Shown piece by piece: positions 1 to 35,418 of a DNA stretch of 35,418 nucleotides (position 1 is its first letter; each line of letters starts with the position of its first letter). The stretch covers positions 1 through 35,418 of IMG/VR virus record IMGVR_UViG_3300020471_000869; one strand, 5' to 3'. Origin of the DNA: a virus. Below the pieces are notes generated by a model, which was not told the DNA's origin, did no database searches, and worked only from the letters and a program-made list of their open reading frames with translations. The translations under genes were made by a program, and so were the position numbers.

Positions 1-240
1 AATGCCATCAACGATGCGTCACAGATAACACTCGGCACAGCATTAGACTTGGCAACGATTATCTACTATGCCAGTGGTGCAGACACGCCCACTTATAGTG
101 GGACTGCTATCAACTACGATGCTAATGTTATCAACCAAGGTGCTCAACTAGGTACGGATTACACCTACGATGCTCCTGCCCAGAATAAGGTTCGAGTAAC
201 GAGTGTCAATGCGGTTAACTTAAAGATTAGAGTTGTGTAA
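1..240 (+). CDS. tail fibre/spike protein, C-terminal fragment (5' truncated)
   Basis: The reading frame is open from the first base (Asn-Ala-Ile-Asn...) and stops with TAA at 238-240, leaving about 79 residues. The fragment is beta-rich and ends with a short hydrophobic strand (NLKIRVV), a type of ending common on tail fibre and tail spike proteins of environmental phages. The start lies outside the window; an in-frame TTG at 49 has no convincing ribosome site, so I read this as the end of a longer gene. By gene order (tail genes before lysis genes) it could be the missing end of the gene that runs off the right edge. The family assignment is inferred from style, not from a catalytic motif. 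Confidence 0.75.
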   Translation, partial: NAINDASQITLGTALDLATIIYYASGADTPTYSGTAINYDANVINQGAQLGTDYTYDAPAQNKVRVTSVNAVNLKIRVV

Positions 241-243
241 TGA

Positions 244-414
244 ATGAATGTTTTTATATTGATACTAATTATAGGAGGTGTATCCGTAATATCTGATTGC
301 GATGGCGGCTTGTGTTTCCAAGAAAAAACAACTTGCGAAAAGTTTGCTCAAAGAATAATCCTTAATTCAGTAAATACAAACATAACAGCCATGTGCAAGA
401 GGATTGAGCCATGA
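244..414 (+). CDS. small Cys-rich secreted or membrane-anchored protein, 56 aa
   Basis: A short gene starts 3 bases after the preceding stop and overlaps the next start as ATGA (411-414). Residues 2-17 are a strongly hydrophobic segment (VFILILIIGG) resembling an uncleaved signal or a single membrane helix. The rest is polar with four cysteines (C19, C24, C31, C51), which would suit disulfides in the periplasm. The ribosome site is weak, so translation is probably coupled to the upstream tail gene. I do not recognise a family. The position at the head of the lysis-type cassette suggests an envelope role, but that is inference. Confidence 0.6.
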   Translation: MNVFILILIIGGVSVISDCDGGLCFQEKTTCEKFAQRIILNSVNTNITAMCKRIEP

Positions 415-899
415 TAGGTGAAGCGTTATTGGCAATAAAGGCGCTAGATTCTGCATATTCCCTAGTTAAAAATTCTATTGACCGAGGCAAGGAAGTATCG
501 GAAATGGCTGGCGAAATAAGTAAATTTATGAACGCCAAAGCCAATGTTGAAAAACAAATGAAAAAAGCTCATGCAGAAGGTAAAAGTGATTTATTAGAAG
601 GTTCTGCATTAGAGGAAGCAATAACATTAGATGCACAAGAACAACGGATGGAACGCATGATGGCCAAAATCGCGGAACATTATCGTGTTAAAGGACAAAC
701 ACACCGATGGGGAAAAATTAAGCAAAATGCGGCTAAAATACAGGCTCAAAGAGATAAAGATGCACAAGCTAGGCTAAAAGCAGCAGGAGAGCAAGATGCA
801 TTAGTAAAAGATATATTTACTGTTTTCGCAGTAGTTATGGCGGGTATGTTTGTAGCTGGTATAGTGTTATATTTAGTTATAAACGCTGGAGCTGAATAA
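411..899 (+). CDS. coiled-coil protein with C-terminal membrane segment, 162 aa
   Basis: Residues 1-130 are helical, highly charged and rich in Lys, Glu, Ala and Gln, with long heptad-like stretches. Residues 134-157 (IFTVFAVVMAGMFVAGIVLYLV) form one clear membrane helix near the C-terminus. It overlaps the upstream gene by 4 bases and the lipase by 1 base (TAATG), so it is in the same operon. A tail-anchored coiled coil beside a lipase, a lipoprotein and a holin candidate could be part of an envelope-disrupting complex, but it lacks the N-terminal anchor of a classical inner-membrane spanin. No family is recognised. Confidence 0.75.
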   Translation: MIGEALLAIKALDSAYSLVKNSIDRGKEVSEMAGEISKFMNAKANVEKQMKKAHAEGKSDLLEGSALEEAITLDAQEQRMERMMAKIAEHYRVKGQTHRWGKIKQNAAKIQAQRDKDAQARLKAAGEQDALVKDIFTVFAVVMAGMFVAGIVLYLVINAGAE

Positions 900-1648
900 T
901 GAAATTAGACCCTGTATTACTTAACATGGCTTGTTCATGGAGTATGAAGGCTTATAAAGAAAATGTAGAAGATGCGATTAAAATAGAAACAAAATGGAGT
1001 AGTACAACAGCTTATATCGCAAAACGTAAGACAATAGATGTAATAGCATTCAGAGGCACTGAACAAAAGCTAGATTGGTTTACAGACGCATTAGTTATAC
1101 CAGTACCCTATGCAGGTAGAATGTGTCATGGTGGTTTTACACTAGCTCACAAATCTATATGGAAAAAAGTCCTAGAACACGTTGATTTGGAAAAACGTAC
1201 ATTAATAACAGGACATTCATTAGGTGGCGCATTAGCGGAATTATCCGCTGCTAAGTTGTGGAAAAAGCATAACAACCTCAACATAATCACTTTCGGCAAA
1301 CCAAATACTTTTTTTAAAGGCTTTAAAAAGCCTATGACTACGCTCGATAATCAAATATCTTGCGTACAGGGGTCTGACCTTGTAGCAAGAATACCACGTC
1401 TATGTTATGGACCTAGTAAATCGCAAACAATGTTATACTTTGCAAATACAGGTATAGATTTTGTTAATCCTGATAAACTGACCAGAGATGAGGACAGACG
1501 TATAAAAGATGCGTTATCCGACCATTTTATGGAAGGTTATAAACAAAGATTGATGAAGTTTTTAGAGGAACAAGATAAAAAACCAAACAAAAAATTAGGT
1601 GAAGAATTGCTAGAAACCAAATTTAGAAAGAGGAAACGAAATGCTTAG
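899..1648 (+). CDS. class 3 lipase-like alpha/beta hydrolase, 249 aa
   Basis: The sequence shows the hallmarks of the fungal-lipase-like (Lipase_3) family. FRGT at residues 51-54 is the oxyanion-hole region, and the nucleophile elbow GHSLGG at 105-110 contains Ser107. Asp160 in QGSDLVARIP and His209 in LSDHF sit where the acid and histidine of the triad are expected. The likely reaction is hydrolysis of a lipid or other ester bond. There is no obvious signal peptide. The C-terminal 30 residues are Lys/Arg-rich. It lies between a membrane coiled-coil gene and a lipoprotein gene, upstream of holin and lysozyme, which suggests action on host membrane lipid during lysis; that role is inferred. 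Confidence 0.85.
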   Translation: MKLDPVLLNMACSWSMKAYKENVEDAIKIETKWSSTTAYIAKRKTIDVIAFRGTEQKLDWFTDALVIPVPYAGRMCHGGFTLAHKSIWKKVLEHVDLEKRTLITGHSLGGALAELSAAKLWKKHNNLNIITFGKPNTFFKGFKKPMTTLDNQISCVQGSDLVARIPRLCYGPSKSQTMLYFANTGIDFVNPDKLTRDEDRRIKDALSDHFMEGYKQRLMKFLEEQDKKPNKKLGEELLETKFRKRKRNA

Positions 1649-1850
1649 AGTTGCTGCGTTGTGTTTACTAATGGCTGGCTGCACAGTCTCTGAAGAGATG
1701 ATAGCGAATAAACAGCTATATTGCAGTCAAATATACAAATCAGTACGCGCAGTTGGTAGAGCGGCCACACAGGTAACCACAGGAATAGCTATACCTGACG
1801 TATGCAACACGATAGATGAGATTGTTGAGGAAGATGCTGAAAAAAAGTAA
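1641..1850 (+). CDS. small lipoprotein, 69 aa (possible outer-membrane lysis lipoprotein)
   Basis: The N-terminus has a short signal sequence ending in a lipobox-like LLMAGC, predicting lipidation at Cys14. The mature part is about 56 residues with two more cysteines (in QLYCSQ and PDVCNT). It overlaps the lipase gene by 8 bases, so the two are translationally linked. A lipoprotein next to holin and lysozyme suggests an o-spanin-like or accessory lysis role in a Gram-negative host, but it is not proline-rich like Rz1 and its partner is not obvious. Confidence 0.7.
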   Translation: MLRVAALCLLMAGCTVSEEMIANKQLYCSQIYKSVRAVGRAATQVTTGIAIPDVCNTIDEIVEEDAEKK

Positions 1851-1893
1851 TTAACGAAATAGAGGCACTGATTAAAGTGTATTTGTTACTACA

Positions 1894-2370
1894 ATGAAAT
1901 TAGGTGGTCTTCTCAAGAGTCTAGCACCGACAATAGCCTCATCAGCTGGTGGTCCTATGGCTGGCATGGCGGTCAAAATGGTCGCTAAAAAATTAAATAT
2001 GCCAGAGAATACAACAGCTAATGAGATTGAAGATTTAATAGAGCGAGAACCAGAAAAAGCAGTATTAGTAAAACAGGCAGATAAAGATTTTTCAGACCGA
2101 ATAAAAGAAATGGAGATTGATTTAGAATCCTTTAAGACAGAAGTACAAGACCGACAGCACGCCAGAGAAACATTTAAAAACGATTGGACACCTAAAGTTT
2201 TTGGAATATTGGCGTTAATACTATATGGGGCGTATGTAATGACCGTGACACTCATGCCTCATGATGCTAATGACGAGACAATTATTTCATTAGTATTAGG
2301 TCAATTATCAGGAATATTAGGCACAATGGCAGCGTTTTGGTTTTCAGGTTCATCTACAAATAATCGGTAA
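1894..2370 (+). CDS. putative holin, 3TM-type phage/GTA family, 158 aa
   Basis: Residues 1-35 are a mildly hydrophobic Gly/Ala-rich segment. Residues 45-105 are acidic and helical, containing a QDRQHARE motif. DWTPKVFGILALILYGAYVM then begins a membrane helix, followed by a second one (ISLVLGQLSGILGTMAAFWF) near the C-terminus. This arrangement, with the D-W-x-P-K lead-in, matches my memory of the 3TM holin family described in gene transfer agents and phages. It ends 2 bases before the lysozyme gene, which supports a holin role. The alternative is an accessory membrane protein. Confidence 0.65.
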   Translation: MKLGGLLKSLAPTIASSAGGPMAGMAVKMVAKKLNMPENTTANEIEDLIEREPEKAVLVKQADKDFSDRIKEMEIDLESFKTEVQDRQHARETFKNDWTPKVFGILALILYGAYVMTVTLMPHDANDETIISLVLGQLSGILGTMAAFWFSGSSTNNR

Positions 2371-2372
2371 TT

Positions 2373-2792
2373 ATGGATAAATTAATAGAACAATTGAAAC
2401 GACACGAAGGCGTTAAAACACACGTTTATAAGGATATTAATGGCCTCGAGCATATTGGAGCAGGCAGAAATATCTCTGCTAGTGGCATGGGGCTAAGTCA
2501 TGAAGAAATAGATTATTTACTATCTAACGATATTCTGAGGTGCATTAAAGAGTTAAGTGCAGAGTATTCTTGGTTTGGAAACCTAGATGAAATAAGGCAA
2601 GAGGCGATAATAAATATCTTTTTCAATCTTGGGGCTACAAAATATCGTGGATTTAAGAAGGCCAACGCAGCGATGGAGGCAGCAGACTATAAACTCGCAG
2701 CAACTGAGTTTTTAGATAGCAAATGGGCGAGGCAGGTGGGTTCTCGTGCTTTAGAAATTACAGACATTATTCGTACAGGTGAATATGTCTAA
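2373..2792 (+). CDS. T4-type phage lysozyme (endolysin), 139 aa
   Basis: This is a short GH24-type muramidase predicted to cleave peptidoglycan after holin release. Residues 12-33 align with the catalytic region of T4 lysozyme: Glu12 matches Glu11, Asp21 matches Asp20, and HIGAGRN at 27-33 aligns with TIGIGHL. The usual catalytic Thr (T4 Thr26) is therefore His27 here. There is no signal peptide or SAR helix, so export depends on a holin. It starts 2 bases after the holin gene and overlaps the nuclease gene by 8 bases. The fold assignment is firm; the mechanism of the His variant is open. Confidence 0.88.
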   Translation: MDKLIEQLKRHEGVKTHVYKDINGLEHIGAGRNISASGMGLSHEEIDYLLSNDILRCIKELSAEYSWFGNLDEIRQEAIINIFFNLGATKYRGFKKANAAMEAADYKLAATEFLDSKWARQVGSRALEITDIIRTGEYV

Positions 2793-3279
2793 ACCGTACA
2801 TTTTTACGGCTTCTGTAGCAAAAATAATTGATGGAGACACTATCGATGTTACAGACATTAATCTTGGTTTTGGTATCGTTTTTAGGGGTACTGATAACGG
2901 TTATATGCGTATACGCCTTTACGGGATTGATACTGAAGAATCTCGCACTAGAGATGTGGAGGAAAAGAAATTCGGTTTATCCGCAAAAGAATTCAACAAA
3001 TCGTTTTGTCCGGTAGGTAGTGAGGTAATTTTACAAACGCACGAAAAAGGTAAATACGGTAGATGGTTAGCAGATATAAAAGTAGGTAATAAATGGCTGT
3101 GTAAAGAGCTAATAAAAAACAATTATGCAGTTGAATATTATGGACAATCGAAAAAAGACATAAAAAAAGCACATTTAGAAAATAGAAAAAAAGCTATAAT
3201 TTTAAATGAAACTCCTAATTGCTATCTCATAAAATCTTCCACTAAAACACAAAAGGCGCGTATTAGACCGTGTCGCTAG
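2785..3279 (+). CDS. staphylococcal nuclease-like (thermonuclease) protein, 164 aa
   Basis: An SNase domain spans residues 8 to about 130. The calcium and catalytic residues can be followed: IIDGDT (Asp16, Asp18), IRLYGIDTEE (Arg44, Asp49, Glu52) and GKYGRWLADI (Arg93). The full set implies active phosphodiester hydrolysis. I chose ATG 2785 because the AGGTG before it is well spaced; a GTG at 2779 is less likely. The last 40 residues are Lys-rich and not typical of the domain. The stop codon overlaps the stop of the opposing NinG-like gene within CTAG at 3276-3279. It may degrade host DNA at lysis or act in DNA metabolism. Confidence 0.88.
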   Translation: MSKPYIFTASVAKIIDGDTIDVTDINLGFGIVFRGTDNGYMRIRLYGIDTEESRTRDVEEKKFGLSAKEFNKSFCPVGSEVILQTHEKGKYGRWLADIKVGNKWLCKELIKNNYAVEYYGQSKKDIKKAHLENRKKAIILNETPNCYLIKSSTKTQKARIRPCR

Positions 3280-3725
3280 GCAATACGTTTTTGCTCCTTT
3301 TTAATTTTTGCATTTAAATCCGCTATCATTTCCAAATAATCAGCCTTATACATTTTAATCGGTTTTTTCTGGTGGGCTAACATTCTTTCAACTTTTTCGT
3401 GACCGTATTTATTTTGCATAAATATAGTGTATTTCTGTGACGCTGTGCCATGTTTCATGCCAAAATTATTACAGCCATGGCATTGAGCATGAATATTGCA
3501 ACCGTAGTTATCACAAGATTCATAGCGTAGAGCATGATAACTACTAGCACCTTTTGGGATAAAGTGGCCACCAGCGATTAATTTATAATGCTTAATTGTT
3601 CCACATGAAACACATACGCAATAACCGTTATCGTCAGCTGCTTTTAGTCTCGCTAGTAATTGCGCTAGTTTTAATGCTTTTGGTCGTAGTTTCTTGGCAT
3701 CCATATCTGTCTGGGAAAGGTACAT
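3276..3725 (-). CDS. ninG: NinG/Rap-like recombination endonuclease, 149 aa
   Basis: The sequence carries the Cys/His pattern of lambda NinG (Rap): CVSCGT, AGGHFIPKGASSYHALRYE, then HAQCHGCNNFG. It resembles an HNH-type, zinc-stabilised structure-specific nuclease that cuts recombination intermediates such as Holliday junctions and D-loops. The C-terminal third is Lys-rich and helical. I take the ATG at 3725, which has an AGG about 6 bases upstream; this makes it overlap the upstream gene by 92 bases. A later ATG at 3704 is possible. Its place at the end of a leftward operon with Exo, annealing protein and SSB fits a recombination role. Confidence 0.85.
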   Translation of the reverse strand: MYLSQTDMDAKKLRPKALKLAQLLARLKAADDNGYCVCVSCGTIKHYKLIAGGHFIPKGASSYHALRYESCDNYGCNIHAQCHGCNNFGMKHGTASQKYTIFMQNKYGHEKVERMLAHQKKPIKMYKADYLEMIADLNAKIKKEQKRIA

Positions 3726-4005
3726 CAATACCTGTGTTTTGCATACACCATAGGTTTAATATTTTATGAATTTCACTAATTTCTACAGTAGTAGCATCAG
3801 CAGTCGATTTTTTGCCAGTTTTTACCTCGAGTATAGGTTTAAATAGACCCTCTTTAATACTATGTGCAGTCCAATTTAAATCTACTTTGCTGAATATTTC
3901 ATGCTTTTGTGTGTAGCCAGCATCATTAAAGGCCTCCGCTAGCAATTCAAAATATTTATGAATAGCTGAATTTTGTGTAGTGGTTCTAGTTTTGTAATTC
4001 TTCAT
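3634..4005 (-). CDS. phage protein of unknown function, possibly Orf/NinB-like, 123 aa
   Basis: The N-terminal part reads TRTTTQNSAIHKYFELLAEAFNDAG, followed by a W-x-x-x-S-x-K region and a motif ending in VPFPDRYG. I recall similar small proteins beside recombination genes in other phages. The T-x-x-Q-N start and location just upstream of NinG suggest a recombination mediator of the Orf/NinB sort, but I cannot support this beyond position and a weak motif. The gene overlaps the regulator upstream by 20 bases and NinG downstream by 92 bases, so its last 30 residues may be poorly constrained. Confidence 0.7.
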   Translation of the reverse strand: MKNYKTRTTTQNSAIHKYFELLAEAFNDAGYTQKHEIFSKVDLNWTAHSIKEGLFKPILEVKTGKKSTADATTVEISEIHKILNLWCMQNTGIDVPFPDRYGCQETTTKSIKTSAITSETKSS

Positions 4006-4255
4006 CTATTTCTGCCACTAGGTCTTTTTTAAATGTCACAGGGTCTTTTTCACCTAATTTAATAAATTCCGGCATAGATAGGTTAAAAATATTGGTTAAT
4101 TTAATGGCGTGAGATACAGAGATATCCTCTGATTTACGGTAGTATCTAAATAATTGTTTAGACACGCCTAGTTGTTTTGCAACCTCAACAGACTTCATGC
4201 CAGTAATAGTTTGTGCATTTTCTATAGAATGACCTATATTTATGTTGCTATTCAT
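3986..4255 (-). CDS. Cro/CI-type helix-turn-helix regulator, 89 aa
   Basis: Residues 19-60 form a recognisable helix-turn-helix (SVEVAKQLGVSKQLFRYYRK followed by a stabilising helix), so it should bind an operator. There is no cleavage or oligomerisation domain as in CI. I choose ATG 4255 because GGAGG lies 6 bases upstream; an ATG at 4267 would put that site inside the gene. A 13-codon ORF ends one base before this start, suggesting coupled translation. It could repress the early promoters, whose shared GTAAA-N7-TTTAC repeats are candidate operators; that link is inference. Confidence 0.8.
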   Translation of the reverse strand: MNSNINIGHSIENAQTITGMKSVEVAKQLGVSKQLFRYYRKSEDISVSHAIKLTNIFNLSMPEFIKLGEKDPVTFKKDLVAEIDEELQN

Positions 4256-4256
4256 T

Positions 4257-4298
4257 TCATCCTCCATTATATTGATTATGCTTGTTAATACAGGTCAT
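4257..4298 (-). CDS. 13-codon leader ORF before the HTH regulator
   Basis: Reading leftward, ATG at 4298 is preceded by the strongest Shine-Dalgarno sequence in this region (AAGGAGG, 7 bases before the ATG). It opens a short frame encoding MTCINKHNQYNGG and stopping with TGA at 4259-4257, one base before the regulator's ATG. The regulator's own GGAGG lies inside the last codons. Ribosomes on the leader would cover or free that site, so this may be a coupling or attenuation leader. It could also be chance. Confidence 0.4.
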   Translation of the reverse strand: MTCINKHNQYNGG

Positions 4299-4316
4299 TT
4301 TGATTCCTCCTTTTAG

Positions 4317-4341
4317 AGCCTCTGCTTGCAGGGGCTTTTTT
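4317..4341 (+). terminator. rho-independent terminator, rightward
   Basis: An 8-base-pair stem AGCCTCTG / CAGGGGCT with loop CTTG (one T-G pair) is followed by TTTTTT, a textbook intrinsic terminator on the + strand. All annotated genes here run leftward, so it would stop rightward transcripts that read through the convergent 3276-3279 junction from the lysis genes, protecting the SSB/Exo genes from antisense transcription. Read leftward, the stem is followed by CTAAAA and should not terminate. Confidence 0.7.
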
Positions 4342-4346
4342 AATGG

Positions 4347-4374
4347 TGGCGGTTTTCGACCACACTAACCGCCA
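4347..4374. promoter_or_regulatory. inverted repeat TGGCGGTT / AACCGCCA
   Basis: A perfect 8-base inverted repeat with a 12-base spacer lies in the gap between SSB and the regulator leader. A competing smaller pairing (GTGG/CCAC) is possible. In the leftward transcript it would fold between two other hairpins. It may be an operator or an mRNA structure; nothing in the sequence decides. Confidence 0.45.
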
Positions 4375-4384
4375 AAGTGCTAGG

Positions 4385-4405
4385 AAAGGTCTATGATTGG
4401 CCTTT
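4385..4405. promoter_or_regulatory. hairpin just after the SSB gene (AAAGGTC / GGCCTTT)
   Basis: A 7-base-pair stem with one T-G pair and a 7-base loop sits 3 bases beyond the SSB stop codon. It lacks a following T-run, so it is a weak terminator at best. It may protect the 3' end of the SSB message or, together with the next two hairpins, structure the leader of the regulator. Confidence 0.35.
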
Positions 4406-4408
4406 GGT

Positions 4409-4831
4409 CTAAAACGGTATGTCATCATCAAATGAATCAAATTTAGCTATATCGTTGTTGCTTGCTTCTTTGACTTCATTATTGCTATTGGTATTTTTGC
4501 TGTCTAGCATTTGCATATCATTTACTACTATTTCAGTAGAATATTTTTTTACTCCATCTTGCTCATAGCTGCGAGTTTGTAAACGACCTTCTACATATAG
4601 CTTAGAACCTTTATTAACGTACTTGGCTGCAATATCTGCTATTTTGTTAAAAAATACACATCTATGCCATTCTGTCTTTTCTTTTTTGTCTCCTGTGTTT
4701 TTGTCTTTCCATTCATCGCTTGTTGCTATAGATAAATTCACTACTTGATTGCCATTAGGCATTGTCCTTATGTCTGGGTCACTACCTACATTACCTACTA
4801 TTATTACTTTATTAACTCCTCTGCTAGCCAT
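4409..4831 (-). CDS. ssb: single-stranded DNA-binding protein, 140 aa
   Basis: An OB-fold SSB occupies residues 1-112 with the usual start ([21 protein letters not shown]) and the W-x-x-x-F-F core region. A Ser/Asn/Asp-rich linker follows, ending in the acidic tip DDDIPF, the classic tail that recruits partner proteins. It coats ssDNA during phage replication and annealing. It starts 2 bases after the end of the exonuclease gene and belongs to the leftward recombination operon. Confidence 0.95.
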
Positions 4832-4833
4832 GT

Positions 4834-5583
4834 TTATTCCCCTTTTTGCTTATATATTAGTTGTTTACGTTCAATTATCTTTTCTTTATCGGAATTACTG
4901 TACTGGTCAAATAAGTTATATATACCGAGTAACGTGTCTATACATACTTGCTCTAACTCATTAAATAATTCTTGTATGCTCGTTTCTTCCTCGTACGCTC
5001 GTAGGCAAAATGATTTTTCATAATCTTTATGATGACTGAAAAAATCCCAATATTCACAACCGCATACGTACATATTACCTACAACTTGTAGCAAATAGTT
5101 TGACGGTATTTTTTTGTCCTCTAAATAGCCTAAATGCGTGTAAGGTCTAGGGCTTTTTATTTCTACACCTCCCACCAGTTTGTTATTTTTAAAGACTAAA
5201 CCGTCAGGACTGCAGCCAATTTTATTGAACGGTGCTATATGTGCTAGCTGTTCAAATTCTTTGGTTACAAATCCCACCTCTTTAACTACACCTTTTTTAT
5301 GGTCTAAATCAGGGTGATAAATAGTAGTCATATCTAGCCCTTCTGCGTAACGTGTGCGCCCTTCTGCTTCTCGTAACTTGCCTTCCTCCATATCTTCATT
5401 GGTATAACTTTCAAAGTGTTCGTAGCGAATAAGCTCGTCAGCCAGTTTTTTAATGGTTGATTTAACCTGTGCGCTTCTTTTGCCTTGAGTCGTTAATAAT
5501 GTGTTAAAAGTACCTGCACTTGGTACACCTAGTTTTATTTCAAACCATTCTTCTGTCCCTTGGACAATTTGCTCATATATCAT
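4834..5583 (-). CDS. YqaJ-type 5'-3' exonuclease, lambda Exo-like, 249 aa
   Basis: A YqaJ/lambda Exo PD-(D/E)XK nuclease. The N-terminus [17 protein letters not shown] is the family start. The catalytic core is SPDG (Asp127), VEIKSP (Glu141, Lys143) and Gln166 in NYLLQVVGN, with a conserved G-x-x-x-E helix near residues 75-81. It would resect double-strand ends to give 3' overhangs for the annealing protein encoded immediately upstream (4-base overlap at 5580-5583). The C-terminal 30 residues are a charged helix. All key residues are present. Confidence 0.92.
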
Positions 5584-6107
5584 CGCAAATACTCCAAAGG
5601 CATTTTTGTACCCTGATTTTGTGCCTGTAGCCCAATAATAAAACCATCATCATTTGTATTTGCTACCCATTGCCAAGATTGTGGGTATATGCGTTCTTGT
5701 GTTTTTACAATTATTTTAGGAAGCCTATATAACTCCCTGCCAATACCCCAATTAGTACAGGCTCGTTTAAATGAATCACTAGCAGCACCCTTTTCAGAAT
5801 GTTGTGTGGATTCTTCACCTACATCTTCTTTCCATACCCACTCATTACCAATTTTTATGCCTACTTTGCAAAAATTAGTACCTTCAATTTTAGTATGGCA
5901 TCTTTGCCAATTTTCTGGCCCTACTACACTGTCTAATCGAGTCATGTCAATACGTGCAGTTTTGTACGCTAAAATAAATTGTCCCATTTGGTTTTTATGG
6001 CCTACCCTGAATTCTATGTCATTAATATCTAAGGGTTTGCACAACTCAGACAGGTCTAATATTTTCCTACGTGTTAATTCACTTACTTCTTTTTTGATGT
6101 CATTCAT
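5580..6107 (-). CDS. Rad52/Rad22-type single-strand annealing protein, 175 aa
   Basis: The motif EKGAASDSFKRACTNWGIGRELY, plus W-K-E-D-V-G-E-E before it, is characteristic of the Rad52/Rad22 family of phage annealing proteins. It should pair complementary strands exposed by the adjacent exonuclease. ATG 6107 is preceded by GGAGAAATT, a good ribosome site, and is preferred over an upstream in-frame start at 6143. It overlaps the upstream gene by 8 bases and the exonuclease by 4, as expected for a Red-like pair. Confidence 0.9.
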   Translation of the reverse strand: MNDIKKEVSELTRRKILDLSELCKPLDINDIEFRVGHKNQMGQFILAYKTARIDMTRLDSVVGPENWQRCHTKIEGTNFCKVGIKIGNEWVWKEDVGEESTQHSEKGAASDSFKRACTNWGIGRELYRLPKIIVKTQERIYPQSWQWVANTNDDGFIIGLQAQNQGTKMPLEYLR

Positions 6108-6444
6108 AATTTCTCCTAAATAGCTCGTTATTAAAGTTTTCATCTATTTTTTGCCAAATTTCTTCTTTGTGTATATCCCATAAAATAGGATGTACAGCGG
6201 CACATATTGCGTCAGCTTTTTTACAACCTTTGTAGGTATAGCCGTATTTAGCTATACATTTATTGTATAAAGTGACCAATTCAGTTTGTGCAGCTACTTC
6301 TAATTTCAGCTGCATACCTCTAATGGTGTCTAATTTTTCACTTACTGTGCGCCCAATATCCTCAATATTGATGCTTTCTTTGTGTTCATTAATCTTTGTG
6401 GCTAAAGCCTCATTTTTTAATTTTAGAAATTCGTAATTAGTCAT
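6100..6444 (-). CDS. hypothetical protein in the recombination operon, 114 aa
   Basis: A predicted alpha-helical, Lys/Glu-rich protein with a hydrophobic middle (ADAICAAVHPILWDI) and no motif I recognise. It overlaps the gene upstream by 8 bases and the annealing protein by 8 bases, so it is a genuine operon member. A possible role is accessory to recombination or replication, from position only. Confidence 0.7.
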   Translation of the reverse strand: MTNYEFLKLKNEALATKINEHKESINIEDIGRTVSEKLDTIRGMQLKLEVAAQTELVTLYNKCIAKYGYTYKGCKKADAICAAVHPILWDIHKEEIWQKIDENFNNELFRRNYE

Positions 6445-6769
6445 TATTTTTCTCGATAACTATTCGTAATCTTTCAAATACACGTTTTTCGTAATATTCC
6501 CAATCGTCTTCCGTATCTAGCATTTCTTGTCGTGCTTCTAAAAATTTAGTAGGGTTTTTTTGAAATACTTCTACAAATTTATCCGCTAATCTAATTATTT
6601 CTTTGCGATGACTAGCATAGACACCAGCTTTAATTTTTGGGTCTTGCATTAATTCATCAACGCCTTTTTTAACGCCTGCCATGGCTTCCGCTATACTTAC
6701 TTTGTCGGCATCTTTTAGGTCCATCTCTACCTTTGGTTTGTTCGGCATATCTATAATTAATCTTGGCAT
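6437..6769 (-). CDS. hypothetical protein, first gene of the leftward early operon, 110 aa
   Basis: An acidic and basic helical protein starting MPRLIIDMPNKPKVEMDLKD, with no recognised domain. AGGAAAAAATT before the ATG is a plausible ribosome site. It begins 31 bases from the leftward -10 element (6805-6800), so it is the first gene made from the divergent promoter. Being first in the operon suggests early, abundant expression; the function is unknown. Confidence 0.75.
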   Translation of the reverse strand: MPRLIIDMPNKPKVEMDLKDADKVSIAEAMAGVKKGVDELMQDPKIKAGVYASHRKEIIRLADKFVEVFQKNPTKFLEARQEMLDTEDDWEYYEKRVFERLRIVIEKNND

Positions 6770-6799
6770 AATTTTTTCCTATTTATGTGGTAAAACTGC

Positions 6800-6828
6800 A
6801 CTTTACTTTATTATGGGGAAAAAGTAAA
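6800..6828 (-). promoter_or_regulatory. leftward early promoter (TTTACT-N17-TAAAGT)
   Basis: On the minus strand, TTTACT (6828-6823), a 17-base spacer and TAAAGT (6805-6800) resemble a sigma-70-type promoter. The first leftward gene starts 31 bases downstream of the -10. It overlaps the rightward promoter almost completely. Confidence 0.5.
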
Positions 6829-6830
6829 AT
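6802..6830 (+). promoter_or_regulatory. rightward early promoter (TTTACT-N17-TAAAAT)
   Basis: TTTACT (6802-6807), a 17-base spacer and TAAAAT (6825-6830) lie 28 bases before the DUF1376 ATG. The same TTTACT element, with spacing of 16-17, recurs before the genes at 7936 and 9177. The two arms TTTACTTT (6802-6809) and AAAGTAAA (6821-6828) are a perfect inverted repeat. Confidence 0.55.
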
Positions 6831-6840
6831 TTATTTTCAC
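6824..6840 (+). promoter_or_regulatory. candidate operator GTAAA-N7-TTCAC
   Basis: This near-palindrome has the same spacing as GTAAA-N7-TTTAC at 7866-7882 and 9106-9122. Here it overlaps the rightward -10 and the probable transcription start, while at the other two sites it covers the -35. It is a candidate binding site for the phage's Cro/CI-type regulator. Confidence 0.35.
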
Positions 6841-6857
6841 TCAATAATGGAGGGGTC

Positions 6858-7541
6858 ATGCATTACTACAAACATAATATTAAAGATTTTAATGCTCATA
6901 CGGCACATCTAACACGGTTAGAGAGGGACATATATCGCCAAATGATAGAAATGTACTATTTAACTGAGGAGCCTTTAATTGGTGATAAAGCCATTTTGTA
7001 CAGAAAATTAAGTATTAGAAATGAGGAGGAAAAAGAGGCAGCAGACCAGATACTAAAAGAATTTTTCAGTAATCATCCTAAATATGATTTCGATAAAAGG
7101 AATACTACTAAAAACTTTGGTGTCTATCATCATTCAAGATGTGATGAAGAAATAACAACCTATAGAAATCGTACCACTAAAGCGAAAGAAGCAGCAAAAA
7201 AGCGTTGGGATAGCAAAGGTAATGCGAACGCATTGCCAACCACTAACCATAAACCACTAACCATTAAAAAGATGGAAAAGCCAACCATTGCAGATGTTAT
7301 AGGTCATATTCAAGACCTAACTACACAACCACAAGCAACTGCTCAAGAATTTATTAATCACTACAATTCTGTAGGCTGGGTAGTTGGTAGAAATAAAACA
7401 CCTATGAAATGCTGGAAATCAAGCGCGACACAATGGGTTAATCGAAAAAAAGGATGGGAAGAAGATGAAAAGAATAGGCGAAATAAAACTGGACAAACTA
7501 AACAAGAAAAACGAGACGAAGCCCTCATACAACTTCAATGA
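6858..7541 (+). CDS. DUF1376-type phage replication protein, 227 aa
   Basis: Residues 1-100 match the DUF1376 pattern found in phage replication genes (MHYYKHNIKDFNAHTAHLTR, ERDIYRQMIEMYYLTEEPL). A Lys/Arg-rich linker follows, then a C-terminal module (AQEFINHYNSVGW ... PMKCWKSSATQWVNRK) seen in phage O-like initiators. It probably binds the phage origin and nucleates replication. GGAGGGG gives a strong ribosome site. It overlaps the next gene by 77 bases. It is the first gene of the rightward early region. Confidence 0.82.
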   Translation: MHYYKHNIKDFNAHTAHLTRLERDIYRQMIEMYYLTEEPLIGDKAILYRKLSIRNEEEKEAADQILKEFFSNHPKYDFDKRNTTKNFGVYHHSRCDEEITTYRNRTTKAKEAAKKRWDSKGNANALPTTNHKPLTIKKMEKPTIADVIGHIQDLTTQPQATAQEFINHYNSVGWVVGRNKTPMKCWKSSATQWVNRKKGWEEDEKNRRNKTGQTKQEKRDEALIQLQ

Positions 7542-7860
7542 GGGTGATTTTGCAAAGGGAATAAGAATTTTACAGTCGTACGGCATAATTCACTGGGAAT
7601 TAATGCAAAATGACCGCAGAACAATCGAATTTCAAACGTGGTATAGCGCAATAGCCTCTAAATACACCTCTGAGGCCTTTTTTAAGGCTGTTAAAGCGAT
7701 TGAAAAGCATAATGGGTATATGACACTAGGTAAATTAATTGAGTACTGTGAGGCGTCTAAACCGCTTAAATACGCAAAATTAGAGCACAACCCGAAAATA
7801 ATGGAAAAAAGTAAATTAAAACAAAAATTGGCGGAATTACGAAAACAGCTAAATATGTAA
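7465..7860 (+). CDS. possible lambda-P-like helicase-loader protein, 131 aa
   Basis: The central part (IEFQTWYSAIASKYTSEAFFKAVKAIEKHNGYMTLGKLIEYCEA) follows the pattern of lambda replication protein P: a Trp-centred helix, a T-x-E repeat helix, then an x-L-G-x-x-x-x-x-C-E end. The C-terminus is Lys-rich. Located right after a DUF1376 initiator and with no phage helicase or polymerase visible, it plausibly recruits host DnaB. Its ATG lies inside the initiator gene with a GGAAGAAG site. The similarity is weak, so P-like is an inference. Confidence 0.6.
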   Translation: MKRIGEIKLDKLNKKNETKPSYNFNEGDFAKGIRILQSYGIIHWELMQNDRRTIEFQTWYSAIASKYTSEAFFKAVKAIEKHNGYMTLGKLIEYCEASKPLKYAKLEHNPKIMEKSKLKQKLAELRKQLNM

Positions 7861-7865
7861 TAAAT

Positions 7866-7905
7866 GTAAAAAAATACTTTACTCCAAGGTGGAGCCAGTT
7901 ATTAT
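7866..7905 (+). promoter_or_regulatory. early promoter with operator-like palindrome
   Basis: GTAAA-N7-TTTAC (7866-7882) overlaps a -35 TTTACT (7878-7883). After 16 bases comes TATTAT (7900-7905), 31 bases before the ATG at 7936. A small inverted repeat CTCCA/TGGAG (7882-7894) lies in the spacer. The arrangement is repeated at 9106-9146, and both spacers contain GCCAG just before the -10. Confidence 0.55.
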
Positions 7906-7935
7906 GGCCATATCAACAATATAGGAGAAAATAAA

Positions 7936-8211
7936 ATGATACATAAATACTGGAACATGATAGTTGGCTCAGACATTTATCCACATGAAATTGTTAATGT
8001 AATTAGCGATAAAACTTTAGAGGTTAGGCGAATGGATGCCGAGCAGCTATCGGCAGCTTACGAAGAAAATCAAAAATGGAAATGTACCAGTAACCCAGAA
8101 GCAGCCATTTTTAGAATTAGAAAAAATAAAGATGGTTACTGGAGAGATTCATCAAAATGCACTTTCATAGAATCACAAACTCCTCGCAGACATCACGATT
8201 ATTCATTTTAA
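7936..8211 (+). CDS. hypothetical early protein, 91 aa
   Basis: A small basic protein ending in RRHHDYSF with no domain recognised. It has an AGGAGAA ribosome site and its own candidate promoter at 7866-7905, 31 bases upstream. It begins a run of small early genes typical of phage host-takeover regions. Confidence 0.7.
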   Translation: MIHKYWNMIVGSDIYPHEIVNVISDKTLEVRRMDAEQLSAAYEENQKWKCTSNPEAAIFRIRKNKDGYWRDSSKCTFIESQTPRRHHDYSF

Positions 8212-8254
8212 CTTTAAATTAAAGCACAAGGATGTGCATAGCCGGAAAGCAAAA

Positions 8255-8548
8255 ATGAAATACGAAATAATAGCCACTGGAAAGTACGATAAACATTTAA
8301 AGTTTAAACCTTGCCAGTATGAGCAAGTCATAACAGTTATGCTCAAATTGTTGGAATTAAAAAAAGACGATGATGAAGATGTTACGTTTTTTTTAAAAGG
8401 CAAAAAATCAACAGCCCGAGCACTTTTAAAGGCAGCTGAGGCTGATAAAAATGTTTATTGGGACAAAAAAAATAAAACGCATAAAAAAATATGGGTAAAC
8501 ACAGGTGTTACTGGTTTTGTTAAAAAGCCAGTATGGGTTCGGAAATAA
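8255..8548 (+). CDS. hypothetical basic protein, 97 aa
   Basis: A Lys-rich protein (many KK pairs) with an acidic run DDDED in the middle and no recognised motif. ATG 8255 has GGAAAG upstream; an in-frame GTG at 8234 has poorer spacing. It lies in the early small-gene cluster. High charge suggests nucleic-acid or protein binding, but that is only a guess. Confidence 0.65.
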   Translation: MKYEIIATGKYDKHLKFKPCQYEQVITVMLKLLELKKDDDEDVTFFLKGKKSTARALLKAAEADKNVYWDKKNKTHKKIWVNTGVTGFVKKPVWVRK

Positions 8549-8581
8549 ACTATATAGGAAATAAAAAAAAGGAGAATGATG

Positions 8582-8806
8582 ATGAGTAAAGATAAAAAAT
8601 ACCTAGTATGGGTAGACATAAAAGCAACATTAACGCTGGAGGTTAAAGCTGAAAGGTTGCACGAAGCAAGAACGAAGGCCGAAAAATTAGCGAAAGAGCA
8701 TCTGGCTATATATTCGCTAGACGAACAATTTCCCAAAGACCTCAAAGCCCTTATTTCTCATGCTTCTTACTATGCGAGTGGAGGGGAAGAAATCGAGGCA
8801 AACTAA
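8582..8806 (+). CDS. hypothetical small protein, 74 aa
   Basis: Three consecutive ATG codons occur at 8576-8584; AGGAG is best spaced for the one at 8582. The protein starts with a beta-like segment (KYLVWVDIKATLTLEVKA) and continues as a charged helix, like small phage proteins of the ferredoxin-like kind. No specific family is recognised. Confidence 0.65.
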   Translation: MSKDKKYLVWVDIKATLTLEVKAERLHEARTKAEKLAKEHLAIYSLDEQFPKDLKALISHASYYASGGEEIEAN

Positions 8807-8824
8807 CGAAACGATAGGAGAACT

Positions 8825-9082
8825 ATGATGATTTGGATTAAAAAAAGAAAAAATTACTGCGATGTTTTTAACTCGATACCGCGAGAAGAGGTTAATGCCA
8901 TTCTGGACGAAGTACAAGGAGCAAAAGAAATTCCTTTTGTACGACTAAGTAAAAGCCATATATTTATCAACGCCATCTCTGTACCAGACACTACTAAGAA
9001 AACAGATTATAAATTTGATGTAGAGGAATACAGGGAAGATGACCTTAGACCATTAACCTCACGAGATTTAAACCCTATATGA
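8825..9082 (+). CDS. hypothetical protein, 85 aa
   Basis: It starts with a basic segment (MMIWIKKRKNYC), has mixed charged residues, and ends with RPLTSRDLNPI. An AGGAG lies 4 bases before the ATG. It follows the previous gene by 18 bases and ends before the promoter at 9106. No domain is recognised. Confidence 0.65.
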   Translation: MMIWIKKRKNYCDVFNSIPREEVNAILDEVQGAKEIPFVRLSKSHIFINAISVPDTTKKTDYKFDVEEYREDDLRPLTSRDLNPI

Positions 9083-9105
9083 GAGAATCATAAGGCAAAT
9101 TAATT

Positions 9106-9146
9106 GTAAAAATAAATTTTACTTTTACAAAAAAGCCAGAGATAAT
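9106..9146 (+). promoter_or_regulatory. early promoter with operator-like palindrome (second copy)
   Basis: GTAAA-N7-TTTAC (9106-9122) overlaps -35 TTTACT (9118-9123); a 17-base spacer leads to GATAAT (9141-9146), 31 bases before the ATG at 9177. The layout is nearly identical to that at 7866-7905 although the flanking genes are unrelated, which argues for function. Confidence 0.55.
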
Positions 9147-9176
9147 GGTTACATCATAAATTAATAGGAGAAAATT

Positions 9177-9554
9177 ATGTTTTTAGGTAAAAATGATGGT
9201 GAAATGCCTTGTATAGCTAGCGAGCTAGAAAAAAAGCACGATTCAGAGACATATCTTAGCCCTGAGGAGCAAGCAAGAATCGAAGAAGAAAAAATAGATA
9301 TGAAAGTAGAAATAGCTGCTAATTGGTTAAGCGGTGAAGAAGGAAGAACATGGGAGGCTATCGGGCCAGATGGAGTAAACGAAGAAACTACCTCGATAGA
9401 TGATATAGAAAATTACATTTTAGAAAAAATCAAAGCACTTCAAAACGCCACAGACGATACACAAAAATTTTTAATATATACAGACATTGGCAAAATACTC
9501 GCAGAGCAAGCTATTGAATATGGATTTAAAGCTAACGAAAACGAGGTTTGGTAA
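9177..9554 (+). CDS. hypothetical acidic protein, 125 aa
   Basis: A strongly acidic helical protein (EKKHDSETYLSPEEQARIEEEK ... DDIENYILEKIKALQNATDD). AGGAGAAAATT before the ATG is a good ribosome site, and its promoter is at 9106-9146. No motif is recognised. Small acidic early phage proteins are sometimes DNA mimics or host inhibitors, but nothing here shows that. Confidence 0.7.
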   Translation: MFLGKNDGEMPCIASELEKKHDSETYLSPEEQARIEEEKIDMKVEIAANWLSGEEGRTWEAIGPDGVNEETTSIDDIENYILEKIKALQNATDDTQKFLIYTDIGKILAEQAIEYGFKANENEVW

Positions 9555-9559
9555 TTTAA

Positions 9560-9721
9560 ATGAAAATAATAACTTTATTACTATTACTGGTTGGTTTCGC
9601 ACTAGCCAGTAATATGGATTTAAATGACGAATTACAGGCAGAAGCAATATATATAGATAATTATTGCAATGGTTACTGGCCTGATTACAAAAATCTAAAA
9701 CCAGATTGCAAAGGAAAATAA
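9560..9721 (+). CDS. small secreted protein, 53 aa
   Basis: MKIITLLLLLVGFALAS is a clear signal peptide with likely cleavage after ALA. The mature part is about 37 residues with two cysteines (NYCNGYW and KPDCKGK) that could pair in the periplasm. There is no close ribosome site, so translation is probably coupled to the gene ending 6 bases upstream. Its stop overlaps the next start (TAATG). A secreted early phage peptide could act in superinfection exclusion; that is only a hypothesis. Confidence 0.6.
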   Translation: MKIITLLLLLVGFALASNMDLNDELQAEAIYIDNYCNGYWPDYKNLKPDCKGK

Positions 9722-10035
9722 TGTTAAAAAATCAATTTAATAAAATAGATATACCGCATAATCAAGATGAGGCTAATGAGTTATATGCAGAATTAGACCA
9801 TAAAATGGCAGATGAAAATATTTTTGAAGATGGTGAAGTAGATTACACACAAGCAAGCAAAACCTTTAACAAACATTTAAAAATTGCTAAAGAAATTAAT
9901 GAACTAACTGGTTTCGAGCCTACTATAGGCACAGAAAATGTATTTTTTGAAGGAAAATTTGCAAAACCAATGGAACATTCTTTTTTAAAATATAGCCCTC
10001 AAATATTAGAAAAAATAATGAAAGGAGAACAATGA
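9721..10035 (+). CDS. hypothetical protein, 104 aa
   Basis: An acidic, mostly helical protein with no recognised motif. I choose ATG 9721 (AAGGAAAATA upstream and TAATG overlap) over an in-frame TTG at 9706. It ends within the ATG of the next gene, so the genes are coupled. Confidence 0.7.
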   Translation: MLKNQFNKIDIPHNQDEANELYAELDHKMADENIFEDGEVDYTQASKTFNKHLKIAKEINELTGFEPTIGTENVFFEGKFAKPMEHSFLKYSPQILEKIMKGEQ

Positions 10036-10334
10036 TGGAATCTAACATTCCTTACTACGAGGAAAGAATAAAAGATATGATAGCCAAAATAATAAACAAC
10101 CTAGCTTTTACAACAGGTAGGGAAATATATCTTGAATGGCATAAGTCTAATGATGGCCATAATGTTTATTTTAATGGAGAGGTAGGTTCGCATAATGGTG
10201 TTTTGCCTTACCATGTACCCTCACATAGAGAGTTGTTTGTTGGTTTGCAATACTATAACAAAGCACTGGAACACGTTTATAAACTACGCACTTGGAATAA
10301 CAAATTAGCTATTGGGGAAAACAATGATGAATAG
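10032..10334 (+). CDS. hypothetical protein, 100 aa
   Basis: A small protein with aromatic-rich stretches (YLEWHKSNDGHNVYFNG, ELFVGLQYYNKALEHVYKLRTW) and no recognised domain. GGAG precedes the ATG pair. It overlaps both neighbours (4 bases upstream, 11 downstream), consistent with an operon. Confidence 0.68.
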   Translation: MMESNIPYYEERIKDMIAKIINNLAFTTGREIYLEWHKSNDGHNVYFNGEVGSHNGVLPYHVPSHRELFVGLQYYNKALEHVYKLRTWNNKLAIGENNDE

Positions 10335-10794
10335 TCGTGATAGGAAAATAATAGAGGATACGTTTGGAGATTCAGACAAATGGCTACCAAAATGGCATAA
10401 GTTTGATAATGAAAACCCAGAAATTTATCAGCTATTTGAAACAGTTACACACAGTTTGTTTAAGGATGGAAAAATAACAAACATACACCCAATAGTAGTT
10501 TTTTCAGTTGTTATTAACGAAGTCATCTTAGGTAAAAAATCGCCAGAGGCCAGAGATAAATTCAAAAATGGCAAATATGACAAATTCTTTAGTGCAGAAA
10601 ATCATGGCTACATGCCACACACACCGCTGTTAGTGTGCTTAGTAAGCAAATGGCGCAAACATAACCCAAAATACAAAAACCATATAATAATGTTGGGAGC
10701 CGAAGAATTAATTAGGACATTTGATTTAACATTAGAAGAAATACAAAAAAATAATAAAAAATTAGATGAGTTAGCAAATTTAACTATTCAATAA
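10324..10794 (+). CDS. hypothetical protein, 156 aa
   Basis: A mixed alpha-helical protein with a hydrophobic central helix (IHPIVVFSVVINEVILG) and a Lys/Glu-rich C-terminus. ATG 10324 is preceded by GGGGAAAA, better than the in-frame TTG at 10312. I do not recognise it. It lies in the early cluster before a winged-helix protein. Confidence 0.68.
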   Translation: MMNSRDRKIIEDTFGDSDKWLPKWHKFDNENPEIYQLFETVTHSLFKDGKITNIHPIVVFSVVINEVILGKKSPEARDKFKNGKYDKFFSAENHGYMPHTPLLVCLVSKWRKHNPKYKNHIIMLGAEELIRTFDLTLEEIQKNNKKLDELANLTIQ

Positions 10795-10812
10795 ACTAAA
10801 ATGGGGAAAATT

Positions 10813-11124
10813 ATGAGCTATTACAAAACAGAAGCATTTAATAAAATATTTAGAACGACAGACCCAGAAACAAGCCGACAAGCAGCAATAATAGCACCAG
10901 TTGAAAACTTGCGTCAGAAAGTATTAACAATGATACAGGAAGCAGGTGAAGTAGGAATTACAGCGAAAGAAATGCAACGTAAATGTCCAGAATTGACAGG
11001 CGGTAGCATATCGTCTAGGCCTAAAGAATTAGAAAGAGAGGGTAAAGTATTCTACAGAGGCGATAAAAGAGATGGTGCTAGGGTGATACGCTCTAAGCAT
11101 TGGAAACCGAAATTAATGTATTAA
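10813..11124 (+). CDS. winged-helix DNA-binding protein, 103 aa
   Basis: The N-terminal DPETSRQAA segment followed by LRQKVLTMIQEAGEVGITAKEM, then GGSISSRPKELEREGKVFYRG and a basic wing, matches small phage winged-helix proteins. The recognition helix would include SISSRPKELE. It could regulate the next operon, which starts 55 bases downstream. ATG 10813 with GGGGAAAATT is preferred; ATG 10801 lies upstream of that site. Confidence 0.7.
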   Translation: MSYYKTEAFNKIFRTTDPETSRQAAIIAPVENLRQKVLTMIQEAGEVGITAKEMQRKCPELTGGSISSRPKELEREGKVFYRGDKRDGARVIRSKHWKPKLMY

Positions 11125-11125
11125 C

Positions 11126-11155
11126 TAGACGTTGAAATATAAGTGATGGCATAAT
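11126..11155 (+). promoter_or_regulatory. weak promoter candidate upstream of the ParB/TAGT/terminase operon
   Basis: TAGACG (11126-11131), 18 bases, CATAAT (11150-11155) lie 24 bases before the ATG. The match is weak and lacks the GTAAA/TTTAC elements of the early promoters, so it may belong to a different expression class. No terminator separates it from the preceding gene. Confidence 0.3.
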
Positions 11156-11179
11156 GTCCACACCTTTACGGAGGGCATT

Positions 11180-11932
11180 ATGCTAGAACTAACTTACCGA
11201 GCTATTAATACGCTCACACCCTACAGTAATAACTCACGCACGCATACCAATAAACAAATCAAGCAAATAGCTGATTCTATTGAAGAATTTGGATTTACAA
11301 ATCCTATTCTCGTAGATGAAAACGATGGTGTAATAGCAGGTCATGGGCGCATCGAGGCGGCTAAAATGCTTAATATTGAAGAAGTGCCTACAATTACGTT
11401 AGAAAATCTATCAGACGAACAAAAAGCAGCTTATGTTATAGCGGATAACAAACTGGCTCTGAATGCAGGATGGGATGAAGATAAATTACAACTGGAGTTA
11501 TTGCGATTACAAGAATTAGACTTTGATATTTCGTTAACTGGTTTCGATTTAAAAGAATTAGAAAAAATTACAGATGAAAATAAATACACCAAAAAGGTCG
11601 ATATACCAGTATATGAACCTACAGACGAAAAACCAGAAATTGGTGAATTATATGATATAGCCAAATGCCAAGAATTATTGCAACAAATTAATGGTGCAGA
11701 TATAAGCGCAGAGGAAAAAATATTTTTAACAGCGGCAGCTTACAGGCACGTGAGTTTTCATTTTGAAAATATTGCCAATTTTTATGCTCATAGTAATAAA
11801 GACATACAAGAACTAATGGAAAATAGTGCGTTGGTGATTATTGATTTTGATAAAGCCATTGAGCAAGGTTACGTTACATTAAGCGATAAAATTAGCGACC
11901 AATATACAAAGGATTATCCAGATGAGGGATGA
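11180..11932 (+). CDS. ParB-like N-terminal domain protein with extra C-terminal domain, 250 aa
   Basis: Residues 1-130 form a ParB/Srx-like domain: NSRTHTNKQIKQIADSIEEFG, then the signature VIAGHGRIEAAKMLN (51-65), VPTITLENLSDEQKAAYVIADNKLAL and SLTGFDLKEL. In many phages this domain is fused to DNA methyltransferases; here it is not. After a linker (KKVDIPVYEPTDEKPEIGELYD) comes a separate helical domain (about 160-235) ending ALVIIDFDKAIEQGYVTLSD, which I cannot name. GGAGG gives a strong ribosome site. It overlaps the glycosyltransferase gene by 11 bases, so a shared DNA-modification role is likely but inferred. Confidence 0.85.
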   Translation: MLELTYRAINTLTPYSNNSRTHTNKQIKQIADSIEEFGFTNPILVDENDGVIAGHGRIEAAKMLNIEEVPTITLENLSDEQKAAYVIADNKLALNAGWDEDKLQLELLRLQELDFDISLTGFDLKELEKITDENKYTKKVDIPVYEPTDEKPEIGELYDIAKCQELLQQINGADISAEEKIFLTAAAYRHVSFHFENIANFYAHSNKDIQELMENSALVIIDFDKAIEQGYVTLSDKISDQYTKDYPDEG

Positions 11933-12785
11933 TTTTGCAGCTTTTATATTAACGCACGGTAGAGCTGACAATGTCATAACGTATAATACGCTTAGAAAAC
12001 AAGGATATACAGGTAAAATAATTTTATTAATAGATAACGAAGATGCACAAATTGATGAATATAAGCGTAAATATGGTGACGAAGTATTTGTATTTGATAA
12101 ACAAAAAGCCATAGATATTACGGATAGTGGTGATAATTTTAAAAAACGTAATTCGGTGGTATATGCCAGAAACTATAATTTTGTTGTTGCAAAAGAATTA
12201 GGGTATAAATATTTTTTACAATTAGATGACGATTATAGTGCTTTTAGATATACCTTTGATAATTACCGTAATTACATCACGCGCAGCATATTAATTAAAA
12301 ATTTGGATAACATTATCAAATATATGCTCGAATTTTATATAGATAGTGGTGCTAAAACAATTGCCATGTCGCAAGGCGGTGATTTCATAGGCGGTGAAGG
12401 GTCTAAGGTAGCAAGTTTAGAAAGAGAGGGAAAATTTAGTCGTAAGGTAATGAATAGTTTTTTTTGTAGTACCGATAGACCTTTTAAATTTGCAGGTAGA
12501 ATAAACGAAGATGTAAATGCGTATACAGAGCTAGGCAACAAAGGCGATTTATTTATAACTGTACCGAGAATACGGTTAGAACAAATACAAACCCAAGCTA
12601 ATGCAGGAGGTTTAACAGACATATATTTGGATTTAGGAACATATATAAAAAGTTTCTATAGTGTTATGTATTCGCCATCCTGTGTAAAAATTAACGAAAT
12701 GGGTGTATCAAATAAACGATTGCATCACATGGTTAAGTGGAAATATACCTGCCCTCAAGTTATATCAGCCGATTATAGAAAATAA
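11922..12785 (+). CDS. TET-associated-type glycosyltransferase (TAGT), 287 aa
   Basis: A GT-A-like glycosyltransferase. It opens with FAAFILTHGRADNVITYNTLRK, has the metal-binding motif LQLDDDYSAF (Asp102-104), a GRINEDVNAY motif with Glu196-Asp197, and a HHMVKW segment (His268-269) near the C-terminus. This combination fits the TAGT family described by Iyer, Aravind and colleagues in phages that decorate oxidised bases in DNA. It would transfer a sugar or related group to a modified base. No TET/JBP oxygenase is seen in the window. It is transcribed between the ParB-like gene and a TagD-like nucleotidyltransferase. The family is recalled from pattern, not from a search. Confidence 0.75.
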   Translation: MRDDFAAFILTHGRADNVITYNTLRKQGYTGKIILLIDNEDAQIDEYKRKYGDEVFVFDKQKAIDITDSGDNFKKRNSVVYARNYNFVVAKELGYKYFLQLDDDYSAFRYTFDNYRNYITRSILIKNLDNIIKYMLEFYIDSGAKTIAMSQGGDFIGGEGSKVASLEREGKFSRKVMNSFFCSTDRPFKFAGRINEDVNAYTELGNKGDLFITVPRIRLEQIQTQANAGGLTDIYLDLGTYIKSFYSVMYSPSCVKINEMGVSNKRLHHMVKWKYTCPQVISADYRK

Positions 12786-12787
12786 AA

Positions 12788-13201
12788 ATGCATAAAATAG
12801 GAATTGTGGCATCTTGTTTTGATTTATTACACGCTGGGCATTTATTAATGCTTGCAGAAGCAAAAAACAACTGCAATAAATTAATATGTTGTTTGCAAAG
12901 CGACCCAACAATAGATAGACCTGAAAAAAATAAACCCATACAAACTATTGTCGAAAGATACATACAGCTCAGAGGAACAAAATATTGCGATGAAATAATA
13001 CCCTATTCCACAGAAGCCGATTTATACAATATTTTAGTCTCTTATAATATTGATATACGATTTTTAGGTGAAGATTATAAAAGCAAGAAAGAATACACAG
13101 GAAGTGATTTAAAAATACCAATACATTTTGTAAAACGACAACACAATTATTCAACCACAAATATACGAAATGAGGTTATAAAAAGGCATGAAAAAAGGTA
13201 A
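12788..13201 (+). CDS. TagD-like (glycerol-3-phosphate cytidylyltransferase-like) nucleotidyltransferase, 137 aa
   Basis: A complete small nucleotidyltransferase fold. It has VASCFDLLHAGHLLML with the HxGH signature (His15, His18), ERYIQLRGTKYCDEIIPY, FLGEDYK and a C-terminal YSTTNIRNEV matching the ISTTxIK motif of TagD. The family joins a nucleotide (usually CMP) to a phosphorylated alcohol or sugar, giving an activated donor. It begins 2 bases after the glycosyltransferase and overlaps the small terminase gene by 14 bases. The obvious inference is that it makes the donor for the TAGT enzyme, although a role in envelope polymer metabolism is possible. Confidence 0.85.
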   Translation: MHKIGIVASCFDLLHAGHLLMLAEAKNNCNKLICCLQSDPTIDRPEKNKPIQTIVERYIQLRGTKYCDEIIPYSTEADLYNILVSYNIDIRFLGEDYKSKKEYTGSDLKIPIHFVKRQHNYSTTNIRNEVIKRHEKR

Positions 13202-13586
13202 TCAAGGCGAGGGTGGCGGTAGGCCTCCTATACAATTAACTAACGACCAATTAGATACTATTGGTAAGTTAGCGCCTTACCTTACTGTAGAGCAATTAGC
13301 AGGTGTGCTTAAAATAAGCCGTAAAACATTTTTTAACCTTATGGAACGAGATGAGGAAGTTTTTACACTCTATAAAAAAGCAAAAGGTGAAGCAATAGCA
13401 AGTGTAGCCAATAATTTAGTGTTACAAGCACAAAATGGTAATACGAGTGCAGCTATATTTTATTTAAAGACACAAGCAGGCTGGAAAGAGACAGACAGGC
13501 ACGAAATAGTAGGTGATGAAGAACAACCATTCGTGTGGAAAATACAAGTTATGAATCCTGCTAAAGAAATAGAGAGTAATCAGTGA
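13188..13586 (+). CDS. terS: terminase small subunit-like protein, 132 aa
   Basis: The N-terminus is Gly-rich and basic (KKGNQGEGGGRPP). A helix-turn-helix follows (LTVEQLAGVLKISRKTFFNLMERDEEV). The segment AIASVANNLVLQAQNGNTSAAIFYLKTQAGWKE is typical of small terminase-type proteins that recognise the packaging site. It overlaps the nucleotidyltransferase gene and the next gene (4 bases), placing packaging in the modification operon. Confidence is from motif and position before the large terminase. Confidence 0.8.
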   Translation: MKKGNQGEGGGRPPIQLTNDQLDTIGKLAPYLTVEQLAGVLKISRKTFFNLMERDEEVFTLYKKAKGEAIASVANNLVLQAQNGNTSAAIFYLKTQAGWKETDRHEIVGDEEQPFVWKIQVMNPAKEIESNQ

Positions 13587-14062
13587 ATGACTTTGTAGAT
13601 GCTATAGCTAAAAAACGAGATGCAAAACATAGTGTAACAGGTAAATTTCAAAGATTTTTAGGTAAAAACACCACAGCTATAGGTATCATAGGCGAACAAT
13701 ATTTCGCTAAAACATTTAATATTTGTGCAGATTTATCCTTTAAAAGCAAAGGTGACGGTGGTAAAGATTTTAAAATACCTTTAGCTATAGATGGTCATAT
13801 TGAAAAAATCCCTGTAGATGTAAAAACTTCGTCAAGAGGCGATACGCTATTAGTGGAGCAAGGTACTGTTAAAGCAAATACTATATACGTTTTAATACAT
13901 TACGATAAAAATATTGAAGAATGTAAAATAGTAGGATGGCAGTGGGGTCTATATATTTTGCGGCAAGAAGCAAAACGGTGGCCTTTAGAAGTAATTAATC
14001 ATGCTGTGGATAAAAACGACCTGCGAAACATAAATGAGTTGCTTGTGAGGCTTATTAAGTAA
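13583..14062 (+). CDS. PD-(D/E)XK nuclease-like protein between terminase subunits, 159 aa
   Basis: Glu38 lies in a helix (IGEQYFAKTF). GDGGKDF gives Asp62, and IPVDVKTSSRGDTLLVEQ gives Asp79-x-Lys81, forming a standard PD-(D/E)XK pattern followed by an amphipathic region. It resembles phage restriction-endonuclease-fold proteins. The start overlaps small terminase by 4 bases and the stop overlaps large terminase by 1 base (TAATG), so all three are coupled. The role might be resolving or trimming DNA for packaging, or cutting unmodified DNA. The fold is likely; the function is unknown. Confidence 0.7.
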   Translation: MNDFVDAIAKKRDAKHSVTGKFQRFLGKNTTAIGIIGEQYFAKTFNICADLSFKSKGDGGKDFKIPLAIDGHIEKIPVDVKTSSRGDTLLVEQGTVKANTIYVLIHYDKNIEECKIVGWQWGLYILRQEAKRWPLEVINHAVDKNDLRNINELLVRLIK

Positions 14063-15486
14063 TGCCTACAATGATGATACCGCCGAAACTATTACCAATG
14101 GTAGAAACGCCTAAAAGGTTTAAAGTGGCTATAGGCGGTAGAGGTAGTGGTAAATCTATGACCTTTGCTGATTGTTGTTTAATGGCAGCACAGACACAAG
14201 GTATAAAAACAGCGTGTTTTAGAGAATTTCAATCCTCTATTGACGATAGCGTGTTAGCTATACTTGCAGATGAAATAGACAGATTAAATTTGCAAGGCTT
14301 TGAAATATTTAACAATCAAATACTTTATGAAGGTGAGCCAGCTTTCAAATTTCGTGGGTTAGCTCGTAATACAGATGGGGTTAAATCCATGCACGGCTTC
14401 CAGCGTTTTTGGGTGGAGGAAAGTCAAACAATAAGTTTTACAAGTTTAAAGGCATTAACGCCTACGTTACGGATAGCCGACTCAGAAATATGGTTTTCAG
14501 GTAATCCGCGGTCAAGTGTAGACCCTTTTAGTCAAAGATTTATAAAACCTTATGAAAAAGAATTGCGACGAAATGGTTATTATGAGGATGATTTACATTT
14601 AATCGTTTGGATTAATCACGATGATAATGAGTTATTTCCAGAGGTATTAGAACAAGAAAGAATACATGATAAAAAAACCATGCCAACGGCATTATACAGG
14701 CATATATGGGAGGGAGAGTACTACGATGAAGTAGATGACACCATTATTCCTGTCGATTGGTTCGATAACGCAATTGATGCGCATGAAAAGCTAGGTATAA
14801 AACAAGAAGGTGCAATTATAGCCAGCCATGACCCTAGTGATGAAGGTGGAGACAGTAAAGGCTTTGCCGTCAGACATGGTAACGTCATATTAGATGTATC
14901 AGAAAAAGTAACAGGTGATGCAGCAGAAGGTATGGATTGGGCTATAGATAAAGCACTAGAGGCAAATGCGGATTATTTTGTGTGGGATGCAGATGGATTA
15001 GGGGTAAGTTTAAAACGTCAAGTTGATAATGCTTTAACCGATAAAAAAATAGAATATGTCATGTTTAAAGGCTCGGAGGGTGTCGAAGAAGCCGAAAAGC
15101 CTTACACTGCTGGCGGTAAAACGAAAAACAAAACTAACAAAGAAACCTTTTTTAACAAACGAGCACAATACTGGTGGCGGTTAAGAGATAGGTTTGAAGC
15201 AACTAACCGAGCAATAAAAGGTGAATATATAGACCCTGACGAGTTAATTTCTTTATCAAGTAAAATAGAAAATATAGACCAATTACGTGCAGAAGTGTGT
15301 AGAATTCCATTAAAACGTAATAACATGGGCAAAATACAAATCATGTCTAAAGTAGATATGGCTAAAAAGCCTTACGAATTACCATCGCCAAATATGGGCG
15401 ATTCTCTGATGATGGCTATGTACAGACCTAACCTTGTTAAACGTCAATCGGTAAAACTTAACTACTCAGGTTGGAGTAACGCATGA
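14062..15486 (+). CDS. terL: terminase large subunit, 474 aa
   Basis: An ATPase and nuclease that pumps and cuts DNA at the portal. The Walker A motif GGRGSGKS is at 25-32. Walker B and catalytic Glu are in RFWVEES (115-121), and a coupling-type SGNP is at 146-149. The nuclease domain shows HDPSDEGGDSKG (Asp257) and VWDADGLG (Asp309, Asp311). The layout resembles Terminase_3-type enzymes such as Sf6 gp2, consistent with headful packaging and circularly permuted DNA. It overlaps the portal gene by 4 bases. Length is normal for the family. Confidence 0.95.
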   Translation: MPTMMIPPKLLPMVETPKRFKVAIGGRGSGKSMTFADCCLMAAQTQGIKTACFREFQSSIDDSVLAILADEIDRLNLQGFEIFNNQILYEGEPAFKFRGLARNTDGVKSMHGFQRFWVEESQTISFTSLKALTPTLRIADSEIWFSGNPRSSVDPFSQRFIKPYEKELRRNGYYEDDLHLIVWINHDDNELFPEVLEQERIHDKKTMPTALYRHIWEGEYYDEVDDTIIPVDWFDNAIDAHEKLGIKQEGAIIASHDPSDEGGDSKGFAVRHGNVILDVSEKVTGDAAEGMDWAIDKALEANADYFVWDADGLGVSLKRQVDNALTDKKIEYVMFKGSEGVEEAEKPYTAGGKTKNKTNKETFFNKRAQYWWRLRDRFEATNRAIKGEYIDPDELISLSSKIENIDQLRAEVCRIPLKRNNMGKIQIMSKVDMAKKPYELPSPNMGDSLMMAMYRPNLVKRQSVKLNYSGWSNA

Positions 15487-17753
15487 AAAAGTACAAATAT
15501 ACTGGCATCTATTCTGACCATAAAAAAGTGTTGGATAAATTAAGTGATGCACAAGAAGCGGAAAAAGATTTACGAGAACAAGCTAGAGAAGCGCATTTAT
15601 TCGTAGATAAAAGGGATGGACAATGGGAGCCAGAAAGATTAAACGCAAATGCAAATGGTGATAAGCCTAGATATACGTTTGATATGTGTAACCCTATTGT
15701 CGACCAAGTAGTATCAGAAATAGAACAAGCAGATTTTGATATACAGGTAAATCCAGCAGGCGGTGACGGTACTACAGCTATTGCAGCGACTTATGACGGT
15801 ATTATAAGAAATATTGAGGTAATGAGTAATAGTAAGCACATTTATAGCCAATCGGCTAGAGGTATGGTTATTAGTGGTATTGACGGATGGCGTGTCGTAC
15901 AAAAATACGCCAGTGATGACACATTTGACCAAGATTTAGCAATAGAAAAAATACACAACTTTGTAGACAGAGTTTGGTTTGACCCTAGTGCACAAGAGCA
16001 AGATAAATCAGACGCCAAGTGCTGTTTCGTATTGCATCCAATAAGCAGAGAAGAATATAAATCACGATGGAAAGAAGGCAGTGAAGAGGGTGTTAGTGAG
16101 GGTCGTGACGGTGATGCGTATTACGATAAAGCAGAGACTATAGTCGTAGGTGAATTACTATATGTTGAGGAAAGGCCTAGAGAATTAGTTTTATTAAGTA
16201 ACGGACAAGTGCATGTAGCCGAAGAATATGAGCCTTTAAAAGAAGAGATGGAGGCTATGGGTGTTACTGAGGAAAAACGCAGAACACGCCAAGAATCCTA
16301 TGTATGTAGTCGTTTTTTTGATAATAAAGATTGGTTAGAAGAAAAGCGAGAAACTGTTTTTAGCAACATACCGATTGTACCAATTTACGGAAATTACAAG
16401 GTTTACGAGGACAAGCCTATCTATTGGGGTGTCGTAGAAAAGTTATTCGATACGCAACGTGTATTAAATTACAGCATTTCAAGGCAGATAGAGGAGGGTG
16501 CACTAGCACCAAGAGCAAAATACTTTATGACTCCAACACAAGCAGCTGGTCATGAAGATACATTAGAAACCTTAAATACTAACAATCACCCTGTACAGTT
16601 TTATAACGCAGACCCAGAAGCACCAGTACCTACACAACAAGGTGGTGCACAGATTAATGCTGGATTAACGCAAATAAGCGAAAGTATGCGAGCTATGATG
16701 AGTTATACATCTGGTATGTTTGCAGCAAATATGGGGGATAACCCTAGGGCGCAGTCAGGCGTTGCTATAGAGACATTACAAAACAAGGGTGATAACTCTA
16801 CAGTCAAATATTTTTCAGCCTTAAAATACGCTATAGCCGCTACAGGGCGCATATTGATTAAAGCTATACCAAAGATATATGACACGAGGCGCACTGTTAG
16901 AATTTTAAAAGAAGATAAAACCTATGATTATGCAGATATTAATGGCGAAATTATTATTGATTCTGAAACTAATCAGCCTATGCGGTTAAATGATTTATCA
17001 AGAGGTTCTTACGATATACAGGTTAACGCAGGTCCTAGCTTTCAAAACAGACAAGCAGAAACTCGAGAGGCTATAACAGCACTAGCGCAAATAGACCCCT
17101 CAATAATTGATTTAGCTGGTGATATTCTTTTAGACAATATTGAAACGGCTGGCGCTAAACAAATATCAGATAGAAAACGTCAGCAAATGGTTAACGCTGG
17201 ATTAATACCACAAAATCAGTTAACTAATGAAGAAATGACAATGATGCAACAGGCGGCAATGCAAGAACCACCGCCAGACCCTGCATTATTACTAGCACAG
17301 GCGGAAATGACAAAAGCCGATGCGGAATTAATGAAAGCACAAACAGATGTAACGCAAGCACAAAACGCTATGTTTAAATTGCAAATAGACGCAGAAAAAA
17401 CTAATAATCAAGCACTCAAAGACCAAGCAGCTAATGCAGTAGATGTATTTAGAGCACAAACGGATAGATTTAAAGTACAAACAGACGCACAAGAAGTCGG
17501 TGCTAAACTTAACGAAAGTGCAGGTAAGCAGTTAGGGCAACAACTGGATAACATTAATAAAGAATTAGATAATGAACATAAGGAAATGGAAAATTATGAA
17601 AAATTTGAGCAAATTACAAATCCTGCACCAGATGCATTAATTGCTATTACAGAAGTATCTGACAACATGGTTGATAAACCTACTGGTAAATCAGCATTAA
17701 ATAAAATGGTAGATGTAGGACAATCAGCTATAAGGAGAATGACAGATGCGTAA
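15483..17753 (+). CDS. P22-type portal protein, 756 aa
   Basis: The dodecameric portal forms the DNA channel and terminase docking site. Length, the early acidic region (EKDLREQAREAHLFVDKRDGQWEPER) and FDMCNPIVDQVVSEIEQADFDIQVNP match P22 gp1-like portals. Residues 560-690 are a Gln/Ala-rich helical barrel-like extension (ALLLAQAEMTKADAELMKAQTDV) as in P22. Gene order (terminase, portal, scaffold, coat) agrees. The start overlaps large terminase by ATGA. Confidence 0.93.
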   Translation: MKKYKYTGIYSDHKKVLDKLSDAQEAEKDLREQAREAHLFVDKRDGQWEPERLNANANGDKPRYTFDMCNPIVDQVVSEIEQADFDIQVNPAGGDGTTAIAATYDGIIRNIEVMSNSKHIYSQSARGMVISGIDGWRVVQKYASDDTFDQDLAIEKIHNFVDRVWFDPSAQEQDKSDAKCCFVLHPISREEYKSRWKEGSEEGVSEGRDGDAYYDKAETIVVGELLYVEERPRELVLLSNGQVHVAEEYEPLKEEMEAMGVTEEKRRTRQESYVCSRFFDNKDWLEEKRETVFSNIPIVPIYGNYKVYEDKPIYWGVVEKLFDTQRVLNYSISRQIEEGALAPRAKYFMTPTQAAGHEDTLETLNTNNHPVQFYNADPEAPVPTQQGGAQINAGLTQISESMRAMMSYTSGMFAANMGDNPRAQSGVAIETLQNKGDNSTVKYFSALKYAIAATGRILIKAIPKIYDTRRTVRILKEDKTYDYADINGEIIIDSETNQPMRLNDLSRGSYDIQVNAGPSFQNRQAETREAITALAQIDPSIIDLAGDILLDNIETAGAKQISDRKRQQMVNAGLIPQNQLTNEEMTMMQQAAMQEPPPDPALLLAQAEMTKADAELMKAQTDVTQAQNAMFKLQIDAEKTNNQALKDQAANAVDVFRAQTDRFKVQTDAQEVGAKLNESAGKQLGQQLDNINKELDNEHKEMENYEKFEQITNPAPDALIAITEVSDNMVDKPTGKSALNKMVDVGQSAIRRMTDA

Positions 17754-17781
17754 GAAAAAAATCAAAAAACCTTATAAATAA
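17746..17781 (+). CDS. tiny Lys-rich ORF MRKKKIKKPYK after the portal gene
   Basis: An 11-codon frame starts inside the last codons of the portal gene with AGGAG 8 bases upstream and encodes a peptide with seven basic residues. It may be a real micro-protein (it could neutralise nucleic acid or bind the portal) or a chance frame. Conservation in relatives would decide. Confidence 0.25.
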   Translation: MRKKKIKKPYK

Positions 17782-17799
17782 AAGAATTTGTGGTATATT
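17772..17799 (+). promoter_or_regulatory. possible promoter before the scaffold and coat genes
   Basis: TTATAA (17772-17777), 16 bases, TATATT (17794-17799) lie in the only gap of about 70-100 bases within the late genes. The -35 is poor. Downstream is an inverted repeat CTAGA/TCTAG (17813-17828, 6-base loop) in the leader of the scaffold message. Extra expression of scaffold and coat over portal would make sense, but the match is weak. Confidence 0.35.
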
Positions 17800-17812
17800 C
17801 CGCAATTAGGTA

Positions 17813-17828
17813 CTAGACCGAAATCTAG
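17813..17828. promoter_or_regulatory. inverted repeat CTAGA/TCTAG in the scaffold leader
   Basis: A 5-base inverted repeat with a 6-base loop lies 26 bases before the scaffold ATG. It may be a small mRNA hairpin; too short to be sure. Confidence 0.25.
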
Positions 17829-17853
17829 GAATTACTCATAACGAGGCGCACAG

Positions 17854-18690
17854 ATGCAAACAGATTCAGATGTCGATGAGGCTGAAATAACGCTTGAAGA
17901 TAATGAGACTGAACAAAGTCAAAATATTGACGAAACTACAGAAGTAGATAGTCAAGAAAATGACGAGTCGGATTCATCACCGAATGAAGAAAAAGTAGTA
18001 TTTAGCGAGGCACAGCAACGAGTCCTTGATAAACAAATTGGCAAGAAGGTTGGAAAGTTACGAGAGGTAGAACGTGATAACCAAACTTTACGTCAAAGGC
18101 TACAGGATGTAGAGGCTCAGCTAAATAAGCCTGTTGATGTAGAAGTGCCGCCTATGCCTGATGCGTTTAGCATGACAGACGCAGAGTATAAGGAAAAGGT
18201 AGCACAAAGAGACAAAGCAATAGTGGAGTCTGCGCTACAAAAAAAGGCTGCAGAAGCACAGGAAGAGGCTGCTGCGAAACAACGAGCCGACCGCATTGCA
18301 GAAGCACAGCAAGAAGCCGAAGCAAAGCGAAAAGTGTATGAAAACAGAGCTGCAGAATTAGGTGTAGCTTTACCAGAACTGCAACAGGCAGGCCAGACCC
18401 TATATAATGCAGGGCTTCATAATGAGGTCGCTGGTTATTTATTAGATGCCGATAATGGGCCTTTAATATCGCAATATCTAGGGCAAAATCCGTTAGAGCT
18501 TGATAATGTTTTACAAAAGCAAAATCAAAGTATAGCGGATGCAATTATTTATATGCACACAGAAATAAGGGCAAAATTGCAGAGCTTGGCTAAATCCAAT
18601 GTTAATCAAGCACCAGACCCGATTGAGAAGCCTGCTGTTAGTGGTAAGCAGAAGAAACAAGGAGGGCCACAAGGTGCTACATTTGAATAA
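17854..18690 (+). CDS. scaffolding protein, 278 aa
   Basis: A strongly acidic N-terminus (DVDEAEITLEDNETEQ) leads into a long Ala/Glu/Gln/Lys coiled coil (about residues 60-170) and a basic C-terminal tail (GKQKKQGGPQG). This composition and the location between portal and coat are those of P22 gp8-like scaffolds, which guide procapsid assembly and then leave; the basic C-terminus often binds coat. Identification rests on composition and order rather than a motif. Confidence 0.85.
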   Translation: MQTDSDVDEAEITLEDNETEQSQNIDETTEVDSQENDESDSSPNEEKVVFSEAQQRVLDKQIGKKVGKLREVERDNQTLRQRLQDVEAQLNKPVDVEVPPMPDAFSMTDAEYKEKVAQRDKAIVESALQKKAAEAQEEAAAKQRADRIAEAQQEAEAKRKVYENRAAELGVALPELQQAGQTLYNAGLHNEVAGYLLDADNGPLISQYLGQNPLELDNVLQKQNQSIADAIIYMHTEIRAKLQSLAKSNVNQAPDPIEKPAVSGKQKKQGGPQGATFE

Positions 18691-18702
18691 AGGTGATTTA
18701 GC

Positions 18703-19971
18703 ATGGCTAATAATTTATCCTCAAACGTCACTCGGAAGGTGGCTAGGGTATTTTTAGATGCGTTTGAAAGCAATCGCGTTCTAACTAAAACCGTAGACAC
18801 ACAACTGCTTAGTGGCAAATTCACACCCGCTAGTGGGTCTAATGTAGACTTTAAGCGACCTCACGATTACAACAGTATCCGAACCGCAGGCGGTGATATT
18901 TCGGCTTCTACGAAGTCAGACATTATTGCTGGTAAGGCTACTGGTACGGTACAGAACTATTTTACTGTAGCTACGTCATGGGGAAATGTTGAAGAAGCAT
19001 TAGAACTAGACCAGTTAGAGCAGATACTTGCACCAATGGCTAGACGTATCGTCACAGACCTAGAAACTGACCTTGGTAGTTACATGATAAAAAACTGTAA
19101 CTTGCATTATGGCACGCCCGGTACTGTAGTTGATGCATGGTCAGATGTTGCAGGTGCTGGTGCATTAATGGACTCTATTGGTGTACCTACAGATGGTGAC
19201 CGTTTTTATGTAATGAACCCATTTACTACCGCTGGTTTGGCTAGCGCACAAAATGGTCTAAATGCATCAGACGGTCTTGTTAGAACTGCATGGGAAAAGG
19301 CGCAAATATCTAGCAATTTTGCTGGATTGTCTGCACTGACTTCTAATGGTCTAGCTGATTATACCTCTGGTACAGCAACAGACAGGGCTGGCACATTAAG
19401 TGGTGCTCCTGATGTAACCTATGTGACAGCTAAAGATACTATGACACAAGTATTGCCAGTAACGGCATTTACAGCGGCAGCTACAGTTAAAGCTGGTGAA
19501 ATCATACAGGTTACAGGGCGTAACAGACTTAATCTGTCAAGTCGTGGAGCTATCCTAGACGGTACAGCCTCTAACATATTGTTTGCAGGTACTGTTACTC
19601 AGGACGTCACTTTAGACGGCTCTGGTGCAGGTAACCTAACAATAGCAGGTGCTGGTATCAATGAAACTAATGGACAATACAACACTACTGATACTGCTTT
19701 GCAGTCTGGTGATGTTGTAACGCTATTAGGTTCTGGTTCTACTCTTTATCAACCAAACTTGTTTTATCATAAGCAAGCCTTTGGACTTGGTACTGTCAAG
19801 CTACCTAAGCTATACAGCACTGATACGATTGCTACTACCTCTGATGGTATGTCTATCCGAGTTAGTAAGTATTCTGACGGTGATGCAAATACTCAAAAGA
19901 TTCGTTTTGACTTGTTGCCAGCGTATGCGACATTCAATCCGTTCTTTGCGGGTCAAGGCTTTGGTGTCTAA
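18703..19971 (+). CDS. major capsid protein, P22 coat-like, 422 aa
   Basis: The main shell protein with an HK97-type fold. The N-terminus ANNLSSNVTRKVARVFLDAFESNRVLTKTVD and the segment SGSNVDFKRPHDYNSIRT follow P22 gp5. Length (422) is very close to P22 coat (430). A ribosome site AAAGGTG precedes the ATG. A strong terminator follows the stop codon. The Gly/Thr/Ala-rich middle part (about 230-350) probably corresponds to the inserted domain. Confidence 0.93.
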   Translation: MANNLSSNVTRKVARVFLDAFESNRVLTKTVDTQLLSGKFTPASGSNVDFKRPHDYNSIRTAGGDISASTKSDIIAGKATGTVQNYFTVATSWGNVEEALELDQLEQILAPMARRIVTDLETDLGSYMIKNCNLHYGTPGTVVDAWSDVAGAGALMDSIGVPTDGDRFYVMNPFTTAGLASAQNGLNASDGLVRTAWEKAQISSNFAGLSALTSNGLADYTSGTATDRAGTLSGAPDVTYVTAKDTMTQVLPVTAFTAAATVKAGEIIQVTGRNRLNLSSRGAILDGTASNILFAGTVTQDVTLDGSGAGNLTIAGAGINETNGQYNTTDTALQSGDVVTLLGSGSTLYQPNLFYHKQAFGLGTVKLPKLYSTDTIATTSDGMSIRVSKYSDGDANTQKIRFDLLPAYATFNPFFAGQGFGV

Positions 19972-19973
19972 TA

Positions 19974-20002
19974 GAATTGGGGGCAAAAGCCCCCATTCTT
20001 TT
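19974..20002 (+). terminator. strong rho-independent terminator after the coat gene
   Basis: GGGGGC-AAAA-GCCCCC with flanking GAA/TTC pairing (one bulged T) is followed by TTCTTTT. It lies 3 bases after the coat stop and would reduce expression of downstream neck and tail genes relative to coat. There is no obvious promoter right after it, so it probably works as a partial terminator. Confidence 0.85.
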
Positions 20003-20004
20003 GT

Positions 20005-20199
20005 ATGAATGAAATTGCATCAGGGCCAGTATCAGCAGTACCTCTAGTTTCGACTCATGTAAACAGAGAAACTAGGACAGAGGTAGTGCATGAGCCTGTT
20101 GTAAAGACAGTAGAAGAAGTGACCGTTATAGATACTTATGATTGGCGTGGTGCTAAAAGCTCGAGGGCAAGAGAGTATACGATTAATTATTTAGTATAG
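20005..20199 (+). CDS. hypothetical protein, 64 aa
   Basis: The ATG sits directly behind the T-run of the coat terminator and has no ribosome site, which is unusual. The protein has a Val/Thr/Glu-rich repeat-like middle (HEPVVKTVEEVTVIDTYDW) and ends in a basic segment. Coding bias resembles its neighbours. Its position between coat and gp4-like genes is that of small neck or head-decoration proteins. No family is recognised. Confidence 0.55.
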   Translation: MNEIASGPVSAVPLVSTHVNRETRTEVVHEPVVKTVEEVTVIDTYDWRGAKSSRAREYTINYLV

Positions 20200-20225
20200 T
20201 TAAGAATAGACTGCTAGAGGTACTC

Positions 20226-20372
20226 ATGAAAATATTTGTAAAGCCAGATGGCACAGAAATCGAAGTCAGTAATCAATCTATAGAGTTTGCTAAATCTTTA
20301 GGCTGGAAAGCTAAACGCAAAAAACGAAAAGAAGCAGAAAAACCACAAGAAACAGAAGAAAAGGCTAGTTAA
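20226..20372 (+). CDS. small basic structural-region protein, 48 aa
   Basis: MKIFVKPDGTEIEVSNQSIEFAKSLGW is a short folded start, followed by a Lys/Arg/Glu tail (KAKRKKRKEAEK). AGAGG lies 7 bases before the ATG, and the stop codon is immediately followed by the gp4-like start. Similar short proteins occur in this slot in other phages from memory. Possibly an assembly factor. Confidence 0.65.
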   Translation: MKIFVKPDGTEIEVSNQSIEFAKSLGWKAKRKKRKEAEKPQETEEKAS

Positions 20373-20858
20373 ATGGCAACAGTAGCGCAAATTGGCAAAG
20401 CATCATTACAACGTATTTTAGTGCAAGCTAGTGAGGCTCCTTTGCAGCCTGACGAGTATGCAGATTTTATGTTTGCATTAAATAACTATATGAATGAATT
20501 AAATGCGCAAGGTATTCAATTAGGATTTACTGAGGTAAATGATTTAGGTGACGATGTCACTATACCAGCAGGCGCATTAAGAGGTGTTATAGCTAACATG
20601 GCTATTGAAGTAGCACCGGATTATGGCGGTGTTGTTACAGAAGCATTAGCAAAAGCTGCAAAAGAAGGGCTACAAACTATGCGCCTTATAGGGCAAACAA
20701 TGGGTAGCAGTAAAATGCCATCGACTTTACCTATTGGAAGTGGAAACGAAAGCAACAACAGAGTTAGTGGTGTTTCTGGACATTTTTACCCTGAAAGTGA
20801 AGCGACAATACTAGCTGAAACTACAGGCTCCATAGCTTTAGAAACTGGAACAACGTAG
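20373..20858 (+). CDS. P22 gp4-like head-to-tail adaptor, 161 aa
   Basis: ALNNYMNELNAQGIQLGFTEVNDLGDDVTIPAGALRGVIANMAIEVAPDYGG follows the P22 gp4 (tail accessory factor) pattern. This protein binds the portal base and closes the head after packaging. Length is close to P22 gp4 (166). The gene order coat, gp4, gp10 matches P22. Some gp4 proteins carry muralytic activity; no active-site motif is obvious here. Confidence 0.85.
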   Translation: MATVAQIGKASLQRILVQASEAPLQPDEYADFMFALNNYMNELNAQGIQLGFTEVNDLGDDVTIPAGALRGVIANMAIEVAPDYGGVVTEALAKAAKEGLQTMRLIGQTMGSSKMPSTLPIGSGNESNNRVSGVSGHFYPESEATILAETTGSIALETGTT

Positions 20859-20869
20859 AGTAATTAAAC

Positions 20870-21715
20870 ATGGTTGATAATTCTAGCGGTCGTAAAAAAA
20901 GTGCATTTATAGCAAAAACAAGTGTTACGAGTGGTGCGTTTTTAGACTTTTTCGTTTCAAACACTAATTACAAAATATCGTATGCCGATTTTGTTTCTGG
21001 ATTAGGTGTTACAGGCACAATTACTACATTAGGTGCAGCTAGTGGAACTCCTATACTTAATGTATCAGGAACTGTTAACCGCATACGCAATATAGAAAAT
21101 GGCTCTGGTATTACATCTAGCGTATCTGCATCAGAAGGTTGTGAAATAAAACATAACTTTCTAGCAGACGGTACAGGCCATGCAATATTTAAAAATACCA
21201 CAGCCACACAGCCTACATTTGCGTCTTTGGTCGCTGGTAGTGGCATTACGCTAACCACAACAAGTAATTACATTACTATCGAAAAAACAGCAGATACTTT
21301 AGTTGGTGGAATGGCTAGCCTACAAGGTAATTCGGGTGCGACAACTATTGGTGGAACGGGAACAGCTGTATTAGTCGCTGGCACTTGGACAGCAGAAAAA
21401 ACATCAACAGTGACGCCATCAACAGGTGGCAGGCTTACTTATACAGGTGGTACAAGTATAGATATTAATTTTGATGCTACAGTCTCTATTAAAACAGCAT
21501 CAGCATCAGGTCAAACAGTGTCGGTATATTTAGCTAGGAATGGCACTAAAATAGATGCTTCTAGGGTTACAGTAGTATTAGACAACACAGACAAAAATGT
21601 AGCGTTAACATGGGTACATACCGCTGCAACTAATGATTATTTTGAGATATTCGTAGCAAACGATACAACGACAGATGATTTAGTAGTAACTAACGCTGTT
21701 TTTAAATCAAGTTAG
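20870..21715 (+). CDS. beta-rich virion protein, 281 aa
   Basis: Mostly Gly/Thr/Ser/Val beta sequence. The C-terminal about 120 residues (TSTVTPSTGGRLTYTGGTSIDINFDATVSIKTAS ... YFEIFVANDTTTDD) look like a jelly-roll, C1q/TNF-like domain. It sits between the gp4-like and gp10-like genes, where P22 has no such protein. It could be a head decoration, or a substitute tail-needle knob, since no coiled-coil needle (gp26) is seen elsewhere. This is inferred. Confidence 0.7.
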   Translation: MVDNSSGRKKSAFIAKTSVTSGAFLDFFVSNTNYKISYADFVSGLGVTGTITTLGAASGTPILNVSGTVNRIRNIENGSGITSSVSASEGCEIKHNFLADGTGHAIFKNTTATQPTFASLVAGSGITLTTTSNYITIEKTADTLVGGMASLQGNSGATTIGGTGTAVLVAGTWTAEKTSTVTPSTGGRLTYTGGTSIDINFDATVSIKTASASGQTVSVYLARNGTKIDASRVTVVLDNTDKNVALTWVHTAATNDYFEIFVANDTTTDDLVVTNAVFKSS

Positions 21716-21723
21716 GGTGCATT

Positions 21724-23166
21724 GTGGCTATTACTCAACTACCTATAGCAAATGGTTTTTATGTAAGTGACTCGTTGCCTATCTCAGCGCAAGAGTGTAC
21801 TAACTTTTACCCTAATATTGTGCAAGCACCAGCTTTAAATCAAGAAACTTTAATTGGTACGGCTGGTTTAACACAAGTCGCAACTACAGCAACGCCATTA
21901 GATACACAGCTGAATCGTGGCGCACACGAAATGAACGGTATACCTTACTTTGTTAATGGCACTAATTTATACAAATTAACAGAATCATCAGGCACATATT
22001 CCACTACAAATTTAGGGACTATTGCGGGTACAAGCCGAGTTTCTATGGCTGATAACGGCACACAGTTAATGGTTTTAGTGCCTAGTGGTAATGGATATAT
22101 TTATAATCACGTTACAGATACGTTTGCACAAATAACGGATAGCGATTTTACTGCGAACGGTAACCCACAGCAGGTAGTTTTTATAGATGGATATTTTTGT
22201 TTAACAACGGACACTAAAAAATTCATCGTTAGCTCGTTAAATGACGGTTTAAATTATAATGCGCTTGATTTTGGTACAGCCGAGTCTGACCCTGATGAAA
22301 TAGTTGCACCAGTAGTATTTAAAAATCAATTATTTATAGCTGGAAGTCAAACGATAGAGGCGTTTCAGAATATCGGTGGTGCTGATTTTCCATTCCAGCG
22401 TACAGGTTTATTTTTTAGTAAAGGTATAGCAGCACCATTTAGTGTAAAACAAATAGGCGATACATTTATATTTATAGGCTCTGGTGAAAATGAATCACCA
22501 GCAATATGGGCTTTAAATGGCAATCAATTAACTAAAGTAAGCACAACAGCTATAGATAACCTATTAAATGATTTAACAGAAACACAAGTACAAGCTATTT
22601 ATTCGTGGTCGTATGCACAAAAAGGGGCGTATTTTATTGGCTTTGCACTGCCTTCTTCCACGTTGGTTTACGATACCATTACACAGAGATGGCATGAACG
22701 AAAATCCACAATTTCAGGTGTTGTAGGTGCTTATCGTGTTAATTCAATGGTACAGGCTTACAACCAAGTATTTTGCGGTGACATAGAAGATGGCAAAATA
22801 GGCAAACTTGACCCTGATGTTTACACAGAATATGGCAATACAATACAAAGGCGATTAGTTACACAGCCTTTTCAAAATAATATGCAAAGTTTTTATGTGC
22901 CGTATTTAGAATTAACTACAGAATCAGGTGTAGGGCTACAAAATGAGCCAGAGCCATTAATCGGTATGGAACGTAGTCAAGACGGAATGAGTTGGAGTCA
23001 GATGCGTTACAGAGCCTTAGGTAAAATTGGCGAACGTAATGCAAGAGCAATATGGCGCAGAAATGGTAGAGCGAGCCGTTTTGAAATGTATCGTTTTACA
23101 TTAACAGACCCTGTAAAGCCTATATTGATACAACTAACAGCTAATATTATTGGTGGTACGCAATGA
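21724..23166 (+). CDS. P22 gp10-like DNA stabilisation (head completion) protein, 480 aa
   Basis: The start QLPIANGFYVSDSLPISAQECTNFYPNIVQA and later GIPYFVNGTNLYKL and FKNQLFIAGSQTIEAFQNIGGADFPFQRTG match P22 gp10, a propeller-like tail-hub protein that plugs the portal channel. Length (480) is close to P22 gp10 (472). It uses a GTG start at 21724. It overlaps the next gene by 4 bases. Confidence 0.88.
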   Translation: MAITQLPIANGFYVSDSLPISAQECTNFYPNIVQAPALNQETLIGTAGLTQVATTATPLDTQLNRGAHEMNGIPYFVNGTNLYKLTESSGTYSTTNLGTIAGTSRVSMADNGTQLMVLVPSGNGYIYNHVTDTFAQITDSDFTANGNPQQVVFIDGYFCLTTDTKKFIVSSLNDGLNYNALDFGTAESDPDEIVAPVVFKNQLFIAGSQTIEAFQNIGGADFPFQRTGLFFSKGIAAPFSVKQIGDTFIFIGSGENESPAIWALNGNQLTKVSTTAIDNLLNDLTETQVQAIYSWSYAQKGAYFIGFALPSSTLVYDTITQRWHERKSTISGVVGAYRVNSMVQAYNQVFCGDIEDGKIGKLDPDVYTEYGNTIQRRLVTQPFQNNMQSFYVPYLELTTESGVGLQNEPEPLIGMERSQDGMSWSQMRYRALGKIGERNARAIWRRNGRASRFEMYRFTLTDPVKPILIQLTANIIGGTQ

Positions 23167-23414
23167 GTTATAAGCTAAATGTAGCGCAGCCTGTAGTTGA
23201 GGAAGATGGCACAATGGCTAGTGCATTCAGACAGTTTACGCAAGAGGCAGCATTAAGTATACCCATAACAGGGACAGGCACACCTGAAGGTAATATAGAA
23301 GCACGACAGTTTAGTTTGTATTTAGATACCTCTGGAGGTGCTGGAAGTATACAGTACCGTAAAATGACAGCAGAAATAGGCGGTGACAGAAAAAAAGGAT
23401 GGGTAGCAGTTTGA
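23163..23414 (+). CDS. hypothetical structural-region protein, 83 aa
   Basis: A small protein (SYKLNVAQPVVEEDGTMASAFRQFTQEAALSIPITGTGTPEG) in the slot where P22 carries tail needle gp26, but far too short for a needle. The N-terminal pattern followed by a Gly-rich beta part resembles short virion proteins. It ends with TGA overlapping a TTG start (TTGA) of the next gene. Confidence 0.65.
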   Translation: MSYKLNVAQPVVEEDGTMASAFRQFTQEAALSIPITGTGTPEGNIEARQFSLYLDTSGGAGSIQYRKMTAEIGGDRKKGWVAV

Positions 23415-23866
23415 TATACGAAACACAAAATGTAGAGGTAATAAAATCGTTTGTAACGCCAGAAATATTTGAAGAAATAGCAGAAGATGGACACAAATAT
23501 GAAGAGTTTGAACCTAATTTTAGGTTAGGTTATTTAGTACAAAAAATGGAAGATTTTGAAGGGCTTTGGATATTAGAAAGAAGAAATGGCGTAACCTATT
23601 GTGTACATCCAGCAATACCAAAGCAATATAGAGGTCGTAAGGCTTACAGAGCTGCAAAAGAGTTTTATTGTTATTTGGTAGAAAATATAGATTTTGAAAA
23701 ACTAATAGCCGAAACACCTGTTATATATAAAAATGTAAAATTATTTGCTTTGCAAAATGGTTTACAAGTGGAAGGCAAATTAAAACAGTCATATAGAAAA
23801 TATGGTCAATTACACGACCAATGGATATTAGGTATAACAAAACCACAGATTGAGGCAATATTATGA
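23411..23866 (+). CDS. DUF2824/P22 gp14-like protein, 151 aa
   Basis: MIYETQNVEVIKSFVTPEIFEEIAEDG and VHPAIPKQYRGRKAYRAAKEFYCYLVEN look like DUF2824 proteins, some called P22 gp14 and with a GNAT-like look. I prefer the TTG at 23411, which overlaps the stop upstream (TTGA) and gives MIYE; an ATG at 23399 would add four residues but has no spaced ribosome site. It lies in the gp14 position before the ejection genes. Its biochemical role is unknown. Confidence 0.75.
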   Translation: MIYETQNVEVIKSFVTPEIFEEIAEDGHKYEEFEPNFRLGYLVQKMEDFEGLWILERRNGVTYCVHPAIPKQYRGRKAYRAAKEFYCYLVENIDFEKLIAETPVIYKNVKLFALQNGLQVEGKLKQSYRKYGQLHDQWILGITKPQIEAIL

Positions 23867-24339
23867 GCGGATTTTTATACGATGACAGTGCACAAAAAGG
23901 TGCAATGCGACAAACACAGCAAGGTTTGCGAACGCAGCAATTTGAGGGAAAACGAGCGCGTCAAGATATAGCCGACGCTTTACCTAGTGAGATGGCTGCG
24001 ACTACAGCAGGAGTTAATAGAGCCTTAGAAATTGGAGCGCAAACAACACCAGAAGAATTTAGAACATTAAACCAAGGCAATATAAATGCACAGCAAACCG
24101 TTATAGATGGTGGAAATGCGGCTATAGCGGCTTTACGTGGTCAGCCTGTAAATATGCCTAGTGCACCTACACAAATGACTTATGACACAAGTTTTGCACA
24201 GCAACAGTTACCAAGCTCAATTACAAACCCTAATTATTTAAATGCTATACAAGCAGTAGACCCAATTAATCCATTTTTAGACGAGCATTATACGGCTGAA
24301 ATGTTACGCAGACGTAACGAGGAAAAAAGGAGATATTAA
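23863..24339 (+). CDS. P22 gp7-position ejection or assembly protein, 158 aa
   Basis: Starts MSGFLYDDSAQKGAMRQTQQGLRTQQFEGKRARQDIADALPSEM; Gln/Ala/Thr-rich, helical, ending NEEKRRY. Position between gp14-like and the large Gln-rich protein corresponds to P22 gp7, an ejection protein. No sequence motif confirms it. It overlaps both neighbours (4 bases; TAATG). Confidence 0.65.
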   Translation: MSGFLYDDSAQKGAMRQTQQGLRTQQFEGKRARQDIADALPSEMAATTAGVNRALEIGAQTTPEEFRTLNQGNINAQQTVIDGGNAAIAALRGQPVNMPSAPTQMTYDTSFAQQQLPSSITNPNYLNAIQAVDPINPFLDEHYTAEMLRRRNEEKRRY

Positions 24340-26429
24340 TGGACCCCATACAGCAAGCGCAGCTATTAGCATTACAAGGGCAAACGATACCAGCTGATTT
24401 GCAAAGACAGGTATTTCAGCAAGCAGCCGCTAATAATATGACATCTGCACAACTAGAGCAGTTGTTTAATATGCCAGCAGGCACAGCCGCGCAAGCTGCA
24501 CAGCAATTAGGTATTGCTAATCAAATACCACAACAATTAGGTGGTATACCTAGAGATAATTTTGGTAATGATTTAAATAGTGGTGCAGCAGAAGCGGCAC
24601 AGGCTGGTATGGATGCATTTGCAGCACAAGGTGCATCTACGGCAACAGTACAACCACCAAGCACACCACAATATACGCAAGCGCAAATAGATAGCGTAGT
24701 TAATGCCTTGAACACAGGACAAACCACACCAGAGCAAGTAGCACAACAATATGGTGTTACAGCAGATGAAGTAAGGGCAAATTTAGCGCAAATAAATGTA
24801 AATGCATTACCTGCTATAAATAGGGCTGGCGGTACAGGCATGGGTGCATTAGTACCATTAAAGCCTTCACAACAAGACGTAGATACAGTTGTGAATATGT
24901 TAAATTCTGGTCAAGTAACACCACAACAAGTTGCTGATAATTATGGTGTTTCAGTAGATGAAGTTAATAGGAATTTAAAAAACGCTAATCTTGCTAGTAC
25001 ATTAAGTTTGCCACAAGCAGATGGTGACTATACACAAGACGAAATAAATCAAGTCACTAAGTTATTACAAGATGGCAAATTGAGCACTGCTGATGCAGCA
25101 AATTTTTTCAATGTACCCGAAGCACAAATACAAAATAATTTAGCCGCATTAACTAACAATAATGCAGCTAGTACAACAGTTACAAATGCAGCAGGCGGTG
25201 CTGTAAATAATGCAGGTAGTGGCGGTAGCGATGGCGCTACAGTTGGGGCTGGCGGTGGGCTACCTGATAGAAGTGCGTCAGGCACATATAGTGTAGGCGA
25301 TACGATGCAAGTCGCAAATGCTATAAATTCTGGTCAATTAACTTTACAGCAAGCATCCGATAAATACGGTGTACCAGTTGCTGAAATAGAGGCCAATCTA
25401 AAAACGATTAATGCTAATAATCCACAAGCAACAAGCCTTGATGTTGGTGATATGGCTAATCAGTCAGGCCAATTTAACTCTACAGGGATGGCATCTGGTT
25501 TAGCAGGTTCAGAAAATATACAAGCATCAGGTTTAAGTAATGCACTACAAGCTACACAACGAGGCACTAATGTAGGCAGTAATTTAATAGGTTTAGGTGC
25601 TACAGATGCTGCTAGTGTTATTGGAAAACAATACTTTCAAAATCAGGGAATGTTTGACCCTTATCGAGTTGGTGGAGAGTCAGCATTACAAAAACAGCTA
25701 GCGTTGAGTGGAGCATTAGGAAAAGAAGCCTTTGATGCTGCATATCAAGCCTCTCCGCAAATGCAATTTTTACAAGATAGAGGTGAAAGGGCTGTCGCTA
25801 GAAATGCTGCGGCTATCGGTGGATTAGGTGGCGGTAATGTACAAAGAGAATTGGCAAAATTTAGTCAAGGTTTGGCTAGCCAAGATTTACAAAACCAAAT
25901 CGGTAATTTACAGGCACTTTCTGGTACTGGAATGGATGCTTCTCAACAAGCGGCTACATTAGGCACTAGAGGCGCTGAGAGCATGGCAGACATCTATGGA
26001 CAGAGAGCTATAAGACAAGCCGATTTAGCCTCGAGAGGGGCTGACAATGCGGCTAATTACATATTTCGTACTGGTCAACAAATGGGTGCTGATAGAATGA
26101 CAACTGGCCGAGATATTGCACGAACAGCACAAGATACCAGTGCAGCTTTAGCTAGATTACAGCAACAACAAGGTACAGGAATATCACAACTGTACGGTGA
26201 TATTGGCAGTAATTTACAAGGAATTATGGCAAATGCAGGTGCTACAGCAGCTAATCAAATTAACGCAGCAGCAGCGAATAGAGTAAATGCAGCACAAAAT
26301 ATGGGTGCTAATGCCGCTGCATTAATTGGTGGCGTACCGCAAAGAGGACAAGGATATCTACAGGCAATAGGAGATGCAGCTGCTGGTGTTGGAACTGCCG
26401 TAGGTGGTTTTAAAATGGCTGGGAGGTAA
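24339..26429 (+). CDS. DNA ejection protein, gp20-like position, with four helical repeats, 696 aa
   Basis: A Gln/Asn/Ala-rich virion protein expected to leave the capsid with the DNA. Residues about 112-152, 176-216, 231-271 and 317-357 are four repeats with consensus (Y/P)(T/S)Q-x-x-I-x-x-V-x-x-x-L-x-x-G-(Q/K)-x-x-x-x-Q-VA-x-x-YGV-x-x-x-E-V-x-x-NL, resembling helix-turn-helix units, joined by Gly/Ser/Thr linkers. Residues 370-696 are Gln/Ala helical and match ejection proteins in style. It begins 1 base before the upstream stop ends (TAATG). Confidence 0.78.
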   Translation: MDPIQQAQLLALQGQTIPADLQRQVFQQAAANNMTSAQLEQLFNMPAGTAAQAAQQLGIANQIPQQLGGIPRDNFGNDLNSGAAEAAQAGMDAFAAQGASTATVQPPSTPQYTQAQIDSVVNALNTGQTTPEQVAQQYGVTADEVRANLAQINVNALPAINRAGGTGMGALVPLKPSQQDVDTVVNMLNSGQVTPQQVADNYGVSVDEVNRNLKNANLASTLSLPQADGDYTQDEINQVTKLLQDGKLSTADAANFFNVPEAQIQNNLAALTNNNAASTTVTNAAGGAVNNAGSGGSDGATVGAGGGLPDRSASGTYSVGDTMQVANAINSGQLTLQQASDKYGVPVAEIEANLKTINANNPQATSLDVGDMANQSGQFNSTGMASGLAGSENIQASGLSNALQATQRGTNVGSNLIGLGATDAASVIGKQYFQNQGMFDPYRVGGESALQKQLALSGALGKEAFDAAYQASPQMQFLQDRGERAVARNAAAIGGLGGGNVQRELAKFSQGLASQDLQNQIGNLQALSGTGMDASQQAATLGTRGAESMADIYGQRAIRQADLASRGADNAANYIFRTGQQMGADRMTTGRDIARTAQDTSAALARLQQQQGTGISQLYGDIGSNLQGIMANAGATAANQINAAAANRVNAAQNMGANAAALIGGVPQRGQGYLQAIGDAAAGVGTAVGGFKMAGR
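24672..25410 (+). repeat. four about 41-residue repeats in the ejection protein gene
   Basis: Coding for residues 112-152, 176-216, 231-271 and 317-357 of the protein starting at 24339, these copies share the YGV-x-x-x-E-(V/I) and NL elements while their DNA differs, suggesting old duplication kept by selection. Confidence 0.7.
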
Positions 26430-26431
26430 AA

Positions 26432-27859
26432 ATGGCTATAGATGATAGATTTAAAGGCGCATTATATCAGGGTGTAGAAAAACCTAGCCTTTTAAGCCGT
26501 GTAGGTACAGCACTACAAGGTTTCGGTGCTGGCTATCAGGGACAGGGTCAAGAATTCCTAGCTAATTTAGAGCGAAAACGGCAAAGAGAGCAAGATGAGT
26601 TAATGCAAGCTAGCATTTCTGATGCTCAAGAAATAAAAAGATTATTAAGGGATAAACGAGATACACCTTATAGAGAAGGTATGTATGACAATCCCATAGG
26701 TTCTACTGTTCAAGCCTATAATCAAGAAGGTATAAAAGAATCGGTCGATATATTAAATGACAGAATTTCTCTATTAAGACAAAGAGGACAAGACGATTCT
26801 GATACTTTTAGGATAAGAGATAGAATATTACAAGGCGATATAAGTGGAGCTGATGCAGAGATAGATAATTTTCTACGGCAAGCTAAAGGTGCTGGCTATG
26901 AGACAGAAAGGTTTATTGAAAATGCTATTGAATTGGCTGATGGTCGATTAGCGCGTATTAGAGATGATGGTTCGGTAGAACTGTTTGATACACCTAAAAC
27001 ACCAACAGACCCGATTGATAATTTTGTGGCATTGACGCCAGAATTGGCAACGCAGTTGAAGTATGATTATCCGCCAGAAATATTCGCCAAAGGACCTATG
27101 ATAAATTTGACTACAGGAGAAGTTACATTCCCTGATACTCATGCCGGTGCTTCTAATACGATTTATACAGGTGAATTTGCTGGTGTAAAACTGCCACCAG
27201 ATATGCAATGGGATTTTGATGAAAATGGTGAAATTATAGGTATGCGCCCGATAGCAGGTTCAGATACAGATTTGGAAAGAAACCAATTAACACAAGCAGG
27301 TAGGACAAAAGATGCTAATCAAGCATTTTATACATCAGCTTCCTATGACAGTTTGGGAATGATGAAAAGTTTGCTAGAAAATGAAACAGCTAGTAATCCT
27401 GTTACAGGTATAGGAACCAAAGTGTTTGCAGAAGTGCCGGGCAGTGCTTTTAATAATTTTGTTGCATTAAAAAATACATTAAATGCGAGTATTGCTTTTG
27501 ATAGATTGCAAGCGATGCGAGAGGCAAGCAAAACAGGCGGTGCTTTAGGTGCTATTAGTGAAAGAGAATTAGACCTATTAGCGGCTTCTATAGGTTCTTT
27601 GGATAATTCAAAAATGAGCAATCCTGTATTAATGGCACAAATAGAACGTATAGAAAAGCAGTACATAATAGCGATGCGTAGTCTTGCAAAATTGGCTATT
27701 AATGATAAACAAGAATATGGCGATTCAGCGTTATATGACAATATGATGGAGCTTGGGTATGGCGCTTATTTCGATGAGGCTATGAATGATGCAGCAACAG
27801 CAACCAATACTGTAGATTCTAATAGATTAAATAATAACGACCCTGCGGGCTTGAGATAA
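26432..27859 (+). CDS. probable ejection or virion protein, 475 aa
   Basis: N-terminus KGALYQGVEKPSLLSRVGTALQGFGAGYQGQGQEFLANLERKRQREQDELMQAS, helical throughout with a long Arg/Asp-rich coiled region (residues 35-130) and a C-terminal helical half. It sits between the Gln-rich and the 631-residue ejection proteins. The family is not recognised; position argues for the P22 gp20/gp16-type internal proteins. A ribosome site GGGAGG precedes the ATG by 4 bases. Confidence 0.7.
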   Translation: MAIDDRFKGALYQGVEKPSLLSRVGTALQGFGAGYQGQGQEFLANLERKRQREQDELMQASISDAQEIKRLLRDKRDTPYREGMYDNPIGSTVQAYNQEGIKESVDILNDRISLLRQRGQDDSDTFRIRDRILQGDISGADAEIDNFLRQAKGAGYETERFIENAIELADGRLARIRDDGSVELFDTPKTPTDPIDNFVALTPELATQLKYDYPPEIFAKGPMINLTTGEVTFPDTHAGASNTIYTGEFAGVKLPPDMQWDFDENGEIIGMRPIAGSDTDLERNQLTQAGRTKDANQAFYTSASYDSLGMMKSLLENETASNPVTGIGTKVFAEVPGSAFNNFVALKNTLNASIAFDRLQAMREASKTGGALGAISERELDLLAASIGSLDNSKMSNPVLMAQIERIEKQYIIAMRSLAKLAINDKQEYGDSALYDNMMELGYGAYFDEAMNDAATATNTVDSNRLNNNDPAGLR

Positions 27860-27863
27860 TAAT

Positions 27864-29759
27864 ATGGCCACACCACAAATAGATTTTTTACGAGCTTATT
27901 ATCCAGAATATGATGATATGAGCGATGAGCAGTTACAAGCATCGTTAGATTCCAAGCCGTTAGTAAATTATCAAGTATCACGAGCAGCGCGAGATGTAAG
28001 TTTAGGTGGTGATGATTCGTATATGCGTGTATCAAGACCGCAAGTGGCTTTTGAGCAATATAGAGAATTTTATTCGCCAGAAAATACAGAAGAACGACGT
28101 GTGCCAATGGGTCTTTATGCCGACAAAGTCGGTCTTACAAATGATGAGTTTGGTGAAATGCTTGGTATTGCAAAAGAAAGCGGATTTACACCAACACGCT
28201 CAACAGATGATGTTATTAGGGAACAGGGCGGAACGCCTGAGTATAATGAAACAGCCGCTAGACTTGGCAAATTTAGCAGAGGTTTAACATTAGGTGCTGC
28301 TGAAAATGTAGCGGCTTATGGTGCGGCAGGTATTGATGAGGCCATGGGTGCTTTAGGTGTTGGTAATGAAAATCGTGGTGATTTGCCTTTTACACAACAA
28401 GCAGACCAATACAAAAGACAATTAAGCCAAACAATGGAAGATTATCAACGAGATAAACCTGTTGAATCTACATTAGTTGAATTAGGTGGCGGTTTGACAG
28501 GTGGTTTTACAAACCCGACAGCAGGCACAAAAGGTTTATATAGTTTATTAAATATTGCCAAAGGTGGCACTGCAAAAAAATCACTTTTTGGTTTAGGCAT
28601 GGCTGGTGCTACAGGCGGTGCTTATGGGTATATGACAGCAGACGGAACGCCAGCGGATAGATGGGAAGAGGCGCAAGATTTAATATTGCCGTCTATGTTA
28701 TTTGGTGGCGCTGGACAAGTTGTAATGAAAGCAGGCGCGGCAGGTTTCAACGGCGCATATCGTGGCATAGCCGAAAGAATGGCGAGAACAGCAGACAGGC
28801 CTACGAGGGAATCGTTAAAAGAGTTAACAAGAGCAGCGTATAAGCATGCTGGTAGTTTAAATATAAGAATACCTGCAGAAAGATATAAACGTATAGGAAC
28901 AGAATCAAGGCGTGAATTAAGGCAGTTAAATATCGAGGGTAAATTAACGAATGATAATATACCTCGAGAATGGGAACCTGTTTTGAGAATGATACGTCTT
29001 GTAGAGCGTGGCGGTAGACGAGGTACTAACGCTGAACAATTTGAAAAAACAAGACGCATATTATGGAAAACGTGGGAAGGTCAAAAGAACAATCCAGACC
29101 AACAAAATGCTATTTTAGGTATTATTAGACGAATGGATAACGAATTTGAAAATATACCAAAAATGGGAAATTATGTAGAAGGTAGTGAGGCATCGTTGGC
29201 ATATAAGGCAGCTAGGGAAGCCAATAGGCGTTTCAGAAATTTTGTGTTATTGGAAGATGCGTTAGATAAAGCACAAAGACAAGCGGGTTCCTCTGGTACA
29301 GGCGGCAACGTAATGAACAAATATATGCAAGCCGTAAACAGCATTATTGATTCTAATACCAAAAATAAATTTTTTACAAATGATGAAATAAACAAAATGA
29401 AAGAATTTGTTAAGTTAAAAGACAATCAAGAATTTTTAAGAATAATTGGTAAACTTGCACCTAATAGTAGCGGTTTAATGGCGGCTTTTAATGCTGGCGC
29501 GGCATTTATAGACCCTAAAATGTTAATTGCAAGCGGTACGGCAATGGCAGCAAAACAAGGCTCTGAAAATATTACAAGACGTAGAGCCGACGATTTAATG
29601 GAGTTTATAGCTGACCCTGCTTTTAAACCAATAAAAGAAATACAAGGTAATGCGCCTTATGCAGTTGGTACTGGTACGGCAGATACGGTAATGGATTCGC
29701 GTGACCAACAAGACGCAGCAATGCAAGAATTTTTGCAAAGGCAAAGAAGTAGGAGATAA
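27864..29759 (+). CDS. probable ejection protein, gp16-like position, 631 aa
   Basis: The N-terminal 110 residues include a helical AYYPEYDDMSDEQL start. Residues 130-260 are Gly/Ala-rich with hydrophobic stretches (AENVAAYGAAGIDEAMGALG, LFGLGMAGATGGAYGY) that could insert in a membrane. Residues 280-560 are charged helices, and a Gly/Ala segment (SGLMAAFNAGAAFIDPKMLI) follows. P22 gp16, of similar length (609), is the last ejection gene before the tailspike, as here. There is no lytic transglycosylase motif. Confidence 0.7.
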   Translation: MATPQIDFLRAYYPEYDDMSDEQLQASLDSKPLVNYQVSRAARDVSLGGDDSYMRVSRPQVAFEQYREFYSPENTEERRVPMGLYADKVGLTNDEFGEMLGIAKESGFTPTRSTDDVIREQGGTPEYNETAARLGKFSRGLTLGAAENVAAYGAAGIDEAMGALGVGNENRGDLPFTQQADQYKRQLSQTMEDYQRDKPVESTLVELGGGLTGGFTNPTAGTKGLYSLLNIAKGGTAKKSLFGLGMAGATGGAYGYMTADGTPADRWEEAQDLILPSMLFGGAGQVVMKAGAAGFNGAYRGIAERMARTADRPTRESLKELTRAAYKHAGSLNIRIPAERYKRIGTESRRELRQLNIEGKLTNDNIPREWEPVLRMIRLVERGGRRGTNAEQFEKTRRILWKTWEGQKNNPDQQNAILGIIRRMDNEFENIPKMGNYVEGSEASLAYKAAREANRRFRNFVLLEDALDKAQRQAGSSGTGGNVMNKYMQAVNSIIDSNTKNKFFTNDEINKMKEFVKLKDNQEFLRIIGKLAPNSSGLMAAFNAGAAFIDPKMLIASGTAMAAKQGSENITRRRADDLMEFIADPAFKPIKEIQGNAPYAVGTGTADTVMDSRDQQDAAMQEFLQRQRSRR

Positions 29760-29761
29760 CA

Positions 29762-32700
29762 ATGGCTAGATTTGGCGAAGTAGAAGCACAATATTTTGAT
29801 GATGCGGGTGACCCTTTATCTAGCGGTACAATTACGTTTTACGAATCGGGTACAACTACATTAAAAACTACTTATAGTGATATTAACCAAACTATACCTA
29901 ATACTAATCCAGTAGTATTAACTGCTGCAGGTAGACAGCCAGCAATATTCTTTTCTGGTACTGCGAAAGCAGTGCTAGCAACAAGCGGTGGCACACAAAT
30001 CGTATCAGCAGACCCTGTAGGTGAAACATCTGCTAACTTTGGTGATGCTTGGGTAGCAACTAAAATATATGATGCAAATGCCGTAGTAATAGGCAGTGAT
30101 GGTGTTTATTACCGCTCACTAGCGGCTGGTAACCAAAATAATAATCCTACTTCTACGTCAGGATATTGGACGCTACTTTACTCTATAGAATGGAGTACAG
30201 GTATAACCTATCAAGAAGGTGCTACAGCGACCTACAACAATATACTTTACCAATCTATACAAAATAATAATTTAAATAATGTTCCAAATACGGCTACAGC
30301 CTATTGGACAAGAGTTGGTATTGCGTGGGTATCAACAACTACTTACGCAATTAATGAAAACGTAGTAGGTAGCGATGGTGTCTTTTACACCTCATTACAG
30401 AATTCAAACCTAAACAATGAGCCTTCTGCAAGTCCTTCCTATTGGGTAGGTACAAGTGCGGCAGCAGCAGCCAGTGCTACGGCAGCAGCTACATCAGCGA
30501 CTAACGCAGCAACTTCCGAAACTAACGCTGGAAATAGCGCCACAGCAGCCGCTACAAGTGAAACTAATGCTGCAACGTCAGCGACTAATGCTGGCAACTC
30601 AGCTACGGCAGCAGCTACTAGCGAAACCAATGCAGCCACTAGCGAAACCAATGCGAGTAATTCAGCGTCAGCAGCAGCGACATCTGCAACTAATGCAGCG
30701 ACTTCTGAAACCAATGCAGGGAATAGTGCTACTGCTGCGGCATCTAGTGCTACTGCGGCCAGTACGTCAGAAAGTAATGCTGCGGCTAGTGCTACGACAG
30801 CAAGCACAGCAGCTACCAATGCTGGAACAAGCGAGACTAATGCAGCTACCTCTGCGACTAATGCTAGTAATTCAGCAACTGCTGCGGCTACGTCAGCCAC
30901 TAATGCGGCTACATCAGAAACTAATGCGGCCACTTCAGCTACAAATGCTGCTACATCAGCTACCGCATCTGCCACATCAGCGACAGCATCGGCTGGCTCT
31001 GCTACAAATGCGGCAGCATCTCTCGCAGATTTTAATACTAAGTATTTAGGTGCTCATGCAACTGCACCGACAGGAACGGCAGCAGGGCAACAGTATTTTA
31101 ATACTACTAGCGACACGATGTTTGTTTATACAGGTAGCTCGTGGACTGAGGCGGGTAGTGCGGTAAACGGAACAAGTAATCGTGTAGTCGTTACAGCGAC
31201 AGCAGCACAGACTAATTTTTCAATCAGCTACGATGTTGGTTATGTCGATGTATACCTTAATGGCTCGAAGCTACAAGCGGGTGTTGACTTTACTGCGACT
31301 AATGGAGCAACAGTCGTTTTAACAAGCGGTGCGGCTGCGGGTGATATTGTTGATATGGTGGCCTATGGCGCTTTTAATGTTGCCAACGTCTACACACAGA
31401 CAGAATCAGATGCCAGATTTGCACAACTGTCAAACAATCTCAGTGACTTAGCAAGTGCGTCAACAGCCTTAACGAATTTAGGTTTAACGGCTGATGCGGC
31501 AGAGATAAATAAATTAGACGGAATGACAAGCTCAAAAGCTGAGTTAAATGTTTTAACCGGAATCCCTGCGACACTTACGCCAACAGAGGTTGGTTATTTA
31601 GATGGTGTTACTTCAAACATTCAAACTCAAATAAACAATGTTGGTGGTGGTAACGAGGCAAGTTTTGTAGCTGATGGTACTATCTCCTCAAAAGCTCCTG
31701 TTATTTTGAAGTCTGATGGTAAGGCTCAAGCTGTTGCACAGACTGCAATTTCGACAGCATTTGGAACACCCGCTCTTATGCAATCTGGCGAAGGTGGTGA
31801 TTATCCAAGTATGTGTTATCACGAAGCTGAAAATTGTGTGGTAATGGGTTACTCAGATTCAAATAATAACTACTACGGCACTATTGTTTGTGGAACGATT
31901 GACTCAGCCACAAAAACGATTACATGGGATTGGGCGAATCGGTTAGTCCATTATTCAGCCGTAGGTCAAAGTGCTTATTATCATTCGCTAGTTTACTCAC
32001 AAAGAGGTGGTAATAATCGTGTTGGCGTGTTTTTTAGAGGCAATTCGCTGCGTGGACATTGCCAAGTTATTTCAGTTTCAGGCACAACTCCATCAACTAC
32101 AGGCGCGATTAGCCAATTTTCCAATAATTATCAAACTCAAAATATAAGCGCAGCGATAGATTCAACAACGTCTAGTAGCTCTACAGTGATGGTTTCTTAT
32201 TATGAGGCATGGGGAGGTGGCACTGGCAATAAACAACTTCTTAGGGCGTTTGAGGTTGGTTCAAGCTCAATGGGTTATGGAAGCGAGTACGACATGACAA
32301 GTGATTTTAGCAGTACAGGCTTTACCTCTCTTGTTTATCACACGCCAACATCACAATTTTGTATTTTTGGCAGAGATGATACTAATAGTTACTACGGAGA
32401 AATGGGAACAATAACAAGTAGTGGTACAAGTATAAGCTCTGTAAATAATGTAACTACATATTCATCTTCAACTACCTATGTTCCGAAAGTTTCATACGAT
32501 AGTAATACGGATAAAATTTTATTAACTTTCCATGATAGCACTAATGGCAAATGCTTTAGTGTAAGCTGTAGTGGTACGACTCTATCGCTTGGAGGAGCAT
32601 CAGCAACTACTTTTGAATCGAACAATATAACGTCAAATCCGCATGGTAATGTTTATGACCCAATAGCCAAAAAGTTTTTAATTGTTTATGGCGATTACAC

Positions 32701-33151
32701 TGACACTTTAGTAGAAATGAAAACAGCAGAGTTATCAGCAAGCGACTATACAGTGACATTAAGCTCTGCAACAACGGTACAATCAATTTTTGGTGCTTAT
32801 ATGGAATTAGTGTTTGACCCAAACACAAATTTAATAGCCTGTTTGTATCAACAAACTTCTTCTGGAACATATCAATGGAATTTTTATTCAACAGCAATAC
32901 AAGTAGGTTATGACTCTACGAATTTAACGAGTACTAATTTTTTGGGTATTGCAGACGCAGCAATTAGTGACACCGCCACAGGGACAGTAATTCTTGAAGG
33001 TGCTGTTATTGAAGGATTATCAAGTTTAACTATCGGCAGTACCTATTACGTTTTACCGACAGGTGCTTTATCTACCAGTGCAGGGACACCAAGCGTCACA
33101 TTGGGAATGGCAATATCCGCAACAGCAATCAACATGAGAGGTGCTACATGA
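29762..33151 (+). CDS. long tail fibre/spike with chitin-binding-like repeats, 1129 aa
   Basis: Residues 1-92 are a virion-attachment-like beta domain (FGEVEAQYFDDAGDPLSSGTITFYESGT). Residues 95-230 hold three repeats of about 45 residues with pattern W-x-x-x-x-x-Y-x-x-x-x-x-V, Y-x-S-(L/I), N-N-x-P, YW, close to CBM5/12 carbohydrate modules. Residues 232-420 are Ala/Thr/Ser/Asn/Glu repeats. A linker with AEINKLDGMTSSKAELNVL follows, then a beta-propeller-like domain of about 50-residue repeats (630-1050) and a short C-terminal cap. It probably binds host polysaccharide. It overlaps the next gene by ATGA. Confidence 0.88.
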   Translation: MARFGEVEAQYFDDAGDPLSSGTITFYESGTTTLKTTYSDINQTIPNTNPVVLTAAGRQPAIFFSGTAKAVLATSGGTQIVSADPVGETSANFGDAWVATKIYDANAVVIGSDGVYYRSLAAGNQNNNPTSTSGYWTLLYSIEWSTGITYQEGATATYNNILYQSIQNNNLNNVPNTATAYWTRVGIAWVSTTTYAINENVVGSDGVFYTSLQNSNLNNEPSASPSYWVGTSAAAAASATAAATSATNAATSETNAGNSATAAATSETNAATSATNAGNSATAAATSETNAATSETNASNSASAAATSATNAATSETNAGNSATAAASSATAASTSESNAAASATTASTAATNAGTSETNAATSATNASNSATAAATSATNAATSETNAATSATNAATSATASATSATASAGSATNAAASLADFNTKYLGAHATAPTGTAAGQQYFNTTSDTMFVYTGSSWTEAGSAVNGTSNRVVVTATAAQTNFSISYDVGYVDVYLNGSKLQAGVDFTATNGATVVLTSGAAAGDIVDMVAYGAFNVANVYTQTESDARFAQLSNNLSDLASASTALTNLGLTADAAEINKLDGMTSSKAELNVLTGIPATLTPTEVGYLDGVTSNIQTQINNVGGGNEASFVADGTISSKAPVILKSDGKAQAVAQTAISTAFGTPALMQSGEGGDYPSMCYHEAENCVVMGYSDSNNNYYGTIVCGTIDSATKTITWDWANRLVHYSAVGQSAYYHSLVYSQRGGNNRVGVFFRGNSLRGHCQVISVSGTTPSTTGAISQFSNNYQTQNISAAIDSTTSSSSTVMVSYYEAWGGGTGNKQLLRAFEVGSSSMGYGSEYDMTSDFSSTGFTSLVYHTPTSQFCIFGRDDTNSYYGEMGTITSSGTSISSVNNVTTYSSSTTYVPKVSYDSNTDKILLTFHDSTNGKCFSVSCSGTTLSLGGASATTFESNNITSNPHGNVYDPIAKKFLIVYGDYTDTLVEMKTAELSASDYTVTLSSATTVQSIFGAYMELVFDPNTNLIACLYQQTSSGTYQWNFYSTAIQVGYDSTNLTSTNFLGIADAAISDTATGTVILEGAVIEGLSSLTIGSTYYVLPTGALSTSAGTPSVTLGMAISATAINMRGAT
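30455..31020 (+). repeat. low-complexity Ala/Thr/Ser/Asn/Glu repeat inside the tail fibre gene
   Basis: About 190 codons of 7-residue-like variants of ATSATNA, ATSETNA and GNSATAA. This kind of shaft repeat is common in stf-type fibres. DNA copies vary at third positions, so the protein pattern is conserved more than the DNA. It also generates long false frames on the other strand. Confidence 0.8.
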
Positions 33152-33471
33152 GCAAGTGTTTAGTTTTTAAATCTGATGACGCAGACGAAAGCCGAAGGAA
33201 TTTGTGTCCTTATTTGTTCGATGATGATAAGCCGTTACAGATAAGCTCTGAAAAAATAACAGTTGGTGATTTGTCATCTCCTGATTTTCACATTGGCGAT
33301 ATGACGGATGAAAATAGCACTCTTTATGAAAACGTAACTGCTCCTGAAGATTGGGCGGGATGCAAGTACAAATTTGATGGAACAACGTGGACAGCAGTGG
33401 ATGGTTGGGTTGACCCAAAAGAGCAAAGAATAGCGGAACTGCAAGCCCAAATTGATGCTTTAAGAGCATAG
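33148..33471 (+). CDS. small tail-associated protein, possible fibre chaperone, 107 aa
   Basis: An acidic protein with two short Trp/Asp-rich segments (APEDWAGCKYKFDGTTWTAVDGW) and a C-terminal coiled helix EQRIAELQAQIDALRA. A small gene with a C-terminal coiled coil between two tail genes recalls tail-fibre assembly chaperones, but no Tfa motif is clear. The start overlaps the upstream gene (ATGA). Confidence 0.7.
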   Translation: MSKCLVFKSDDADESRRNLCPYLFDDDKPLQISSEKITVGDLSSPDFHIGDMTDENSTLYENVTAPEDWAGCKYKFDGTTWTAVDGWVDPKEQRIAELQAQIDALRA

Positions 33472-33481
33472 AGGTACAGCC

Positions 33482-35418
33482 ATGAGTAATGCAAGAAACA
33501 TAGGTGATAGTGCTCCGGTAATTAATTTTCTGGACAATGTCACATCGGACGTACAAACGCAGCTTAATACGCTCGATACCGCAATCGGTAACGTAAGCGT
33601 TACAAGTGGCTCACTTACTAAAACCTTTGCGGCTGATGAAGTGGCAACGATTACTTTGTCAGGAAATGTTCTCGCACCAGTAGTAACGGCAACAAAAGAA
33701 GTCGCACAAACAGGTGTCACTAATAATTCTTGGGATGCTGCGGCAGGAAGTTATACGTTAGAAAATTCTGCACCCGCAACGACTTTAAACTTTAGTTTTT
33801 ATGAAATTTCAAGCGCAACTTATGACAGTACAACCTTTAGTACTCCTCAAGAAGCGGTATTGCAAGGAGTAGCTTTTAAAACTGATGGAACTAAGATGTT
33901 TGTTACTGGCAGTCAAGACAAGAAAGTGCAGCAGTACAGTCTTAGTACAGCTTGGGACATTAGTACGGCTAGCTTTGACAGTGTGGATTTTAGTTTATCG
34001 AGTCAAGATACTTTTCCTACAGGTTTGACTTTTAGTGCAGATGGAACTGAGCTATATGCCGTTGGAAATACTAACGGAAATACATACCAATATTCACTTT
34101 CAAGTGCATTTGATATGACAAGTGCCAGTTATACACGCACATATACATCTTCTTCTCAAGACAATGACCCACAGGGTGTGCAGTTTAACTCAAGCGGTAC
34201 TCGAATGTTTATTGCAGGTAAGCAAAATCATGCAATTTGTGAGTATGAATTGAGTACGGCATGGGACATATCAACCGCCAGTTACACAGATAGTTTTTCG
34301 GTTTCGTCACAAACAACTTCACTAAGTGATGTGGCATTTGACGATACAGGTAAAAAAATGTTCGTCATAGCTAATTCACCTGATGAAATTTTCCAGTACA
34401 ACTTAACAACTGCTTTTGATGTTAGCACCGCTAGTTATTCTAATAAGAATTTTAGTTATGCTAACCAAGAAGCGGATGGTATGGGATTAGCTTTTAACAA
34501 TGATGGAACAAAATTCTATATAGCGGGTGCAGATGGTGACCACATTGTCGAATATGACATGACAGGCAGCAGTTTGTCTCTTGGCTCTGGTTCGTTTGCA
34601 AGTGGTGATGTCGGAAAAACAATTTATGCCAATTCTGGAAGTGTTGTTTTAACAGATACCGCCGGTTCATATACAGTTGTCACAGCACTGTCATCAACCA
34701 ATCAAGTAGCCTCTGGCGATTGGACGATGTACGCCTTAGTCTACGACTCGACTGCTGATGTCATTAAACTAAGTAACTATGCAGAGGGTTATGACCTTGC
34801 AAGTTTAGTTTCTGACGGTGTGAGTGGAAATGTGAATCAGGACAATAATCCAAACGGTGTAGCCTTTAGTGCTGACGGAAGCAAGATGTACACTGTAGGG
34901 TCAAATGGCGATGCAGTATATGAATATGCGTTATCAACAGCTTTCAATCCCTCGACTTTAACCTATACACAAAATTTCAGTGTTGCCTCATTGTTAGCAT
35001 CACCGGAAGGAATATTTTTCAAACCGGATGGCACAAAATTTTTTATAATTGATGCAAATAATTATAACGATGGCACTCAAGGTGTTTATGCCTATGACAT
35101 GAGTACAGCTTGGGATATTTCAACAGCTAGTTATAACAGCGATTACATAACTATCGGTGGTACAAATAACGGCCCGCGAGATGTTTGGTTTTCTAGTGAC
35201 GGAACAAAAATGTTTTGGTGCGGAGCGCAAGGTAACCAAACTGTTTATAAATGGACATTAAGCACCGCATGGGATGTCAGTACGGCTACAGCAACGCAAA
35301 GTTTAAATATAAATGTTCAAGAAACAGCCGTTAAAGGTCTTGTGCTTTCGAGTGATGGTACAAAACTTTTCACAATCGGTCAGGGCTTTGACACAATTAA
35401 TCAATGGACAATGAGCAC
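33482..35418 (+). CDS. tail/spike protein with beta-propeller repeats (runs off the right edge)
   Basis: The frame opens at ATG 33482 (AGAGG upstream) and stays open to the last base, at least 645 residues. After an N-terminal about 110 residues (NIGDSAPVINFLDNVTSDVQTQLNTLD), repeats of about 50 residues recur. Each has a strand GVAFKTDGTKMFVTG and a motif LSTAWDISTAS, at nucleotides near 33948, 34090, 34250, 34403, 34940, 35100 and 35260, with a fragment at 35412. Between the fourth and fifth lies an insert of about 90-120 residues (GDVGKTIYANSGSVVLTDTAGS). This is a beta-propeller-type domain, probably for receptor binding. The C-terminus may be the fragment at 1-240. Confidence 0.85.
   Translation, partial: MSNARNIGDSAPVINFLDNVTSDVQTQLNTLDTAIGNVSVTSGSLTKTFAADEVATITLSGNVLAPVVTATKEVAQTGVTNNSWDAAAGSYTLENSAPATTLNFSFYEISSATYDSTTFSTPQEAVLQGVAFKTDGTKMFVTGSQDKKVQQYSLSTAWDISTASFDSVDFSLSSQDTFPTGLTFSADGTELYAVGNTNGNTYQYSLSSAFDMTSASYTRTYTSSSQDNDPQGVQFNSSGTRMFIAGKQNHAICEYELSTAWDISTASYTDSFSVSSQTTSLSDVAFDDTGKKMFVIANSPDEIFQYNLTTAFDVSTASYSNKNFSYANQEADGMGLAFNNDGTKFYIAGADGDHIVEYDMTGSSLSLGSGSFASGDVGKTIYANSGSVVLTDTAGSYTVVTALSSTNQVASGDWTMYALVYDSTADVIKLSNYAEGYDLASLVSDGVSGNVNQDNNPNGVAFSADGSKMYTVGSNGDAVYEYALSTAFNPSTLTYTQNFSVASLLASPEGIFFKPDGTKFFIIDANNYNDGTQGVYAYDMSTAWDISTASYNSDYITIGGTNNGPRDVWFSSDGTKMFWCGAQGNQTVYKWTLSTAWDVSTATATQSLNINVQETAVKGLVLSSDGTKLFTIGQGFDTINQWTMS

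What the first reader, a model, noticed from the sequence alone, without database searches (positions are those of the whole stretch)
11180..13201. Possible DNA hypermodification cassette: ParB-like, TAGT glycosyltransferase and TagD-like nucleotidyltransferase, with no visible base-oxidising enzyme
Three genes in a row (overlap 11 bases, gap 2 bases) encode a ParB-domain protein with an unknown C-terminal domain, a glycosyltransferase with TAGT-like DDD, NED and HH motifs, and a TagD-like enzyme that would make a nucleotide-activated donor. TAGT enzymes are known in phages with TET/JBP dioxygenases that oxidise 5-methylcytosine. Here I see no TET/JBP, no cytosine methyltransferase and no hydroxymethylase. 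Either the host or an unrecognised small gene supplies the acceptor base, or the enzyme acts on a new acceptor. The donor may be CDP-linked glycerol or a sugar alcohol rather than UDP-glucose, which would be new for phage DNA.
Basis: partly seen in the sequence, partly recalled or inferred. Interest (0 to 1): 0.78.

Follow-up and report, generated by a model that had tools for sequence, protein, structure and literature searches.

The report
Phage glycosylation cassette beside the terminase
This phage carries a conserved pair of genes, a sugar-attaching enzyme and a small partner protein always found with it, that probably decorates viral DNA with sugars, although the phage lacks every known enzyme for preparing a DNA base to receive one.

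Summary
11922-12785 is a true TAGT glycosyltransferase (PF20691, E=2e-32).

The window alone hides the real unit, which is TAGT plus the C-terminal domain of the ParB protein, here called TPD. TPD matches no Pfam or PDB entry. Searches with TPD alone found TAGT in 28/28 phage records and directly downstream in 10/10 viral contigs. Of 156 TAGT loci with enough upstream DNA, TPD precedes TAGT in 155. ParB_N is dispensable: TPD stands alone in about a quarter. T4-type TAGT phages lack TPD.

The pair usually lies just upstream of the terminase, in phages of E. coli, Lactobacillus, Bacteroidota, Nocardia and a haloarchaeal virus. TET and C5-methyltransferase were absent from all 24 records searched. 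Thymidylate-synthase-type enzymes occur only in two large phages.

TagD is optional: a contig 94-96% identical in DNA lacks exactly that gene. It shares a variable slot with UDP-galactopyranose mutase, a sugar epimerase, a sugar-nucleotide dehydrogenase and radical-SAM enzymes, which points to nucleotide-sugar tailoring.

Best reading: a DNA glycosylation module whose acceptor is not hydroxymethylcytosine. The DNA substrate is inferred; a protein acceptor is the main rival. Solitary TAGTs were already noted in print.

The parts
11180..11500 (+). ParB_N/Srx-fold domain (aa 1 to about 100, GHGR motif) of the ParB-TPD protein; dispensable accessory domain
   Evidence: PF02195 E=1.7e-6 at aa 11-90; AlphaFold pLDDT 95 or more over most of this part; PDB hits Noc, ParB, PadC, then sulfiredoxin and free serine kinase; absent from the 35 of 141 loci in which TPD stands alone
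11585..11932 (+). TPD (TAGT partner domain), the C-terminal all-helical domain (aa about 136-250) of the ParB protein; constant partner of this TAGT subfamily
   Evidence: Invariant Y136, Y145, F182, L183, R189, H190, A199, Y202, E214, D222, G230 in 66 sequences; no Pfam match; no PDB match to this part in the listed hits; TAGT present in 28/28 phage records and directly downstream in 10/10 viral contigs found with TPD alone
11922..12785 (+). TAGT glycosyltransferase, GT-A fold
   Evidence: PF20691 E=2.1e-32; phrog_842 E=2.5e-70; AlphaFold pLDDT 90.7, pTM 0.88; best PDB fold matches are UDP-sugar glycosyltransferases such as K4CP, TarP, TarS and ppGalNAcT2
12788..13201 (+). TagD/RfaE-like nucleotidyltransferase; optional gene in the tailoring slot
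   Evidence: PF01467 E=2.2e-13; PDB 3elb and 1coz; exactly absent from the near-identical contig L002, whose match breaks at window 12778 and resumes at 13188
13188..13586 (+). Terminase small subunit; marks the genomic position of the module
   Evidence: phrog_309 E=1.5e-14
14062..15486 (+). Terminase large subunit
   Evidence: PF04466 E=5.5e-29

Best explanation
The locus is a glycosylation module whose core is TPD plus TAGT, usually with a ParB_N domain fused to TPD. TAGT most likely transfers a sugar from a host nucleotide-sugar onto the phage's own DNA, late in infection or near packaging, with TPD as obligate co-factor (substrate presentation, acceptor binding or activation) and ParB_N as a nucleotide/DNA-binding accessory. 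The acceptor is not 5-hydroxymethylcytosine made by TET or a dCMP hydroxymethylase; it is either a canonical base or a nucleotide position that TPD and TAGT act on directly. The gene slot just after TAGT (TagD in this phage) varies and tailors the sugar or supplies an alternative activated donor. Shown: gene content, conservation, linkage, optional TagD, slot contents, absence of known acceptor-making enzymes. Inferred: catalysis, DNA as substrate, nature of the acceptor, and role of TPD.
For: TAGT family and GT-A fold. TPD-TAGT linkage; phages with T4-type TAGT lack TPD. The slot after TAGT, often overlapping its stop codon, holds UDP-galactopyranose mutase, an NAD-dependent sugar epimerase, a UDP-glucose dehydrogenase, radical SAM or TagD; a methyltransferase gene may adjoin, and TAGT may be duplicated in tandem. 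The same place upstream of the terminase holds ParB-TET in Mycobacterium phage Nigel and ParB-DpdA-QueC/D/E in CRB2. ParB domains associate with DNA base modification in published systems: CmoX carboxymethylcytosine (PMC12783734) and DpdB (PMC12839542). In Vibrio pv27 the pair lies among exonuclease and helicase genes rather than head genes, so DNA metabolism is the shared context. No TET or C5-methyltransferase in 24 records, TS-type enzyme in 2, N6/N4-methyltransferase in 1.
Against: No direct evidence that any of these phage DNAs is modified. The human relative GREB1 is reported to O-GlcNAcylate proteins (cited in PMC12645433), so the family is not restricted to nucleic acids. TPD has no known biochemical precedent. 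TET/JBP proteins are divergent: the positive control Nigel gp2 scored only 28 bits, under the Pfam cut-off, so a very divergent TET could be missed. Fifteen of the 24 records are IMG/VR contigs of unverified completeness.
Confidence: 0.58

Rival explanations
1. TAGT glycosylates a protein (terminase, portal or head protein, or TPD/ParB itself), as the distant human homologue GREB1 does, and TPD is its docking or acceptor subunit.
For: Position next to terminase and head genes in most loci; GREB1 reported to transfer GlcNAc to protein (PMC12645433); ppGalNAcT and other protein GTs are among the fold matches; TPD is the only invariant partner.
Against: In Vibrio pv27 the pair sits among replication genes; terminases next to the pair belong to many unrelated PHROG families, so no common protein acceptor is apparent; the analogous ParB cassettes at the same place carry DNA-modifying enzymes.
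Confidence: 0.2
2. A conventional hydroxymethyl-pyrimidine pathway: the acceptor hydroxymethyl base is made by the host or by an unrecognised phage enzyme, and TAGT adds a sugar as in T6 or TET-bearing phages.
For: The biochemically described relative (T6 TAGT) acts on glucosyl-hmC (PMC13216743); pv27 and Ah1 encode a thymidylate-synthase-family enzyme; most genes around the module are unannotated; radical SAM or methyltransferase genes adjoin some loci.
Against: Hosts range from haloarchaea to E. coli, Lactobacillus, Nocardia and Bacteroidota and are not known to share a hydroxymethylated DNA base (general knowledge); no TET, C5-MTase or hydroxymethylase in the complete small genomes; 115 of 154 loci have none of the accessory genes searched for; the TPD-linked TAGTs branch apart from the T4-type ones.
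Confidence: 0.15
3. The module modifies host surface glycans (receptor alteration or lysogenic conversion), with TagD making a teichoic- or LPS-type precursor.
For: TagD, UDP-galactopyranose mutase and sugar epimerases also serve surface polysaccharides; TarP and TarS are among the fold matches.
Against: Pfam and PHROG matches are to DNA-type TAGT and not to polysaccharide GTs; no membrane-anchoring or flippase gene adjoins; the ParB partner and its presence in an archaeal virus and Gram-positive and Gram-negative phages do not fit one surface polymer.
Confidence: 0.04

Closest known systems
TAGT family PF20691, including T6 beta-glucosyl-HMC-alpha-glucosyltransferase
   Same: Same profile, GT-A fold, DDD / NED / HH residues
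   Different: T4-type TAGTs occur with hydroxymethylase (Ah1) and without TPD; the window type always has TPD and lacks the hydroxymethyl pathway; separate branch in the tree
ParB-DpdA (DpdB/DpdA) and ParB-TET cassettes of mycobacteriophages CRB2 and Nigel
   Same: ParB-domain protein immediately followed by a base-modifying enzyme and then by the terminase
   Different: Modifying enzyme is TAGT; Nigel's ParB protein has no TPD
ParB-methyltransferase fusions (phrog_498) and CmoX carboxymethylcytosine systems (PMC12783734)
   Same: ParB_N domain of the same type (phrog_498 E=4e-50 over aa 4-145)
   Different: No methyltransferase; the C-terminal half is TPD
GREB1 (human) and 'GREB1-related protein' of E. 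coli RefSeq genomes
   Same: TAGT domain; the E. coli gene is the same ParB-TPD/TAGT pair in Rac-type prophages
   Different: GREB1 is a large eukaryotic protein reported to act on protein
TagD / RfaE nucleotidyltransferases
   Same: HAGH and STT motifs, PF01467
   Different: Far below the equivalog cut-offs for either enzyme

Membership tests
TAGT glycosyltransferase (PF20691) | Profile match above curated cut-off | tested here: met
   113 bits against 27.5
TAGT glycosyltransferase (PF20691) | GT-A fold with DDD metal site and conserved NED/HH residues | tested here: met
TAGT glycosyltransferase (PF20691) | Association with TET/JBP (the name's origin) or with hmC-glucosyltransferases | tested here: not met
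   No TET in 24 records (positive control Nigel rings); TS/hydroxymethylase-type enzyme only in pv27 and Ah1
TAGT glycosyltransferase (PF20691) | Transfers sugar to a DNA base | not testable with these tools
   Needs biochemistry
ParB partition protein | ParB_N domain | tested here: met
   PF02195 E=1.7e-6
ParB partition protein | Central HTH / parS-binding domain after ParB_N | tested here: not met
   No further Pfam domain at E<=0.001; NCBIfam parB_part 33.6 bits against 58.45; C-terminal half is TPD
Glycerol-3-phosphate cytidylyltransferase (TagD) | NCBIfam TIGR01518 equivalog cut-off | tested here: not met
   63.5 bits against 165.4
Heptose-1-phosphate adenylyltransferase (RfaE domain II) | NCBIfam TIGR02199 equivalog cut-off | tested here: not met
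   56.5 bits against 181.5
ParB-TPD / TAGT module (proposed) | TPD directly or one or two genes upstream of TAGT | tested here: met
   155 of 156 loci with enough upstream DNA; 28/28 and 10/10 with TPD as query

The most novel reading that the evidence does not exclude
TPD and TAGT together glycosylate an unoxidised, canonical DNA nucleotide directly, using ordinary host nucleotide-sugars, giving a class of DNA modification not based on hydroxymethyl pyrimidines and spread through tailed viruses of bacteria and archaea, including Rac-type prophages of many E. coli strains. The slot enzymes (TagD, UDP-galactopyranose mutase, epimerases, radical SAM) diversify the sugar.
Probability: 0.3. Interest if true: 0.87.

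Novelty: new variant of a known kind. Interest (0 to 1): 0.66.

Why it matters
A recent study counted 288 of 753 GT-bearing phages with a TAGT but no known alpha- or beta-glucosyltransferase and could only say that they may encode novel transferases (PMC13216743). This work gives the TPD-linked ones a constant partner domain, a fixed genomic place, a set of sugar-tailoring genes and tractable hosts: at least 80% of the DNA of the pair lies in 887 of 5,426 complete E. coli genomes. The question of what solitary TAGTs modify can therefore be tested in laboratory strains. If DNA is the substrate, the acceptor chemistry would be new.

Tried and rejected
TagD as integral donor supplier: rejected, since the near-identical contig L002 lacks exactly that gene. 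ParB_N as the conserved partner: rejected, since TPD is what is conserved and ParB_N is missing in 35 of 141 loci. TPD missing upstream of TAGT in 15 loci: resolved in 14 of them, where TPD lies one gene further up behind a methyltransferase or a second TAGT; only T4-like Ah1 lacks it. E. coli ynaK as a pseudogene: rejected, since the frame is open for 263 codons in three strains. PDB sequence search with TAGT: no relative. Fold search for TPD: only the ParB_N part matched in the listed PDB hits. Mycobacterium phage Cooper as TET control: record not held; Nigel used instead. Literature on restriction behaviour of HHTV-2, NTR1, LL-Ku and c5 DNA: nothing usable. The Iyer 2013 TAGT paper and the GREB1 Sci Adv 2021 paper are not held, so I could not check whether they already mention a ParB-TAGT pair.

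Full report
OBSERVATION. The three ORFs are present at the stated coordinates with the stated 11-base overlap and 2-base gap. Pfam gives ParB_N, TAGT (113 bits, cut-off 27.5) and CTP_transf_like. The record is a 35,418-base IMG/VR virus contig with P22-type portal, coat and tail factors and open reading frames running off both ends, so it may be a fragment. No TET/JBP, cytosine C5 methyltransferase, thymidylate-synthase/hydroxymethylase or N4/N6 methyltransferase was found in it.

THE REAL UNIT. Aligning the ParB proteins next to TAGT in very different viruses showed that the conserved part is the C-terminal half, not ParB_N. I call it TPD. It is an all-helical domain of about 100 residues with invariant Y136, Y145, R189-H190, Y202, E214 and D222 (window numbering). 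It has no Pfam match and its part of the model has no match among the listed PDB hits, which all cover the ParB/sulfiredoxin-fold half. In 105 of 141 loci it is fused to ParB_N; in 35 it stands alone as a protein of about 135 residues whose end overlaps or abuts TAGT, as in Vibrio phage pv27.

LINKAGE TESTS. Loci collected by TAGT similarity: 141 of 156 with enough upstream DNA have TPD immediately upstream, and 14 of the other 15 have it one gene further up, behind a methyltransferase or a second TAGT. The exception is the T4-like Aeromonas phage Ah1. Because that sample was picked by TAGT, I also searched with TPD alone: all 28 phage records with TPD are in the list of 39 TAGT records, and all 10 viral contigs found with TPD carry TAGT directly downstream. 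In the other direction, T6, Vibrio phage Kuja, Vibrio phage 1.076.O and Ah1, all with a PF20691 gene, have no TPD beyond one chance-level match in T6. In a tree of 60 TAGTs the five T4-type and similar sequences form a separate, fully supported group; some branches in that tree are long and the tree used a quick search.

DISTRIBUTION. The pair occurs in Rac-type prophages of E. coli (at least 80% of the pair's DNA in 887 of 5,426 complete genomes), L. gasseri and L. delbrueckii phages, Nocardia phage NTR1, a Porphyromonas phage, haloarchaeal virus HHTV-2, and contigs assigned to Bacteroidota, Bacillota, Kiritimatiellota, Verrucomicrobia, Cloacimonadota, Acidimicrobiaceae and others. Amino-acid identity to the window protein stays at 42-53% between haloarchaea, Nocardia, Lactobacillus and E. 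coli. In nearly all cases the terminase follows within one or two genes.

ACCEPTOR-MAKING ENZYMES. In 24 records (nine named phage records and 15 virus contigs including the window): TET/JBP 0, C5 methyltransferase 0, thymidylate-synthase family 2 (pv27 and Ah1, both about 190-220 kb), N6/N4 methyltransferase 1. Controls rang for the latter three. For TET the built-in controls were silent, so I used Mycobacterium phage Nigel as positive control: it rang at E=4e-8 but only 28 bits, so very divergent TETs could be missed.

THE VARIABLE SLOT AND TagD. Contig L002 matches the window at 96% up to base 12778 and at 94% from 13188 onward: exactly the TagD gene is missing and everything else is in place. 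TagD lies near TAGT in 14 of 154 loci with enough downstream DNA. In other loci the ORF that starts within about 60 bases of the TAGT stop codon is a UDP-galactopyranose mutase (L202, L221; a third in L245 lies 554 bases on), an NAD-dependent sugar epimerase (L226, L075, the latter followed by a UDP-glucose-type dehydrogenase) or a radical-SAM protein (about ten lineages). A methyltransferase sits beside TAGT in seven loci and TAGT is duplicated in tandem in five. In 115 of 154 loci none of these is present. Mutases, epimerases and dehydrogenases of this kind act on nucleotide-sugars, so the slot most likely tailors the donor or the attached sugar, and a default host nucleotide-sugar suffices when it is empty. 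L088 and L089 show a related cassette: more distant TAGT, radical SAM/SPASM, TagD, terminase, with a ParB_N protein without TPD upstream in L088. TagD thus recurs with TAGT in two backgrounds.

PARALLELS THAT POINT TO DNA. At the same place upstream of the terminase, mycobacteriophage Nigel has a ParB_N protein overlapping a TET/JBP gene and CRB2 has a ParB-like protein followed by a DpdA-type transglycosylase and queuosine-type genes. ParB domains are reported next to or fused with DNA-modifying enzymes in the carboxymethylcytosine system (PMC12783734), and DpdB is a ParB-like ATPase for insertion of preQ0 into DNA (PMC12839542). In pv27 the pair lies among replication genes rather than head genes. 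Together these make DNA the most likely substrate, by analogy and not by demonstration.

STRUCTURE. TAGT is predicted with high confidence (pLDDT 90.7, pTM 0.88) and its closest PDB folds are UDP-sugar GT-A enzymes, in line with the published GT2-like placement of T6 TAGT (PMC13216743). Fold matches include polysaccharide, teichoic-acid and protein glycosyltransferases, so fold alone does not tell the acceptor.

WHAT IS KNOWN. PMC13216743 reports that 288 of 753 phages with T-even-type GT homologues carry a solitary TAGT and suggests novel transferases. The PHROG name beta-glucosyl-HMC-alpha-glucosyltransferase is passed to these proteins by annotation and is probably wrong for the TPD-linked ones. 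I found no paper describing TPD, the ParB-TAGT pair or the tailoring slot in the held library, but the founding TAGT paper (Iyer et al. 2013) could not be read.

VERDICT. The cassette is a new variant of a known kind: a TAGT module with a constant partner domain and no hydroxymethyl pathway. DNA glycosylation is the best explanation (0.58); protein glycosylation is the main rival (0.2).

Noticed in passing
L163:19217-20008; L266:3001-3792; L268:101-892: RefSeq annotates ynaK upstream of the E. coli 'GREB1-related protein' as incomplete, but the frame is open for 263 codons (ParB_N + TPD) in three strains; probably an artefact of the truncated K-12 YnaK reference. K-12-type strains keep only the first 254 bases of the pair.
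   Followed up: yes
L088:100-4419 and L089:38-3952: Related but distinct cassette: distant TAGT, radical SAM/SPASM, TagD-like enzyme, terminase; in L088 preceded by a ParB_N protein without TPD.
   Followed up: partly
L186:10860-11816, L170:10871-11830 and similar: A radical-SAM protein of about 315 aa is translationally coupled to TAGT in Clostridia and Bacteroidota phages; it could modify the sugar or the base.
   Followed up: partly
L176, L177, L187, L195, L197: Tandem TAGT duplication; in L177 and L187 the first copy has lost the HH motif. May build a disaccharide.
   Followed up: no
window 899-1648: Class 3 lipase-like ORF (PF01764 E=7e-19) near the start of this phage record.
   Followed up: no
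window 2779-3279: Staphylococcal-nuclease-like protein (PF00565) next to a phage lysozyme; HHTV-2 also encodes an SNase-like protein.
   Followed up: no
window 13583-14062: 159-aa ORF between the terminase subunits with no Pfam or PHROG match; it ends in or overlaps the large terminase start.
   Followed up: no
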